Below, piece after piece: positions 1 to 64,000 of a stretch of 64,000 nt of DNA. The position numbers were made by a program, and so were the translations under genes. This DNA is from Arthrobacter globiformis (GTDB lineage: Bacteria > Actinomycetota > Actinomycetes > Actinomycetales > Micrococcaceae). Position 1 is the stretch's first letter. Each line of letters opens with the position of its first letter. Location of the stretch: contig NZ_JAUSZX010000001.1 in assembly GCF_030818015.1 (NCBI RefSeq), positions 1,240,001-1,304,000 on the forward strand. The letters run 5' to 3'. The notes under the pieces were generated by a model that did no database searches, was not told where the DNA came from, and saw only the letters and a program-made list of their open reading frames with translations.

Positions 1-792
1 GTATGGCGGTATGATCCCGGTGCTGGCGGCTGGGTAGATATGCCCCAGTCGCTGCCAGAAGACCCAAAAATCTACAAGTTCGAGTATTTGTGCCTGGATG
101 ACGGCAAGAACAACTTTGACATTGGGTGCCTGGCGGCCTCGATCAAGTGCACCGATGGCAAGGATGGCCGCCCAGTACGTTGGTATGAGTCGCTGAAGGT
201 ATTAAGCCCACCGGTCTGGAGCCGGATATCGCCCGACCGCTGTGTATATACCGAGGACCCAAGTGACGTCCTCGGAAGGATCGCCGCCCAGATCCAGCGT
301 CGTTTCGAGCAACTTCCTGTCAACGCAGGCACTCTAGGTATACAGCCGAGACCCCATACGCTGAGGGGCGCCGAAACCAACTTCTTCGCCGAGTCATCGG
401 AACAGTCCTTTGACGTGACGATGCTCGGGCAGAAGGTTCACATCATCGCCAAACCTGTCCAGTACCGCTGGGACTACGGCGACGGCAGGTCGCTTGGGCC
501 CACGACCACCATGGGCGGCCCGCTCCCTCAGGACCGGTGGGGTGAGAAGACCCGGACCAGCCACGCCTACGCCGCGACCGGCGACTTCAGCGTAGTCCTC
601 ACCACGTACTTCCAGGGAACCTACTCCGTGAACGGCGGGCCGGACCTTCCCATCCCCAACCAGGGCCAGTTCAGTTCGCCGCCCCAAACGGTGAGCGTGT
701 GGCGTTCGGTCACGCGCAATTATGCCGACGATTGCATCACCAATCCACGCGGTGAAGGCTGCCCTGCCGCGTCAACAACGAAGGGACGGTAG
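1..792 (+). CDS. PKD-like domain protein, 5' end outside window
   Basis: The reading frame is open to base 1, so the true start lies upstream and 263 residues are visible; the first internal ATG is at 40. The second half carries a PKD-like signature (YRWDYGDG, then SHAYAATGDFSV about 35 residues later), the Ig-like fold common in surface and secreted proteins. Paired cysteines (for example the C-terminal DDC and EGC) suggest an exported, disulfide-bonded protein, but the signal peptide would be off the window. Codon choice is slightly less GC-rich than in the next gene. The ligand is unknown. An 11-bp hairpin about 140 bp downstream may end the transcript. Confidence 0.7.
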   Translation, partial: VWRYDPGAGGWVDMPQSLPEDPKIYKFEYLCLDDGKNNFDIGCLAASIKCTDGKDGRPVRWYESLKVLSPPVWSRISPDRCVYTEDPSDVLGRIAAQIQRRFEQLPVNAGTLGIQPRPHTLRGAETNFFAESSEQSFDVTMLGQKVHIIAKPVQYRWDYGDGRSLGPTTTMGGPLPQDRWGEKTRTSHAYAATGDFSVVLTTYFQGTYSVNGGPDLPIPNQGQFSSPPQTVSVWRSVTRNYADDCITNPRGEGCPAASTTKGR

Positions 793-933
793 CTGCCGTG
801 AATTCACATCTCAATGCCGCAGGCCCTGTAATTTTGGTTTCTTCGCTGGCCCGCCCCCAATTTTCTGTCTGACGGGAATGCCGAGCCCAGTCCGCGGATC
901 CTCTCGGCAGCTGCCGCGCTTCGCAAAGTCTGA

Positions 934-960
934 CGGCGGCACCCAACTTGGGTGCCGCCG
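934..960 (+). terminator. Perfect hairpin after the PKD-like gene
   Basis: CGGCGGCACCC and its exact complement enclose a 5-nt AACTT loop (11-bp stem). There is no real U-tract, so this is a terminator-like hairpin. It lies between the PKD-like gene and the Old Yellow Enzyme. I see nothing else in 793-1066. Confidence 0.55.
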
Positions 961-1066
961 TAAGACTTACCTAACTCAGCATGGTGAACTCAGCCACACC
1001 CGGAATAGTTGCACACGCTAGGCAGTTACGGCTGGTGAACCTGATGCATTCTGAAAGGAACTCCGC

Positions 1067-2140
1067 ATGCTGTTTTCCGCGCTGACACTCGGCGAGCTTG
1101 AACTCCCCAACCGCCTCGTCATGGCACCGCTGACCCGTGTCCGAACCGGCCAAGAGGGCGTCCCTGGACCGCTCGTGGCGGAGCACTACCGCCAGCGCGC
1201 GTCGCTCGGCCTGATCGTCAGCGAGGGAACCTACCCCAGCCCGGCCGGCCGCTCCTACCCGGGACAGCCCGGTCTGGTAACGCCAGAACAGATCGCCGGC
1301 TGGAAGAAGGTCACCGACGCAGTCCACGCCGAGGGCGGCCGTATCTTTGCCCAGATCATGCACGGCGGCCGCGTCTCGCATGAGGACATCAACGGCGGCC
1401 ACCGCGTCGTGGCCCCCAGCGCCATTGCCCTCGATGGTGAAACGCGGACCTACAACGGCAAACAGCAGCACCCCGTCCCGCACGAGCTCTCCATCGATGA
1501 GCTGCCCGTCGTCCGCGAGGAGATCGTCACGGCGTCGCGCAACGCCATAGAGGCAGGGTTTGACGGCGTTGAGCTGCACTCCGCCAACGGATACCTTCTC
1601 CACGAGTTCCTGGCGCCGAACACCAATGTCCGCACCGACAGCTATGGCGGCTCGCCCGAAAACCGCGCCCGCTTCGTCATTGAGACGGTGAACGCCGTCG
1701 TGGAGGCCCTGGGTGCCAACCGCGTCGGCATCCGGATCTCGCCCGAGCACAACGTCCAGGGCATCGAAGAGACCGACGCCGCCGACGTCCGGGCAACCTA
1801 CGAGGTGCTGGTCAACTCCATCGCTCCGCTCAACCTGGCCTACCTGAGCATCCTGCACGCGGACCCGACCGGTGACCTGGTGCAGGACCTGCGATCCCGC
1901 TTCAACGGTACGTTCCTGGTCAACACCGGCTTCGGCCTCATCACCACGCGCGAGGAAGCACTGTCACTCGTGGCCGACGGCCACGCTGACGCCGTCGTGG
2001 TGGGCCGGCCCGCCATCGCCAACCCGGACCTCGCCCGCCGCTGGCGCGAAGGCCTGCCGCTGAACGAACCGGACCAGTCCACGTTCTACGGAGAGGGCGC
2101 GAAGGGTTACACCGACTACCCCGTGTATCAGCCGGCCTAG
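1067..2140 (+). CDS. Old Yellow Enzyme family alkene reductase
   Basis: This 357-residue protein is a full-length FMN-dependent TIM barrel of the NADH:flavin oxidoreductase/OYE family, which reduces activated C=C bonds of enones, maleimides or nitro compounds with NAD(P)H. Visible marks are the N-terminal MAPLTRVR FMN-binding strand, HSANGYL with the substrate-anchoring pair H171 and N174 plus the tyrosine proton donor, the DSYGGSPENR motif at about 191, and the C-terminal VVVGRPAIANPDL phosphate loop. GAAAGGA precedes the ATG at good spacing. It is monocistronic and followed by a terminator. Natural substrate unknown; xenobiotic or quinone detoxification is the usual guess. Confidence 0.9.
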   Translation: MLFSALTLGELELPNRLVMAPLTRVRTGQEGVPGPLVAEHYRQRASLGLIVSEGTYPSPAGRSYPGQPGLVTPEQIAGWKKVTDAVHAEGGRIFAQIMHGGRVSHEDINGGHRVVAPSAIALDGETRTYNGKQQHPVPHELSIDELPVVREEIVTASRNAIEAGFDGVELHSANGYLLHEFLAPNTNVRTDSYGGSPENRARFVIETVNAVVEALGANRVGIRISPEHNVQGIEETDAADVRATYEVLVNSIAPLNLAYLSILHADPTGDLVQDLRSRFNGTFLVNTGFGLITTREEALSLVADGHADAVVVGRPAIANPDLARRWREGLPLNEPDQSTFYGEGAKGYTDYPVYQPA

Positions 2141-2181
2141 CCCTCGCGCTGCCCCATTCCGGGCTCCGGTAAGTAGCCAAT

Positions 2182-2211
2182 GGAACCGCCCGTTCGCCGG
2201 GTGGTTCCTTT
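2182..2211 (+). terminator. Terminator after the OYE gene
   Basis: GGAACCGCCCG pairs with CGGGTGGTTCC (11 bp, one G-U) around a 5-nt loop and is followed by a short T run. A further T6 run lies near 2225. Confidence 0.65.
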
Positions 2212-2429
2212 GGCTTAATGGGGCGTTTTTTCTTGAGTGAATCTTGACCCTTTGTCGCATGGAGTCCTGAGTTCGCCCCTGCACTGTTTTGTCCAGCAGG
2301 AAATCCACTCAGCATCTACCCGACGGGTCTCACCATGAAGAACAGCGCACTGAAGGTGTCGTCTTTGAGTGCGGCGTGCAGGAGATGCTCCCGCCGCTGC
2401 GCATCGTTTTGGATCACGATGGTGGTGGC

Positions 2430-2540
2430 ATGAATCCGCGGGAAAAGATTCCTGGCGCCCTTCTCGTGCTCTTCATATTCTTGCTGGCAATACTTTTGGG
2501 CATCGGGGGCGCCTCCGCATTCTCAGTCTGGCAGCGGTAA
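2430..2540 (+). CDS. Possible 36-residue single-pass membrane micro-protein
   Basis: Starting at the ATG at 2430, the peptide has a charged N-terminus (MNPREK) and then about 20 hydrophobic residues (LLVLFIFLLAILLGIGG), a good single transmembrane helix. The frame is also open upstream to an ATG-type start at 2289, but that extension looks non-coding. The ribosome site is poor (GGTGG). It sits in the otherwise empty 470-bp gap between the OYE and GntR genes. No family recognised; it could be chance. Confidence 0.25.
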   Translation: MNPREKIPGALLVLFIFLLAILLGIGGASAFSVWQR

Positions 2541-2594
2541 GACGGAGCGGACGAGTCATCTGAAGGACGTAGGTGCGGCCTTCCCTGAGGCGCC

Positions 2595-2606
2595 CCTATA
2601 GGATCT
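2595..2606. promoter_or_regulatory. Candidate GntR operator over the leaderless regulator promoter
   Basis: CCTATAGGATCT contains the palindrome CCTATAGG and overlaps TAGGAT (2599-2604), a -10 hexamer six bases before the ATG at 2611. The geometry suggests a leaderless transcript and autoregulation. The core CTATAGGA recurs at 3438 and 3518. Confidence 0.5.
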
Positions 2607-2610
2607 GATC

Positions 2611-3342
2611 ATGCAAAAAGCGTCCAACGGCACCCGCGCCGGCAGCCGGCCCGAGGATCAGACCGGACGCAAGGGAGGCCGGACTGTCAGCCGCCAGGTT
2701 CTGGCCGACCACGTGTACGAGGAGCTGCTGGCTTCGCTCATGGACGGCAGGCTGGAACCCGGGGCCGCCGTCAGCATTGACGGAACTGCCCGCGAGCTGG
2801 ACGTTTCCCCGACCCCTGTACGTGAAGCACTGGCTCGCCTGGAACACACCGGCATGGTCCGCAGGGTGGCACTCAAGGGCTACAGCGTTGCGCCGGTGTT
2901 TACCCGGGAGGACTTTGCGGATCTCATGGAGGCCCGCCTTGCGATCGAGCCCGTCAACGCCCGGCTTGCCTGCGCGCGTCTGAACCCGCACCGCCTCGCC
3001 GAGCTTGAGCAAACAGTCACTGACCTGAAGTCGGCACCGCGCGGTCCGTCCTTTGCCGAGTACAAGGATTATCTCGAGGCCGACGAGCGCTTCCACCAGC
3101 TGATAGCCCAGCAGACGGGCAACCAGTTCCTCGTCGGCGCCTACGCCGCACTGGGCGGACAGGTTCAGCGCTTCCGGCTTTTCGGGGGCGTGGGAATCAC
3201 CGACGCCGAGAATGCCATCGCCGAGCACCAGTCGGTCCTGGACGCATTGTCCAGCGGTGACCCCAGCAAGGCGGAAGCCGCCATGGCGGCCCACATTCAG
3301 AAGGTCCGCGAACGCGCCATGGCGGACGCCCCGGAGGAGTAG
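2611..3342 (+). CDS. GntR family regulator, FadR/FCD type
   Basis: The 243-residue protein has an N-terminal winged helix (residues ~25-90, with DVSPTPVREALARLEHTGMV as recognition region) and an all-helical FCD ligand domain containing EARLAIEP and the metal/ligand histidine region DERFHQL. FCD regulators normally sense a small carboxylate or sugar acid and repress the adjacent catabolic operon. It lies 213 bp upstream of the tetrulose-type operon in the same direction, and CTATAGGA palindromes stand before both transcription units, so it is probably that operon's repressor. The start has no Shine-Dalgarno but a -10 at leaderless distance. Confidence 0.85.
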   Translation: MQKASNGTRAGSRPEDQTGRKGGRTVSRQVLADHVYEELLASLMDGRLEPGAAVSIDGTARELDVSPTPVREALARLEHTGMVRRVALKGYSVAPVFTREDFADLMEARLAIEPVNARLACARLNPHRLAELEQTVTDLKSAPRGPSFAEYKDYLEADERFHQLIAQQTGNQFLVGAYAALGGQVQRFRLFGGVGITDAENAIAEHQSVLDALSSGDPSKAEAAMAAHIQKVRERAMADAPEE

Positions 3343-3437
3343 CGGCCCCGGCGCGCATGAGCGACCGGGAGGCGTAGCGTGGAAGATGCAATGACTTGAT
3401 GCCTCGAGCGTGAGGCTCTTCACACGCAAGCATCATC

Positions 3438-3449
3438 TCTATAGGATCT
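3438..3449. promoter_or_regulatory. Second CTATAGGATCT operator copy
   Basis: TCTATAGGATCT matches 11 of 12 bases of the site at 2595 and lies about 100 bp before the operon's first gene. It may be a distal operator. Confidence 0.4.
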
Positions 3450-3492
3450 TCGATGGCTGGCAATCACGGCCGGGGGGCTAAGGGATGTGACC

Positions 3493-3527
3493 TTGACAAC
3501 TCCTATCAGATAGTAAATCCTATAGGA
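3493..3527 (+). promoter_or_regulatory. Operon promoter region with two palindromic operators
   Basis: A consensus -35 TTGACA (3493-3498) is followed by CTATCAGATAG (3503-3513, 5-bp arms) and TCCTATAGGA (3518-3527, a perfect 10-bp palindrome). No well-spaced -10 is obvious. The second palindrome shares its core with the sites at 2595 and 3438, which marks it as the likely binding site of the upstream GntR protein. Confidence 0.5.
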
Positions 3528-3555
3528 AACAGGATTCCACGAGGGAGTGAACACC

Positions 3556-4551
3556 ATGGCTTACACCGCCGACAACTGGCCCATCACCGCGGCACTGCTG
3601 CAGTTCCCGGGCGTCGACGCCCAGGGCACCCACATCAACGACGCTGACGCCTCCGCCTGGGCGGAAGTCTTCACGGAGGTCAAGGAAGCCGGCTTCGCCA
3701 ACGCCGACCTCACCGACAGCTGGGTCCGTCCCGGCGATCTCAGCAAAGAGCGCCTCACCGAGTTCAAGCAGACCGCCGAGAGCGTCGGCATCGGCATCCC
3801 GGTCATCTCCGCCATCCGCCAGAGCGTGATCGAAGAGGGCAAGTGGGAGGACAACCTGGCCTACAGCCACCGCACCATCGACGCCGCCGCTGAACTCGGC
3901 TGCGAAGTTGTCTCCTTCGGCCTGCACCAGGCAATCACCCCGGAACAGCAGAAGCAGCTCTGGTTCTGGACCGTCGAAGGCCACAAGGACCCGGTCGGCG
4001 ACAAGGAAGCCTGGAACAACGCCGTCGCGCGTTTCCAGGAACTTGGCCGGCACGCCGCAGAGGTGGGCGTCCTGCTCTCGCTCGAGATGTACGAGGACAC
4101 CTACATCGGTACCGCGGACTCGTCCGTGCAGTTCGTCCAGGACATCGGCCTGTCCAACGTCGGCCTCAACCCGGACCTCGGCAACCTGATCCGCCTGCAC
4201 CGGCCCATCGAGGACTGGCGGGAAATGGTTGCCAAGACCCTGCCGTACTCCAACTATTGGCACATGAAGAACTACATCCGTGACGAGGACGTGGCACGCG
4301 ACATGTATGTTGCCATGCCTGCCCCCATGGAAAGCGGCCTTATTAACTACCGCGAGGCGTTCAAGGTTGCCCTCTCCGTCGGCTACCAAGGCATCATCTG
4401 CACCGAGCACTACGGCGGCGACGGCCTCTCCGTGACGGCCAGCAACCAGGACTACCTGCGCCGCCACGTGCTGCCCAAGAAGGATGGCTACGCCCTCGGC
4501 AAGAGCCAGGTGGCGCAGGGGCGGCAGCAGCCCGCCGCCGTCGCCCATTAA
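3556..4551 (+). CDS. Xylose-isomerase-like TIM barrel (sugar phosphate isomerase/epimerase family), possible sugar-acid decarboxylase
   Basis: This 331-residue protein belongs to the AP-endonuclease-2/xylose-isomerase-like barrels. A divalent-metal site is readable as E177 (SLEMYED), D207 (LNPDLGN), H236 (WHMKNY) and E284 (CTEHYGG). The ATG at 3556 is preferred over the GTG at 3547 because GAGGGAG is correctly spaced from it. It opens the seven-gene operon, 47 bp before the kinase. Family members include isomerases, epimerases and, as I recall, the 3-oxo-isoapionate decarboxylase OiaC that forms L-erythrulose. Given the downstream erythrulose-type genes, a decarboxylase role is attractive but inferred. 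Confidence 0.8.
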   Translation: MAYTADNWPITAALLQFPGVDAQGTHINDADASAWAEVFTEVKEAGFANADLTDSWVRPGDLSKERLTEFKQTAESVGIGIPVISAIRQSVIEEGKWEDNLAYSHRTIDAAAELGCEVVSFGLHQAITPEQQKQLWFWTVEGHKDPVGDKEAWNNAVARFQELGRHAAEVGVLLSLEMYEDTYIGTADSSVQFVQDIGLSNVGLNPDLGNLIRLHRPIEDWREMVAKTLPYSNYWHMKNYIRDEDVARDMYVAMPAPMESGLINYREAFKVALSVGYQGIICTEHYGGDGLSVTASNQDYLRRHVLPKKDGYALGKSQVAQGRQQPAAVAH

Positions 4552-4598
4552 AACAGCGCACCAGAACCGACCAACCAACCCGGATTCAATGAGGAACC

Positions 4599-6374
4599 AT
4601 GACCCTGATCTTCGACAATCCCGCTGATTTCGCAGACGAGGCGCTTGACGGCTTCGTGGCCGCCAACCGCGGATACGTTGTCCGCGTCGACGGCGGCGTC
4701 GTCCGCTCCACGGAAATGACCTCCGGCCAGGTGGCACTCGTTATCGGCGGCGGCTCGGGACACTACCCGGCCTTCGCCGGCCTGGTCGGGCCGGGCTTGG
4801 CCGCCGGCTCCGCGTGCGGCAACATGTTCGCCTCGCCGGCCGCCGGGCAGGTCTACCGCGTGGCCAAGGCGGCAAACGCGGGCGGCGGTGTGCTGCTGAG
4901 CTACGGCAACTACGCCGGCGATGTGCTGCACTTCGGCCAGGCACAGCTCCGGCTCAACGCTGAAGGCATCGAGACGCGCACCGTTCTGGTCACGGACGAC
5001 ATCGCCAGCGCCCCGCTGGACCAGATCGAGAAGCGCCGCGGCATCGCCGGCGACCTGACGGTCTTCAAGATCGCAGGCGCCGCGGCCGAAGCAGGCCTCA
5101 ACCTTGACGAGGTGGAGCGCCTCGCCATCAAGACGAACCATCGCACGCGTTCGCTGGGTGTCGCCTTCGACGGCTGCACCCTTCCCGGCGCGTCCGAGCC
5201 GCTGTTCCACGTCCCGGCCGGGCAGATGTCGCTGGGCCTGGGAATCCACGGCGAACCGGGCATCTCCGAGCACCCCATGCCCACCGCGTCCGAACTCGCC
5301 GAGCTGCTGGTCTCCCGGCTTCTCGAGGACAAGCCGGACGACGCCGGTGACCGCGTAGTTGCCATCGTCAATGGCCTGGGCACGGTCAAGTACGACGAGC
5401 TGTTCCTCCTCTTCGGCAAGGTCGAAAAGCTCCTCAGCGCCGCCAACCTGACCGTCCTGGAACCGGAGTGCGGCGAACTCGTTACCAGCCTGGACATGTC
5501 CGGGCTCTCGCTCACCCTGCTGTGGCTCGACGACGAACTCGAGCAGTTCTGGGCCGCGCCGGCCGACACCCCTGCCTTCCGCAGGGGCAACACCGCGCCG
5601 CGCACCCGCCGCGAACTCTCCAGCGCCGAAGACACTGCCGACGAGGAGACCGAAAAGGCAACCGCGGCGTCCGCTAACCTGGGCCGGCTGGCAGCCGCCG
5701 TCCTCGCCCAAGTGCGGGACGTCGTCGTCGAACATGAATCGGAACTCGGCGACCTGGACGCGATCGCCGGCGACGGCGACCACGGCATCGGCATGCGCCG
5801 TGGCGTTGATGCGGCTGCCGCGGCCGGTGAACAGAACGCCGCTGCGGGAGCCTCGGTTGAACGTGTGCTCACCGCCGCAGGCGAGGCATGGAGCGAACGT
5901 GCCGGCGGGACCTCGGGTGCGCTGTGGGGCACGGCCGTCATGGCCGCCGGCCTCGCGCTGGGCAACCGGGATTCCTACGCCGCCGGGGACGCGAACGCAG
6001 CGGTGTCCGCCTTCAGCAATGCCATCACCGAACTCGGCAAAGCGGAGCCGGGGGACAAGACCATGGTTGACGCCCTCCTGCCGTTCCGGGCCGCGTTCGA
6101 AGAGGCGTTCGACGGCGGTGCCTCCCTGGCCGATGCCCTCACCACCGCCGCTGCCGCGGCAAACGAAGCAGCCCGCCGGACCGCGGACCTGCGCCCCCTC
6201 AAGGGCCGCGCCCGCCCGCTGGCTGAAAAGAGCCTTGGCCACCCGGACCCCGGAGCAGTCTCCTTCGGGCTGATTGCCGAGCGCGTGGCCACCTACCTCG
6301 CCTCTGATGCGGCCGATTCAACACCGGCCGCGTCCCACATGGCCTCGACGGCCGGAAACGGAGCAATGGAATGA
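4599..6374 (+). CDS. Fused DhaK-DhaL ketose kinase, probable erythrulose kinase
   Basis: The 591-residue ATP-dependent ketose kinase joins a DhaK substrate domain (residues ~1-330, [12 protein letters not shown] near 50, substrate-binding H217 in LGIHGEPG) to a DhaL nucleotide domain (~355-590, Mg-binding aspartates in [10 protein letters not shown] at 391-399 and the AGGTSG loop). No DhaM or PTS gene is nearby, as expected for an ATP-dependent fusion. Homologues phosphorylate dihydroxyacetone or, beside RpiB and TIM paralogues as here, L- or D-erythrulose (LerK/DerK of the Mycobacterium threitol pathways). A linker of about 30 acidic residues separates the domains. GAGGAA precedes the ATG, and the stop overlaps the next start by 4 bp. 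Confidence 0.88.
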
Positions 6375-6853
6375 GCAACACAGAAGGCTGGCGCATTGTC
6401 ATCGGCAACGATGAGGCCGGCGTTGAGTACAAGGAAGCACTGAAGGCCCTGCTGGAGGCGGACCCCCGCGTTGCCTCCGTCGAGGACATTGGCGTCGCTG
6501 CCAACGACTCCACCGCGTACCCGCACCTGGCTGTGGCAGCCGCCCGCAAGGTGGCCGAAGGCCAAGCGGACCGCGCACTCCTGATCTGCGGCACCGGCCT
6601 TGGCGTGGCCATCGCCGCCAACAAGGTCCCCGGCATCCGCGCCGTCACGGCGCACGACAGCTACTCCGTGGAACGCTCCGTTCTCAGCAACAACGCCCAG
6701 GTCCTCACCATGGGTCAGCGCGTCATCGGGCTGGAACTTGCCAAGAAGCTCGTGGGCGAATGGCTGGAGCACCGCTTCGATGAAAATTCGTCCTCTGCCG
6801 CCAAGGTGGATGCCATCTGCTCGTACGAACCCGACTACACGAAGGCCGACTGA
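6371..6853 (+). CDS. RpiB-type sugar phosphate isomerase, probable erythrulose-4-phosphate isomerase
   Basis: The 160-residue protein has the RpiB/LacAB fold with the catalytic cysteine at C73 ([16 protein letters not shown]) and the basic [10 protein letters not shown] segment. RpiB enzymes interconvert ribose and ribulose 5-phosphate, but operon members next to erythrulose kinases (EryI, DerI) convert D-erythrulose 4-phosphate to D-erythrose 4-phosphate. It overlaps the kinase by ATGA, showing translational coupling, and the next gene starts 2 bp after its stop. The context makes the tetrose substrate more likely than ribose. Confidence 0.85.
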
Positions 6854-6855
6854 AC

Positions 6856-7824
6856 ATGACCGAAACACCCACCAGCTCACGCAAGTTCGCCGTCGTCGGA
6901 TCCGGCTACATGGGCGGCGGCATCGCCCAGGTCCTCGCCCTCGGCGGGGCGCGCGTTGCTCTCGCTGACGTGTCCGCCGAGGTGGCGCAGAAGAACTACG
7001 AGCGCCTGCTCATCGAGTCCGACCAGTTCGTGGCGGACGGACTGTTCCCCGAAGGATCCACCGAAATCCTGAAGCAGAACCTCTGGGCCGCGAAGGACAT
7101 CGAGGAAGCCGTGGCTGACGCCGACTTCATCGAGGAGGCAGTGCCCGAGGTCATCGCCATCAAGCACGAGACGCTGGCCCGCATCAGCGCTGCCGCCCGG
7201 CCGGACGCCATCATCGGTTCCAACACCTCCACGATCTCCATCGCAGAGCTCTCCCAGCCGGTCGCCAACCCGGAGCGCTTCCTTGGCGTGCACTTCTCCA
7301 ACCCGTCGCCGTTCATCCCCGGCGTCGAGATCATCCCGCACGAGGGCACGTCTACCGAGACGGTTGCCGCTGTCCGCGACCTGGTCCACTCCGCCAACAA
7401 GCAGACGGCCGTGGTCAAGGACGTCACCGGCTTCGTCCTGAACCGCCTGCAGTACGCGCTCTTCCACGAGGCCGCGCAGCTGGTGGAGCAGGGCATCGCG
7501 ACGGCGGAGGACGTGGACACCCTGGTCCGCACCACCTTCGGCTTCCGGTTGCCGTTCTTCGGCCCCTTCGCCATCGCCGACATGGCAGGCCTCGACGTCT
7601 ACAACTTCTGCTACAAGTCGCTGCAGACCGACTTCCCGGAGCGCTTCGCCACACCGAAGATCCTCACTGACCTGGTGGAGGCAGGCAAGCTCGGCACCAA
7701 GACCGGTGCGGGCTTCCTGAATGTTCCGGCCGAGCGCACCCCCGAGCTGATCGCCTACCGCAACAAGGCCTACGTCGCGATGCAGAAGCTCATCGAGGAA
7801 CTCGGCCCGGCCCCGATCAACTAA
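6856..7824 (+). CDS. 3-hydroxyacyl-CoA dehydrogenase-fold NAD enzyme (gulonate/carnitine dehydrogenase-like)
   Basis: The 322 residues form a Rossmann domain (VVGSGYMGGG, glycines 15, 17 and 20) and a helical C-domain. The family catalytic pair is kept as H146 in VHFSNPSPF and E158 in VEIIP, and S122/N123 lie in GSNTSTI. Short stand-alone members act on hydroxy acids without CoA, such as L-gulonate 3-dehydrogenase and L-carnitine dehydrogenase. No thiolase, ligase or crotonase is nearby, so fatty-acid oxidation is unlikely. I infer oxidation of a 3-hydroxyl of a sugar acid to a beta-keto acid ready for decarboxylation. It starts 2 bp after the RpiB gene. Confidence 0.78.
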   Translation: MTETPTSSRKFAVVGSGYMGGGIAQVLALGGARVALADVSAEVAQKNYERLLIESDQFVADGLFPEGSTEILKQNLWAAKDIEEAVADADFIEEAVPEVIAIKHETLARISAAARPDAIIGSNTSTISIAELSQPVANPERFLGVHFSNPSPFIPGVEIIPHEGTSTETVAAVRDLVHSANKQTAVVKDVTGFVLNRLQYALFHEAAQLVEQGIATAEDVDTLVRTTFGFRLPFFGPFAIADMAGLDVYNFCYKSLQTDFPERFATPKILTDLVEAGKLGTKTGAGFLNVPAERTPELIAYRNKAYVAMQKLIEELGPAPIN

Positions 7825-7907
7825 TCTCCACCCCGCAAGGACCCTGCCCGCAGCCGGGCACGGTCCCGCTGCGCCATGCCCAAAACTCAACACTTAGGAG
7901 CACATCC

Positions 7908-8675
7908 ATGAGCACTTTTCCGTCTGAGCGCACGGCCATCGTCACCGGTGCTGTCTCGGAGCGCGGCATCGGCCGGGCCACGGTTAACTACCTGGCAGAG
8001 CAGGGCTGGAACATCGGCATCATCGACCTCGACGACGCCCTCTGCCAGGCCACGGCCAAGGAGATCGCCAGCCAGTACGGCGTGAAGGCCCACGGCGTGG
8101 GCGCGAACGTCGCGGACGAGGCATCGGTCCGCGCGGCGATCGACTCCATCGAGGCGGAGCTGCCGCAGATCGTGGCCCTCGCCAACATCGCCGGCGTCAG
8201 CTCGCCCGTCCCGTATCTGGAACTCGACGCAGCCGAGTGGAACCGCGTGCTCAACATCAACCTCAATGGCGTCCACTACACCACCCGCCGTGTGGCTGAA
8301 TCCATGGCGAAGCACCGGATCGGCCGCATCGTGAACATCTCCTCCGTCTCCGCGCAGCGCGGCGGCGGGACGTTCTCCAAGACCCCATACTCGGTGGCGA
8401 AGGCAGGCGTGATCGGCCTGACCCGTTCCACGGCCCGTGAACTGGGGGAGTACGACATCACGGTCAACGCTATTTCGCCCGGCCCCATCGACACCGACAT
8501 CATGGGCGGCACCCTGAGCCAGGAACGCAAGGACGAACTGGTCAAGGACCTCGTGGTCAACAGGGTTGGTTCCACCCGCGACATCGCAGCAGCCATCGCT
8601 TTCCTCATCAGCGAGGACGCCGGTTACATCTCCGGCCAGACGCTGAATGTGGATGGCGGCCTCTACATGCACTAG
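7908..8675 (+). CDS. SDR-family oxidoreductase, likely polyol or sugar(acid) dehydrogenase
   Basis: The 255-residue classical SDR has the cofactor loop TGAVSERGIG (14-22) and the catalytic set S148, Y161 and K165 (TPYSVAKAG), with the terminal SGQTLNVDGG motif. D40 after the second strand favours NAD over NADP. Such enzymes oxidise polyols, sugars or lactols; D-threitol dehydrogenase is a family member found beside similar kinase/isomerase genes. AGGAG stands before the ATG, and the 83-bp gap from the previous gene holds no clear promoter. The exact substrate cannot be read. Confidence 0.85.
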   Translation: MSTFPSERTAIVTGAVSERGIGRATVNYLAEQGWNIGIIDLDDALCQATAKEIASQYGVKAHGVGANVADEASVRAAIDSIEAELPQIVALANIAGVSSPVPYLELDAAEWNRVLNINLNGVHYTTRRVAESMAKHRIGRIVNISSVSAQRGGGTFSKTPYSVAKAGVIGLTRSTARELGEYDITVNAISPGPIDTDIMGGTLSQERKDELVKDLVVNRVGSTRDIAAAIAFLISEDAGYISGQTLNVDGGLYMH

Positions 8676-8736
8676 GAAAAAGTCCTTTCACCCCAGACAC
8701 CTGATTTGCTCACTTTTTACTCAAAGAGGAGTTTGA

Positions 8737-10134
8737 ATGACTGTCACCAACCCATCCACCACGAAGGAGCTGCTGGACTCGCCGGTTCTCAAATCGGCCA
8801 TTTCCAAGGCGTCCTTCCGGCTCATGCCCATGCTCGTCATCCTTTACGTCGTGGCCTTCCTGGACCGCACCAATGTGGGCTTCGCCGAGGCCGCACTCGA
8901 AGCGGACAAGGGCATCAGCGCGGGCGCCTACGCACTCGGCGCCGGCATCTTCTTCATCGGCTACGCCCTGTTCGAAATCCCCAGCAACCTGCTCCTGACC
9001 AAGTTCGGCGCCAAGGTGTGGCTGGCTCGCATCGCGGTCACCTGGGGCATCGTCTCCGCCTGCTTCGCCTTCGTGCAGGACGAGACCTCCTTCGTGATCC
9101 TGAGGTTCCTGCTGGGCGTGACCGAGGCCGGCCTCTTCCCCGGCGTCATCATGTTCCTCGCCGCCTGGTTCCCGAACAAGGTCCGCGTCAAGATGTTCGC
9201 CATCTTCTACCTGGCACAGCCCTTCTCCCAGATGATGGGCGCCCCGCTGTCCGGCTGGCTGATCAACATCGGCGACCAGGTTCCCGGCGTCCAGGGCTGG
9301 CAGGTCATGTTCTTCGTCGAGGGCATGCTCGCCGTGCTGGCCGGCATCGCCGCCTTCTTCTTCCTGATCAATAGCCCGCAGGGCGCCAAGTTCCTCAACA
9401 AGGACGAGAAGAAGGCGCTGCTGGACGTGATGGCCCTTGAGGACAACGTCAAGGAAGAGTCCGGCCCCCGCGGCGTCCTCGCAGCCATGAAGAACGGCCG
9501 CGTCTGGTACTTCACGGTCATCTACTTCTGCCTCCAGATCGCCGTGTACGGCGTGACCTTCTACCTGCCCCAGCAGGTAGCCCAGCTGACGGGCCAGAAG
9601 GTGGGTCTCGCCGTCGGACTCATGGCTGCCATCCCGTGGTTCTTCGGCATCTTCGCCTGCTATTTCATCGGCAAAGCTGCCAACACTGTGATCCGCCGCC
9701 GGGTCTGGGGCACCGGGCTGTTCATCTCCACCGGCCTGTGCATCTTCGGCTCCGCCTGGGCCGGCGCCAACCACCTGCCCGCGCTGGGCATCGTGTTCAT
9801 CACCCTCGCGGTGTGCAGCTTCCTCTCCATCGGCCCCATCGCCTGGTCGTATCCGACGGCATTCCTCACCGGAACTGCCGCCGCGGCAGGCATTGGGCTC
9901 ATCAACTCGCTGGGTAACCTGGGCGGCTTCGTGGCCCCGATCCTGCGGACTACCGTCAACCAGGTCACCGCCTCGGACACGGGCACCATGGGCGTCTACG
10001 CACTCGGTGTGCTGCCGTTCCTCGCCGCGGTCATGATGATCGGCACCCGGAAGTTCAAGAACAAAGCTGACGACCTGCTCGAAACCGGCGCGCCCGGGAA
10101 AACTGCCCAAGATCCTGCACTGCTGGAAAAGTAG
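8737..10134 (+). CDS. MFS transporter, anion:cation symporter (ACS) type
   Basis: The 465-residue protein has twelve predicted membrane helices and the ACS hallmark in TM1 (YVVAFLDRTNVGFA). Relatives such as GudP, ExuT, RhmT and tartrate porters carry monocarboxylic sugar acids or other organic anions with protons. This is the best clue that the operon's substrate carries a carboxylate rather than being a neutral polyol. A good GAGGAG precedes the ATG. It is followed at 66 bp by the TIM paralogue. Confidence 0.88.
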   Translation: MTVTNPSTTKELLDSPVLKSAISKASFRLMPMLVILYVVAFLDRTNVGFAEAALEADKGISAGAYALGAGIFFIGYALFEIPSNLLLTKFGAKVWLARIAVTWGIVSACFAFVQDETSFVILRFLLGVTEAGLFPGVIMFLAAWFPNKVRVKMFAIFYLAQPFSQMMGAPLSGWLINIGDQVPGVQGWQVMFFVEGMLAVLAGIAAFFFLINSPQGAKFLNKDEKKALLDVMALEDNVKEESGPRGVLAAMKNGRVWYFTVIYFCLQIAVYGVTFYLPQQVAQLTGQKVGLAVGLMAAIPWFFGIFACYFIGKAANTVIRRRVWGTGLFISTGLCIFGSAWAGANHLPALGIVFITLAVCSFLSIGPIAWSYPTAFLTGTAAAAGIGLINSLGNLGGFVAPILRTTVNQVTASDTGTMGVYALGVLPFLAAVMMIGTRKFKNKADDLLETGAPGKTAQDPALLEK

Positions 10135-10200
10135 TCAGCAACAAACCGCAGAAGCGCAGCAACACCAGCGCTGAGTACTCCAGCAAAGGCAGGAAACCCC

Positions 10201-11043
10201 GTGACCCAGCTCAACCAGGCCATCAAAGACCCCGGCACGATTCTTGTCGGCGTCAGCACCAAGATGTACCTGGGCTACGGGGACAGCCTCCGCTGGCTGG
10301 AAGAACTGCGAGAGCAGGTGGACGCCCGCCCGGCCCTCGCGGCCGGGCGGGTGGTTCCGTTCGTGATTCCGTCCTTCCCGATGCTGCCGGCCGCAGGGGA
10401 GATCATTGCCGGGTCGCCGCTGGTCCTGGGTGCCCAGAACTGCGGCTGGGCCGACGGCCCGTGGACGGGTGAGCTCTCGCCGTCGCTGCTCGCAGAGCTG
10501 GGCGTGGGACTCGTGGAGATCGGGCACGCCGAACGGCGGCGGCACTTCGGCGAGGACGACGCCATGATCGCACTCAAGGTCAGGGCGGCCGACGACGCCG
10601 CCGTTACCCCGCTGCTGTGCGTTGGGGAGGAGTCGCACGGCACGGAGACCACCCCAAGTACCGGAGCAGCCGACGCCGACAGCACTGCGGGCGCGGAAGG
10701 CGCCGCCCGGTTCGTCTACGGACAGATCGAGGCCGCGGTCGGCGGCGACTGGGGGCTCGCCGCCCGGCTGGTCATCGCATACGAACCCGTCTGGGCCATC
10801 GGAGCAGCCGAGCCCGCCAGCGCGGAGTACGTGTCCGCCGTCGTCCGTATTCTGCGGGAGTTGCTCGGTGCCCACGGCCTGCAGGGGTCGCCCGTGATTT
10901 ATGGCGGCTCCGCGAAACCCGGCCTGCTGCCCACACTGGCCGGGGTGTCGGGGCTGTTCCTCGGCCGGTTCGCGCACGACGCCGCGAACTTCGGAAAAGT
11001 TCTGGACGAAGCGCTGTCGCTGTCGGGCGCTCCCCGCCCCTAG
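10201..11043 (+). CDS. Triose-phosphate isomerase paralogue, probable L-erythrulose-1-phosphate isomerase
   Basis: The 280-residue barrel keeps the TIM catalytic set: K21 (VSTKMYLG), H109 (EIGHAERR) and E196 (AYEPVWAIG), and the phosphate loop YGGS at 234. It is longer and more divergent than glycolytic TpiA and has an insert rich in T, G and A near 145-165. It ends the operon with the erythrulose-type kinase and RpiB, exactly the position of EryH/LerI, which interconvert L-erythrulose 1-phosphate and D-erythrulose 4-phosphate. The start is GTG. A housekeeping TpiA would be expected elsewhere, next to gap and pgk. Confidence 0.82.
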   Translation: MTQLNQAIKDPGTILVGVSTKMYLGYGDSLRWLEELREQVDARPALAAGRVVPFVIPSFPMLPAAGEIIAGSPLVLGAQNCGWADGPWTGELSPSLLAELGVGLVEIGHAERRRHFGEDDAMIALKVRAADDAAVTPLLCVGEESHGTETTPSTGAADADSTAGAEGAARFVYGQIEAAVGGDWGLAARLVIAYEPVWAIGAAEPASAEYVSAVVRILRELLGAHGLQGSPVIYGGSAKPGLLPTLAGVSGLFLGRFAHDAANFGKVLDEALSLSGAPRP

Positions 11044-11067
11044 CCGGCTGACCCTAGCAGGCCGCCA

Positions 11068-11364
11068 CTAAAGGAACGCCTCCCGGCCCGTCCCCTCGCT
11101 GAGCACGAGCTCGCCGTCCTCAATGGACACAAGGAGGCTCCGTGGCCTGCCGTGAAGCTTCATTTCCGCGCTGAGATTGCGGCTGGTAACTTCAACCCCC
11201 ACTGTTGCGCCTTTTGCTGGCAGTTCAACGGAGACTTCCTCGGCCATGCCCAACAGCTCCCGGGTGGTGACATCGCGGTCGTACCGGGCCTCCTTGCCGT
11301 TGACCGTGATGGCGACCTCATCGTCGTTGAAGCCGTCCTGAAGAATGATGAGCAATTCCTGCAT
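11068..11364 (-). CDS. Conserved hypothetical protein, 98 residues
   Basis: Starting at MQELLIIL (ATG at 11364, TTAGG upstream) the protein is compact, acidic and rich in beta-type segments (AITVNGKEARYDRDVTTREL, VSVELPAKGATVGVEV, SLLVSIEDGELVLSE). No domain recognised. It converges with the TIM paralogue (24 bp between stops) and is divergent from Tex. Confidence 0.55.
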   Translation of the reverse strand: MQELLIILQDGFNDDEVAITVNGKEARYDRDVTTRELLGMAEEVSVELPAKGATVGVEVTSRNLSAEMKLHGRPRSLLVSIEDGELVLSEGTGREAFL

Positions 11365-11500
11365 GATGCGCCGCCTAAGTCGATGACCCCCGCTGCATAA
11401 AGTCACTACACCACTTAAGAGCGGCTGTGGGTAGTGCGGTTTACTCCGTTCGCCAACCCTTGATCGCCCCGGATCCGGACGCGTAGGGCAAAATGTTCTG

Positions 11501-14215
11501 GTGACCCAACAGCCGCAGCACCCCGCCACGCCCACGCCCAGCCCCGCCTCCGCCGCCGGGACAAAGCCGAAGGACACCCCCGCACCCGCGCCGGCCGGCG
11601 GCCAAGGCGCGGACGATGTCGCAGCCCGAATAGCGGCCCAGATCGCCGCCGAGCTCGGCGTAAAGGCATGGCAGGTGACAGCGGCTGTGGAACTGCTCGA
11701 CGGCGGGTCAACGGTTCCCTTTATCGCCCGCTACCGCAAGGAAGCCACCGGGACGCTCGACGACGGCCAGCTCCGCGAGCTCGACGAGCGCCTGCGCTAC
11801 CTCCGCGAACTGGGGGACCGCCGTCGGACTGTCCTGGAGGCGATTGCCGCGCAGGGGAAGCTGACCCCGGAACTGCAGGCCGCCGTCCTTGCTGCCGATA
11901 CGAAGTCGCGGCTTGAGGACATCTACCTGCCCTTCAAGTCCAAGCGGCGCACCAAGGCACAGATCGCCCGCGAGGCCGGTCTGGAACCGCTCGCGGACAT
12001 CCTGCTCAAGCGCCCGGAACTTGATCCCGAACGCGAGGCGGCCAAGTACCTGAACGCGGACCACGCCATCGACGACGCCGCTGCGGCGCTCGCCGGCGCC
12101 CGCGCCATCATCGTGGAGCGCGTGGCCCAGGACGCCGACCTTGCCGAGAACCTGCGCGAGCGGCTGTGGACGCAGGGCCGGATGGTGTCCCGGGTGAAGA
12201 AGGGCAAGGAATCCGAGGGGCAGAAGTTCGCGGATTACTTCGAGTTTTCGCAGGCCCCGTCGGGAATGCCGTCGCACCGCGTGCTGGCCCTGCTGCGGGG
12301 TGAGAAGGACGGGGTGCTCGAGCTGGACCTCACCGAAGCGGATCCGGCCGACGAGGAGGCCCTCGCCGCCGCGCGCACCCGTTACGAATCCGCCGTGGCC
12401 CGGTTCCTCGGGGTTGCTGACCGTGGCCGGCCTGCCGATTCCTGGCTGCTCCAAACCGCCCAGGTGGCATGGCGGTCCAGGGTACTCGCGCGGCTGACCG
12501 CCGACCTGCGGGGACGGATGTTCGCCGCCGCGGAAGACGAAGCCGTGCGCGTTTTCGCCGCCAACCTGCGCGACGTGCTGCTGGCGGCGCCTGCCGGAAA
12601 CCGCTCAACCCTGGGCCTGGACCCCGGCCTGCGGACAGGTGTCAAAGTTGCTGTGGTGGACGGGACAGGCAAGGTAGTCGCCACGGACACTGTCTATCCG
12701 CACGCGCCGGCGCGGAAGTGGGACGAAGCACTGGCGACCCTGGAGCGGCTGGCGCGGAAGCACGCCGTCGAACTCGTGGCCATCGGCAACGGAACGGCGT
12801 CGCGCGAAACGGACAAGCTCGCCGCCGAACTGATCAAGCGGCTCTCTGCAGCTGCCGGCTCCGGCGCCGGTGCCGTGGCGCCGCAGAAGCTGGTGGTGTC
12901 CGAGGCGGGCGCGTCCGTGTACTCGGCGTCCGCCCTTGCCGCTGCCGAACTCCCCGGTATGGATGTGTCCCTGCGCGGCGCGGTGTCCATTGCCCGCAGG
13001 CTGCAGGATCCGCTGGCTGAGCTGGTGAAGATCGATCCGAAGTCGATCGGCGTGGGGCAGTACCAGCACGATGTCACGGCCGCGAAGCTGGACCGCAGCC
13101 TGGATGCCGTGGTGGAGGACTGCGTGAACGCCGTGGGCGTGGACGTGAACACTGCGTCCCCAGCGCTGCTGAGCCGGGTGGCCGGCGTCGGGCCGCTGCT
13201 GAGCGAGAATATCGTGGCGTACCGCAACGAGCACGGGCCGTTCGCCAAGCGCAGCGAGCTGAAGAAGGTGCCACGGCTCGGAGCAAAGGCGTTCGAACAG
13301 TGTGCCGGGTTCCTCAGGATCACTGGAGGAGCGGAGCCGCTGGACGCTTCCAGCGTCCACCCCGAGGCGTACTCGGTGGCCCGGAAGATCCTGACTGCGG
13401 CCGGCGCCGCTGGCGGTTCCGGTGCTTCCGGAGGGGCAGCCGCCGGTCTTGCTCCGCTGGCCGATGCCGGACGGCTGAACCCTGCCGATTTTGTCGATGG
13501 AACCTTCGGGCTCCCCACCGTACGCGACATCATCGCCGAACTTGAGAAGCCGGGGCGCGATCCGCGTCCGGCGTTCAAGGCCGCGGCGTTCTCCGAGGGC
13601 ATCGAGAAGATCTCGGACCTGTTGCCTGGCGTGGTCCTCGAAGGAACCGTCACCAACGTGGCTGCCTTCGGCGCGTTCGTGGATGTGGGGGTTCACCAGG
13701 ACGGGCTGGTTCACGTGTCCGCCCTCGCGAACCGGTTCGTCGCCGATCCGCGCGAGGTGGTGAAGTCCGGACAGGTGGTTCGGGTGAAGGTGCTTGAGGC
13801 TGATCCGGAGCGGAAGCGTATCTCCCTCACGCTGAGGCTCGACGACGAACCGGCCGCTTCCGGCGACCGCTCCGCTGGGGGACGCTCGGCTGGGGGACGC
13901 TCGGCTGGGGGACGCGGCGGCGACCGCGACCGGGAAGGCGGCCGCGACCGGGATGGCGTCGGCCGCGCCGTCGGCCGCACCGCCGAACGTTCGGCAGGCG
14001 GCAACCGCGGCGGTGGTCGGGAAGGCGGCCGGAACCGGTCGGCTGCTCAAGACCAATCTGGCGGAAAGCCCGGGGCACGCCAGGGCAGTGATTCGGGCCA
14101 GCCTGCGGCCGAGCGCAGCGGCGGAATGCGGCAGCCGAAGCAGTCCGGTCAGCGGCCAGCTCCAGCGGATACAGCCATGGCCGAAGCCCTGCGCCGGGCC
14201 GGCCTCGGCAAGTAG
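11501..14215 (+). CDS. tex: Tex family transcription accessory / RNA-binding protein with RG-rich tail
   Basis: The 904-residue protein follows the Tex plan: N-terminal helical region, YqgF-like RNase-H fold (~367-500, STLGLDPGLRTGVKVAV), helix-hairpin-helix pair (~540-610, NTASPALLSRVAGVG), and an S1 domain (~705-785, GTVTNVAAFGAFVDVGVHQDG). Tex/Spt6 relatives bind nucleic acid and act in transcription and RNA turnover. The last ~115 residues are unusual: RG/GGR-rich low-complexity sequence containing a 15-bp tandem repeat, like RNA-binding tails of eukaryotic proteins. The start is GTG without a clear Shine-Dalgarno. Confidence 0.92.
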   Translation: MTQQPQHPATPTPSPASAAGTKPKDTPAPAPAGGQGADDVAARIAAQIAAELGVKAWQVTAAVELLDGGSTVPFIARYRKEATGTLDDGQLRELDERLRYLRELGDRRRTVLEAIAAQGKLTPELQAAVLAADTKSRLEDIYLPFKSKRRTKAQIAREAGLEPLADILLKRPELDPEREAAKYLNADHAIDDAAAALAGARAIIVERVAQDADLAENLRERLWTQGRMVSRVKKGKESEGQKFADYFEFSQAPSGMPSHRVLALLRGEKDGVLELDLTEADPADEEALAAARTRYESAVARFLGVADRGRPADSWLLQTAQVAWRSRVLARLTADLRGRMFAAAEDEAVRVFAANLRDVLLAAPAGNRSTLGLDPGLRTGVKVAVVDGTGKVVATDTVYPHAPARKWDEALATLERLARKHAVELVAIGNGTASRETDKLAAELIKRLSAAAGSGAGAVAPQKLVVSEAGASVYSASALAAAELPGMDVSLRGAVSIARRLQDPLAELVKIDPKSIGVGQYQHDVTAAKLDRSLDAVVEDCVNAVGVDVNTASPALLSRVAGVGPLLSENIVAYRNEHGPFAKRSELKKVPRLGAKAFEQCAGFLRITGGAEPLDASSVHPEAYSVARKILTAAGAAGGSGASGGAAAGLAPLADAGRLNPADFVDGTFGLPTVRDIIAELEKPGRDPRPAFKAAAFSEGIEKISDLLPGVVLEGTVTNVAAFGAFVDVGVHQDGLVHVSALANRFVADPREVVKSGQVVRVKVLEADPERKRISLTLRLDDEPAASGDRSAGGRSAGGRSAGGRGGDRDREGGRDRDGVGRAVGRTAERSAGGNRGGGREGGRNRSAAQDQSGGKPGARQGSDSGQPAAERSGGMRQPKQSGQRPAPADTAMAEALRRAGLGK
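13871..13915 (+). repeat. Three 15-bp tandem repeats inside tex
   Basis: Three head-to-tail units of TCGGCTGGGGGACGC (first unit one base different) encode SAGGR repeats in the Tex tail. The period is a multiple of three, so copy-number change would keep frame. Confidence 0.9.
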
Positions 14216-14289
14216 GCTCCCGCACGGGCGGAGCGTGTCGCGGGCACAGTATCCGGGACGGGCGGAAGCCGGTGACTACAGTAGCCCCT

Positions 14290-16227
14290 ATGAGTTTTAC
14301 GAGGCCGGAGACTTTCACCACCCGTCCTACCCTGCAGGGCACGTTCGGCATGTCCGCTACGACCCACTGGCTCGCCACCGGCACAGCGCAGGCCGTGCTG
14401 GAGCGGGGCGGCAACGCGTTCGACGCGGCCACCGCCGCCGCGTTCGTGCTGTTTGTGGTGGAGCCGCACCTCAACGGGCCGGGCGGCGACATGACCGGCG
14501 TCTTCAGCACGGCGGAGGAGCCTGGGAAACCCGTGGTCCTGATGGGCCAGGGCCCTGCGCCCGCGGGCGCTACCGTCCAACACTTCCGCGCCGAGGGCCT
14601 GGAACTTGTGCCCGGATCAGGTGCGCTCGCCGCGGCGGTTCCCGGCGCCGTCGATGCCTGGCTGTTGCTGCTGCGAGACCACGGAACGTGGGAACTGGCG
14701 GAAGTCCTGGATTTCGCCATCCGGTATGCGCGCGACGGCCACCCGGTGCTGGCGCGCGTCTGCAGCACGATCTCGGCAGTGGCGGGGCTTTTCCGCGAGC
14801 ACTGGTCCACGTCTGCCGAATTGTGGATGCCGGAGGGGCGAATCCCGGAGGAGGGTGAGCTGGTCCGGAATCCGGCGCTTGCCCGCACTCTCCAGAAACT
14901 GGTCCAGGCCGGTGCCGGCCTCGGCGAGGCATTCGCCGCAGAGCCCGCGCACACGCGAGAGGAGCGTATCGACGCCGCCCGCAGGGAATGGAGCGAGGGC
15001 TTCGTGGCCCGCGCCGTGGCCGAAAGCGTTCGCACACCGCACCGCCACTCGTCCGGGACCGACCACCGGGGCGTCATGACGATGGCTGACATGGCCGGAT
15101 TCCGCGCGTCGTATGAGGAAGCGGTCACGTTCGAGTTCCGCGGGCACACCATCGCCAAGACCGGCCCTTGGGGGCAAGGGCCGGCCCTGCTGCAGATGCT
15201 CGCGATCCTGGCCGGCTTCGATGACGACCACCTCGACCCGTCCACCGAGCTCGGGGCACACACCATCCTGGAGGCCCAGAAGCTCGCACTGGCGGACCGT
15301 GAGGCTTACTACGGCGACGCGGATGTCCCGCTCGATTACCTGCTGTCCGAAGAGTACGCGGCGTCCCGCCGGGAGCTGATCACGGAAAATGCGTCGTTTG
15401 AGTTTCGTCCGGGCTCCGTTCCCGGGCGTGCGCCGTACGTGCCCGCGCTTCGCACCGAGTATGTTCCGGCTGCACTGTTGAATGACGACGGCGGGTCGCC
15501 CCCTTCGGGAGGTCGTGCCGCTCCCGGCCGCCTGGGTTCCGCGGCTGCCGCCGCCGGCGTTGGCGAACCGACGATCGGTGAACCCACGCTCGGTGAACCC
15601 ACGCTCGGTGAACCCAGTGTGGCGTCCAACGGGGAAACCCGCGGCGACACGTGCCACATCGATGTTGTGGACCGGTGGGGCAACATGGTTTCGGCCATGC
15701 CGTCCGGCGGTTGGCTGCAGTCGTCGCCCGCGATCCCTGAGCTCGGGTTTTGCCTGGGCACGCGGTTGCAGATGACGTGGCTTGAGCCCGGAACGCCGTC
15801 CACGCTGACGCCGGGCAAGCGGCCCCGGACCACGCTGACGCCGACGCTGGTGCTGCGTGATGGCGCTGCTGTCTCCGCGCTCGGCTCGCCGGGGGGAGAC
15901 CAGCAGGACCAGTGGCAGTTGCTGTACCTGTTACGGACCATCGTCGGCGGGTACACGCCGCAACAGGCCATCGATGCGCCGGCGTTCCACACGACGTCGA
16001 TGCCCGGGTCTTTCTGGCCGCGCACCTGGGAACCTGGCGGCGCCGTCGTCGAGGATCGATTGGGCGGCGACGTCATCGCCGGACTAGAGCGACGGGGACA
16101 CCGGATCACCAGGGCTGGCGACTGGACGCTGGGACGGCTGTCCGCCGTCGTACGCGATCCCAGGACCGGCGTGCTGCAGGCTGCCGCGAACCCGCGGGGT
16201 GCGCAGGGATACGCGGCGGGACGGTAG
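14290..16227 (+). CDS. Gamma-glutamyltransferase family N-terminal nucleophile hydrolase
   Basis: The 645-residue protein has the GGT fold; the predicted autocleavage and nucleophile threonine is T454 (GDTCHIDVVDRWGNMVS). GPGGD, characteristic of the large subunit, occurs near 65 and the acceptor-site motif GSPGGD near 535. No signal peptide is seen, so unlike E. coli Ggt it should be cytoplasmic; such actinobacterial forms are often annotated GGT or acylase-like. ATG 14290 is chosen because TACAGT lies eight bases upstream, a leaderless arrangement; a GTG at 14272 is in frame. A four-unit 15-bp repeat lies just before the nucleophile, in the linker expected to be cut. Confidence 0.85.
   Translation: MSFTRPETFTTRPTLQGTFGMSATTHWLATGTAQAVLERGGNAFDAATAAAFVLFVVEPHLNGPGGDMTGVFSTAEEPGKPVVLMGQGPAPAGATVQHFRAEGLELVPGSGALAAAVPGAVDAWLLLLRDHGTWELAEVLDFAIRYARDGHPVLARVCSTISAVAGLFREHWSTSAELWMPEGRIPEEGELVRNPALARTLQKLVQAGAGLGEAFAAEPAHTREERIDAARREWSEGFVARAVAESVRTPHRHSSGTDHRGVMTMADMAGFRASYEEAVTFEFRGHTIAKTGPWGQGPALLQMLAILAGFDDDHLDPSTELGAHTILEAQKLALADREAYYGDADVPLDYLLSEEYAASRRELITENASFEFRPGSVPGRAPYVPALRTEYVPAALLNDDGGSPPSGGRAAPGRLGSAAAAAGVGEPTIGEPTLGEPTLGEPSVASNGETRGDTCHIDVVDRWGNMVSAMPSGGWLQSSPAIPELGFCLGTRLQMTWLEPGTPSTLTPGKRPRTTLTPTLVLRDGAAVSALGSPGGDQQDQWQLLYLLRTIVGGYTPQQAIDAPAFHTTSMPGSFWPRTWEPGGAVVEDRLGGDVIAGLERRGHRITRAGDWTLGRLSAVVRDPRTGVLQAAANPRGAQGYAAGR
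15562..15621 (+). repeat. Four 15-bp tandem repeats inside the GGT gene
   Basis: Units of GGTGAACCCACGCTC (two identical, two with changes) encode GEPTL repeats about 10 residues before the predicted cleavage threonine. Confidence 0.9.
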
Positions 16228-16336
16228 GAGCGGAGCTCTTTTCGCTCGTGGCTCCGTTGAAGGGGCGGTGAATATTCGTGTCCGCGGGCGGCGGGGCGGG
16301 GTTTCTGGCGTGGCGGTTATCTGCAAGGCTGGGGGC

Positions 16337-16657
16337 ATGAACTACTTCCTGGAGTACACGATTCCCGCTGCCCCCGACGACGCCGAATTCGAGTTTCCGC
16401 ACGACGAGATTCGACCCGGGACCACCATCCCGCTCTCGGAGACCAATGCCGAGGTAGTGCACACTCCCGAGCTTCCCGCCCGTACCGGCATCATCGGTGC
16501 CACCGTGCCCGAAGCGAAGCTCGAAGCCGAGCAGCTCATCACCCACAGCCGGGCAACGGAGGCGTCCCTGTACGAGGATCCTTCGAATTCGCTTCAGGCA
16601 GGCGTGGGCACTCTGGTAGCTACCTTCACGGAAGGCAGGGGCTGGCAGGACGCATAG
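16337..16657 (+). CDS. Conserved hypothetical protein, 106 residues
   Basis: From MNYFLEYTIPAAP the protein is acidic with mixed alpha/beta character and no membrane segment or signal. The ATG at 16337 follows GGGGG and is better than GTG-type starts upstream that would run through GC-rich junk. No family recognised. The sequence between its stop and 16874 shows no further gene. Confidence 0.5.
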   Translation: MNYFLEYTIPAAPDDAEFEFPHDEIRPGTTIPLSETNAEVVHTPELPARTGIIGATVPEAKLEAEQLITHSRATEASLYEDPSNSLQAGVGTLVATFTEGRGWQDA

Positions 16658-16873
16658 CCGCTGCAATGATCGTTTCACCGGAAGCGCTTGGTCCCGACTT
16701 GATGGGCCGGGCGCTTCTGCTTTGGGTCCGAAATTAGTGAACCCATACCGGCAGATCACCGCACGCCTGGATCTACCAGGCATCTCCCGGTTTTCGGTTC
16801 CCCTGCGCGAGTATCTCGACAGGCTGGTGACACGTAGCCGACTTCGCAACTGGGCGCGGTCCTGTCCGGCGGT

Positions 16874-18791
16874 TCATGTTTTGTGGTGGTGGTTTTGTCG
16901 GGGTTGTTGGCGGGGGTCGATGTGGGGTGGCGGGATGAACCAGGGGATCCCGTTTTTGACGTGGATTTTCCACTGTTCTTTGTGGATGAGGTGGTGGTGG
17001 TGGGTGCAGAGGAGGACGCCGTTGTCGGTGCCGGTGGGTCCGCCTTGTGACCAGTAGGTGATGTGATGGGCTTCGCACCAGGGGGCGGGGATGGTGCAGT
17101 TGGGGAAGGCGCAGCCTTGGTCGCGGGCGGTGAGGGCTTTGCGGATGTGGGGCGGGAAGATGCGGGTGGTGCGGCCGATGTCGAGGAGGCGTCCTTCGGT
17201 GCCGAGGAGTATGGGGATGATGTCGGCGTCGCAGGCGATTTTGCGGATGGTGGAGGCGGTGACGGGTCCGGTGTAGGTGAAGGTTCCGCTGCCGGTGGTG
17301 GGTGTGCCGGGCAGCGCGGCGCCGGTCCAGTTGATGCCGGCGAAGTCGGTGCCGGGGCTGGGGTGCGGGTCGGTGCCCGGATCGGGCTGGGGTTCGCTGG
17401 TGTGCCAGGTGTCTGGACCGGTTGGCTGGGTGCCGGGGCGGGTGGTGGGGTGGTTTTTGTTGTAGCGGGGGCCCTGGGCTGGCGGTGGTTTGGATGCTGT
17501 TGAGGAGGTCCTGGTAGGAGACGGTGACCATGACCTGGGGGCGGAGTCCGCCGGTGGTGGGCAGGGTGCCGGCGGCGAGGGCTGCCTTGCAGCCGCCGAC
17601 GAGGCCGTCGAGGAGTTGCTGCGGGCGTGTGCGGCGGTCCAGGTCCAGGTCCGGGACCGGGGCGGGGGCGTTGAAGACCGCGTCGAGGTTGGCTGCGGCG
17701 GCACTGCCGCCGTCACTGCCGCTGCTACTGCCGCTGTTACTGTCGCTGCCACTGCTGCCGTTGCCGGGGCTGTTGTCGGGGCCGGTGCTCTCGGCGCTGC
17801 CGTCGCTGCCGCGGTGGGTGGTGTTGGGGGTGGTGGTGCGGGGGTTGGTGGCGGTGTTCATGATGGTGGTGAGGACTTCGAATTGGTCGGTGGTGGCGTG
17901 GACTTCGAAGTGGTGCAGGCCGCCGCGTTTGTGGTGGAGGAAGATGCCTTGGCGGTGGCGGAGGGTTTCTTCGCTGGGTTCGGTGCCGTCCTGGTCGAGG
18001 GCGTTGATCCAGCGGTGGGCGATGCGGGTGAGGAAGTCGTGGTCGTTGTCGATCGCGGTCTGGGTGAGGTTGTGTTCCATGTGGACGATCGCGGCGGGGT
18101 CGGGGATGTGGCGGACTTTGTCCAGGGCGGTGGTGATGATGGTTCCGGCGCGGGAGGAGATGATTCCGGCGGTGAGGGCGGCGGCGGTTTCCTGGTGTTC
18201 GGGTGGCATGGGCCGGCCGGCGAGGCCGGTGCGGGGGAGGGTGGCGGTGGCGAGGGCGAGGCGGCGGCGGGCTTCGGTGGTGCTGATCCGGAGCCGGGTG
18301 CGGAGGAACTCGGCGGTGTTCCGGGACCCGTCATCGGCCGGGGACCAGGTCACCGCACACACCGGCACACTCCCAGTGGCGGTTTCGGGTGCTGGTTCGG
18401 TGTTCCAGCCGGTGGTCCAGCCGGCCGCGCGGCTGGCCGTCCCGGCGGCATTGATCGCCTCGGTCCGCGTCCGATCCACCGCCGCGGCAGCAAGCAACTG
18501 GAGGTACTCGATACGGCGGGAGAGTTCCTCGGCGAGTTCAGCGAAGTCCGCCGCTTCAAGGAAGTTGGCTGCGGCCAGCTCCTCCTGCGCCGCGGTGGTT
18601 GCGGAGTCCAGCAGCGCCAGGCCCGCCTCCAAATCAGAGGTTGCCAGCGCTTGGGACGCAAGCTCAGCGGTTGCCAGGCCAGCCGAGGGAACGCTGCGTA
18701 ACCCGCGGCTCCGCAGCAAAGCAGCGGCACTCAGGCCGGAGACGTCCCTCCCGGCTGCGGTATCCGCTCCCTGCTCCCCAATGGCTTCCAT
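16874..18791 (-). pseudogene. DUF222/HNH endonuclease (13E12-type), frameshifted
   Basis: The N-terminal ~440 residues (DUF222; ARRRLALATATLPRTG, GIISSRAG, TTALDKVRHIPDPA) run in one frame, but the conserved C-terminus (RKIACDADIIPILLG, CAFPNCTIPAPWCEAHHITYWS, LLCTHHHHLIH, the HNH nuclease) runs in another. Removing one C from a run of five (plus-strand G run 17467-17471) joins them as SPGPRYNKNH and gives about 638 residues, normal for the family. The original frame instead continues into a P/R/H-rich tail to 16773. This is either a homopolymer sequencing error, a real inactivation or slippage variation. A serine/glycine-rich low-complexity segment precedes the shift. Confidence 0.8.
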
Positions 18792-18926
18792 GGAACTACT
18801 TTGTCAGCGGGGTCTGACATTTTTAGGGGTGATGAAGGTCACTGCGGGCGAAAAGGGAAAAGTTTTTGAAAATTTTTTATATCCCGGCCATTTCAGCCGG
18901 ACCACTTTCAACGGCGGTGCCTTGAT

Positions 18927-19787
18927 TCAGGGGTGGCGCACTCCGACGCCGGCCAGAATGTCGCGGTAGCCCTCGCGGAAGGTTGGGTACTTGTACGAAA
19001 AGCCTGTTCCCCGAAGCAGCGCGTTGCTGCACCGCTTGTTGCCGCCCCGAGCGCCGCCCAGAGAACCCGTCGGCGGAACGTCAAGCCTCAACTCAGCCGC
19101 CAGGAAACGCAGGACGTCGCCCAACTCGGCTGAATCGTTGTCCACGCCCACATAAACACGTGACGGCGCCTCAGGCATGCTGAGCAAATGCACGATGGCA
19201 CCGGCGGCGTCGTCACGGTGGATGCGGTTGGTGTAACGCGGTTGGTTCGGAATGACGGCGGCGCCAGTTCGAACCTGGTCGATGAGCCGCGTGCGACCTG
19301 GCCCGTAAATTCCGCCAAGCCTGAGCACAATAGGTGAGGTCCCGGTTCCATCGAGCCGCGTCAGCAACAAATCCTCCGCCTCACGCATGACGCGGCCAGA
19401 GAATCCCGCGGGTTCCGAAGTCGTGTTTTCATCGATCCATCCGCCTCCGGCGTCGCCATAGACGGCTGTGGACGAGACGAAAAGGACACGTCCGGGCGTC
19501 ACATGGTCGCGTGCGAGGGCGTCGAGCACATGCGCGACGCCGTCCAGGTACGCGCTCCGGTATGCCTCTTCAGTAGGCGCATCCGCTGCCACAGCTATGA
19601 CGACGGCGGCAGTGTCCGCCGGGACAGGCGGCAGGTCGGCGGTGCTTAGGTTCGCAGCGGCGCCCTCGATCTCAGCCGGGAGCTTGTCCGGCGAACGGCG
19701 CCAGCCCACCACCCGGTGCCCCGCAGCGGCGAACCGCAGACCCGCCTCGGTGCCGAGGTCGCCGCAGCCGGCGAGAAGGATAGTCAT
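18927..19787 (-). CDS. NAD(P)-binding epimerase-like protein (YeeZ type)
   Basis: The 286 residues form an extended-SDR Rossmann protein: N-terminal LLAGCGDLGTEAGLRF dinucleotide loop, VLFVSSTAVYGD with the active-site serine and tyrosine region, and LRLGGIYGPGR. The usual YxxxK pair is not obvious, as in many atypical SDRs of the YeeZ group. It follows the pyrimidine-dimer glycosylase-like gene with 8 bp between stop and start, so they are probably co-transcribed. Substrate unknown. Confidence 0.75.
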   Translation of the reverse strand: MTILLAGCGDLGTEAGLRFAAAGHRVVGWRRSPDKLPAEIEGAAANLSTADLPPVPADTAAVVIAVAADAPTEEAYRSAYLDGVAHVLDALARDHVTPGRVLFVSSTAVYGDAGGGWIDENTTSEPAGFSGRVMREAEDLLLTRLDGTGTSPIVLRLGGIYGPGRTRLIDQVRTGAAVIPNQPRYTNRIHRDDAAGAIVHLLSMPEAPSRVYVGVDNDSAELGDVLRFLAAELRLDVPPTGSLGGARGGNKRCSNALLRGTGFSYKYPTFREGYRDILAGVGVRHP

Positions 19788-19795
19788 TTGCCGGC

Positions 19796-20764
19796 TCAGA
19801 GCGCCGGAACTGGGAAGAAGACGCGCGGATCCTGCAGCAGCGCCGGGTAGTCGAACTCCGACCGGTCGATGATGTCGGTGACCTGGAAGTTGCGGCCGAA
19901 GCGCCCGTCGTCGAGCGTGATGGGACGGCCCACGACCATTCCGACGGCGAACCTCCTGCCGCCGTCGAAAGGCACGGCCACCGGTGACTTGCCCGGAAGT
20001 GTCGAGAAGGCTGCCTCCTGGCGCTGCCGTTTCCGGGACGGCTTCTTGACCAGCGGCTTGGCGGGGGCCTTCCGGGCGACCTTGGAGGTGCGGCGCGAAG
20101 TTTCCTCAGCGTAGACGAACTGGTAGTCCTCGGCGGACTCCCCGGCCCCGGCGGAACCGGCAGCCCCGGCGGAACTAGCCCCGCCGCCCGAAGCAGCAGC
20201 GGAACCTTGTGCAGCCCGCCCCACGGCGGGAAGCCCAACCTTGTCCAGTTGCTCGGGGTCGCCGTGGCCGACGTGCTCGCGGAGGATCCAGAGAATGTCA
20301 CCCTCTGGATCCTCGGGCAGGAACTCGTGCCTGGGCTCCGGCCAGACGTACTCCAGCCCGTGCTCGGTGCCGGGGAACACCTGTTCGTAGAAGTGCGGGT
20401 CCTTGCGGATCAGGTTAGAGCGGTGGCTCAGGTGGAAGTCGGGGTCGCCGAGCCACGGCGGAAGCAGGATCTTGGCGGCATAATCCGGGTGCGCGGCCTG
20501 GGGTGCGAACTCGCGGATGTTGTCCCGGGTGTTGTCGTCGAACCCGCGCTTGGTCCATTCGTCCACCATGGCCAGGCCGTACATGGTGAGCGCCGGAACG
20601 TGCCCCATCCACATGCGGATGGCGGGGTGTGACTGCCACCCGTATTCCGGGATGACCAGCGCACGGAGTGTCTGCAGCGCTTCTACGCGCTGCTTGCCGA
20701 GCCGGGGTGTGTCCAGCGCGGCCGCGCTTTGCCGGAAGTCGGGATAGGGAAGGAAGGTTTGCAT
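19796..20764 (-). CDS. MSMEG_6728-family protein with pyrimidine-dimer DNA glycosylase-like domain
   Basis: The N-terminus (MQTFLPYPDFRQSAAALDTPRLGKQRVEALQ, written in part) resembles Pyr_excise/T4 endonuclease V-like proteins, in which the alpha-amino end of a processed protein attacks the damaged base. I start at 20764 because the conserved region begins there; a longer form from 20818 adds an unconserved leader. The region 30-190 is rich in W, H and P, and the C-terminus is basic (KPLVKKPSRKRQRQ), fitting nucleic-acid binding. A role in UV or base repair is inferred from the family name only. Confidence 0.7.
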   Translation of the reverse strand: MQTFLPYPDFRQSAAALDTPRLGKQRVEALQTLRALVIPEYGWQSHPAIRMWMGHVPALTMYGLAMVDEWTKRGFDDNTRDNIREFAPQAAHPDYAAKILLPPWLGDPDFHLSHRSNLIRKDPHFYEQVFPGTEHGLEYVWPEPRHEFLPEDPEGDILWILREHVGHGDPEQLDKVGLPAVGRAAQGSAAASGGGASSAGAAGSAGAGESAEDYQFVYAEETSRRTSKVARKAPAKPLVKKPSRKRQRQEAAFSTLPGKSPVAVPFDGGRRFAVGMVVGRPITLDDGRFGRNFQVTDIIDRSEFDYPALLQDPRVFFPVPAL

Positions 20765-20930
20765 CCCTTCAGTCTGCCGCCCCGGGCGCGCTGTGCCAAT
20801 TGAAGTGCCGGACGGCACAACCAGCGGCCAAAATGGACGGCCGGCTGTTCACATAGTGGACCCATGCATACGGAAGGTTGATTAATCCACTAAGATATCC
20901 GAAACCTCAACAGCGTCTGGAAGCCAACTC

Positions 20931-21557
20931 ATGACTCTTACCTCGCCCGCGCCCCTGTCCTCTGCCCACGCGGAGACGAATTCACACCCGTCACAGGAGC
21001 CTCAACTGTTCGTTCCGAAGTACGGCCAAATGCTGGCCCCCGACGCGAACGGGATCCTCGTTCTCGACGAGTTTACTCTGGACCCGGTGGCCGCGCGCAA
21101 GGACCAGCACCGTTTCCGCACCGCGCTTGCTTCCGTTGCGCTGACCCTGCGCCGGCTCGTCGCCCTGCGCGTTTTCATTGCAGTGGTGGCCGTCGCCAAC
21201 CTGCCGCTCTTCCTGATGTCCACCGGATGGTGGATCTACGCCGTGTCGCTGGCCCTGGTGATTGGCGTCCACGCTGCCGTGAACTGGCTGAACAAGCACG
21301 AGCCGCGCCTTAAGCAGCGCCACGAACTCGAGCTGCACCTGCACCGCGAGCGCAGCGACAACTACCGCAAGGTGCGCGACGCCGTGAAGTTCGTCATCGA
21401 CAGCCCTGCCCGCATCAACGAGCACCTCTACCTTGAGCTGCTGCATGCCAAACGGGTTGGCCTGCATCTCGCCTCCGGCACAGTCGCGCTCCTTGACACC
21501 AGTGACGACGCCGCCTGGAAGGTGCGCATCGTCCGGGAACTTTCCACCGCGGCCTAG
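20931..21557 (+). CDS. Hypothetical membrane protein with two helices
   Basis: The 208-residue protein has a ~60-residue N-terminal cytosolic region, two predicted membrane helices (VFIAVVAVANLPLFLM and WWIYAVSLALVIGVHAAV, about 85-130), and a charged helical C-terminus (KHEPRLKQRHELELHLHRER). GGAAG precedes the ATG. It is divergent from the glycosylase-like gene and is followed by a strong terminator. No function known to me. Confidence 0.65.
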   Translation: MTLTSPAPLSSAHAETNSHPSQEPQLFVPKYGQMLAPDANGILVLDEFTLDPVAARKDQHRFRTALASVALTLRRLVALRVFIAVVAVANLPLFLMSTGWWIYAVSLALVIGVHAAVNWLNKHEPRLKQRHELELHLHRERSDNYRKVRDAVKFVIDSPARINEHLYLELLHAKRVGLHLASGTVALLDTSDDAAWKVRIVRELSTAA

Positions 21558-21603
21558 GGCCGTTCACCGACGGTTCCAGCCGTCACGCTGAAGAGAATTA
21601 AGA

Positions 21604-21650
21604 ACGACGCCGGGCGTCCCCACTCAGGGGGCGCCCGGCGTCGTCGTTTC
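21604..21650 (+). terminator. Strong terminator hairpin after the two-helix membrane gene
   Basis: ACGACGCCGGGCG pairs exactly with CGCCCGGCGTCGT, extended by a CCCC/GGGG stem around CACTCA, and is followed by CGTTTC. It probably works for the plus strand. Confidence 0.8.
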
Positions 21651-21716
21651 TGAAGTCAGGCAATTCTGAAGGCAGCCAACTCTGAAGGCAGGCGCAGCAA
21701 CGCCGGGACACAACAG

Positions 21717-21750
21717 CGCCGGGCGGCCCCTCGAAAGGGACCGCCCGGCG
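21717..21750 (-). terminator. Terminator hairpin for the rpf-type gene
   Basis: CGCCGGGCGG and CCGCCCGGCG enclose CCCCTCGAAAGGGA, itself a small stem. It lies 45 bp after the stop of the minus-strand Rpf-LysM gene and uses the same core sequence as the hairpin at 21604. Confidence 0.7.
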
Positions 21751-21794
21751 TCGAGCTTTATGGCAGTGCCGCTCAGCGGCCTGACCAAGCAGGG

Positions 21795-22701
<907 letters not shown>

Positions 22702-22720
<19 letters not shown>

Positions 22721-25382
22721 TCCGAGGCACTCCGGCAGAGTGCGGAAGCCAGGTACTGCGCCGTCCGGCTGTCGGGTGAACCGGCGACGGCGGCCGGCGT
22801 TCCGGAGGCAATGATCTTGCCGCCGGCGTCCCCGCCGGCCGGTCCGAGGTCGATCACCCAGTCCGCTTCCGCCACCACGTCCATTTCGTGCTCCACCACG
22901 ACCACCGTGTTTCCCGCGTCGACGAGGCGATGCAGCTGGGCCATGAGGAGCCGGACGTCGGCCGGATGGAGCCCGGTGGTGGGCTCGTCCAGCAGGTACA
23001 GGGTGTGGCCGCGGCGTGCCCGCTGCAGTTCGGTGGCGAGTTTGATGCGCTGGGCCTCACCGCCGGAGAGTTCGGTGCGGGCTGTCCGAGCCGCAGGTAG
23101 CCCAGCCCGACCTCCCGGAGCGTCTGCAGGCTGCGGGCGGCCGAGGAAACGTCCGCGAGGAACTCGGCCGCGGCGTCCACGGTCATGCCCAGGACATCGG
23201 CCACGGTCTTGCCGCGGTAGGTGACTTCGAGGGTTTCCAGGTTGTAGCGGGAACCGCCGCATTCCGGGCAGGGACCGTAGCTGCCCGGCAGGAACAGCAG
23301 TTCGACGGCGACGAAGCCCTCGCCCTGGCAGGTCTCGCAGCGCCCACCGGACACGTTGAAGGAGAAACGTCCGGCGCCGTATCCGCGGGCCCGGGCTTCG
23401 TCCGTGGCGGCGAACTCCTTGCGCACGGCGTCGAACAGTCCGGTGTAGGTGGCCAGGTTGGACCGGGGCGTGCGGCCGATCGGTTTCTGGTCCACTGTCA
23501 CCAGCCGGTCCACGTGGTGCAGGCCGGTCACTGTTCCGACGCTCAATGGGGTGCCGGAATTGGCGGCGTCCACGGGCTCGTCCTCGTCGGTGGCCCCAAT
23601 GCCCGCGGAATCCGTGCCGCCCGCGCCCGCGTCGCCGTGCAGCTGCGATCCGACCACCTCGGCCAGGACGTGGCTGACCAGCGTCGACTTGCCCGAGCCG
23701 GAGACGCCGGTGACGGCGGTCAGGACCTGCAGCGGGAAGGATGCGTCGAGGCCGCGGAGGTTGTGGCGGGTGATGTCGTTCAGTTCCAGCCAAGCACCCG
23801 GTTCCCGACGGCGGCTGTTGGGACCGCTGTCAGGCTCGCCGTCGTTAGGCATGCCGCTGTCAGATGCGCCGGAGGCGCCGGCAGTTGCACCGCCCCTGGA
23901 ACCATCCGGGACGAGGAACGGGCGTGTGACGGAGGCCTCCACGCCGGCGAGGCCGGCAACCGGGCCGCTGTACAGCACTTCGCCGCCGCCCTCTCCAGCC
24001 CGCGGTCCCACGTCCACGAGCCAGTCGGCGCGGCGCACGATGTCCATGTTGTGCTCCACCACGAACACGGAGTTGCCCGACGACTTGAGCTGTTCCAGCA
24101 CAGCGAGCAGGGGCTCGGCGTCGGCGGGGTGCAGCCCTGCCGACGGCTCGTCCAGCACATACACCACACCGAACAGACCCGAGCGGAGCTGCGTGGCGAT
24201 CCGGAGGCGCTGCATCTCGCCCGGGGAGAGGGTAGGCGTCGACCGGCCCAGAGCGAGGTAGCCGAGCCCCAGATCCAGCAGGACCGTGATCCGCTGCAGA
24301 AGGTCACGCGTGATGGCCACGGCCACCTCGTTGCTTTCACCGGAGGACAGCTTGCGGGAGGCGGTGTTGGCGTCTTTCAGCTCGGCCGTCGGGCGGATGA
24401 TGTTTGCCAGTTCGGCCATCGGCACTGCGTTGAGTTCGGCGATGGTCCTTCCGGCGAAGGTTACGGCCAGGGCCTCCGGGGTGAGTCCGCTGCCGCTGCA
24501 CCGCTGGCAGGGGCCGGTTTCCATGAAGCGGAGCACCCGTTCGCGCATCGTGTTGCTCTTGGAATCCGCGAGGGTGTGCAGCACGTGGCTCTTGGCGCTC
24601 CAGAACTTGCCCTTGTACGGTTTGGCCACCCGGTCGCGCTGAGGGGTGATTTCCACGACCGGCTGCTCTTCGGTGAAAAGGATCCAGTCGCGGTCCTTCC
24701 GGGGCAGCTCTTGCCAGGGGGTGTCGACGTCGTGGCCCAGATGGGTGAGGATGTCGCGCAGGTTCTTGCCCTGCCACGCCGTCGGCCAGGCGGCGATGGC
24801 CCCGTCCCGGATGCTCAGGGACGGGTCCGGGACCAGGGAGGCTTCGCTCACGGTGTGCGCAACGCCGAGGCCGTGGCACTCGGGGCATGCCCCGGCGGCC
24901 GTGTTGGGCGAGAAAGCGTCCGAGTCCAGCGTGCCGGCAACGGCCGGATAGCTGCCGGCGCGCGAGAACAGCATGCGGAGCGAATTGGACAGCGTGGTCA
25001 CCGTCCCCACCGTGGAACGGCTGCTCGGTGTCCCGCGGCGCTGTTGAAGCGCGACGGCGGGAGGCAGCCCCGTGATCATTTCCACCTTGGGATTGTGGCC
25101 CTGCTGGATGAGGCGCCGGGCGTAGGGCGCCACGGATTCGAAGTACCGGCGCTGGGCTTCGGCGTAGATCGTGCCGAACGCCAGCGAGGACTTGCCCGAT
25201 CCCGATACGCCGGTGAAGGCGACGATCGCGTCGCGCGGGACGGCCACGTCCACGTTGCGAAGATTGTTCTCACGGGCACCACGCACCCGGACAAAGCCGT
25301 CCGCGGAATGGTGGGCGCCGGAGCCGGTTTCCAGACTCCAGTCCAGTTCGGCCAAGGGGGCAGCATACTCTTCAGTCCGCAT
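22702..25382 (-). pseudogene. UvrA-like ABC ATPase, single-base frameshift near 23077
   Basis: The gene encodes two ABC units with UvrA zinc motifs ([34 protein letters not shown]), Walker [14 protein letters not shown] and [13 protein letters not shown], and VYVLDEPSAGLHPADAE. After [10 protein letters not shown] the frame breaks; the expected [12 protein letters not shown] and [15 protein letters not shown] follow one frame over. Adding one base near 23077 restores about 893 residues. This length fits the UvrA2/drug-resistance group, which lacks parts of canonical UvrA, so it is likely a second UvrA. The start at 25382 has TAGAGT seven bases upstream; ATG 25403 is an alternative. If the shift is real, the second ATPase lacks signature and Walker B. 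Confidence 0.85.
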
Positions 25383-25430
25383 CTGTTCGACTCTAGCGGT
25401 CATGGCCGGTCCGGGGACTATTCTGTCGGG

Positions 25431-26519
25431 GTGAACACTTACGACGCCGCCGCTGCACCGATCGATCCCACTGCTCTTTCAGGTCAAACCGGGCCAACAG
25501 ATCAAACTGCGCTTTCAGATGAAGAGGAGCTGGTGGCGGCCCCGACACCGATGCCTTTGGCGGAGCTCCACCTTCACATCGAGGGGACGCTGGAGCCGGA
25601 ACTGATCTTTGCGCTCGCTGAACGGAACGGGATCGAGCTGCCGTACGCGAATCTGGACGAGCTGCGGAGCCGGTACGAGTTCACCGACCTGCAGTCCTTC
25701 CTCGACCTGTACTACGCCAACATGGCCGTGCTGAGGACCGAGCAGGACTTCGCGGACATGACCCGGGCCTACCTGGCGCGGGCTGCGGCGGCCGGGGTGC
25801 GGCACGCGGAAATCATGATGGATCCGCAGGCGCACCTCTCGCGCGGTGTCTCCCTGGAGACGTGCGTCAACGGCGTGGCCTCGGTGCTCGCCACCTCTGA
25901 GGAGGAGTTCGGCATTTCCACGCTGCTGATTGCCGCCTTCCTGCGCGATCTCTCAGAGGAATCGGCGCTCGAGGTCCTGGAGGGGCTGTTGGCGATGAAT
26001 GCGCCGATCGCCGGCATCGGCCTGGATTCCGCAGAGGTGGGCAACCCGCCGTCGAAGTTCACGCGGCTGTTTGCCCGGGCCGGCGAAGCAGGCCTGCGGA
26101 AGATTGCGCACGCGGGGGAGGAGGGCCCGCCGTCGTACATTGTGGAGGCGCTGGACGTCCTGGCCGTGGAGCGGATCGACCACGGGATCCGGTGCATGGA
26201 GGATCCCGAGCTCGTGGAGCGGCTGGTCAATGACCGCGTTCCGCTGACGGTTTGTCCGCTGTCGAACGTCCGGCTGCGCGCCGTGGACATGCTGGCCGCC
26301 CATCCGCTGCCGGCGATGCTGGCCGCCGGGCTCAACGTCAGCGTGAACTCGGACGACCCGGCGTACTTCGGCGGCTACGTGGACACCAACTTCACCCAGC
26401 TCGAATCGGTCCTGGGCCTGTCCGAATTCGACCGGGTCAGGCTCGCCGCGAACTCCATCAGGTCGTCCTTCGCCAGCGAGGAGCGGAAGCACGAGCTGCT
26501 GGCCGAGCTGTCGGGCTAG
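25431..26519 (+). CDS. Adenosine/adenine deaminase family protein, adenine deaminase-like
   Basis: The TIM-barrel hydrolase shows metal histidines H47 and H49 (HLHIEGTLEP), GLDSAEVGNPPSKF, HAGEEGPPSYI, RIDHGIRC and SVNSDDPAYFGGY. The SAEVGNPP and DDPAYFGGY versions resemble Aah1-type adenine deaminase (EC 3.5.4.2) more than mammalian-type adenosine deaminase (GDE, GDDP). Purine salvage is the expected role. I choose GTG 25431 since TATTCT lies six bases upstream (leaderless), giving 362 residues with a ~40-residue unconserved leader; ATG 25551 would begin right at the conserved part. It is divergent from the UvrA-like gene with under 50 bp between. Confidence 0.85.
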   Translation: MNTYDAAAAPIDPTALSGQTGPTDQTALSDEEELVAAPTPMPLAELHLHIEGTLEPELIFALAERNGIELPYANLDELRSRYEFTDLQSFLDLYYANMAVLRTEQDFADMTRAYLARAAAAGVRHAEIMMDPQAHLSRGVSLETCVNGVASVLATSEEEFGISTLLIAAFLRDLSEESALEVLEGLLAMNAPIAGIGLDSAEVGNPPSKFTRLFARAGEAGLRKIAHAGEEGPPSYIVEALDVLAVERIDHGIRCMEDPELVERLVNDRVPLTVCPLSNVRLRAVDMLAAHPLPAMLAAGLNVSVNSDDPAYFGGYVDTNFTQLESVLGLSEFDRVRLAANSIRSSFASEERKHELLAELSG

Positions 26520-27033
26520 GCTTCGGCGCACTCGTCGTCTGGCCGCCGGTCGTGGAACCACTCGGAGTCGTTGCAGGCGCGCCCGTCCGGATGATCCACC
26601 AGCCCAGCGCCGCCATGACGAGACCGATGGGGATCCCGTAGGGAGGCAGTCCCGCGTTGTAGCCGAGGAAGCCGGCGACGACGAAGGCCACGCCGATCCA
26701 CGCGGGGAACATGCGTGAGAGCCAGCCGGCGATGCCGAAAAACATCCAGCCCAGCGCGAAGAGCACGTAGCTGGAAAGCCCTCCGACAACCAGCATGCCG
26801 GAGCCGCCTGCGAGGATCGCGCCGGGGGCGACGTCGGCGACGAAGGGACCGGCGAAGCCGTCGAACCACATGTTGCCGGCCATGTCCGCGGCAAGCGGAC
26901 CCACCGGCAGGAATTCCATCCGCGGCATCAGCCCGGCCGCGAAGAACGGCCACGAGGCCCAGGAAATTGCGTAGGCCAGGATAAAAAAAGCCGGAAGCCT
27001 GTGGTGTTTTAGCCAGCCCGTTGAATGGCCCAT
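26458..27033 (-). CDS. Hybrid membrane protein (CPBP-like start, unrelated membrane end)
   Basis: GGAG precedes the ATG at 27033. The first 45 residues (HRLPAFFILAYAISWASWPFFAAG) look like the start of CPBP intramembrane proteases, but the EExxxR-type motifs never appear; the rest (GSGMLVVGGLSSYVLFALGWMFFGIAG, GYNAGLPPYGIPIGLVMA) matches the C-terminal half of a different multi-helix membrane protein. This suggests a deletion that fused two genes in frame. The hydrophilic tail overlaps the 3' end of the deaminase gene by 62 bp on the other strand. Function doubtful. Confidence 0.55.
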   Translation of the reverse strand: MGHSTGWLKHHRLPAFFILAYAISWASWPFFAAGLMPRMEFLPVGPLAADMAGNMWFDGFAGPFVADVAPGAILAGGSGMLVVGGLSSYVLFALGWMFFGIAGWLSRMFPAWIGVAFVVAGFLGYNAGLPPYGIPIGLVMAALGWWIIRTGAPATTPSGSTTGGQTTSAPKPSPTARPAARASAPRWRRTT

Positions 27034-27236
27034 AGCGGCTCCAAACGGTCTGCGGGTGCTCCAATTGTCCGCTCCGTCGGCGTCGACGCGCCAGCAGGCA
27101 GGACCTTCCAGCCGGCAGCGGGCCGAATGCTTGCAGGCGCCTTCCATAACTGCTAGTCCTGTGAGGGAGGCGAAACTGCGGTGACGGTGCCGCGGACAGC
27201 AGTACCGGGACGATGCCGAGTCAAGGAGTGTGCAGC

Positions 27237-29540
<2,304 letters not shown>

Positions 29541-29611
29541 CGCCCAGCGCGTCCTGAACTGGCTCCCGCCCGCGGTCCCGGAACGGGCGGGGCGGAGCGG
29601 GGGCCCGGCGC

Positions 29612-29974
29612 TTACTGGGCGGTGCTTGACCAACCCTCGCTGTCGGGGCCGCCTTCGGTTCCGTGCTCGCAGAGCTGCAGGGCGACGTCGGCCGCCGATT
29701 GCACCGCCTCCTGTGGCGACGCGCTGCTGCCGTGTGCCCGCAGCCCCGCTGCGTAGCCAACCAGCAGCGCGGTGACCGGACCGGCTTGCCCGCTGACCGC
29801 GCGGGAAGACTCGTCGGCCAGGCGAGCGACCAGTTGCTGGTCTACCTTGAGATCCAGGATCTGCAGCGCTTGGATGAGCCGCTGGCTCCAGTGTGCGAGG
29901 TCCTGGTCCGCGGCGCCGATGCCGGTCTCTCCGGCGGAGGCGGTGCCGCCGTCGCCTTCGGTATTGCCTGTCAT
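29612..29974 (-). CDS. DUF6457-family helical protein
   Basis: The 120-residue protein contains the DUF6457 pattern (HWSQRLIQALQILDLKVDQQ, RAVSGQAGPVTALLVGYAAGL). Members often sit beside molybdenum-cofactor genes; here it converges on the YdeP-type enzyme (72 bp between stops), which fits that association. GGGAG precedes the ATG at 29974. No catalytic residues are evident; an accessory role is guessed. Confidence 0.7.
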   Translation of the reverse strand: MTGNTEGDGGTASAGETGIGAADQDLAHWSQRLIQALQILDLKVDQQLVARLADESSRAVSGQAGPVTALLVGYAAGLRAHGSSASPQEAVQSAADVALQLCEHGTEGGPDSEGWSSTAQ

Positions 29975-30044
29975 TGGACTCCCTTTCTTCCTCAACTCTT
30001 GCTCGGTGGTGCCGATGCTCCCGGCGGGCGCGCGGGGCAGGACT

Positions 30045-31019
<975 letters not shown>

Positions 31020-31241
31020 GGGGCTCTCCTCAGGTAGGTTGCGGGAGTGGCTCAGGGAGGTGCGGTGTAGTCGACACTATAAGTCGATTCGCAGCATTTT
31101 TGCTCCACCTTGGTGGCGCCGAAACGCCGCCCGCCCCGGGTTCCCCGCATGCTGGCGCGGTTTCCCGGTGGCTGGCGGCGGTGTTGCTTCCTGAAGTGGT
31201 GCAGGAATGCGCTGCAACCTGACGCGCGGAGCGGGCAGCAG

Positions 31242-32135
31242 CTATGGCGTGGGGCTGCCGCCGTTGACGTTCAGGGTCTCGCCGACCACGAAGCTCGACT
31301 CCGCCGAGGCCAGGAACACGTACGCCGGGGCGAGTTCGGCTGGCTGTCCGGCGCGTCCCAGGGGAGTGTCCTTGCCGAATTCGGGGAGGGCTTCCTTGGG
31401 CTGGCCGCTGCTGACCTGCAGGGGCGTCCAGATCGGCCCGGGAGCCACGGCGTTCACGCGGATGCCCTTCGGCGCCAGTTGCTGGGCGAGGCCCTTGGTG
31501 AAGTTGTTGATGCTGGCCTTCGTGGTGGCGTAGTCAACGAGGGTCGGCGACGGGTTGTAGGCCTGGATCGACGTCGTGTTGATGATTGTGGAACCGGCGG
31601 GAAGGTGCGGCACCGCTGCCCTGGTGAGCCAGAACATGGCGTACACGTTGGTCTTCTGCGTGTGGTCGAACTGCTCGTCGGTGATGTCGCCGATGTCCTC
31701 CTGAGCCACCTGCTTGCCGGCGTTGTTCACGAGCAGGTCCAGGCCGCCCAGTTCCTGCAGCGCGGTGTCCACCAGCTTCTGGCACGTTGCGGCATCCTTG
31801 AGGTCGCCAGGCACCTTCACGGCCTTGCGGCCGGCCTTTTCGATCTGGTTCGCGATCTTGGCTGCGTCTTCTTCCTCCTCGGGAAGGTAGGAAAGCACGA
31901 CGTCGGCCCCTTCCCGGGCGAACGCGATCGCCGTCGCTGCACCGATGCCTGAGTCGGCGCCCGTGACGATTGCCTTCCGGCCGTCGAGGCGTCCGGTGCC
32001 GCGGTAGGTGTCCTCGCCCAGGTCGGCCTTGGGTTCAAGCTTGGCGTCCAGTCCGGGTTCGGGCTGGTGCTGCTTGGGCGGCTCGATATGCTCGTAGGCG
32101 GTGACAGGATTCTTGAACGTGTACTGGTCGGTCAT
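31242..32135 (-). CDS. SDR-family oxidoreductase, glucose-1-dehydrogenase-like (YghA/YhdG type)
   Basis: The 297-residue SDR begins with the proline-rich ~45-residue extension typical of the general-stress SDR group ([24 protein letters not shown]), followed by [12 protein letters not shown] and the YATTK catalytic pair and ending [18 protein letters not shown] is perfectly placed for ATG 32135. Relatives are induced by osmotic or oxidative stress in Bacillus and actinobacteria; the substrate is uncertain. A 12-bp palindrome lies in its upstream region. Confidence 0.86.
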
Positions 32136-32208
32136 GGTTCTCCTCCAGATGGTGTTGAACGCGGACAGGATCATCTTGTTTCGGGCGGTGCTGGCATCGG
32201 GATAATGC

Positions 32209-32220
32209 TAAGCATGCTTA
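32209..32220. promoter_or_regulatory. 12-bp perfect palindrome between divergent genes
   Basis: TAAGCATGCTTA stands about 75 bp before the stress-type SDR start and 210 bp before the DUF2630 gene. It may be a regulator site. The remainder of 32136-32431 shows no gene. Confidence 0.35.
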
Positions 32221-32431
32221 CCGTCTACCCTAACGAGACGAGGGCTGTGCCGCCAGTGATGCTGCCCTTCGGATTGCGAGGCGCGAGCATCCCATGCGAA
32301 GGGCGTGCGGCAACCTCTTCCGCAGGCTGCCTCACCTCATTAGGCTGGCAGTCCCAGCCCGGCGGGCCGCTGCGGTCCGCGGCGATCCGCGACAGGCAAT
32401 CCGGCCCGGGGTAACCCAAGGAGTGAAGGCG

Positions 32432-32713
32432 ATGGACGACCAGGACATTCTGCAGCGCATCCAGGCGCTGGTTGAGGAAGAACACCAGCTCCGTGAGCCG
32501 ACGGCGTCGGGCGCCAGTGGCCCCGGCGTGAACGGTTCCGACGACGATGCCGATGGTCAGCGTGAGCGCCGCGCCCGGCTGCGGCAGGTGGAAGAGGCGC
32601 TGGACCAGTGCTGGGACTTGCTGCGCCAGCGCCGGGCAAAGGCGAAGGCTGGCGAGGATCCCAACGTGGCGGATGCCCGCCCCGTCAATGAGGTGGAAGG
32701 CTATGTCCAGTAA
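32432..32713 (+). CDS. DUF2630 family protein
   Basis: The 93-residue protein matches DUF2630: N-terminal DQDILQRIQALVEEEHQLRE, then RLRQVEEALDQCWDLLRQRRAKAKAGEDPNVADARP (abridged), ending in VEGYVQ. It is helical and charged, with no known activity; it often lies among stress genes. AAGGAG precedes the ATG at 32432. Confidence 0.85.
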   Translation: MDDQDILQRIQALVEEEHQLREPTASGASGPGVNGSDDDADGQRERRARLRQVEEALDQCWDLLRQRRAKAKAGEDPNVADARPVNEVEGYVQ

Positions 32714-32729
32714 GAGGCCAGCGCGGTAA

Positions 32730-33020
32730 CTACTGCTCCTGGCCGCTGTGCATTCCGTCGTCGCTGCTGTCAGCGGAAGCCGCGTCGCCGGTGTCGTCGG
32801 ACAGGTCCATGCTTCCGCGGGCTTCCTCCATGGTGGGCCCGCCGGATGGGACGTTATAGCGCTCCGGCCGGATGCCGTGCGACTGCTCCTCGATAAGGGC
32901 CTGCTCCTCGCTGAACCGGATGGCGTTGGCGTCATCTCCTGCGTCGCCTGGACCGTCGTCCCGGATCTTCGATGGGTCCGGAACGATAAAGCCGTCTGCG
33001 TTGCTGCTGTGTTCACTCAT
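32730..33020 (-). CDS. Small acidic hypothetical protein
   Basis: The 96-residue product (MSEHSSNADGFIVPDPSKI...) is very acidic and probably disordered, with a central EEQALIEEQSHGIRPE segment. ATG 33020 has GGAAGGG eight bases upstream; ATG 33029 is also possible. It converges with DUF2630 (16 bp). Not recognised beyond that. Confidence 0.55.
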   Translation of the reverse strand: MSEHSSNADGFIVPDPSKIRDDGPGDAGDDANAIRFSEEQALIEEQSHGIRPERYNVPSGGPTMEEARGSMDLSDDTGDAASADSSDDGMHSGQEQ

Positions 33021-33284
33021 TGAATTCATCCCTTCCAGCTGGTGCCTCACTCTATGTGGTAAGCCTACTTTCCATTTCCGTCGCCGCGAAGTGAGCCGGG
33101 TATTTGGACAAGAAATGGAGCCGGAAGCAGTTTCGCGGGCCTGAATAACCGAGATTTACGGCTCGATTCAGGTGTAATCCCCGTCATAGTCGGTCACGAC
33201 ACACAATGTTTACCGAACAAAGTCGTCAGATTTGCCCAGTACTTGGCAAACTACTGTGGGAACAATCGCTCTGTAAGGGGAACC

Positions 33285-34157
33285 ATGCGTAAGACTGCCG
33301 CCGAAAACACCAACATCCGCCTTAAGGCCGTGCTGGACGTTCTGGCAGAGGGGGTGTTGTCCGGTGAATCGCAGAACGCCGGCGCCGTGCTGGCTGAAGC
33401 CCTCGTCCGGGTTCCGCTGAACGCCTACGAAGCTGAGCTCCTCAGCGGCGGCATTCCGCGGGGCCACAAATCACTGACCACCGCTACGGCCAAGCTGGTC
33501 AAGGCAGGCTGGCTGGTCAAGGGACGCTCTGGCTGGACCATCACCGAGGACGGCCAGCGTGCAACGGTCGCCTTCCCGGACGCGGCCAGCTTCTCGGCAG
33601 CGCTCGACGCCGGTACTCCGGTCCCTGCCGACACGCCCCTTCCGGTGGCAGCACCTGCCAAGCCGGCAGCCAAGAAGGCACCCGCGAAGGTCGCCGCAGC
33701 AAAGGACGAGAAGGCTCCGTCCAAGGCAGCGAAGGTTGTCGACAAGGCAGCCAAGCTGATCGAGGATGCAGTCGCTCCCGTAGCCAAGGCTGTCCGGAAA
33801 AAGGCAGAAGCCGACGCCGAGGCGGAGGCTCCCGTCGAAAACTCCGCGGAAACCATCGACCAGCCCGCCGCGGTGGCCGTGGCCGGCGACTTCAACACCC
33901 TGCTGGGAGCCCCCGAGAACTGGGCGCCGCAGTACGACGAAGCACAGATGAAGCTGGACGAGCTGGACCAGCTGTGGAAGCTTTCGGCTGAAATCCCGGC
34001 CGGCTACTACAACTTCAAGATCGCCCTCAACCGTTCCTGGGATGAGAACTACGGCGCGTTCGGGGCGTTCGATGGCGCCAACCACGAACTGCACCACTCC
34101 GGCGGCCAGCTCACCATCCGCTACGATCACCGGACACGGGACATCACCGTCAACTAA
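33285..34157 (+). CDS. Winged-helix-like protein with histone-H1-like linker and pullulanase X25 domain
   Basis: The 290-residue protein has three parts: residues ~1-95 read like a winged helix (SLTTATAKLVKAGWLVKGRSGWTITEDGQ, abridged), ~110-180 is an A/K/P-rich H1-like stretch (AKPAAKKAPAKVAAAKDEK), and ~200-290 is an X25/pullulanase-associated beta-sandwich (LGAPENWAPQYDE, IPAGYYNFKIALNRSWDENYG). X25 modules normally flank starch-active enzymes, but no glycosidase is present and there is no signal peptide. GTAAGGGGAACC precedes the ATG. Function unknown; a DNA-binding protein sensing a glycan is only a guess. A strong terminator follows. Confidence 0.7.
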   Translation: MRKTAAENTNIRLKAVLDVLAEGVLSGESQNAGAVLAEALVRVPLNAYEAELLSGGIPRGHKSLTTATAKLVKAGWLVKGRSGWTITEDGQRATVAFPDAASFSAALDAGTPVPADTPLPVAAPAKPAAKKAPAKVAAAKDEKAPSKAAKVVDKAAKLIEDAVAPVAKAVRKKAEADAEAEAPVENSAETIDQPAAVAVAGDFNTLLGAPENWAPQYDEAQMKLDELDQLWKLSAEIPAGYYNFKIALNRSWDENYGAFGAFDGANHELHHSGGQLTIRYDHRTRDITVN

Positions 34158-34169
34158 CTCCACCGGCCG

Positions 34170-34206
34170 AAGCCCCGCTGCAGCACCGTGCTGCCGCGGG
34201 GCTTTT
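34170..34206 (+). terminator. Rho-independent terminator
   Basis: AAGCCCCGC pairs with GCGGGGCTT, with an inner GCAGCAC/GTGCTGC stem, followed by TTTT. It lies 12 bp after the X25 protein's stop. Confidence 0.85.
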
Positions 34207-34310
34207 CCATTGGGAGGGTCAACGCCTTCGGACCCGGTTCGTTATCGATGGCAACACTTGGGATGCGATGCTCTCCTGCCTCTTTCCCAGTCCATGGAGG
34301 AAAGCCCAGA

Positions 34311-35120
34311 ATGGGGAGCACGTTCGTAACTCAAGGAGGAGCTTTGCGCCATTCAGGGACTTTTCGCTGGTCAGGGACTTTGTCCGGGGCCGCCGTTTTG
34401 GCCGCCGTGGTTGCACTTGCCGGCTGCGGGGCGCCTTCCTCGCCTGGTGGAGGAGGGTCTGTAGCCCCAACAACTTTTGTCTCTTCCTCGGACGCGGCCT
34501 CCGCACCGGCAAGCGGAACTGCAACGGCAACTGACAGCCCGGCGACGGCCACCGCGACGCCGTCCGCAACGTTGCCTGAGGGCTGGAAGACCTTTACGAC
34601 GTCTGACGGCAAGCTGGCGTTCGACCTTCCGTCCGAGTGGACCGTCAAGGATCCCGCCGGACAGACGCCGCCGGGCGGCGGCGTGTTTGTGGAAGTCCGC
34701 AACCCTGCGGGCAAGTCGATGGCAACGCTGCGTACCAACATGGTGGTTGGCGCGGAATGCCTGAAGAAGCAACCGTACGGCATGTACGACTCCGAGCCGC
34801 TCCCGGCATTGAAGCAGTCCGGCAGCACACCGCGATTCACCTTCGAATCCCGGCAGGATGACACCGCCACCGACCCTGCGAAGACGACGATGCTGGCCTA
34901 CGGCATCACCTCGGCGCCGGAACCCACCGGTCCCACGGCCTGCCCGATAGCCCATTTCTTCAGCTGGCCGCCAAGCGGGGCGATGTTCGGCGGCGTCTAC
35001 AACCCGTTCGACACCACACCGGGGAACCCGCCCAACGTGGACACCCCTGAGGCGTACACGGAAACCCCCGAATACAAGAACATCCGCGCCATGATCACCT
35101 CACTCCGCCCAGCGGGCTAG
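34311..35120 (+). CDS. Putative lipoprotein
   Basis: A signal sequence (LSGAAVLAAVVALAGC) with a lipobox cysteine is followed by an S/T/A-rich tether and a ~190-residue soluble domain (EGWKTFTTSDGKLAFDLPSEWTVKD, abridged; similar to PsbP/LpqN-like folds of actinobacterial lipoproteins). Two starts have good ribosome sites: ATG 34311 (GGAGGAAAG, 269 residues) and TTG 34344 (AGGAGG), which would give a more standard signal peptide. It is presumably anchored on the outer face of the membrane. Role unknown. Confidence 0.72.
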   Translation: MGSTFVTQGGALRHSGTFRWSGTLSGAAVLAAVVALAGCGAPSSPGGGGSVAPTTFVSSSDAASAPASGTATATDSPATATATPSATLPEGWKTFTTSDGKLAFDLPSEWTVKDPAGQTPPGGGVFVEVRNPAGKSMATLRTNMVVGAECLKKQPYGMYDSEPLPALKQSGSTPRFTFESRQDDTATDPAKTTMLAYGITSAPEPTGPTACPIAHFFSWPPSGAMFGGVYNPFDTTPGNPPNVDTPEAYTETPEYKNIRAMITSLRPAG

Positions 35121-35215
35121 GTCCTCCGCCCAGCGGGCCAAGTCGGCCGGCCACCCCGGTACCGCGGGCCACCTGGTTCCGCTAGCCGGCCTGGTTCCGC
35201 TGGCCGGGCCTGATC

Positions 35216-35238
35216 CGCTGGTCGAGCCTGTCGAGACC
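35216..35238. repeat. Copy of a dispersed actinobacterial intergenic motif
   Basis: GGTCGAGCCTGTCGAGACC is a semi-palindrome that I recognise as frequent in intergenic DNA of Arthrobacter and related Micrococcales. It is preceded by degenerate CTGGTTCCGCT repeats (35168-35210). Confidence 0.45.
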
Positions 35239-35264
35239 AAGGCCGCCGGCGCTACATTGGTTCC

Positions 35265-35567
35265 ATGACTGACTCGAAGGCAGCAGAGCCGGACAGCGTC
35301 CGCCTCACCGCGCGCGTCACGGGAATGGTCCAGGGTGTCGGTTTCCGCTACTGGACGGCGCGCAAGGCCGACGAGCTAGGGCTGACCGGTTCGGTCAGGA
35401 ACGACGACGACGGTTCGGTCGCCGTCGTCGCGGAGGGACCGCAGCCGGACATCGTCGAATTCAGGCGCTGGCTCGGATCATCCCAGGCGCCGGGGAGGGT
35501 GGCGCACGTCGACGAGAAGGTCTCCCCGGCCGAAGGCGGATTCAGGAGCTTTCAGGTAGTCGGCTGA
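35265..35567 (+). CDS. acyP: Acylphosphatase
   Basis: The 100-residue protein has the acylphosphatase phosphate cradle (VQGVGFRYW, catalytic R28) and the [11 protein letters not shown] loop with the catalytic asparagine N45. It hydrolyses acyl phosphates such as acetyl phosphate or 1,3-bisphosphoglycerate. The 20-residue N-terminal extension is small. It converges with the nuclease-helicase with 2 bp between stops. Confidence 0.9.
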
Positions 35568-35569
35568 GT

Positions 35570-38500
35570 TCACCCTTGGCTGAGTTCACCAGGGCTGAGC
35601 CCCAGGAAGGCCCCGAGTTCCTCGAGCGCGAAGGGCCGTGAGGGCATGTAGTTCGTCAGCTCGGGGGAGCGGACGATCACGGCCCGCCACTGGCCCCGCG
35701 ACACAGCTACGTTGATCCGGTTGCGGTTGAGCAGGAACTCGGCTCCGCGCGGTGCCTCCGCAATGGCCGAACACGCCATGGACACGAGCACCACGGGAGC
35801 TTCCTGGCCCTGGAACTTGTCCACCGTTCCCACCCGCACGCCGGACAGGCCCTCCTGGTCCAGGGCGTGCCGGACGGCCTGCACCTGGGCGTTATATGCG
35901 GCCACCACCAGGATGTCCTTGGCTTCCAGCCGCCGGATCGGCTCGTCCTTGCCCGGCGTCCACTTGAGCCCGATATGCTCGCGTGCCAGTCCGACGATCG
36001 CGGCAGCCTCTTCCGCCGAACTCGTGGTGTTGCCGGCATGCGGCACCAGGACGGTTTCCACGCCCGGCGGCACGCCGTCGAGATGGCGCAGGGATGCCGC
36101 CGGCGCCGACTCCAGCCTGCCGTCGTAGCTGAGCACCGACACCTTGCGGCACAGCTCGGGATGCATGCGCCAGGAATCGGCGAGGAAGTAGCCCAGCTCG
36201 GCAGGCATCGTGGCATGCCCGGCTGACAGCCAGCCCAGCGCCGACTCATCGACCGGCTCCGGATGGGAGCCCTGGGTGACCTGCGGAAGCTGCTGCGGGT
36301 CGCCGAGCAGCAGAAGCCGCTTCGCGGACCGGGCCACAGCCAGGGTGTTGGCCAGCGAATACTGGCCGGCCTCGTCAATGACCAGCAGATCCAGTGACCC
36401 TGCCGGCACGTATTTGCCTGTCATGGTCCAGGCGGTTCCGCCAACCAGGCAACCGCCGTCGGCGTCCAAAAGCCTAGCGATGTCCTCATCGGCGACGCAG
36501 GTCCACGGCACGTCGTGCGGTTGCGCCAGTCTCTTGGCGACGACGCCGGGATCCACCCCGGCTTTCACAATCGCCGTGCAGAGCATGTTCTCAACGACGG
36601 CGTGGGACTGGGCGACCACGCCCACCTTCCATCCGGCCTCCACGAGCCGGGCAACGACGTGGGAGCCGACGAACGTCTTGCCGGTTCCCGGCGGTCCCTG
36701 CACAGCGAGGTAGGACCGGTCCAGGTGCTTCAGTGCCTGGGTAATGGCAGAGACGTAGTCGGCGTTTCCGTTGGCGTCGTTGCTGACCGGAGGCAGGCTC
36801 AGGATGCCGGCCAGCCTGGGTGCTGTCCGGCGCAGGATGTCCACGCCGGGATGCTTGGGGAGTTCCGGCAGCGAGGAGCCGACAACCTGCGCGAGTTCCG
36901 CCAGGGCTGCCTCGATGCTGACGGTGGGAATGGGACGGTCGTCAGTCAGTGCCATGGGCAGCTGGAAGTACGGCGGAACCTTGCCCGTGGACTTCTCCGT
37001 GATGGTGATGACGGTCCGGCCGGGCTGATCAGTATGGTCCTCCACAGCATCCACGTGCGTGCCGAAGACGCCGTCCCGCGAGGGCGGCATGGCGGCTTCA
37101 TGGAGTGCTGTTGCCGTGCCTGCCGACTGGCCGGTCGCCGCACGCCGCGGTGTCCGCCCGCCGTCGACCTCCCCCAGACCGTCGGGCAGGGGGTCCTCGA
37201 ACATCCGGAACCAAGTGGAGCCCGGCTTGAATTCCGAGCCCTCGCTCATGATCCCGGTGAGCCGCAAAGTGCGGGACTCCGTCCGGGCTCGGGAGGTAGG
37301 CGGCGCCCAGTCCAAGACCACCTCGGCCGCTTCCACGATGAAGACGTTGCGCTGGTCCCGCCACCTGTCGACCTCGGATTCGAGGCGGTCGAAGTGCTCC
37401 CACCAGAACTGCTTGCGCTCCCGCCGGTGATAGCCGGTGGCCGCCGCGACCATGGCCACGGCCTGCTCGTCCGGCGTCAGCTCGCGGTGCTCCGGAATGG
37501 CGTCCAGGAAGGCGCGCAGGCTTGCTTCCTCCGGCGAAGGTTCCGCGTCCGGAACTGCATCCGACGGCGTTTGGGAGCCGGACGCCGTCGCCGGACCGGC
37601 AGTAGTCGCCCCCACGCCAGTCCCCACACCGGCCGCCCCCACACCGCGCATCCCCGCGTCAGCGTCCGCCACGCCAGCCTCGCCAGGGGCGACAGGCGCA
37701 CCGCCACGCAGCTGCAGAAGCCAGTCCCGCAGGCGCAGCGTGGAAAGGCAGTCGTACTGGTTGTAGTCGGAAATGGAGGCCAGAATGGCGGCCGCCTCCG
37801 CCTGCGTGTCAGGGCCGGCATCGCGCGCCTCGCAGTAGGCGGCGTAGGCCACCACGGAAGCGCCGGCGTCCTTGACGTCCCCGGATCGCAGGTTGTCTCC
37901 CATATACAGGGGCTCGAGCTTCTTGATGGAGTACGAGGCCTCGGAAATCCGGAGTGAATGCCGGACTGTGGCATAAAGGTCCACGAGGAGCCCGTCCCGC
38001 AGCCACGAATCCACCACGTCCTCGCCGGCGACATGGTTCAGAGAGAGGTTGCGCAGTGCCGTCTTTTCGTAGGGCGCGTAGTGGTAGACATGCATGTCCG
38101 GATACCGCGCGCGGCGCTCCTCCACGTAGGCCAGGAAGTCCAGGAACGCCTGGCGTTCGCCCGCCCGGGAGTGAGCCCAGAAAGGCCGAAAGACCGGTTC
38201 TTGGCCCGGCGGATCAGTGGGCCGCGGGGCCTCAATGACCCCGAAAAGATACTCCAGGCCCCATTGGCCCGCGGGATCCTGCCAGAGCGGGTCGCCCTCG
38301 AAGTCGAAGAAGATGTCGCCGTCACTCGGGGCAGGAATGCCGGCCAGCGCGTTGTCTGCCAGCACCTTGTACGTGATGGTGTGCCGCTGGCCTTCCTTCA
38401 CGAAGGTCCGTGAACCGTCGGCTGCGTCCAGCCCGGTCTGCATTCTGGCCTGGTCACGCAGGCGCCGCCGCGAACCTGTGGCCAGGTGGAGAGGGAGTTC

Positions 38501-39364
38501 GGCGAGGGCGTCGATGGTGGTGATGCCATCCGCCACGAGCTTCTTCCGCTGGATGGAGGTCATGCCGGCCACCATCAGCAGGTCCCGGTGCCCGGCCACC
38601 TGCTCGGCACAGTAGTCGCACCTGCCGCAGTAACTGACACCGGGCTGCTGCCACGCTACAGGGGCCTCCGCGTGACGGTGCGCAGCGGTGAGCTCGCGGA
38701 AGCGCGCCCGGCGCTCGCGGTACACGGGCAGCAGATCGTCCAGTGAGTGCGAGCTGCGCTCCATGTTTCCCAGTACCAGGGTGACGCGCGGAGCGGGTAC
38801 CAGCCCGAGCCCGATCAGCTGGTCGCCGTAGGCGGCGAGCTGCAGCAGTGCCCCCACCTTGGCATGCCGCGCCAGCTTGGTGTCCCAGACCGCGTACCGC
38901 TGCGCACCGCGCTCCCTGCCCGGCACGCCAGAGCCCGGCAGGTCAGCCTCCTCGCGCACCAGGAAGTCCGCATAGCCCAGGAATTCGCCGTCGAAGAAGG
39001 TGGCCTGGAAGACGACATCGGCGCCGGTGCGGAGGGCAGCGGCGGTTTCGCGCGCCTTGTCCGCCAGGTCAGTCCGGTCCATCGTTCCGCGCTCCACGGA
39101 GTAAACCCCGGTCCCGCGCGCCGGATCCCAGGTGCCGTGGCGGTCGATGAGGGCGGCGAGCACCTTATGCTCGTGGAGGTCGCCAAGCGTGCCAGCCCGC
39201 GCCTGCATCTCGTCGGCGGGGAAATCGGCTTTGGGGGAGCGGCCCAGTTTCTCGTCCAGGATCCGGAGCGTGCGGTACTCGCACTCGCTGGCGGCGACGA
39301 GGTCGCTGGCTGAGAACACCAGGTCAGCCGGTGCTCCCGGCGTGGTTGGGTCGAGCAGGAACAT
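35570..39364 (-). CDS. TM0106-family RecB-like nuclease fused to SF1 helicase
   Basis: The 1264-residue protein starts with a Cas4/RecB-type nuclease (C28; DTKLARHAKVGALLQLAAYGDQL with the acidic and lysine residues; YCGRCDYC, ~245-255, a probable iron-sulfur site), then a middle RNase-H-like part (DIFFDFEGDPLW near 365), and a C-terminal Upf1/Dna2-like SF1 helicase (Walker A GPPGTGKTFVGS ~888, DEAGQ ~997, GDPQQLPQV, VGTVDKFQGQE). It probably processes DNA ends or flaps, as Dna2 does. A good GGGGAGG precedes the ATG. The segment around 590-640 is low-complexity. No companion phage-defence genes are adjacent. Confidence 0.88.
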   Translation of the reverse strand: MFLLDPTTPGAPADLVFSASDLVAASECEYRTLRILDEKLGRSPKADFPADEMQARAGTLGDLHEHKVLAALIDRHGTWDPARGTGVYSVERGTMDRTDLADKARETAAALRTGADVVFQATFFDGEFLGYADFLVREEADLPGSGVPGRERGAQRYAVWDTKLARHAKVGALLQLAAYGDQLIGLGLVPAPRVTLVLGNMERSSHSLDDLLPVYRERRARFRELTAAHRHAEAPVAWQQPGVSYCGRCDYCAEQVAGHRDLLMVAGMTSIQRKKLVADGITTIDALAELPLHLATGSRRRLRDQARMQTGLDAADGSRTFVKEGQRHTITYKVLADNALAGIPAPSDGDIFFDFEGDPLWQDPAGQWGLEYLFGVIEAPRPTDPPGQEPVFRPFWAHSRAGERQAFLDFLAYVEERRARYPDMHVYHYAPYEKTALRNLSLNHVAGEDVVDSWLRDGLLVDLYATVRHSLRISEASYSIKKLEPLYMGDNLRSGDVKDAGASVVAYAAYCEARDAGPDTQAEAAAILASISDYNQYDCLSTLRLRDWLLQLRGGAPVAPGEAGVADADAGMRGVGAAGVGTGVGATTAGPATASGSQTPSDAVPDAEPSPEEASLRAFLDAIPEHRELTPDEQAVAMVAAATGYHRRERKQFWWEHFDRLESEVDRWRDQRNVFIVEAAEVVLDWAPPTSRARTESRTLRLTGIMSEGSEFKPGSTWFRMFEDPLPDGLGEVDGGRTPRRAATGQSAGTATALHEAAMPPSRDGVFGTHVDAVEDHTDQPGRTVITITEKSTGKVPPYFQLPMALTDDRPIPTVSIEAALAELAQVVGSSLPELPKHPGVDILRRTAPRLAGILSLPPVSNDANGNADYVSAITQALKHLDRSYLAVQGPPGTGKTFVGSHVVARLVEAGWKVGVVAQSHAVVENMLCTAIVKAGVDPGVVAKRLAQPHDVPWTCVADEDIARLLDADGGCLVGGTAWTMTGKYVPAGSLDLLVIDEAGQYSLANTLAVARSAKRLLLLGDPQQLPQVTQGSHPEPVDESALGWLSAGHATMPAELGYFLADSWRMHPELCRKVSVLSYDGRLESAPAASLRHLDGVPPGVETVLVPHAGNTTSSAEEAAAIVGLAREHIGLKWTPGKDEPIRRLEAKDILVVAAYNAQVQAVRHALDQEGLSGVRVGTVDKFQGQEAPVVLVSMACSAIAEAPRGAEFLLNRNRINVAVSRGQWRAVIVRSPELTNYMPSRPFALEELGAFLGLSPGELSQG

Positions 39365-39498
39365 GGGGCCTCCCCATTGGCAGCCTCGCTCCCGGGACGG
39401 TTCCCGGTGCGCTGATTTGAATCTAGCAAGAGGCTATGACAATCAGGCCGCACCGGCCGGGAGTTGGCCCAATGGGGGACCCTACATGCCTGCGCAGG

Positions 39499-39801
39499 TT
39501 AGGTGACGGGCTGCTTGCCGTTGTGGGAGTAAGTGAGGCAGTCGGCGTTGTCCGGGCCGGGGCCCACATGGACTTCCGATGCGTTGCACATGAGGTGCTC
39601 GTTATGGATGCATTCCGCCCGCTGGCATGCCCCGACCCCGGCGAGGACCTTAGGAAGGCCGCCGTGTATGCCGGTGTCGATGAACGTGGCGCAGGAGGCA
39701 TGGTCTGTGGTGCCGCCAACCGTGATGGCTTCGGCGTTGCATTCAGAGTGGTCGTTGAAGGAGCAGTTGGTGACGCTGCAATCGGCTACATGCGTGCTCA
39801 T
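39499..39801 (-). CDS. Protein with two DUF1540 metal-binding-like repeats
   Basis: The 100 residues hold two cysteine-rich copies (VADCSVTNCSFNDHSECNA...SCATFID and KVLAGVGACQRAECIHNEHLMCNA...DCLTY). DUF1540 repeats are presumed zinc- or other metal-binding and are found in stress or spore-related small proteins. A possible AGGA lies before the start. Role unknown. Confidence 0.82.
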   Translation of the reverse strand: MSTHVADCSVTNCSFNDHSECNAEAITVGGTTDHASCATFIDTGIHGGLPKVLAGVGACQRAECIHNEHLMCNASEVHVGPGPDNADCLTYSHNGKQPVT

Positions 39802-40202
39802 GGGATTCCTCCAAGATTTCGGACGCCCCGGCGGGGCGACTCGCTGTTCCCAACGTAGGCCCGAAGGGTCGGATCAAAAAGACCCAATTGTGTTGCGTAA
39901 TTGCCGTAATCGCAGGAACTGCCCCGGAGGCGCCCGGCCGGACCTGTGGGCGGCCTGGCAGGGCCTCGAAGCCGGACCTCGGAGCGGCAAACAACCCCAG
40001 AGTGTCCGCTCTCAATTTCCCGCTCCAAACCCCCATGGACCCTTTGCGGGCACCGTTCTAGACTGGCAGGACCCTCCACTTTTAGGGCCCGACGGCGTCG
40101 TCCGGGCCTTTCAAGGAAATGCCCTGGAGGGCGCATCACATCACTCAGGAATTCACCGCCGACCCTTCACGGGGAAGGGTCCGTGACGCCAGGAGGAAAG
40201 AG
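39802..40202. other. 400-bp divergent promoter region with leader hairpin
   Basis: This interval separates the DUF1540 and formaldehyde dehydrogenase genes. I see no gene. A 7-bp hairpin (GACCCTT...AAGGGTC, 40161-40181) lies five bases before the AGGAGG of the dehydrogenase and could modulate its translation. Confidence 0.4.
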
Positions 40203-41414
40203 ATGGAAGGGAACAAAGCCGTTGCCTACAAGGGGCCCGGCAAGGTGGAGGTCATCGATATCGACTACCCCACTTTTGAACTTAAGGACGGGCCGGGCGT
40301 AAATCCGGCCAACGTGGGGCGCCAGGTTCCCCACGGTGCAATTATCAAGACGGTGGCCACCAACATCTGCGGCTCGGACCAGCACATGGTCCGCGGGCGG
40401 ACCACGGCGCCACCGGACCTGGTGCTGGGCCACGAAATCACCGGTGAAGTGGTGGAGGTAGGACCCGGCGTCGAATTCATCAAGGTCGGGGATATCTGCT
40501 CGGTGCCGTTCAATATTTCGTGCGGCCGGTGCCGGAACTGCAAGGAGCGGAAGACCGGCATCTGCCTCAACGTGAACCCGGACCGCCCGGGCAGCGCCTA
40601 CGGCTATGTGGACATGGGCGGCTGGGTGGGCGGCCAGGCCAACTATGTCCTGGTGCCGTACGCGGACTGGAACCTGCTCAAGTTCCCGGACAAGGACCAG
40701 GCCATGGAGAAGATCCTGGACCTCGCCATGCTTTCGGACATCTTCCCCACGGGCTATCACGGCGCCGTATCGGCGGGGGTCGGCGTCGGCTCCACTGTAT
40801 ACGTCGCGGGTGCCGGTCCTGTGGGCCTCGCAGCGGCGACGAGCGCGCATCTGCTGGGTGCCGCCGTCGTAATTGTGGGCGACATGAACAGTGACCGTCT
40901 GACGCAGGCCCGCAGCTTCGGCTGCGAAACCGTGGACCTGACCAAGGGCGGCCCGGTTGAGCAGATCGAGCAGATCCTGGGGGTCCCAGAGGTGGACTGC
41001 GCCGTGGACGCTGTGGGATTTGAGGCGAAGGGCCATGGCGAGGGCGCCAAGGAGGCGCCGGCCACGGTGTTGAACTCGCTGATGGACATCACTGCCGCCG
41101 GCGGTGCCTTGGGCATTCCGGGACTGTATGTCACAGGTGACCCGGGCGGCATCGACGAGGCTGCCAAGAAGGGATCGCTGAGCCTGAGTCTCGGCACGGG
41201 CTGGGCCAAATCGCTGAGCTTCACCACGGGTCAGTGTCCGGTGATGAAGTACAACCGGCAGCTGATGATGGCCATCCTGCACGACCGTGTGCAGATCGCC
41301 AAGAACGTCAACGCCAAGCCGATCCTGCTGGAGGACGCACCGAAGGGCTACGCCGAGTTCGACGCCGGTGCCGCCACGAAGTACGTGCTGAACCCGAACG
41401 GTTACCTCAGCTGA
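40203..41414 (+). CDS. fdhA: Glutathione-independent formaldehyde dehydrogenase
   Basis: This 403-residue zinc-dependent alcohol dehydrogenase has catalytic-zinc residues C56 and H77/E78 (NICGSDQH, LGHEITGE), the four structural-zinc cysteines C107, C110, C113 and C121, the NAD loop AGAGPVGLAAA and the long insertions typical of the glutathione-independent dismutase-type enzyme (Pseudomonas putida FdhA). It oxidises formaldehyde to formate with tightly bound NAD. AGGAGG is well placed for ATG 40203. No methylotrophy genes are near, so detoxification is likely. Confidence 0.9.
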   Translation: MEGNKAVAYKGPGKVEVIDIDYPTFELKDGPGVNPANVGRQVPHGAIIKTVATNICGSDQHMVRGRTTAPPDLVLGHEITGEVVEVGPGVEFIKVGDICSVPFNISCGRCRNCKERKTGICLNVNPDRPGSAYGYVDMGGWVGGQANYVLVPYADWNLLKFPDKDQAMEKILDLAMLSDIFPTGYHGAVSAGVGVGSTVYVAGAGPVGLAAATSAHLLGAAVVIVGDMNSDRLTQARSFGCETVDLTKGGPVEQIEQILGVPEVDCAVDAVGFEAKGHGEGAKEAPATVLNSLMDITAAGGALGIPGLYVTGDPGGIDEAAKKGSLSLSLGTGWAKSLSFTTGQCPVMKYNRQLMMAILHDRVQIAKNVNAKPILLEDAPKGYAEFDAGAATKYVLNPNGYLS

Positions 41415-41561
41415 CGTAGGCGCGAGGCAGGAGAGGAGTTAACGGCGCGGGGCCGCGTGCGGCCCGACCCACAGGGTTGTGCAGCACGCGGACCCCATTG
41501 CCGTCATCGTGTAGTAGGGCCAGACTCGTGGAACGACCAAACCAGCCGCAGGAGGAGATCC

Positions 41562-41858
41562 ATGAACAGCCAGCCTGACGAAACACCGCTCGAAGTGCCG
41601 GAAGTCGATGCGTTTGAGCAGCGCCAGCCGGTAGGCGGGGAGTCCGGGGACGAGGAACAGCGGCCGCTGCCCGAGGACGTTCCCGAGGCGGACGCCCTGG
41701 AGCAGCGGACCCCGCTGCGGACCGACGGGCCGCCCGCGGCGCCGGACCTCTCCGCCGAGGAAGCGGCCGAGGCAGACGCCATTGAGCAGGCCGCGGGCAC
41801 GCCGGGCAGTGATGAGGACGACTACCCGTTCGCGGGCGAGGTGCCGGAGGAGGGCTGA
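41562..41858 (+). CDS. Small acidic protein with three DAxEQ repeats
   Basis: The 98-residue protein is highly acidic and carries three spaced copies of (V/A)-P/A-E-x-D-A-x-E-Q (PEVDAFEQ, PEADALEQ, AEADAIEQ) about 28 residues apart. AGGAGGAG precedes the ATG. It is probably disordered. Similar short proteins are common in Arthrobacter relatives; role unknown. Confidence 0.6.
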   Translation: MNSQPDETPLEVPEVDAFEQRQPVGGESGDEEQRPLPEDVPEADALEQRTPLRTDGPPAAPDLSAEEAAEADAIEQAAGTPGSDEDDYPFAGEVPEEG

Positions 41859-41900
41859 GGAGCGGCCCGTCTGGCCGGCTTCGGGTGGCGGCGGGCCTGG

Positions 41901-41941
41901 TTACTTGGTTCCAGCTACTTGCCTTACTTGGTTCCAGCTAC
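41901..41941. repeat. 23-bp tandem duplication of a gene 3' end
   Basis: TTACTTGGTTCCAGCTAC occurs at 41901 and 41924. It is the antisense of the last codons of the DUF1524 gene, so the gene's end including stop codon has been duplicated just downstream. Confidence 0.85.
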
Positions 41942-42661
41942 AGTGCCGCCGCACTGGGCCAGGACGGAGGCCATCGCGGTGCGTTCGGCCTGGGTCACCC
42001 AGAGCTTGTACTTCGCCTTGACCGAAATCTGGCGCGCCACGTACGGGCAGCGGTAGGCGCGGCTGCCGGGCAGCCAGGTGGCGGCGTCGCCGTCGGACTT
42101 CTGCTGGTTGGCGGGGCCGGAAACGGCCAGCAGGTTCAAGGGATCGTTGGCGAGGGCGGTCCGCTGTGCCTTGCTGAGGCGCTGGGCGCCCTTCTGCCAC
42201 GCGTCGCTGAGGGCAACGATGTGGTCGATCTGGACCGCGCTGCTGGTTTTGCTGCCGCGGGTGAAGGCGATGGTGGTGGCCGTGTACGGATCGGCCAGTG
42301 TACCGGTCAGGACGATGCAGTTGTTTGTTCCTGGCTTGCGGGTGGTCTTGGTGAGATCCCGGGCCAGGATGTCGTTGCGGGTGTCGCAGCCGTTGTGGTC
42401 CGTGTCTGACCAGGCCGGTCCGAACTCTTCCCTGTCGTAGCCCGTTTTTGGGGCGCGGCCTTTGACGGGCAGGGTGGCGAGTAGGTCGGCTGCCTTGACG
42501 GCGTACCCGGGCGCGTTGCCGGCTGACCCGCCGGGGACAGAGTCCGACGACGGCTGCCGGGTTGCGCTGATGCCCCCGCCGCAGGCGGTGGTGGCCAGGA
42601 TGACGGCGGCAAGGGCGCCGGCTGCGAACCAGTTCCTCCCGTGGGAACGTGCGTGGTGCAA
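41924..42661 (-). CDS. Exported HNH nuclease, DUF1524 family lipoprotein
   Basis: The 245-residue protein has a signal sequence ending in a lipobox-like TTAC (C27), then a DUF1524/GmrSD C-terminal-type HNH domain: SAVQIDHIVALSDAWQKGA with the catalytic histidine and NDPLNLLAVSGPANQQKSD. Secreted members degrade DNA outside the cell, for nutrient use or competition. The ribosome site (GGGAGG) is clear. Not part of a restriction operon. Confidence 0.85.
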   Translation of the reverse strand: MHHARSHGRNWFAAGALAAVILATTACGGGISATRQPSSDSVPGGSAGNAPGYAVKAADLLATLPVKGRAPKTGYDREEFGPAWSDTDHNGCDTRNDILARDLTKTTRKPGTNNCIVLTGTLADPYTATTIAFTRGSKTSSAVQIDHIVALSDAWQKGAQRLSKAQRTALANDPLNLLAVSGPANQQKSDGDAATWLPGSRAYRCPYVARQISVKAKYKLWVTQAERTAMASVLAQCGGTVAGTK

Positions 42662-42766
42662 GGCGGTCTACTCCCGTGGCGCTGGTTGTCGATTCAACGA
42701 TCGATCGTACTGGCCGGCAGGACGGAGTTGGCGGTGCCACGCGGATGACGTACCCGAAACGCAGAG

Positions 42767-42798
42767 AGCCCCGCACTGCCAAACGGCTTTGCGGGGCT
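42767..42798. terminator. Hairpin in the gap before yceI
   Basis: AGCCCCGCA and TGCGGGGCT (9 bp) enclose 14 nt. It lies in a 361-bp interval (42662-43022) without other features; its strand of action is unclear. Confidence 0.5.
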
Positions 42799-43022
42799 AC
42801 TCCTAGCGGCAGGACCACCTCGGATGGGGGATACGCGGTGGGCCTGCTTCTAGGCTAGAGAAGTTTCCTGAAAATTGGCTAGGAATGTGTGGCCTTTCCG
42901 GTTGGTTCGCTTGCCGTCCGGATGCCCTCCGGTGAAGCTACTCGTCCTTGACTTCGCCGCCGGGCTAAACCAGTGTTGAAATCGCACTGACCAGCAGGTT
43001 TTCCCTTCAAAGGAGATGCGTC

Positions 43023-43568
43023 ATGACTCTTCCCGCGGGCCTGACCCCCGGCATTTGGACACTCGATATGTCCCACAGTGAAATCGGCTTCAGCGTGCGG
43101 CACGCCGGGATCAGCAAGGTCCGCGGGCGGTTCCGGGAAGCAACCGGCGAAGCCCACGTGCGGGACTCCCTGGCCGATTCCTCATTGCATGCCACTGTCA
43201 GCACGGCCAGCTTCGATTCCGGTGACGCCAACCGTGACGCCCACGTGCGCGGGGAGGACTTCTTCGACGTCGAGAAGTTCCCCGATATGAGTTTCAAGGG
43301 CACTCACCTCGAGGGCGACGGCGAGGACTACACGCTGACGGGCGACCTCACGATCAAGGGCATCACCAAGCCGGTCGAGCTCGAGGTCGAATTCACCGGC
43401 GTGGCCGTCGACCCCTTCGGTGCCACCCGCGCGGGCTTCTCGGCCGAGGCGGAGATCAGCCGCAAGGAGTTCGGCCTGACGTGGAACGCGGCCCTCGAAG
43501 CCGGCGGCCTGCTGGTCAGCGACAAGGTGAAGATCAACCTCGAGGCTGCCCTGGTCAAGCAGCAGTAG
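43023..43568 (+). CDS. YceI family protein
   Basis: The 181-residue protein has the YceI beta-barrel signature: WTLDMSHSEIGFSVRHAGISKVRGRF-like start (abridged), FDSGDANRDAHVRGEDFFDVEKFP, and LTIKGITKPVELEVEF. The fold binds long isoprenoids or lipids; no signal peptide is present, so this form is cytoplasmic. AAGGAG precedes the ATG. It converges with the second GntR gene (21 bp). Confidence 0.92.
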   Translation: MTLPAGLTPGIWTLDMSHSEIGFSVRHAGISKVRGRFREATGEAHVRDSLADSSLHATVSTASFDSGDANRDAHVRGEDFFDVEKFPDMSFKGTHLEGDGEDYTLTGDLTIKGITKPVELEVEFTGVAVDPFGATRAGFSAEAEISRKEFGLTWNAALEAGGLLVSDKVKINLEAALVKQQ

Positions 43569-43589
43569 GTTTCGCAGGGACGAACGGAT

Positions 43590-44321
43590 CTAGGAAAGCC
43601 GGGCGATGCTGCGGCGGACCGGGCGTGATGCTGTGCCGTCCGAGAAGAGCTCGGGTGATGATGCCTGGATCCGCTTGACGTCCTCGAAGACGCCGCGCAG
43701 GTGAACCCGCAGGCAGCTGTCCGCTTCGGGGCGGTTGTTGGCTTCGAGCGCGTCCACCACGGCGGTGTGCTGTTCAATCAGCGTGGACACGGGGCGGGTG
43801 TCGATCAGGCTGAGCCGCCGGGCGCGGTCCAGGTGGGCCTTAGCGGAATTGACCGCTGTCCAGGCCGACTCGTGCCCCGCCAGACGAAGGAGCTCGCGGT
43901 GGAAGGCCTCGTCTAGCCGGAAGAACTCCTCGACGTCGCCGGTGGCTTCCGCGTCACGCTGTGCAGCAAGGATCTCGCGCAGCCCATCGAGGCCGGAGGC
44001 GTCAACCACGGCGTCCTTCAGTGACGCGCATTCGATGGCCTCGCGAACGAACTGGGCCTCAGCGACCCGTCCCAGATCCACGAGCGAGACGAACGAGCCG
44101 ATCTGCGGGAAGACCTGCACCAGCCCCTCCTCGCGCAGCAGGATGAGGCTTTCGCGCACGGGCGTCCGGCTGACGCCAAGTTCCTGGGCGAGCTCGTTCT
44201 CGGACAGCGGCTCGCCGGGAGGGAGCTGCAGGGAGATGATGCGACGCCGGAGCGTATCCAGTGTCTGGTCCCGCACGGAAAGCCGCGGGGACTGCCCTTT
44301 TTCGGGTTTGCCGGTTGCCAT
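43590..44321 (-). CDS. GntR family regulator (FCD), likely controls the hexonate operon
   Basis: The 243-residue protein has a winged helix (ELGVSRTPVRESLILLREEGLV, abridged, at ~50) and an FCD domain (EAIECASL, EFFRLDEAFHREL with the ligand/metal histidine). It is divergent from the sugar-acid operon with 154 bp between, the classic place for a UxuR/ExuR-like regulator. The start looks leaderless: TAGACT ends six bases before the ATG. The likely inducer is a pathway acid. Confidence 0.87.
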   Translation of the reverse strand: MATGKPEKGQSPRLSVRDQTLDTLRRRIISLQLPPGEPLSENELAQELGVSRTPVRESLILLREEGLVQVFPQIGSFVSLVDLGRVAEAQFVREAIECASLKDAVVDASGLDGLREILAAQRDAEATGDVEEFFRLDEAFHRELLRLAGHESAWTAVNSAKAHLDRARRLSLIDTRPVSTLIEQHTAVVDALEANNRPEADSCLRVHLRGVFEDVKRIQASSPELFSDGTASRPVRRSIARLS

Positions 44322-44340
44322 GCATCCAGTCTAGCCATCG

Positions 44341-44375
44341 TTGACAAACTAGAATGGTAGTGCTTGTATGGTAGT
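44341..44375 (+). promoter_or_regulatory. Operon promoter with direct-repeat operator
   Basis: TTGACA (44341-44346) and TTGTAT (44364-44369) are 17 bp apart. ATGGTAGT occurs twice in direct orientation (44354-44361 and 44368-44375), over the spacer and -10, a good candidate site for the divergent GntR protein. Confidence 0.6.
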
Positions 44376-44475
44376 CAGCTACGGCCGGAGGACAGCTCTC
44401 CTGTCCTCCAAACCCGGCCACATCCAGGCAGAACTCTCCCACTCCCCTTCTTCATCGCCTGCAAAGGAGCAACTG

Positions 44476-45897
44476 ATGACCGAGAGCATCGCACCGCCCA
44501 CCGCCAAGACCGAAACAAGGACCACTAAGGACCTCGCGAAGGTCGCGGTCTCCGGCTGGCTGGGAACGGCCATGGAATTCATGGATTTCCAGCTCTACTC
44601 GCTGGCCGCGGCCATCGTCTTCAACAAGATCTTCTTCCCCGACGTCAGCCCGGTTATCGGCCTCATCGCCGCGATGGCAACCTACGGCGTCGGCTACGTG
44701 GCCCGCCTGTTTGGTGCCGTCTACTTCGGCCGCATGGGCGACAGGATCGGCCGGAAGAAGGTCCTCTTCATCACCATCGCGCTGATGGGTGCGTCCACCA
44801 CGCTCATCGGTGTCCTGCCCACCTACGCCATGGTCGGCATCTGGGCCCCCATCCTCCTCGTGGCATTGCGACTGATCCAGGGCTTCGGTGCCGGCGCGGA
44901 AATCGCCGGCGCCACAGTGATGCTGGCGGAATACGCCCCCGCCCGCCGCCGCGGCCTGATCTCCTCGCTCGTCTGCCTCGGCACCAACTCCGGCACCCTC
45001 GCCGCCTCCGCGCTCTGGGCCATCCTGGTGGCGGTACTCTCCGAGGAACAGCTGCTGACCTGGGGTTGGCGCCTGCCGTTCCTGGCAAGCTTCCTGCTGA
45101 TGATCTTCGCCGTCTGGATCCGCCGCTCCCTCAAGGAGAGCCCGGTCTTCGAACAGCGTGAGGACGTCGTCGACGGCGTCGCACTTGCCAAGCGCGACCT
45201 CGCCGCCGAAGCAAACACGTCCGCGGTAAACGAAGCAGACCAGCCCAAGCACCAGACCCAGTCCGCCAGCACCATCGAAGCCGCGCTGCACCAGCGCAAG
45301 GGCAAGTCCTTCCTGATCGCCCTCGGCCTCCGCTTCGGACAGGCCGGCAACTCCGGCCTCATCCAGACCTTCCTGATCGGCTACCTGGCCACGGTCCTGC
45401 TCATGAACAAGTCCGTCGGCACCACGGCCATCATGATCGGCTCGATTATCGGCTTCGCCACCATCCCGCTGATCGGCATCCTGGGCGACCGCTTTGGCCG
45501 CCGTCCCCTGTACCTGATCCTGAGCGCCACCACCGCAGTCTTCGCAATTCCCATGATGCTCATGGTCACCAGCGGCAATCCGACTCTTGTCACCATCGCC
45601 GTCGTCGCCGGCCTGAACCTGGGCGTACTGAGCCTCTTCTCGATGGAGAGCGTCACCATGGCCGAGTTCTTCGGAGCGCGCACCCGCTTCACGCAGCTCG
45701 CCCTGGCCAAGGAAATCGGCGGTATCCTCGCCACGGCCATCGGCCCGATCCTCGCCGCTACGCTGACCGCCGTCACCGGGCACTGGTGGCCCCTGGCCGC
45801 CATGCTCATCGGCTACTCGCTGATCACCCTGGTCTCCGCGGCTGTTGGCCCCGAGGTCCGCGGCCGCGACCTGGTCCGCCTGGAAGACGCCGCATGA
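44476..45897 (+). CDS. MFS transporter, metabolite:H+ symporter (MHS) type
   Basis: The 473-residue porter has twelve predicted helices, the MHS-type start (GWLGTAMEFMDFQLYSLAAAIVFNK, abridged), the loop 2-3 motif FGRMGDRIGRKK, and a charged central loop. MHS porters carry organic acids (shikimate, alpha-ketoglutarate, osmolytes). As first gene of the hexonate operon it should import the acid. AAGGAG stands before ATG 44476; its stop overlaps the next start (ATGA). Confidence 0.87.
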   Translation: MTESIAPPTAKTETRTTKDLAKVAVSGWLGTAMEFMDFQLYSLAAAIVFNKIFFPDVSPVIGLIAAMATYGVGYVARLFGAVYFGRMGDRIGRKKVLFITIALMGASTTLIGVLPTYAMVGIWAPILLVALRLIQGFGAGAEIAGATVMLAEYAPARRRGLISSLVCLGTNSGTLAASALWAILVAVLSEEQLLTWGWRLPFLASFLLMIFAVWIRRSLKESPVFEQREDVVDGVALAKRDLAAEANTSAVNEADQPKHQTQSASTIEAALHQRKGKSFLIALGLRFGQAGNSGLIQTFLIGYLATVLLMNKSVGTTAIMIGSIIGFATIPLIGILGDRFGRRPLYLILSATTAVFAIPMMLMVTSGNPTLVTIAVVAGLNLGVLSLFSMESVTMAEFFGARTRFTQLALAKEIGGILATAIGPILAATLTAVTGHWWPLAAMLIGYSLITLVSAAVGPEVRGRDLVRLEDAA

Positions 45898-46919
45898 AAG
45901 CAGTAGTCGTCCACGGCGCCAACGACCTCCGCATCGACGAACGCCCCGAGCCCGTCGCCGGGCCGGGAGAGGTTGTCCTCGCCGTCGAATGGGGCGGGAT
46001 CTGCGGCTCCGACCTTTCCTACTGGCGCCACGGCGCCTCCGGGACCGCGCAGCTGAAGTCCCCGCTCGTCCTCGGCCATGAGGTGGCCGGCCGGATCGCC
46101 CAGCTGGGCGACGGCGTCGAAAACCTCCACGTCGGCCAGCCGGTCACCGTCCATCCCGCCGAAGTCGTGGGGGACGGGATCATGCCGGAGCGGCTCAGCG
46201 GCCGGACCAACCTGTACCCCCAGATCCGGTACTTCGGGTCGGCAGCCTTCGATCCGCACACCGACGGCGGCTTCAGTGAACGGAAGCTGGTTCGCGCGTC
46301 GCAGGTCCGTCCGCTTCCCGACGGCGTGGACACCCTTCGCGGGGCACTTGCTGAACCGCTGGCCGTCGCACTTCATGCGGTGGGGCGCGCGGGATCGCTG
46401 GCCGGCCGCGACGTGCTGGTCAACGGCGCCGGGCCGATCGGATCCCTGGTGATCGCGGCCGCCAAGTACGCCGGCGCACGAACCGTCACGGCCACGGATA
46501 TCAACGACGCCTCGCTCCGGATTGCGAAGGCCATGGGTGCGGACGAGGTTCGCAACCTCTCGGACGGCGCAACGCTGCCGGAGGACGTGGAGCTCGTGTT
46601 CGAGGCGACCGGGATCCCCGCGGTACTGGGCGGCATCCTCCGGGCCACTGCCCGGGGAGGCACTATCGTCCAGGTGGGCAACCTGCCCGGAGCCCCGGCC
46701 CCGGCCGCACTCGGGGACCTCGTGACAAGGGAAATCACGTGGATCGGCTCCTACCGGTTCGCGGACGAGATCACCGACGCGCTCCAGGCGATGTCTGAAG
46801 GCCTGGACGTTTCACCGGTCATCACCCACAAGTTCGGCATCGACCAGGCCGCGGAAGCCATGCGGGTGTCCGCGGACCCGGCCGCCGGCAGCAGCAAGGT
46901 CATGCTCCGCCTCTCCTGA
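45894..46919 (+). CDS. L-idonate/L-gulonate 5-dehydrogenase-like zinc alcohol dehydrogenase (RspB type)
   Basis: The 341-residue medium-chain dehydrogenase keeps the catalytic zinc residues C37 and H62/E63 (GICGSDLS, LGHEVAG), the NAD loop NGAGPIGSLV, and the idonate-dehydrogenase-like IRYFGSAAFDPHTDGGF. The four-cysteine structural-zinc lobe is missing; the segment between HPAE and RTNLYPQ holds none. In L-gulonate/L-idonate operons with ManD such enzymes oxidise the C5 hydroxyl, giving D-fructuronate from L-gulonate. It is coupled to the porter by a 4-bp overlap. Confidence 0.82.
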   Translation: MKAVVVHGANDLRIDERPEPVAGPGEVVLAVEWGGICGSDLSYWRHGASGTAQLKSPLVLGHEVAGRIAQLGDGVENLHVGQPVTVHPAEVVGDGIMPERLSGRTNLYPQIRYFGSAAFDPHTDGGFSERKLVRASQVRPLPDGVDTLRGALAEPLAVALHAVGRAGSLAGRDVLVNGAGPIGSLVIAAAKYAGARTVTATDINDASLRIAKAMGADEVRNLSDGATLPEDVELVFEATGIPAVLGGILRATARGGTIVQVGNLPGAPAPAALGDLVTREITWIGSYRFADEITDALQAMSEGLDVSPVITHKFGIDQAAEAMRVSADPAAGSSKVMLRLS

Positions 46920-46920
46920 C

Positions 46921-46984
46921 CCAACTAAGTAGCAGCAGATGGCGTTCTGAGGGCTCAAAACGCCATCTGCTGCGACCTACTTGC
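46921..46984. repeat. ~60-nt palindromic element, copy 1
   Basis: A perfect 15-bp stem (GCAGCAGATGGCGTT, 46932-46946, with its complement at 46959-46973) encloses a loop with TGAGGGCTCA, itself a TGAG/CTCA mini-stem. Outer arms (AAGTAG/CTACTT) extend the pairing. It occupies the gap between two genes of one operon. The same plan occurs at 53291 and 63538. Confidence 0.85.
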
Positions 46985-47012
46985 AATACCCGACACACAA
47001 AAGGACCCACCA

Positions 47013-48224
47013 GTGAAGATCACCGACGCACGCGTAGTCGTCTCGTCGCCAGGACGGAATTACGTCACGCTCGTTATCGAAACCGAGGACGGGATTACCG
47101 GCATCGGCGACGCCACCCTCAACGGACGTGAACTGGCTGTGGCGTCCTACCTGTCCGAGCACCTCTGCCCGCTGCTGATCGGCCGCGACGCCCGCCGCAT
47201 CGAGGACACGTGGCAGTACTTCTACAAGGGTGCCTACTGGCGCCGCGGGCCGGTGACCATGACGGCGATCGCCGCGATCGACGTCGCACTTTGGGACATC
47301 AAGGGCAAGGCCGCCGGCATGCCGGTGTACGAGCTGCTGGGCGGCGCCGCCCGCGAGGGCGTCATGGTCTATGGCCACGCCAGCGGCTCCTCGCTGGAGG
47401 ACCTCAGCGCAGACTTCCAGCACCACCTGGACCTCGGCTACAAGGCCGTCCGCGCGCAGGCCGCGGTGCCTGGGCTGGAGAAGACCTACGGGATCGCGCC
47501 GGTGGACGGCAGGACGTATGAGCCTGCCAGCGGCAACATCCCGCAGGAGGACCTGTGGGAGACGACGGCGTACCTGGACTTCGCGCCGAAGATGATGGCG
47601 CACGTGCGGGAGCAGTTCGGCTACGGCGTGCACGTCCTGCACGACGTCCACCACCGGCTGACGCCGATTGAGGCCGGCCGGCTGGGTGCCTCGCTGGAGC
47701 CGTTCCGCCCGTTCTGGATCGAGGATCCGACGCCGGCCGAGGACCAGTCGGCGTTCCGCCTGATCCGCCAGCACACCACCACGCCGATCGCCGTGGGTGA
47801 GGTGTTCAACTCGATCTGGGACTGCCAACAGCTGATCACGGAACGCCTGATCGACTATATCCGCACGTCCGTTTCACACTCGGGCGGCATCACGCACCTG
47901 CGCCGCATCTTCTCGCTGGCGGACCTGTACGGCGTCCGCTCGGGCTCGCACGGCGCCGGTGACCTCTCGCCGGTGTCCTTCGCCGCGGCGCTGCACGTGG
48001 ACATGAGCATCCCCAACTTCGGCGTCCAGGAGTACATGGGCCACCGCGATCCCGCGAACGAGGTGTTCAAGGCCTCCTACACCTTCACCGACGGCTACAT
48101 GCACCCCGGCGACGCTCCAGGCCTCGGCGTTCAGTTCGACGAGGAGGCGGCCGCCGCGTTCCCGTTTGACCCCAAGTACCTGCCCATCAACCGCCGCCTC
48201 GACGGGTCGGTGCATGACTGGTGA
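47013..48224 (+). CDS. Mannonate dehydratase, enolase superfamily (ManD/RspA type)
   Basis: The 403-residue protein has the mandelate-racemase/enolase capping and barrel domains. Metal ligands and acid/base residues of ManD are readable: D211 and H213 (LHDVHHRL), E237 ([11 protein letters not shown]) and E263 (AVGEVFNS), and Y74/W76 and R147 of the active-site loop region. It dehydrates D-mannonate (some members D-gluconate) to 2-keto-3-deoxygluconate. With the idonate-type dehydrogenase and mannonate oxidoreductase in the operon it fits the low-efficiency ManDs of L-gulonate pathways. The next gene's GTG overlaps its stop. Confidence 0.9.
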
Positions 48225-49204
48225 GTAACCCGACAGAAGCACAGCCGTTCGACGTCGTCGCCATGGGGGAGATCCTCCTCGAGGTGGCCACGGACGTCCC
48301 GTTCGGGCACGGTGTTCCGGCGCAGCTCGGCATCTCCGGCGACGCGCTGAACGTCGCGGCGGCTGCCGCGGCGGCCGGTGCCCGCACCGCGCTGCTGGCA
48401 GTACTGCCCGACGACGACCTCGGCCAGGCGGTCGCCGCCCGGATCGCTGAACTCGGCATTTCCACCGAACTCCTGAAGTTCCATCCCGGCCAGCAGGGCG
48501 TGTACCTGGTGCACTGCGACCCCCACGGGCAGCGCGAGTTCTCCTACGCGCGCAGCGGCAGCGTCGGCTCCACTCTGGGGCCGAACGACGTGGACCCGGA
48601 CGTGTTTGCCGCAGCCGGGGCCGTGATTGCCGGCGGCATCGCCTGCGCCATCTCGGCTTCGTCCCGCGCAGCCGTCTTCAAAGCCGCCGAGGTTGCCAAC
48701 CGCTTTGTCTTTGACCCGAACTACCGCGCGCGGCTCACCTCCGTGGAGGACGCGACGGCGGCCGTCGTTGAGTTGGCGCCGAAGGCTTTCCTGGTGACGC
48801 CTTCCTTCCCCGGGGAGACGTCCGCCCTGCTGGCCACGTCCTCGCCGCGGGAGGCCGCCGCGAAGCTGCGCTCGCTGGGCACCGCCAACGTCGCCGTTAC
48901 GTGCGGGGCCGAGGGAATCCAGCTGGAGAGCAACACCGGGTCCGCGTGGATCGAAGCCATTCCAGCGCCGGCAGTGGTGGACCAGACCGGAGCGGGTGAC
49001 GCCTTCGTGGGCACGCTGACCGCGCGGCTGGTGCTCGGCGACGGCCTCGCCGAGGCTGTCCGGTATGGAGCAGCCGCGGCCTCACTCGTGGTGGGCGGCA
49101 AGGGCGGCACCGGCTTCATTCCGAGCTTTGAGCAGACCCGCGCCCACGCCCTGGGGGCGCAGACTATGGCGACAGGGGAAGGAGAGCTGTCATCGCACGC
49201 CTAA
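48221..49204 (+). CDS. PfkB family kinase, probable 2-keto-3-deoxygluconate kinase
   Basis: The 327-residue ribokinase-like protein shows the N-terminal [28 protein letters not shown] (abridged) and the C-terminal signature [17 protein letters not shown] with catalytic aspartate. Sitting between mannonate dehydratase and a KDPG aldolase, it should phosphorylate 2-keto-3-deoxygluconate. GTG start overlaps the ManD stop by 4 bp, so translation is coupled. Confidence 0.86.
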
Positions 49205-49215
49205 GCAGTGCCACT

Positions 49216-50679
49216 TTGAGCAGTGCAAACCTCCGTGACAGGGCCGAGTTCCCCGGCGCCGCGCTGCGGGCCGACGGCCTGAAGCCTGGCATCGTGCACC
49301 TGGGCCTGGGCGCCTTCGCCCGCGCCCACACCGCTGTCTTCACCGAGAACGCCATGCTGGCCAGCGGAGAAACAGGCTGGGGGATCACCGGCGTTACCCA
49401 GCGCTCGGACACCGTGGCGCGGCAGCTCGCTCCACAGGACGGACTCTTCACCGTGGCCGAACGGGGCGAGGGAGCGGCACCGCTCCGCGTAGTGTCCAGC
49501 ATCGTGGACGCCATCTCCGGACGGGACAACCCGGCCGCCGTCGTGGAACGGATCGCCGCGCCGGAGACCCTCGTGGTCACGCTGACCATCACCGAGAAGG
49601 GCTACCGGATCGACCCGCGCACCGGATCCCTCAACCTGGAGGATGAGGAAGTCAGGGCTGACCTTGGCGGCCGTGCGCCGCTCACGGCCATCGGCCAGGT
49701 CGCCCGTGGCCTGCAGCAGCGGTCGCGCACCGGGACCGGCCCGATCACCGTGGTCTCGTGCGACAACCTCCCCGGCAACGGCGAACTGACCCGAACGCTG
49801 GTCCATGCCTTCGCCGCGGCCCTGCCGCCTGCCGAAGCCGAACTGCTCACCGCCTGGCTCGACGCCAACGTCGCGTTCCCCAGCACCATGGTGGACCGGA
49901 TGGTGCCGGCCACGACGGCGGGTGACCTGGACGCCGTCGAACGTGATCTGGGGCTGCGGGACGAGGCAGCCGTGGTGGCCGAGCCGTTCATGCAGTGGGT
50001 CATCGAGGACAACTTCGCCGCCGGACGTCCGCGATGGGAGGACGCCGGAGCCCTGTTCAGCAGCGATGTCAGGGCCTGGGAGGCGGGGAAGCTGCGGCTG
50101 CTCAACGCGAGCCACTCGCTGCTGGCCTATCTCGGCCTCGCCGCCGGCAAGGAGACCATCAGCGACGCCGTGGCCGAGGGGGCGTTCTTCACCGCCGCGC
50201 GGCGCATGATGGCCGAGGACGTCCTGCCCACCATCACACTCCCGGAGGGGCTCGACGCGGACGAGTACTGCGCCCAGGTGCTGACCCGTTTCGCTAACCC
50301 ACACCTGGCCCACACCACGGCCAAGGTGGGCAGCGACGGTTCGCAGAAGATCGGCCTGCGCCTGCTTAGCACCGTGCGCGGAAACCTCGACGCCGGACGG
50401 GAACCTCGGTGGGCAGCACTCGCCGTCGCTGCCTGGATGCGGCACGTGGCGACCACTCCCGTGGACCAGCTAAGCGATCCGCTGGCCGCCGAACTCCATG
50501 CGGCGCTGCCGGCCTCGCGGTCCGCGGCCGACGTAGTCCCGGCGCTGCTGGGACGCCGCAGCGTCTTTGACCCCGAACTGGCCCGGCATCAAGGGTTCGC
50601 AGACCTCCTCATCCACTGGTACAGCATCGTCGACACACACGGGCTGGACGGCCTGAGAAAAGAGATCAACCATGACTGA
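49216..50679 (+). CDS. Mannitol dehydrogenase family protein, probable D-mannonate oxidoreductase (fructuronate reductase)
   Basis: The 487-residue polyol-specific long-chain dehydrogenase has GIVHLGLGAFARAHTAVFT near the start, TITEKGYRID, SCDNLPGNGE and FPSTMVDRMVPATT, all family signatures. In this operon it should reduce D-fructuronate to D-mannonate. The apparent start is TTG at 49216 without a good Shine-Dalgarno, so translation may depend on coupling; the upstream boundary is uncertain. It overlaps the aldolase by 8 bp. Confidence 0.86.
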   Translation: MSSANLRDRAEFPGAALRADGLKPGIVHLGLGAFARAHTAVFTENAMLASGETGWGITGVTQRSDTVARQLAPQDGLFTVAERGEGAAPLRVVSSIVDAISGRDNPAAVVERIAAPETLVVTLTITEKGYRIDPRTGSLNLEDEEVRADLGGRAPLTAIGQVARGLQQRSRTGTGPITVVSCDNLPGNGELTRTLVHAFAAALPPAEAELLTAWLDANVAFPSTMVDRMVPATTAGDLDAVERDLGLRDEAAVVAEPFMQWVIEDNFAAGRPRWEDAGALFSSDVRAWEAGKLRLLNASHSLLAYLGLAAGKETISDAVAEGAFFTAARRMMAEDVLPTITLPEGLDADEYCAQVLTRFANPHLAHTTAKVGSDGSQKIGLRLLSTVRGNLDAGREPRWAALAVAAWMRHVATTPVDQLSDPLAAELHAALPASRSAADVVPALLGRRSVFDPELARHQGFADLLIHWYSIVDTHGLDGLRKEINHD

Positions 50680-51295
50680 CGCCACCAGCGTTCTGAACGT
50701 CTCCCCGGTCATCCCCGTGGTGACCATAGAGGACCCGCAGCACGCGGTTCCAGTTGCCCGGGCCCTTGCTGACGGCGGCGTCCGGATCATCGAGCTGACC
50801 CTGCGGACGGACACGGCGCTCACGTCGCTGAAGGCCATCGCCAACGAGGTGCCTGACATCCTGGTGGGCGCCGGGACGATCCTCACTCCCGGCCAAGCCG
50901 ACGCCGCCGTGGCTGCGGGTGCACAGTTCCTGGTCAGCCCCGGCGTCACCCCCGCGCTGCTGGACCACATGCTCAGCCTCGAGGTGCCGGTGCTTCCGGG
51001 CGTGGCCACGGTGGGTGAGGTGATGATCGTGCTGGAGCGTGGGCTGGACACCATGAAGTTCTTCCCGGCCGGTCCTGCCGGTGGACCGTCCTACCTGGCA
51101 GCCATCGGGGCACCCGTCCCGCAGGTGACGTTCTGCCCCACAGGCGGCATCAGCCTTTTGACTGCGCCGGAGTACCTTAAGCTGCCCAACGTCAGCTGCG
51201 TCGGAGGAAGCTGGCTGACGCCGCGCGCCGCCGTCGAAAGCGGGGACTGGCAGCAGATCACCGAACTGGCGCGGGAAGCGGCAGCCCTGCGATGA
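50672..51295 (+). CDS. eda: KDPG/KHG aldolase
   Basis: The 207-residue class I aldolase has the catalytic E41 (RIIELTLRT) and Schiff-base K129 (MKFFPAGPAGG), and the GVATVGEV and CPTGGIS loops. It splits 2-keto-3-deoxy-6-phosphogluconate to pyruvate and glyceraldehyde 3-phosphate, ending the operon's pathway. The canonical KFFPAE glutamate is a glycine here. No clear terminator follows. Confidence 0.92.
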   Translation: MTDATSVLNVSPVIPVVTIEDPQHAVPVARALADGGVRIIELTLRTDTALTSLKAIANEVPDILVGAGTILTPGQADAAVAAGAQFLVSPGVTPALLDHMLSLEVPVLPGVATVGEVMIVLERGLDTMKFFPAGPAGGPSYLAAIGAPVPQVTFCPTGGISLLTAPEYLKLPNVSCVGGSWLTPRAAVESGDWQQITELAREAAALR

Positions 51296-51415
51296 GAATT
51301 TTGCGGCATTCCTGGTTGACCGTAGATCTGGGTTTGGGACGGGCGTAAAGTCGGGAAAGACCGGTCCTAAAACCCGGTCGCAGCCTGAACAGACGCACAA
51401 CCTAAGGAGTTCATC

Positions 51416-51613
51416 ATGAACTTGGGCAACATGATCAGGAATGCCGCAGGACGTATTTCCGGACGGACCACGCAAGGAACAACCGGTGGATACACGAGGG
51501 GATACACACGGGGCACCAAGCCCTACACCACAGGACGGACCTCTTCAATGGGTCGCGGCCGCACCGCTGGAGGACTCGGAGACAAGATCCGCCACATGCT
51601 TCACAGGCACTGA
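51416..51613 (+). CDS. Small basic G/R/T-rich protein
   Basis: The 65-residue peptide has an N-terminal helix (MNLGNMIRNAAGRISGR), a repetitive middle (TTGGYTRGYTRGTKPYTTGR) and a basic end (DKIRHMLHRH). AAGGAG is perfectly spaced. The composition suggests nucleic-acid or membrane interaction. Not a family I know. Confidence 0.6.
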   Translation: MNLGNMIRNAAGRISGRTTQGTTGGYTRGYTRGTKPYTTGRTSSMGRGRTAGGLGDKIRHMLHRH

Positions 51614-51974
51614 CGCTGGAGCGCCTGCCGATTCCTGACGTCCATGGCGACGCACGACTGTCAGAACAATTACGAAAGGCTCTTGGCCGCGGCCACCGGC
51701 TATTTGCCGCGGCCACCGTTTCCGCAGGGGAGGTTGCCGTGGTGAGCCACGGCGCCTCCCTTGCTGCTGATTTCGAGATCGGGTCGGTCTCCAAGGGCAT
51801 CACCGGGCTGCTTTATGCCGACGCCCTGAGCCGCGGCGAGCTCGGCCCGGACACCACGCCGTCGTACTTCTGACCGCGACAGCGGCACCCGTGGACCTGC
51901 ACGGCTTCCGGCTCCTGGCGGAGCTTGCGGAACTGGCGGCGGGAACCTCGGGAACCTCCCCACCCGCGCCCTAG
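51610..51974 (+). pseudogene. Remnant of a beta-lactamase-family serine hydrolase with internal deletion
   Basis: One frame reads VHGDARLSEQLRKALGRGH ... DFEIGSVSKGITGLLYADA, the start of a class C/PBP4-like hydrolase with the SxxK nucleophile (SVSK), then hits a stop at 51871. Immediately after, a second frame reads APVDLHGFRLLAELAELAAG, the typical end of such proteins, to a stop at 51974. Roughly 250 middle residues are missing. No start codon or ribosome site remains. Confidence 0.7.
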
Positions 51975-52030
51975 CCTCGCAAGCTCGGCCAGGGAACCCT
52001 GCGGGTGTGGGCCCCCTTGCTGTTGGAGAC

Positions 52031-53227
52031 CTACTTCTCGCCGGCGCGCTCCAGTGCCTGGTCGTGCTCGGCGTGGGCCCGGCGGATCAGGTTCATGAAC
52101 TCGGTCTCGTTCCGGATGAGGCGCTTGTACTTCTCCGGGAGCCTCTTCAGCTCCTGCTCCTCGCGGACAAGTTTGTCGAATATCCGCTCGCGCTCGGCGA
52201 TGTCCGTCTCGTAGTTGAGGTCCACGTAGGAGGTGGCGTGTCGCTTAGCGTTGGAGACCATGGCCTTGGCCTTGCCTTTGGGGCTGAGCAGGGAACCGAT
52301 GATGGTGACGGCGAGTACGCCGAGGATCACACTGAGCGACGTGCCCGTGCTGATTTCGACGACGTTCACGTGCTGACCGTCGTTGATGAACGGCAGGTTG
52401 TTCTCGTGCAGGGCGTGCAGGATCAGCTTCACGCCGATGAAGCCGAGAATGGCGGCGAGGCCATAGGAGAGGTAGGTGAGCCGGTCGAGGAGTTCGTCGA
52501 TCAGGAAGAACAGCTGCCGCAGGCCCATGAGCGAGAAGGCGGTGGCCGTGAACACGATGAACACGTTCTGCGTCAGGCCGAAGATGGCCGGGATCGAGTC
52601 CAGGGCGAAGAGAATATCCGTGGCGCCGATGGCCACCATCACCAGGAGCATCGGCGTGAGGACCTTCTTGCCGTCCACCTCGGTGAAGAGCTTGTCGCCG
52701 TCGAAATGCCCGGAGGCCGGCAGGAGCTTCCTGGCGAGCCGGACTACCAGGGTTTCGCTGTCGTCGTCGTGGTTGTCAGGCTTGAGCAGGTTGCCGGCGG
52801 TGATCAGCAGGATCAGCCCGAAGATGTAGAACACCCAGGCGAAGCTGTTGATCAGCGCGGCGCCGAGGAAGATGAAGCCGGTCCGGGCGAGCAGCGAGAA
52901 GACAATGCCGAACAGGAGCACCTTCTGCTGGTGTTTGCGGGGCACCTTGAAGCTGGACAGGAGGATCAGGAAGACGAAGAGGTTGTCCACGGACAGTGCC
53001 TCTTCCGTCACGTAGCCGGCGAAGTACTCGGTGCCCATCTTGGAGCCGCCGAAGAACCAGACGCCCAGGCCGAACGACAAGGCCAGGCCCACGTAGATGG
53101 CGGACCAGGTGGCCGATTCCTTCAGGGTGGGGGTGTGGGCCTTGCGGACGTGGAAGAAGAAGTCGAAGGCCAGGAGCGCGACGATTCCGGCGATCGTGAG
53201 GGTCCAGACGATAGGGGAAACTTCCAT
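52031..53227 (-). CDS. TerC family membrane protein
   Basis: The 398-residue protein has 8-9 hydrophobic helices and the TerC acidic motifs (GYVTEEALSVDNLFVFL and IGATDILFALDSIPAIFG) that bind or transport Mn2+ or related metals. The long charged C-terminal helix (EERIFDKLVREEQELKRL region) is typical of actinobacterial members. GGAAAGAGG precedes the ATG. Roles proposed for the family are metal export and metalation of secreted proteins. The short upstream region shows no yybP-ykoY riboswitch. Confidence 0.92.
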   Translation of the reverse strand: MEVSPIVWTLTIAGIVALLAFDFFFHVRKAHTPTLKESATWSAIYVGLALSFGLGVWFFGGSKMGTEYFAGYVTEEALSVDNLFVFLILLSSFKVPRKHQQKVLLFGIVFSLLARTGFIFLGAALINSFAWVFYIFGLILLITAGNLLKPDNHDDDSETLVVRLARKLLPASGHFDGDKLFTEVDGKKVLTPMLLVMVAIGATDILFALDSIPAIFGLTQNVFIVFTATAFSLMGLRQLFFLIDELLDRLTYLSYGLAAILGFIGVKLILHALHENNLPFINDGQHVNVVEISTGTSLSVILGVLAVTIIGSLLSPKGKAKAMVSNAKRHATSYVDLNYETDIAERERIFDKLVREEQELKRLPEKYKRLIRNETEFMNLIRRAHAEHDQALERAGEK

Positions 53228-53290
53228 GCTGCCTCTTTCCTGAATGTGATTCGGACGGAGCGCTTGGAATCAACCCTACCCAGCCTTCCC

Positions 53291-53350
53291 AACTGACTCG
53301 CAGTGGTTGGCGTTCTGAGGGCTCAAAACGACAACTACTGCGAGTCGGTT
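53291..53350. repeat. ~60-nt palindromic element, copy 2
   Basis: AACTGACTCGCAGT... pairs with ...ACTGCGAGTCGGTT over about 24 bp with a few G-U or mismatched pairs, around the conserved loop CTGAGGGCTCAA. It lies between the ArsR-SRPBCC and TerC genes. Confidence 0.85.
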
Positions 53351-53367
53351 GAGAAAAGCGCCGGCGC

Positions 53368-54144
53368 TCAGCCGTACATCAGCGAGCCCGGCGTGGTGAG
53401 CTGCCGCCCGGTCTCGAGCCAGGTCTTCAGGCCGGAGAGGATCATCGGCCAGCCGCCGTAGAGCTGTTCGTTGGCGCCTTCGCGGAGCTGGTCGTGCGTG
53501 ACGGTGAGGTGGCAGGAGTCGTCGCCCACCGGCTCGATTTCCCAGGTGACCCGGGAGGTGCCCTCCGCCTTCACGTCCTCGCCCCACAGTGCGCGCATGG
53601 TCTGCACCAGCCGGCGCGGGGGATCGACCTCCAGGTTCTCGCCCTCACCCAGCAGTGCCCCGGCCTTGGGGTTGCCCATCTCGAAGCGGGAGCCCGGCGT
53701 CCAGTCCGACTTCAGCGTGTTCCCGAACTGGTACTTGCTGCGGATATCGCTGTCCGTGATGGCTTCCCAAAGCCGTTCCGGAGTGGTCTTGATGTAGATT
53801 TCGAAGATCTTTTCCATGGGACTTTCCAATCGGGTCTTGAGGTCGCTAAGCGCAGCGGCCCATGGTTCTGCATATTTGCTCACCCAGCGGTCGTGGACGA
53901 GCCTGATGGGCACCGGATTGAGGAAGTGCAGTTTCTCGCGGCCGCGGCGTCGGGTCACCACGAGGCCCGCCTCCTCCAGGATCTTCAGGTGCTTCATGAC
54001 GCCGAAACGGGTGATCTCGAACCGTGCCTCCAGAGCACCCAGCGTCTGGCCGTCCTCGAGGAAGAGTGCGTCCAGCAGGTCCCTGCGGATGGGGTCGGCG
54101 AGGGCCTTGAATACGGCGTCCACACGGTCAGGATAGGTGACCAT
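53368..54144 (-). CDS. ArsR-type HTH fused to SRPBCC (AHSA1-like) domain
   Basis: Residues ~1-95 form an ArsR winged helix (VFKALADPIRRDLLDAL, RFGVMKHLKILEEAGLV); residues ~110-250 form an SRPBCC/AHSA1 ligand-binding domain (EIYIKTTPERLWEAITDS...). The fusion probably senses a hydrophobic ligand with the second domain. ATG 54144 is preferred; TTG 54159 is in frame. A 16-bp palindrome covers this start, implying autorepression. No metal-binding cysteines are seen. Confidence 0.87.
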   Translation of the reverse strand: MVTYPDRVDAVFKALADPIRRDLLDALFLEDGQTLGALEARFEITRFGVMKHLKILEEAGLVVTRRRGREKLHFLNPVPIRLVHDRWVSKYAEPWAAALSDLKTRLESPMEKIFEIYIKTTPERLWEAITDSDIRSKYQFGNTLKSDWTPGSRFEMGNPKAGALLGEGENLEVDPPRRLVQTMRALWGEDVKAEGTSRVTWEIEPVGDDSCHLTVTHDQLREGANEQLYGGWPMILSGLKTWLETGRQLTTPGSLMYG

Positions 54145-54152
54145 TTGGTCAC
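54137..54152. promoter_or_regulatory. 16-bp palindromic operator at the start codon
   Basis: GTGACCATTTGGTCAC (6-bp arms, 4-bp spacer) overlaps the ATG at 54144. It is a likely binding site of the encoded ArsR-type protein. Confidence 0.55.
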
Positions 54153-54180
54153 ATGTCAATGGAGGCGGGCTGAGTCGGCC

Positions 54181-55854
54181 CTAGCCCGCCACCACCTCCT
54201 TCGCCGCTTGCGACGCCTTCATCCACTCGCTCAGCCAAGGGGCCCGGACGCTTGAGGTGATGCGGCAGTCGGCTACGAAGGTTCCATTGGCGCCGGCGTC
54301 GATCCAGTCTTTGAGCGCAGAAAGGTCCGCCAGCGAGCGGATGATTGCCGACTCGGCCCCGAGTGCGCGGGCGATGCCATTGAAGTCCACTTCAGGGATC
54401 AGCATGGGCTTTTCGGTGAGGCCCTGTGAGCCGTACTGATGGATCTCGGCCCCGTAGGCGGCGTCGTTATAGATCACGACGACGGCGCTGCTCGCCGAGC
54501 CCACGAGCGACTCCAGATCGGACAGGCCCATCAGGAATCCGCCGTCGCCCGCGGCCAGCACCAGGGTGTTGCCGTCGTCCACTGCCCGGGCGGCCCCGAC
54601 GGCGCTGGCGAGGCCGAGCCCAATCGACTGGAAGGCGGTTCCCACCATGACCAGGTCCTGGGGGCGCGGAATGCGCCAGTACATGGGTGCCCAGCCGAGG
54701 AAGTGCCCGCCGTCCTGGACCACGGTGCGGCGTTCCGGCAGGATGGCGTCCAGTGCCGAGGCAAGCGCCCGGGGGTCAAGGCGGCCGTCCGGGGTTTCCG
54801 CGGTGCCGGGGTGGTGGCAGGGTCCTTCGGCCAGTCGCTTGAGTGCTTCCGCGCGCCAGGCTTTGGATGCATCGGCCCCGGAGGGGGCGGCGCCATCCAG
54901 CAGCCGCAGGACCCGGGCTGCGGCGGCCTTCGCGTCCGCACTGACGAACATGTCCACCCGCGGGTTCGTCGGCTCCATGGCGGTGTCGACCTGGATAACG
55001 GTGGCGTCCGGGCCGATCAGGTGCCCGAAGCGCATGGTGAAGGGGCTCAGGCTTGCCCCGGCCACGAGCACCACGTCCGCCTCGTCCATGAGCCCGGCGG
55101 CGGTATCCGTCCCGAAGCCGCCCGCGACGCCGAGGTACCCCTCGCCCTGCAGCAGGTTCAGCGCCAGTGCGGTCCCGGCTGTGAGCGCGCCGAGGCGGTC
55201 GGCGAGTTCCCGGAGTTCGGGGCCGGCGCCGGCGAGGTGGGCACCGCGGCCGGCCAGGATGAGCGGCCGCTTCGCGCCGGCCAGCAGTTCGGCCGCCCGT
55301 CCAAGCCCGGCGTCGACGGCGTCCGCAACTGCAGCTGCCGGCGGCGCGGGAAGCTCTTCCTCCGCTGCTTCAAGCGCGCCAAGGTCGTACGGAATGGCGA
55401 TGACGACGGCGGTCCGCCGGGCAAGTGCGTACTCCACCGCTTCCTGGGTGATGGAGCCCGCAGCTTCACGGGTGACCGTGAAGGTCGCCGCTCCCAGCCC
55501 GGCGGCGATTGCCGCCTGGTCCACGTCCCAGGGACGGAGGCCGCTGCTCGGGGCGTCCCCTGTGACGAGCACGACCGGGATCTGCGCCTTGACCGCTTCC
55601 GCGAGGGCCGTCAGGGCGTTGGTGTAGCCGGGACCGTAGGTGGTGGTCCCCGCCGCGAGGCGCCCGGATGCCCGGTAGTAGGCGTCCGCCGCCGCGATGG
55701 CGCCGCCTTCATGGCGAACGGCGGTGAAGCGGAGGCCCTCCTTCTCGGCGGCGTCCAGGAAGTAGACGTTTCCGTTGCCCATCACGCCGAACACGTCGCT
55801 GAGATAGCTGCTGAGAACCTGCGCAACGCGGCCGGACACTGTCAGTGAAGTCAT
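54181..55854 (-). CDS. ThDP-dependent enzyme, acetolactate synthase/2-keto acid decarboxylase-like
   Basis: The 557-residue protein has the three ThDP-enzyme domains: N-terminal pyrimidine domain with catalytic glutamate in RHEGGAIAAADAY, central domain (RPLILAGRGAHLAG), and C-terminal pyrophosphate domain (AAGDGGFLMGLSDLESLV ... IYNDAAYG). The usual FAD/quinone-specific residues of real AHAS cannot be judged. Next to an Lrp regulator, aminotransferase and permease, it may decarboxylate or otherwise use the keto acid from transamination. No Shine-Dalgarno is evident. An AGCAGAAATC motif, shared with the aminotransferase promoter, lies upstream. Confidence 0.82.
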   Translation of the reverse strand: MTSLTVSGRVAQVLSSYLSDVFGVMGNGNVYFLDAAEKEGLRFTAVRHEGGAIAAADAYYRASGRLAAGTTTYGPGYTNALTALAEAVKAQIPVVLVTGDAPSSGLRPWDVDQAAIAAGLGAATFTVTREAAGSITQEAVEYALARRTAVVIAIPYDLGALEAAEEELPAPPAAAVADAVDAGLGRAAELLAGAKRPLILAGRGAHLAGAGPELRELADRLGALTAGTALALNLLQGEGYLGVAGGFGTDTAAGLMDEADVVLVAGASLSPFTMRFGHLIGPDATVIQVDTAMEPTNPRVDMFVSADAKAAAARVLRLLDGAAPSGADASKAWRAEALKRLAEGPCHHPGTAETPDGRLDPRALASALDAILPERRTVVQDGGHFLGWAPMYWRIPRPQDLVMVGTAFQSIGLGLASAVGAARAVDDGNTLVLAAGDGGFLMGLSDLESLVGSASSAVVVIYNDAAYGAEIHQYGSQGLTEKPMLIPEVDFNGIARALGAESAIIRSLADLSALKDWIDAGANGTFVADCRITSSVRAPWLSEWMKASQAAKEVVAG

Positions 55855-55896
55855 GCAGGAATCGTCGGATCCAGACTCGCAATAAGCAAGAGACAA

Positions 55897-55945
55897 GATT
55901 TCTGCTGTGATATTTGTCAGTAAAATCTGGGAACACTGCAAATAT
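55897..55945 (-). promoter_or_regulatory. Putative Lrp-type operator before the ThDP enzyme gene
   Basis: Plus-strand GATTTCTGCT (55897-55906; AGCAGAAATC on the gene's strand) lies beside an AT-rich inverted repeat ATATTTG...CAAATAT (55910-55945). The decamer recurs before the aminotransferase at 56503. Confidence 0.5.
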
Positions 55946-55972
55946 GCTCAAGCGTAGCCGCGGTCACTCGCC

Positions 55973-56476
55973 CTAGCCCGATGTGCGAGATTCCTGCTGC
56001 GACAGCCGGTTCAGCAGGCCGTCGAAGCGGGGCGGCATGAGTTCCAGGACCGAAATGGCCGTGCTGGTCCGCTGGATCCCCTCGATTTCCAGGATCTGGT
56101 TGGTGATGCGGTAGAGATCGGCCGTATCCCGGGCCACCACTTTGGCCATGAGATCCGCGTCCCCCGTGGTGGCATGCACCTCGATGACCTCCGGAATCGC
56201 TTCGAGTCCGTTTTCCACCGAGCCGGCGCGGGTCTGGCTGATGGCCAGGGAAAGGAAAGCCATCAGGCCGTAGCCGAAGGCTGCGGGGTCCAGCCTCCGG
56301 CTGAAGGACCCTAGGGCGCCGCCGCGCTCGAGCCTGGCCAAGCGCGCATGCACCGTGTTCCGTGCGACGCCGAGTGTCCGGGAAAGTGCCAGGGCGCTGG
56401 CCTCCGGGTCCTTATCGAGGGCGAGGATGATCCTGGCGTCCAAGGAATCAAAGGCGCGGGGATTCGGGATGGTCAT
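55973..56476 (-). CDS. Lrp/AsnC family transcriptional regulator
   Basis: The 167-residue protein has an N-terminal HTH (LDARIILALDKDPEASALALSRTLGVARNTVHARLARLE, abridged) and an RAM/AsnC domain (IPEVIEVHATTGDADLMAKV). Lrp-type proteins bind amino acids and regulate their metabolism. It lies between the divergent aminotransferase-permease pair and the ThDP enzyme gene, 118 bp upstream of the latter on the same strand. ATG 56476 has no strong Shine-Dalgarno, so it may be leaderless. Confidence 0.9.
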   Translation of the reverse strand: MTIPNPRAFDSLDARIILALDKDPEASALALSRTLGVARNTVHARLARLERGGALGSFSRRLDPAAFGYGLMAFLSLAISQTRAGSVENGLEAIPEVIEVHATTGDADLMAKVVARDTADLYRITNQILEIEGIQRTSTAISVLELMPPRFDGLLNRLSQQESRTSG

Positions 56477-56502
56477 ATATTCACCACAGACGTTAGAAGT
56501 TG

Positions 56503-56512
56503 AGCAGAAATC
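56503..56512 (+). promoter_or_regulatory. AGCAGAAATC motif before the aminotransferase gene
   Basis: The exact decamer found upstream of the ThDP enzyme gene appears 58 bp before this start, in the 93-bp divergent gap with lrp. It is a candidate Lrp site. Confidence 0.45.
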
Positions 56513-56569
56513 CCAAGGGACCAAGAGTATCTTGCAATGTGGCCCCGGTCACTTCCATGATCAAGCCTC

Positions 56570-57679
56570 ATGACCACAGATCAGATCCTGACGGCAACCG
56601 AAACCGCGCACCCCATCCTGCGTGCGGCGGTCTCGGGCCTGCCGTCCTACGTCCCGGGCCGGCGCAGTGCCGGCGCGGACGTCGCGGCCCTCGCCAGCAA
56701 CGAAAGCCACTACGAACCCCTTCCCGCGGCCGCCGCCGCGGTGGCCGAAGCGGCCAGCAGGATGAACCGCTACCCGGACATGGCCGCCGTCGAGCTCCGC
56801 GAACGGATCGCCGGGCACCTCGCCGTCAGCGCCGGGGAAATCGCGGTGGGACCCGGCAGCGTCGGCGTCCTCCAGCAGATCATCACCGGGATCTGCGACG
56901 CCGGCGATGAAGTGATCTTCGCGTGGCGGTCCTTCGAGGCCTACCCCATCCTGGTGGAGTTGGCGGGCGCCCGGCCGGTCCGCGTCCCGCTGGACGATGC
57001 CGAGGGCCACGATCTTGACGCCATGGCCGCCGCCGTCACCGAACATACCAAGGTGATCCTTCTGTGCACCCCCAACAATCCGACCGGCGTTCCCATCAGC
57101 CACCAACGCATTGAGGCTTTCCTCCGCTCCCTCCGTTCCGACATCCTCGTGGTGATCGACGAGGCCTACGTGGAATACGCCGAAGCAGGCAGCGGCCCCG
57201 ACTCCCTGGCGCTCTACCGCGAGTACCCGAACGTCTGCGTCCTGCGAACATTCTCCAAGGCCTATGGGCTGGCCGGCCTGCGCGTGGGGTATGCCGTGGC
57301 AGCTCCAGGCATCGCGGAGGGGCTGCGCCGGACCGCCGTACCCTTTTCGGTGACCGCCCTGGCCCAGAAGGCTGCTGTCGCTTCGCTGGACGCGGCCGAC
57401 CAGATGCAGGCGAGGGTCGCCGTCGTCAAGGAAGAGCGCTCGCGGTTGGCCGCACGGCTGGAAGCCCAGGGCTGGAAGCTGCAGCCAAGCCAAGGCAACT
57501 TCCTGTGGATCCGGGCAGACGATGACCTCCGGGCGAGGCTCGTGGCAGCATTCGACCAAGCGGACATCCTGGTCCGCGCATACCAGGGCGACGGTATCCG
57601 GATCACCGTTGCCGACCCTGCTTCCAACGATCGCGTCCTCCAGGTTTTGCAAGCCGTCCTGGCAGCCCACGCGGCCTGA
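56570..57679 (+). CDS. HisC/PatA-type aminotransferase, probably aromatic amino acid
   Basis: The 369-residue fold-type I PLP enzyme has SNESHYEP at the start, TPNNPTG (167-173), VIDEAYVEY (195-203) and the PLP lysine K230 (FSKAYGLAGLRVGY). The branch includes histidinol-phosphate and PatA phenylalanine/tyrosine aminotransferases. It is not in a his operon; with an amino-acid permease 69 bp downstream and divergent Lrp it is likely catabolic, acting on an aromatic or branched amino acid. Substrate not proven by sequence. Confidence 0.83.
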   Translation: MTTDQILTATETAHPILRAAVSGLPSYVPGRRSAGADVAALASNESHYEPLPAAAAAVAEAASRMNRYPDMAAVELRERIAGHLAVSAGEIAVGPGSVGVLQQIITGICDAGDEVIFAWRSFEAYPILVELAGARPVRVPLDDAEGHDLDAMAAAVTEHTKVILLCTPNNPTGVPISHQRIEAFLRSLRSDILVVIDEAYVEYAEAGSGPDSLALYREYPNVCVLRTFSKAYGLAGLRVGYAVAAPGIAEGLRRTAVPFSVTALAQKAAVASLDAADQMQARVAVVKEERSRLAARLEAQGWKLQPSQGNFLWIRADDDLRARLVAAFDQADILVRAYQGDGIRITVADPASNDRVLQVLQAVLAAHAA

Positions 57680-57687
57680 AAGCCCCG

Positions 57688-57724
57688 CCCGTTCCACCTT
57701 TACCCGTTCCACCTTTACCCGTTC
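57688..57724 (+). repeat. 15-bp tandem repeat between aminotransferase and permease genes
   Basis: CCCGTTCCACCTTTA occurs twice and again as a partial third unit (57718-57724), filling the short gap between the two genes. Confidence 0.9.
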
Positions 57725-57748
57725 GACAGACAACCCAGAGGAATCCCC

Positions 57749-59173
57749 ATGGAACAACAGACAATGACGTCTGCCCAGCCGCTTGGCGCCGCCCTGAAAC
57801 CCCGCCAGCTCACAATGATGGGACTCGGAAGCGCCATCGGCGCGGGTCTCTTCATCGGTTCGGGCGCCGGCATTCAAGCCGCCGGCCCGGCGGTGCTCAT
57901 CTCATACCTGGTTGCCGGCACTCTCATCATCCTCGTGATGTGGGCCCTTGGTGAGATGGCTGCCGCCAACCCGGACAGCGGCGCCTTCTCCGTCTACACC
58001 GCCCGGGCCTACGGTCCCGTGGCCGGTGCCACCGTGGGCTGGCTCTGGTGGCTGCAGTTGGTGGTTGTCATCGCGGCTGAAGCCCTCGGTGCGGCAGGCC
58101 TGCTTTCCACGATCTTCCCCGCCCTGCCGGTATGGCTGATGGCCTTCGTGTTCATCGCGGTGCTCACTGCCGTGAACCTCACCCGGGTGAAGAACTTCGG
58201 CGAATTCGAGTTCTGGTTCGCGCTGCTCAAGGTAGCTGCAATCGTCGGCTTCCTCCTCATCGGCGTCGCCCTCCTCTTCGGCTGGCTGCCGGGCATCCAG
58301 TCACCGGGCCTGGCCAACTTCACCGGAGGCGATTTCGCTCCGCACGGTTTCGCGGGGATCGCCACGGCGCTCTTTGTGGTGGCTTTCGCTTTCGGCGGCA
58401 CCGAGATTGTCTCTGTGGCCGCAGCCGAAACCCAGGATCCTGCCCGCAGCGTCGGAAAGGCTGTCCGCACGGTCCTCTGGCGCATCCTCATCTTCTACAT
58501 CGGCGCGATCTTCATCATCGCGGCTGTGGTTCCCGCGGGCTCGGCGGGCCTGAAGAGCCCGTTCGCTGCCGTGCTGCAGGCCGCGGGCATGCCCGGCGCA
58601 GCCACCGCCATCACCTTCGTTGCCGTCGCGGCACTGCTCTCCGCCCTCAACGCCAACCTCTACGGGGCCTCCCGGATGGCGTTCTCCCTCGCCGAGCGCG
58701 GTGAAGCGCCGCGCTCGCTCGCTTTCGTGTCCAAGGCCCGGGTCCCGGTTGTCGCAGTCCTGGCCAGTGTCTCCTTCGGCGTCGTCACGGCCGTGCTCGA
58801 GGTGGCCTTCCCGGAGAAGATCCTTCCCATTTTGCTTAACATCGTGGGCTCGACGTCCCTGCTGGTGTGGACTTCGGCCCTGCTCGCCCAACTTGCACTG
58901 CGTCTGCGCGCGGACCGTGAAGGAACGGCCCTTCCGCTGCGGATGGCAGGCTTCCCCTGGCTGACGGGCCTTGGCCTGCTCATTCTCGCGGCCATCTTCA
59001 CGGTCGGCTTCATCGGTGAGGATTCCCGTCCCCAACTCCTGAGCACCTTCGGCCTCGTGGCCTTCCTGGCTGTGGCGAACTGGCTGCACCACCGTTTCAT
59101 GAAGCGCTCTGCCAAGGCCCCAGGCCGCGTGGAGTCGTCGGAGCGCGCCGAGCCTCCGGTGCTCATCGACTGA
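57749..59173 (+). CDS. APC family amino acid permease
   Basis: The 474-residue protein has twelve predicted helices and the amino-acid-transporter (AAT) start MMGLGSAIGAGLFIGSG with the glycine-rich TM1 break, followed by EMAAANPDSGAFSVYTARAYGPVAG (abridged). It should take up an aromatic, GABA-like or branched amino acid by proton symport. AGAGGAA precedes the ATG. It lies directly after the aminotransferase and is likely co-transcribed. Confidence 0.9.
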   Translation: MEQQTMTSAQPLGAALKPRQLTMMGLGSAIGAGLFIGSGAGIQAAGPAVLISYLVAGTLIILVMWALGEMAAANPDSGAFSVYTARAYGPVAGATVGWLWWLQLVVVIAAEALGAAGLLSTIFPALPVWLMAFVFIAVLTAVNLTRVKNFGEFEFWFALLKVAAIVGFLLIGVALLFGWLPGIQSPGLANFTGGDFAPHGFAGIATALFVVAFAFGGTEIVSVAAAETQDPARSVGKAVRTVLWRILIFYIGAIFIIAAVVPAGSAGLKSPFAAVLQAAGMPGAATAITFVAVAALLSALNANLYGASRMAFSLAERGEAPRSLAFVSKARVPVVAVLASVSFGVVTAVLEVAFPEKILPILLNIVGSTSLLVWTSALLAQLALRLRADREGTALPLRMAGFPWLTGLGLLILAAIFTVGFIGEDSRPQLLSTFGLVAFLAVANWLHHRFMKRSAKAPGRVESSERAEPPVLID

Positions 59174-59228
59174 AGCCGGACTCCGGGCGGGGAGCGAATA
59201 GCACCCAAATCCAACGTCGGCTGATTAC

Positions 59229-61010
59229 TCACGTCGACAGGGTCAGCAGCTTCCCGTCCGTCACGGCCTGGCGGGAGAGCGTCTTGTAGCCCTCCTGCTC
59301 GAACAGCACAGTGATCACATCCTCCTCGTGCCGCATGACGATGCCAGCGCCCCATTCCTTGTGCACCACGGCGGCCTGGAGCGGGAACGGCTCCCCGCCC
59401 GCGGCCGCCGCGGCGCCGTCGTCGTAATCCTCCTCGTAAGCGGAACCGTCAGTGCAGTTGTCGCAGTTGCCGCACGGCTCGGGCAGGTCCTCGCCGAAGT
59501 AGCCCAGCAGGAACTGGCGCCGGCACGCGTCCGTCTCCGCGTAGCCGCGCGCCATCTCGATCCGGGATCGGTCCACACGCTGCCGTGCTTCGGCGAGTTC
59601 GACGGCGTGTTCCACCACTTTGGGCAGTTTGGCGCCGGCCTCCAGCCGGACGCCGCGCTTGAGGGCTTTCACGGAACGGGTCTCCTGCAGTTCGTTCAGC
59701 AGCCCCGTCAGCCGGCGGCCGGGGATGCCGGTCTGCTCGGCGAGCGCCTTCTGGGTGATCGGGCCGTCGGCGGCGCGCAGGGCGGTGAGGACGGCGAGCA
59801 GCGCGTCCTCGTCCGGCTTGTGCGTGCCGAAGAACTTGCGCAGGCCGAGGTCCTCGGGCCGGTAGTGCAGGACGGCGGAGGCGGGCTGCCCGTCGCGGCC
59901 GGAGCGCCCGACCTCCTGGTAGTAGGCGTCCAGTGACTCGGGGATGTCGGCATGGATCACGAAGCGGACGTTGGGCTTGTCGATGCCCATGCCAAAGGCG
60001 GTGGTCGCCACCACGACGTCCAGCTCGTCGTCGAGGAACTGCTCGTGGACCTCATCCCGCTCGCCCTGCTTCCGGCCGGCGTGGTAGGCCGCGGCGCGCA
60101 GCCCGTGCTCGGCGAGTTCGGCGGCGTAGGTTTCGGTGTCCTTGCGGGTGGCAGCGTAGAGCAGTCCCGGACCGTTGAGCTCGGCGCGGAGTTCTGCCGC
60201 CTGCTCCACGACGGCGCGCTGCTTGTCCCTGTCCTCGAGGTGGCGGACGACGTCCAGCCGGATGTTGGGCCGGTCGAAGCCGTGGACCAGCACCTGCGGG
60301 TCCTTCATGCGCAGGCGCTGCTGGATTTCGTCGCGCACCGGGGGAGAGGCCGTGGCGGTCAGCGCGGCGACGGGTGGGTTGCCGAGCTGCCCGCGGACCT
60401 CGCCCAGCCGCAGGTAGTCGGGGCGGAAGTCGTGCCCCCAGGACGAGACGCAGTGGGCCTCGTCCACCACGAACAGCTGGACGTCCAGCGCCGCCAGCCG
60501 TGCCACGGTTTCGGTCTTGGCCAGCTGCTCGGGGGCGAGGAAGAGGAACGCGGCCTCGCCCCGTTCGGCCGCCTCCCACGCGTCCTCCACCTCGGAATCC
60601 TTCCGGCCGGAGTTGATGGCGACGGCGGACTCCCCGCCCAGGTCCTCCAGCAGGCCGTCCAGCTGGTCCTCCTGCAGCGCAATCAGCGGGGAGACGACGA
60701 CGGCGGGACCGCGCCTTGCGCTGATGGCGGCGGCGCCGTCGGGATGCTTCACGCTGCCGTGGCCGCCGTGCATGAAGAGCGCGGCCACCTGGTAGATCGC
60801 CGACTTGCCGTAGCCGGTGGGCATCACGGCGAGCACATCCCGAGCGGAAACGAGGGCGCGCATGCCGGCGAGCTGGCCGTCCCGGAGGTGGGGGAGGCCG
60901 AGGTTTTCGGAGGCGATGCGGCGGAGTTCGGCGTCGGCGGCTCTACCGGTGCCGGCTTCAGATTCCGCGTCTGAGGCGGCGGCGTCTGCGGGGGCGAAGG
61001 CTTCGGTCAT
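59229..61010 (-). CDS. recQ: RecQ family DNA helicase with C-terminal Tudor-like domain
   Basis: The 593-residue helicase has VMPTGYGKSAIYQ (motif I), VVDEAHCVSSWGHDFRPDY (DEAH box), TTAFGMGIDKPNVRFVIH and QEVGRSGRDGQ (motif VI), and the RecQ zinc site ACRRQFLLGYFGE...CGNCDNC. There is no HRDC domain; instead a ~50-residue end (VVHKEWGAGIVMRHEEDVITVLFE, abridged) resembles UvrD-type Tudor/DUF3553 modules that bind RNA polymerase. GGAG precedes the ATG. Confidence 0.93.
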   Translation of the reverse strand: MTEAFAPADAAASDAESEAGTGRAADAELRRIASENLGLPHLRDGQLAGMRALVSARDVLAVMPTGYGKSAIYQVAALFMHGGHGSVKHPDGAAAISARRGPAVVVSPLIALQEDQLDGLLEDLGGESAVAINSGRKDSEVEDAWEAAERGEAAFLFLAPEQLAKTETVARLAALDVQLFVVDEAHCVSSWGHDFRPDYLRLGEVRGQLGNPPVAALTATASPPVRDEIQQRLRMKDPQVLVHGFDRPNIRLDVVRHLEDRDKQRAVVEQAAELRAELNGPGLLYAATRKDTETYAAELAEHGLRAAAYHAGRKQGERDEVHEQFLDDELDVVVATTAFGMGIDKPNVRFVIHADIPESLDAYYQEVGRSGRDGQPASAVLHYRPEDLGLRKFFGTHKPDEDALLAVLTALRAADGPITQKALAEQTGIPGRRLTGLLNELQETRSVKALKRGVRLEAGAKLPKVVEHAVELAEARQRVDRSRIEMARGYAETDACRRQFLLGYFGEDLPEPCGNCDNCTDGSAYEEDYDDGAAAAAGGEPFPLQAAVVHKEWGAGIVMRHEEDVITVLFEQEGYKTLSRQAVTDGKLLTLST

Positions 61011-61107
61011 GGTGGCAGCTCCGTAGGGGCGTTCCAGGGGCCGGGTGTCTTCAGCCGTGAATCCACCCTAGTCCCAGGCCCGCCCCGACGTCATGCCTCC
61101 CGACCGG

Positions 61108-61398
61108 TCAGAGGGTCCGGGCGCCCCGCTCCACCGCCGGGAATCGCGTATGGGAGTGGAATCTCGCGGTCGCATGCGCGGCCCTGGACTTGGGGATGAT
61201 GATTTCCCCGTGGCCACCGCGGCTCATGTCGCGGATGAGGCCTGTTCCGGCGATCTCCCTGGTGTAGGAAATCCCGGCAACAGCAGCCTGTTTGGTGGGG
61301 TACTTCACCGAGGTCGCAACCAGTGTTCCTGCGCCATCCAGAAGCCTGACGCGGAAGCCGCCGTCTGGAGCATCAACGATTTCAAAGTGTCCGGCCAT
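61108..61398 (-). CDS. YegP/DUF1508-like small protein
   Basis: The 96-residue protein contains one YegP-type unit (HFEIVDAPDGGFRVRLLDGAGTLVATS, abridged; YPTKQAAVAGISYTREIA) with a basic C-terminus. The family is an alpha/beta fold of uncertain role. GGAGG precedes the ATG at 61398. Confidence 0.75.
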   Translation of the reverse strand: MAGHFEIVDAPDGGFRVRLLDGAGTLVATSVKYPTKQAAVAGISYTREIAGTGLIRDMSRGGHGEIIIPKSRAAHATARFHSHTRFPAVERGARTL

Positions 61399-61597
61399 GA
61401 TAATTCCCTCCGTTCGCGCTGCATGTCCTGGCATGTCCCCTAGGTCTATTTTGGACCTTTCCCGCCCGGACGAACCGCCCGATTTTTGCCGGCGGATCGT
61501 GCCGCCCGGTTCGGGAAGCAACGCGCCATTGAAGCCGTGTTGCGGCGGGAGGACAATGCAACCGCCATACACAGCCACAAGCACTAAGGAGCACGGG

Positions 61598-62014
61598 ATG
61601 GCTGGCGGACAGGGATTGATCAAGCGCTTTTACGACGAGGTACTGACGGGCGGCAATCTGTCGCTCATCGACGAGATGGTGACGGACGATGTCGTCGACC
61701 ACGAGGAGGGCTTTCCCGGCCAGCCCCCGGGCAAGGAGGGCGTGAAGTTCTATGTGAACGCCATCCGGACCGCGTTTCCGGACCTCGCAGTGAAGACCTC
61801 CGAGCCGGCACTTGCTGACGGGAATCTGGAGGCCGTCCACACCATCCTCACGGGGACGCACCAGGGCGACTTCGCCGGGGTGCCGGCCAGTGGCAACAGC
61901 GTTGAGTTCTCGGGCATCGACATCATCCGCGTCGAGGACGGCAAGGTGGCCGAACACTGGGGATCGACGGACATGCTGAACCTGATGCAGCAGATCGGAG
62001 CCGTGCCAAAGTAG
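61598..62014 (+). CDS. SnoaL-like/ester cyclase family protein
   Basis: The 138-residue protein has the NTF2-like SnoaL pattern: LIKRFYDEVLTGGNLSLIDEMVTDDVVDH, FYVNAIRTAFPDLAVK, GTHQGDFAGVPASGNSVEFSGIDIIRVEDGKVAEHWG (abridged). These small barrels cyclise or hydrolyse polyketide-like or unknown substrates; many have no assigned function. AAGGAG precedes the ATG. A strong terminator follows 35 bp after the stop. Confidence 0.85.
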   Translation: MAGGQGLIKRFYDEVLTGGNLSLIDEMVTDDVVDHEEGFPGQPPGKEGVKFYVNAIRTAFPDLAVKTSEPALADGNLEAVHTILTGTHQGDFAGVPASGNSVEFSGIDIIRVEDGKVAEHWGSTDMLNLMQQIGAVPK

Positions 62015-62048
62015 GGCTTGAACAGCAACCCCAAAAGAGAGCAAAGGT

Positions 62049-62081
62049 ACGACGACGGCGGGCGGGGACCGCCGTCGTCGT
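62049..62081 (+). terminator. Terminator after the SnoaL-like gene
   Basis: ACGACGACGGCGG and its perfect complement (13 bp) enclose a 7-nt loop and precede TGCCTTC. Confidence 0.8.
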
Positions 62082-62087
62082 TGCCTT

Positions 62088-62115
62088 CACGGCGCGTCTT
62101 CCGGGACGCGCCGTG
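62088..62115. terminator. Second perfect hairpin
   Basis: CACGGCGCGTC pairs exactly with GACGCGCCGTG around TTCCGG (11 bp). It stands only 7 bp after the previous hairpin. Confidence 0.55.
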
Positions 62116-62144
62116 GCGTCCCCGCGTGCCCTCCGGAAGCCCTG

Positions 62145-62240
62145 TATTATCCCTTCAGGGGGCGGTGACGCCAAAGCGTCAAACTGGGGGACAGCAGCAG
62201 ATGTGCAAGCCATAAAGCCTTAAGCAATCGGGCTTTTTGA
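62145..62240 (+). ncRNA. Candidate small RNA or attenuator upstream of the TM2 gene
   Basis: A TATTAT -10-like box (62145-62150) precedes a segment with a perfect TGACGC-CAAA-GCGTCA hairpin (62166-62181), a four-codon ATG...TAA mini-frame (62201-62215), and AAAGCC...GGCTTT with a following TT (62214-62238), like a small terminator. The ~80-nt unit ends well before the TM2 gene's ATG. No known family recognised. The rest of 62116-62425 has no gene. Confidence 0.3.
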
Positions 62241-62425
62241 AGCCATGTGCCCGCTGTCGGGCGACGTGTCATTCACCACAAATTTCCGCTCACAGGGCGT
62301 TCTTTGTGCAGGTGGACTGTCCGCTCGCCGCACCCTTCCGCACCACCCCCTTCCGCACTGCCCACCTTCTTCCTCACTCCGCCACCTCGGCGACCCCTGC
62401 CGTCGCCTGCCCTGAAAGGACCGCA

Positions 62426-63508
62426 ATGAGCCACCCCGGCCCAACCCCGCCGCCGCCGCCCTCCGACTACACCACCTACGGCGCGCCGCAGTATGCGAAC
62501 GGGCAGTTGTTGGACGGGCAAAACGCTGGGCAGGCGTATCCGGGGCAGTACGGGGCCTTCCCGGGGCAGTACGGAGCGGAACCGCAGAAGTCCTTCCTGG
62601 TCACCTGGCTGTTTTCGCTGCTCCTTGGCGGCCTGGGCGTGGACCGCTTCTACCTCGGCAAGATCGGCACGGGCATCGCCAAGCTGCTGACGCTGGGCGG
62701 CCTGGGCACCTGGTCGCTCGTGGACCTGATCGTCACACTGGCCGGAAGGCAGACGGACAAGAACCGCCGGCCGCTGGCAGGGTATGCGCAGCACAAGAAG
62801 GTGGCCGTTGTGGTCACGGTTGTCCTTTTGGTGGTCAACCTGGTGATCGGTGTCTTCAGCGGGATTGCTGCTGCCGCTGTTGTCCGGCAGGCCGCCACCC
62901 CGCCGATCATCTCTGCGGCGCCTGTCACGCAGGAGAGCGCCGCCGGTTCCTCCGCGCAGCCCACAACCACCGAGGAAGCAGCTGCCGGGGAAGGCCGGCC
63001 CCACCTCGAGGCCCAGACGCTGACGGGTACCGGCGACGACGTCAAGACGGTTGACCTCAAGGGACTCCCGGCCGTGGTGACCTTCACTTGCAAGGCCTGC
63101 AGCGGCAACACCGCCCTGGAAACCAACGGCGCCGAGATACTGCTGGTCAACACCACCGGCGCCTACGCCGGTTCGCACCTCGTGGACACCAGCGCGGGTG
63201 CGCCCACCACCGAGTTCAACGTCAGCGCCGATTCCGCCTGGACGTTGAAAATCGAGGACATCGACAGCGTACCGACCTCCACGGACAAGGTCAGCGGCCA
63301 CGGGGACAAGGTCCTCTACTGGGACGTGGCCAGCGACAAGGCAACCATCACCAACAAGGGCGAAAGCAACTTCCTGGTGCAGGGCTTCGGCAGCGAGGTT
63401 CCAGAGCTGGCAGTCAACAAGATCGGCGATTACAGCGGCACCGTGAAGCTCAGCCCCGGCTTCGTCCAGGTCAACTCCGACGGCGACTGGACCATCACGG
63501 CGAAGTAG
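62426..63508 (+). CDS. TM2-domain protein with exported beta-rich domain
   Basis: The 360-residue protein starts with a P/Q/Y/G-rich cytosolic stretch (AYPGQYGAFPGQYGAEPQKS), a TM2 domain (WLFSLLLGGLGVDRFYLGKIGTGIAKLLTLGGLG, abridged), a third hydrophobic helix (VAVVVTVVLLVVNLVIGVFSGIAAAAVV) and a ~200-residue beta-rich C-terminus (TFTCKACSGNTALETNGAEILLV) likely outside the membrane. CTGAAAGGA precedes ATG 62426. Function unknown; TM2 proteins are often coupled to envelope processes. Confidence 0.8.
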   Translation: MSHPGPTPPPPPSDYTTYGAPQYANGQLLDGQNAGQAYPGQYGAFPGQYGAEPQKSFLVTWLFSLLLGGLGVDRFYLGKIGTGIAKLLTLGGLGTWSLVDLIVTLAGRQTDKNRRPLAGYAQHKKVAVVVTVVLLVVNLVIGVFSGIAAAAVVRQAATPPIISAAPVTQESAAGSSAQPTTTEEAAAGEGRPHLEAQTLTGTGDDVKTVDLKGLPAVVTFTCKACSGNTALETNGAEILLVNTTGAYAGSHLVDTSAGAPTTEFNVSADSAWTLKIEDIDSVPTSTDKVSGHGDKVLYWDVASDKATITNKGESNFLVQGFGSEVPELAVNKIGDYSGTVKLSPGFVQVNSDGDWTITAK

Positions 63509-63537
63509 CAGCGCATCTCAACTGAACGGGTACACCC

Positions 63538-63597
63538 AACTGACTCGCAGTTGTTGTCGTTATGAGCCCTCAAAACGACAACAACTGCGAGTTACTT
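63538..63597. repeat. ~60-nt palindromic element, copy 3
   Basis: AACTGACTCGCAGTTGTTGT... pairs with ...AACAACTGCGAGTTACTT around the loop ATGAGCCCTCAA; the inner 19 bp are perfect. It lies just after the TM2 gene, between it and the broken locus at the edge. Confidence 0.88.
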
Positions 63598-63606
63598 GGG
63601 AAACCG

Positions 63607-63747
63607 GACTGCACACATGACGACTCGCGCTTCAGGCCGGGGCCGGATCTGACCAGCAAAGAACTCAGCGACCACACCCCTCAGGGTGTCGCGTGGTGGA
63701 AGAACTGGGACGGCAAGGGCAACAATTTGCTGCTCGTCTCAACCTAG
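63607..63747 (+). pseudogene. Possible fragment of a secreted propeller-type protein
   Basis: In this frame the peptide DSRFRPGPDLTSKELSDHTPQG and VAWWKNWDGKGNNLLLVST resembles the start of mature secreted actinobacterial propeller-type proteins, but it ends at a stop at 63745. No proper start or signal peptide precedes it; the only ATG lies inside the palindromic element. It may be the 5' remnant of the gene that continues at the window edge. Confidence 0.35.
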
Positions 63748-64000
63748 GGCAAGGGCAGGGCGCATATCGTCGGCCAGCACGCTGACCTCTCTGCCGGGCG
63801 GCAAGATCCATCTCGGAACCCTGCACTGCATTGAGCAGGAGGACTTCGTCGGTGATGACGAGATCCGGATCCGGATCGAGGACCAGAACCTGGGGAAGTC
63901 CGTGCAGATCAGCGAGGGCGACAAGAACAAGATCGACAGGACGCTCCAGTTCACCGGCAAGGTTTCGGTGAAGCTCTATGAAAACGACGTCGAGGGCGAT
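63686..64000 (+). CDS. Partial gene with C2-like/accessory domain, runs off the window
   Basis: This frame remains open to the last base. From ~63790 it reads PGGKIHLGTLHCIEQEDFVGDDE, IRIRIEDQNLGKSV and FTGKVSVKLYENDVEGD, which looks like a real beta-sandwich domain that ends some secreted proteins. The in-frame GTG at 63686 is only an arbitrary limit; the translation before ~63780 looks non-coding, and the true start may be lost or belong to the frame above. Confidence 0.4.
   Translation, partial: MSRGGRTGTARATICCSSQPRARAGRISSASTLTSLPGGKIHLGTLHCIEQEDFVGDDEIRIRIEDQNLGKSVQISEGDKNKIDRTLQFTGKVSVKLYENDVEGD

Follow-up and report, generated by a model that had tools for sequence, protein, structure and literature searches.

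Related catabolic routes

In M. smegmatis tetritols are converted through erythrulose to D-erythrose 4-phosphate (PMC12780249), and the enzymes LerK, LerI and DerI function together with EltD in E. coli (PMC10733421). In animals L-gulonate is turned into L-xylulose by two enzymes acting in sequence (PMC12435205): the 3HCDH-fold aldonate 3-dehydrogenase CRYL1 and the metal-binding β-keto-acid decarboxylase C11orf54 (DUF1907). D-apionate oxidoisomerase is named in PMC11747546. The oxidative D-apionate route combines hydroxyacid oxidation, a PF01261 barrel, a fused DhaK-DhaL kinase, a triosephosphate isomerase (TIM) paralogue and RpiB with an acid-type porter and an FCD regulator.

All of these last protein types recur in the window, the whole 64,000-nucleotide stretch of Arthrobacter globiformis DNA that was analysed, in an operon spanning 2611-11043 and encoding a GntR/FCD regulator, a PF01261 barrel, DhaK-DhaL, RpiB, a 3HCDH-fold enzyme, a short-chain dehydrogenase (SDR), an MFS porter and a TIM paralogue. 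We propose, with a probability of about 0.56, that this operon breaks down a C5 sugar acid through a β-keto acid and its decarboxylation to L-erythrulose, which would then be handled by LerK/LerI/DerI-like enzymes. The lower route from L-erythrulose to D-erythrose 4-phosphate would be shared with M. smegmatis tetritol catabolism, whereas the front end is a polyol dehydrogenase there and the barrel with the 3HCDH enzyme here. The animal pair, for its part, leads from C6 to C5 with a decarboxylase of unrelated fold, while the reaction proposed here leads from C5 to C4. The sequence-only reading, which had arrived at a similar pathway, is partly supported overall. Its six named genes were all found on the + strand within 3556-11043, each above the Pfam cut-off of the stated family. 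Aldonate oxidation by a 3HCDH-fold enzyme has an animal precedent in L-gulonate 3-dehydrogenase. Among the pentonate and erythrulose matches listed, no title or abstract opening described a 3-oxo-pentonate decarboxylation route, and no paper on an L-erythrulose kinase or on 5TNV was found, in searches that mainly covered literature outside subscription journals.

Operon organization and conservation

From the barrel to the TIM paralogue the genes are separated by 47, -4, 2, 83, 61 and 66 bases. A scan of named genomes kept 80 loci, among which DhaKL is present in 79 and RpiB together with 3HCDH in 77, in the same order (barrel-DhaKL-RpiB, then 3HCDH); the three exceptions to the order all run to contig ends. 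The cluster is therefore not a chance neighbourhood, and the operon is conserved among soil bacteria. When 396 genomes of the order were sampled, 98 of them contained the barrel family itself.

A wider set of 61 loci, with neighbours counted within 10 kb of the barrel, gave DhaKL in 50/61, RpiB in 41/61 and TIM in 34/61. The proximity of RpiB to the barrel points to a ketose other than dihydroxyacetone, for which RpiB has no evident job. Eleven of the 61 loci lack DhaKL within this distance; seven of them have 3HCDH with the barrel and four have neither DhaKL nor 3HCDH, so that the 3HCDH-barrel pair has an existence of its own. At five rhizobial barrel-DhaKL loci, L222 among them, the stretches examined include neither RpiB nor TIM.

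The GntR/FCD gene (2611..3342, + strand; PF00392 47.6 bits, PF07729 104 bits), which precedes the barrel at many of the 80 named-genome loci, probably encodes an acid-responsive repressor that would hold the operon silent until the acid is present. Between this gene and the barrel lies a conserved, putative promoter/operator-like block (3493..3527, + strand) with TTGACA at 3493-3498 and the palindrome TCCTATAGGA at 3518-3527. Within the 230 bases upstream of the barrel, TCCTATAGGA recurs in 69 and TTGACA in 70 of the 80 loci.

The PF01261 barrel and the kinase-isomerase set

The barrel (3556..4551, + strand, 331 aa; AP_endonuc_2 90.5 bits) starts at ATG 3556, preceded by gagggagtg, with an alternative GTG start at 3547. 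In an alignment of 34 sequences E177, D207 and E284 are present in all 34 and H236 in 30, the other four having Q; from the fold we take these four residues to be the metal ligands. The protein scores 26.4 bits against the curated D-psicose 3-epimerase model, whose cut-off is 300. We propose that it is a β-keto sugar-acid decarboxylase. A member of the family from M. smegmatis has been solved with Mg as a xylose isomerase-like TIM barrel protein (PDB 5tnv) and carries no functional name; five loci of the 5tnv type have GntP in place of the window's MFS porter and no SDR. We know of no family member with a tested activity. If correct, the proposal would supply a function for a family with a crystal structure but no functional name and would add an oxidative pentonate route that finishes at erythrose 4-phosphate.

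The fused DhaK-DhaL kinase (4599..6374, + strand; Dak1 PF02733 370 bits, Dak2 PF02734 156 bits; PRK14479 764 over 492) is proposed to be a LerK-like L-erythrulose 1-kinase. In the kinase tree it falls into a 15-row clade (support 99) made up of barrel-locus kinases only, with apionate-type kinases and those of mycobacterial-type ABC/ADH loci outside. Elsewhere in the tree, eight kinases from barrel loci form a group with that of apionate type (SH-aLRT 100), and another group unites four kinases of the HIBADH class with three from mycobacterial-type ABC/ADH loci (SH-aLRT 96). RpiB (6371..6853, + strand; LacAB_rpiB 158 bits) passes TIGR02133 (201.6 over a cut-off of 168.2) and scores 160.8 bits against the DerI model NF051858, rhizobial by name, under its cut-off of 240. 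The TIM paralogue (10201..11043, + strand; TIM 151 bits) has as its second-best match PDB 11ef (122 bits), named L-erythrulose-1-phosphate isomerase, to which the TIM of another barrel locus, L183, is 51% identical over 220 columns. The window's protein stands apart from housekeeping TIM and together with 11ef (SH-aLRT 94), in a sub-clade sister to that of 11ef; the genome holds two more TIM genes, one of them housekeeping-like. The clade of the window's kinase, the RpiB score under the DerI cut-off and the place of the TIM paralogue outside the 11ef sub-clade weigh against the proposed pathway.

A constant barrel with exchanged dehydrogenases

The 3HCDH-fold enzyme (6856..7824, + strand; 3HCDH_N PF02737 167 bits and 3HCDH PF00725 86.9 bits, above cut-off) is proposed to be an NAD-dependent aldonate 3-dehydrogenase. 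Residues N123, S125, H146, N149, P150, E158 and N196 are invariant in 25 aligned sequences, and S125, H146, E158 and N196 are presumably the catalytic Ser/His/Glu/Asn of the superfamily. The closest solved relative is 4om8 (186.8 bits) and not lambda-crystallin/CRYL1 (3f3s and 3ado, 107-108 bits); the model of the enzyme resembles CoA dehydrogenases, a likeness that does not reveal the substrate. The adjacent SDR (7908..8675, + strand; PF13561 210.9 bits), members of whose cluster lie within 10 kb of the barrel in 24/61 wider loci, perhaps reduces a 2-keto acid or alters substrate stereochemistry. Neither this gene nor the regulator gene at 2611-3342 had been mentioned in the sequence-only reading.

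Across the 61 wider loci the barrel is constant and the adjacent dehydrogenase varies between 3HCDH, an L-threonate-dehydrogenase-like enzyme (HIBADH) and PdxA, all of them hydroxyacid dehydrogenase families, with none of the three within 10 kb of the barrel in 9/61. Among the loci missing DhaKL or these dehydrogenases, one stretch covers only 3 kb, and others are not truncated. RpiB is nearby in 23/32 loci with 3HCDH only, 6/6 with HIBADH only and 5/6 with PdxA only. If the barrel is indeed a decarboxylase, this would be an unusual pattern, with the decarboxylase fixed while the preceding dehydrogenase is exchanged between unrelated folds.

Proposed pathway and alternative explanations

The analysis shows the gene content, conservation, fold and conserved residues, the changing dehydrogenase class around the barrel, and one locus in which an apionate-type front end shares the kinase and isomerase genes; each reaction, the substrate and the stereochemistry are inferred from these. 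The MFS porter would bring the C5 sugar acid into the cell, the SDR may prepare or epimerise it, and the 3HCDH enzyme would oxidise its 3-hydroxyl to give the β-keto acid, from which the barrel would release CO2 through a metal-bound enediolate; the resulting L-erythrulose could pass through the LerK/LerI/DerI-like enzymes into central metabolism. L-erythrulose is obtainable only from a 4S pentonate, and the substrate is most likely a linear L-series pentonate, e.g., L-arabinonate, L-xylonate or L-lyxonate. 2-Oxo-L-threo-pentonate arises when diketogulonate derived from vitamin C is oxidised (PMC6225978).

The likeness to the oxidative D-apionate route, on which the earlier interpretation had leaned, does not extend to the enzymes of the front end. 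The same genome carries a second operon (L145; genome positions 4843629-4849910), MFS-DhaKL-RpiB-TIM, whose front end consists of a KARI/PGDH_C protein (L145:7629-8486) and a 260-aa PF01261 barrel (L145:8491-9270), which we take to be the known oxidative D-apionate set (ApnO, OiaC). The Pfam search detected no KARI/PGDH_C (ApnO-type) protein among the window operon genes, the two barrels belong to distinct subfamilies with 22% identity over 112 aa, and, as the apionate-type operon is separate, the window operon is best regarded as a parallel module. It is therefore very improbable that the window encodes the D-apionate pathway itself with ApnO replaced by 3HCDH, even though the kinase and isomerase families, MFS group, regulator type and use of a PF01261 barrel are shared; moreover, C3 of D-apionate is a tertiary alcohol, not oxidisable by a plain dehydrogenase. 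Locus L180 has a single DhaKL-RpiB-TIM set with a barrel/SDR/3HCDH group on one side and, on the other, a pair of apionate type (67% and 48% to that of L145); two front ends around one such set suggest one product, L-erythrulose.

More weight is due to a C4 route, unlikely as we judge it, in which the starting acid is a tetronate (threonate or erythronate). Its oxidation would give 3-oxo-tetronate, from which the barrel would form dihydroxyacetone by decarboxylation; DhaKL would convert this to DHAP, and the TIM paralogue would produce glyceraldehyde 3-phosphate. The LtnD-like character of the HIBADH class speaks for it, as do a D-erythronate dehydrogenase adjacent to the L222 barrel (360.9, curated cut-off 325), a gene annotated denD next to a barrel fragment in Acidisoma (L223), a Paracoccus barrel-DhaKL-PdxA-Tct locus (L219) adjoining genes annotated as 3-oxo-tetronate kinase and aldolase, and the rhizobial stretches where RpiB and TIM were not found. 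Yet it leaves RpiB, near the barrel in all three dehydrogenase classes, without a role, the genome has its other TIM genes, and the kinase of apionate type groups with some of those from barrel operons. DenD and LtnD-like enzymes act on C4 acids by oxidising C2, which suits a C4 substrate or an isomerising barrel just as well as the proposed pathway. An isomerising barrel would shift the carbonyl from C2, where the dehydrogenase would place it, to C3, as OtnI-type enzymes do, with CO2 lost spontaneously or on the same enzyme. This is quite unlikely, since 3HCDH and PdxA are by family β (C3) dehydrogenases, which require no carbonyl shift, and OiaC is a precedent for a PF01261 enzyme acting as a decarboxylase. 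Hardly credible is an operon for a neutral tetritol or erythrulose with 3HCDH and barrel incidental: the lower route described in PMC12780249 and PMC10733421 would accommodate it, but 3HCDH stays with the barrel in the seven wider loci that lack DhaKL within 10 kb.

Transport, flanking genes and possible range of substrates

Flanking genes agree with an acid as the substrate of the proposed pentonate pathway. The MFS porter (8737..10134, + strand; MFS_1 145 bits), placed in a D-galactonate-transporter-like group by its best NCBIfam match (TIGR00893, 264.7, under the cut-off of 395), is proposed to import a sugar acid. Transporters at barrel loci include galactonate-type MFS, GntP and TctA, often carriers of acids, and SMP-30 lactonases adjoining the operon in L150 and L222 point to an aldonate.

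It is tempting to extend the pathway further, to a barrel that serves as a decarboxylase hub for 3-oxo-pentonates differing in stereochemistry. In front of it the unrelated 3HCDH, LtnD-like, PdxA and DenD-like enzymes would each let in their own L-pentonate, among them L-xylonate or L-lyxonate from ascorbate and cell-wall L-arabinonate; we advance this only tentatively. Pentonates would then reach erythrose 4-phosphate by an oxidative route distinct from those of Weimberg and Dahms. Some relatives may begin from a sugar rather than an imported acid, given the ABC permeases nearby in 17/61 wider loci and the GH3 or GH51 genes in 8/61, five of them 3HCDH-only and three HIBADH-only.

Gene content and conservation of the operon

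The operon comprises eight co-directional forward-strand genes, encoding a GntR/FCD regulator (2611-3342), a PF01261 barrel (3556-4551), a fused DhaK-DhaL kinase (DhaKL, 4599-6374), RpiB (6371-6853), a 3HCDH-fold dehydrogenase (6856-7824), an SDR (7908-8675), an MFS porter (8737-10134) and a TIM paralogue (10201-11043), in a window at G000:C1:1240001-1304000 of the 5.09 Mb source genome. This gene content bears out the operon proposed in the sequence-only reading; every gene named there is present, and its list lacked the SDR.

One scan of named genomes yielded 230 confirmed candidates, and among the best 80 the barrel's closest relatives are from Arthrobacter (97% identity in A. globiformis). 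DhaKL is present in 79 of these 80 loci, and RpiB and 3HCDH follow the barrel in unchanged order in 77, the three exceptions (L044, L050, L078) each running to a contig end; SDR, MFS and TIM come next in most. In a nine-locus sub-group (L057, L062-L065, L067, L068, L070, L071) an ABC porter precedes barrel-DhaKL-RpiB-3HCDH, and L057, the sole member tested with Pfam, also encodes two Gfo/Idh proteins, a second PF01261 protein and a ThuA protein. The gene content of L057 (2688-14305), and of eight similar Pseudarthrobacter/Arthrobacter loci, hints at prior processing of a glycoside. The barrel occurs in 98 of 396 sampled genomes of the order and 19 of 394 of the class; the operon gains interest from this wide distribution of the barrel family and from being directly testable.

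Within 230 bases 5' of the barrel, TTGACA occurs in 70 and the palindrome TCCTATAGGA in 69 of the same best 80 loci (window positions 3493-3498 and 3518-3527); they may serve as promoter and GntR operator. A second, TCTATAGGATCT-like site (3438-3449) lies 5' of the conserved operator-like palindrome.

A conserved barrel with exchanged dehydrogenases

A wider sample of 61 loci (59 picked from class and order genome matches, plus L081 and L082) showed, within 10 kb of the barrel, DhaKL in 50, RpiB in 41, TIM in 34 and SDR in 24, with DhaKL absent from that range in 11. Of the dehydrogenases, 3HCDH lies in this range in 39, a HIBADH-like one in 14 and PdxA in 7; none of the three lies within 10 kb in nine loci. 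A HIBADH-like representative best matches L-threonate dehydrogenase (217 bits, cut-off 350), and a PdxA-like one passes Pfam PdxA. When 63 of the 72 barrels in a quick tree are labelled by dehydrogenase, the label switches 9-11 times. A two-step route that oxidises an acid and then decarboxylates it would be expected to leave this pattern of a retained barrel and interchangeable, unrelated hydroxyacid dehydrogenases, and such a role is likely for the front end; the different dehydrogenases may each admit a different stereoisomer.

PdxA, a Tct porter, the barrel and DhaKL occur together in rhizobial and Paracoccus loci, and in Rhizobium L221 the Tct genes lie apart, beside a second PdxA. Sinorhizobium sp. 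BG8 (L222) combines an SMP-30 lactonase, a D-erythronate dehydrogenase (above cut-off), the barrel and DhaKL; at L150 another SMP-30 lactonase comes after 3HCDH. At L134, L155, L160, L179, L185 and L128 an SBD_N/NBD_C four-carbon acid sugar kinase-like and HIBADH-like pair adjoins the barrel operon. On S. meliloti pSymB a DhaKL homologue immediately follows the barrel (L081:15944 onward), although the gene table lacks it. At L139 and L143 divergent barrels, which perhaps have a different function, lack 3HCDH and neighbour genes for a BMP-type ABC porter, a class-III aminotransferase and an adenosine deaminase-like protein. An 86-residue barrel match in Acidisoma (L223), beside annotated denD with an IS30 transposase near, is perhaps a broken copy.

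The catalytic residues of the 3HCDH enzyme are invariant across 25 sequences. Its nearest solved relative is 4om8, a free pyridine acid dehydrogenase (187 bits, whereas no CoA enzyme exceeds 149), whose NCBIfam model is also the best match (229 bits, far below the cut-off of 500). Animal L-gulonate 3-dehydrogenase shares the 3HCDH fold, and a second enzyme, different in fold, decarboxylates what it makes to L-xylulose, as outlined in PMC12435205, which also describes rotifer 3HCDH-DUF1907 fusions; this provides a C6 precedent for the chemistry proposed here.

Relation to the D-apionate route

A second DhaKL-RpiB-TIM set lies at C1:4.84 Mb of the source genome (L145, G000:C1:4843629-4849910), in the order MFS-DhaKL-RpiB-TIM-260-aa PF01261 barrel-286-aa protein; the last carries PGDH_C and KARI_N domains. 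An FCD-type regulator is divergent from it. ApnO is an oxidoisomerase on a KARI-like fold, and the L145 barrel with its KARI/PGDH_C partner matches in make-up the OiaC-ApnO pair known from the oxidative D-apionate route; L145 is the probable D-apionate operon. At E 1e-10 neither protein had an NCBIfam model, and in the PDB the 286-aa protein gave weak matches to ketol-acid reductoisomerases, ranked below 5t57 and 3c24, oxidoreductases whose names carry no specific function.

The sequence-only reading suggested that the window operon could be a variant of this route. The two share the RpiB, DhaKL, TIM and MFS families (69%, 57%, 45% and 39% identity), whereas the barrels are just 22% identical over 112 aa and the partner is 3HCDH in one and KARI/PGDH_C in the other, so that they differ chiefly in the front end. 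With a separate apionate-type set in the same genome, the variant is rejected: the window operon is a parallel to the apionate set, and of the earlier proposal the oxidation of a sugar acid and decarboxylation to erythrulose remains likely. The strongest argument that both front ends deliver the same compound comes from one locus, L180, in a genome of the same order, where the two flank a single DhaKL-RpiB-TIM set (its apionate-type proteins share 67% and 48% identity with the L145 pair). L184 has a KARI-type protein within 10 kb, and its partner barrel was not found there.

Lower pathway and candidate substrates

The window TIM has as its second-best PDB sequence match 11ef, deposited as L-erythrulose-1-phosphate isomerase. 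Operon TIMs and 11ef separate from the housekeeping TIM of the source genome and the 1b9b TIM (SH-aLRT 94) and form two sub-clades, one with the window and apionate-type TIMs, the other with 11ef. The window TIM is 36% identical to 11ef, 45% to the apionate-type and 35% to the housekeeping TIM; that of barrel locus L183 is 51% identical to 11ef. Among kinases, eight from barrel loci join the apionate-type kinase (SH-aLRT 100), four of the HIBADH class join three from mycobacterial-type ABC/ADH loci (96), and the window kinase sits in another clade, made up of 15 kinases from barrel loci (99). It therefore resembles proven erythrulose kinases at the level of the family, not as their nearest kin. 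DhaKL, TIM and RpiB are likely the L-erythrulose trio suggested from the sequence. According to PMC10733421, LerK, LerI and DerI with EltD convert L-threitol and erythritol to erythrose 4-phosphate in E. coli, and PMC12780249 outlines a M. smegmatis route from tetritols through erythrulose to erythrose 4-phosphate.

The SDR could reduce a 2-oxo acid such as 2-oxo-L-threo-pentonate. Only a 4S pentonate yields L-erythrulose once C1 is lost. Oxidation of diketogulonate derived from vitamin C yields 2-oxo-L-threo-pentonate, among other products (PMC6225978), and L-xylonate and L-lyxonate appear among the compounds to which the vitamin breaks down (PMC11276620). Loci L150, L151, L129 and L172 adjoin esterase, GH51 or GH3 genes, hinting at an acid derived from L-arabinose.
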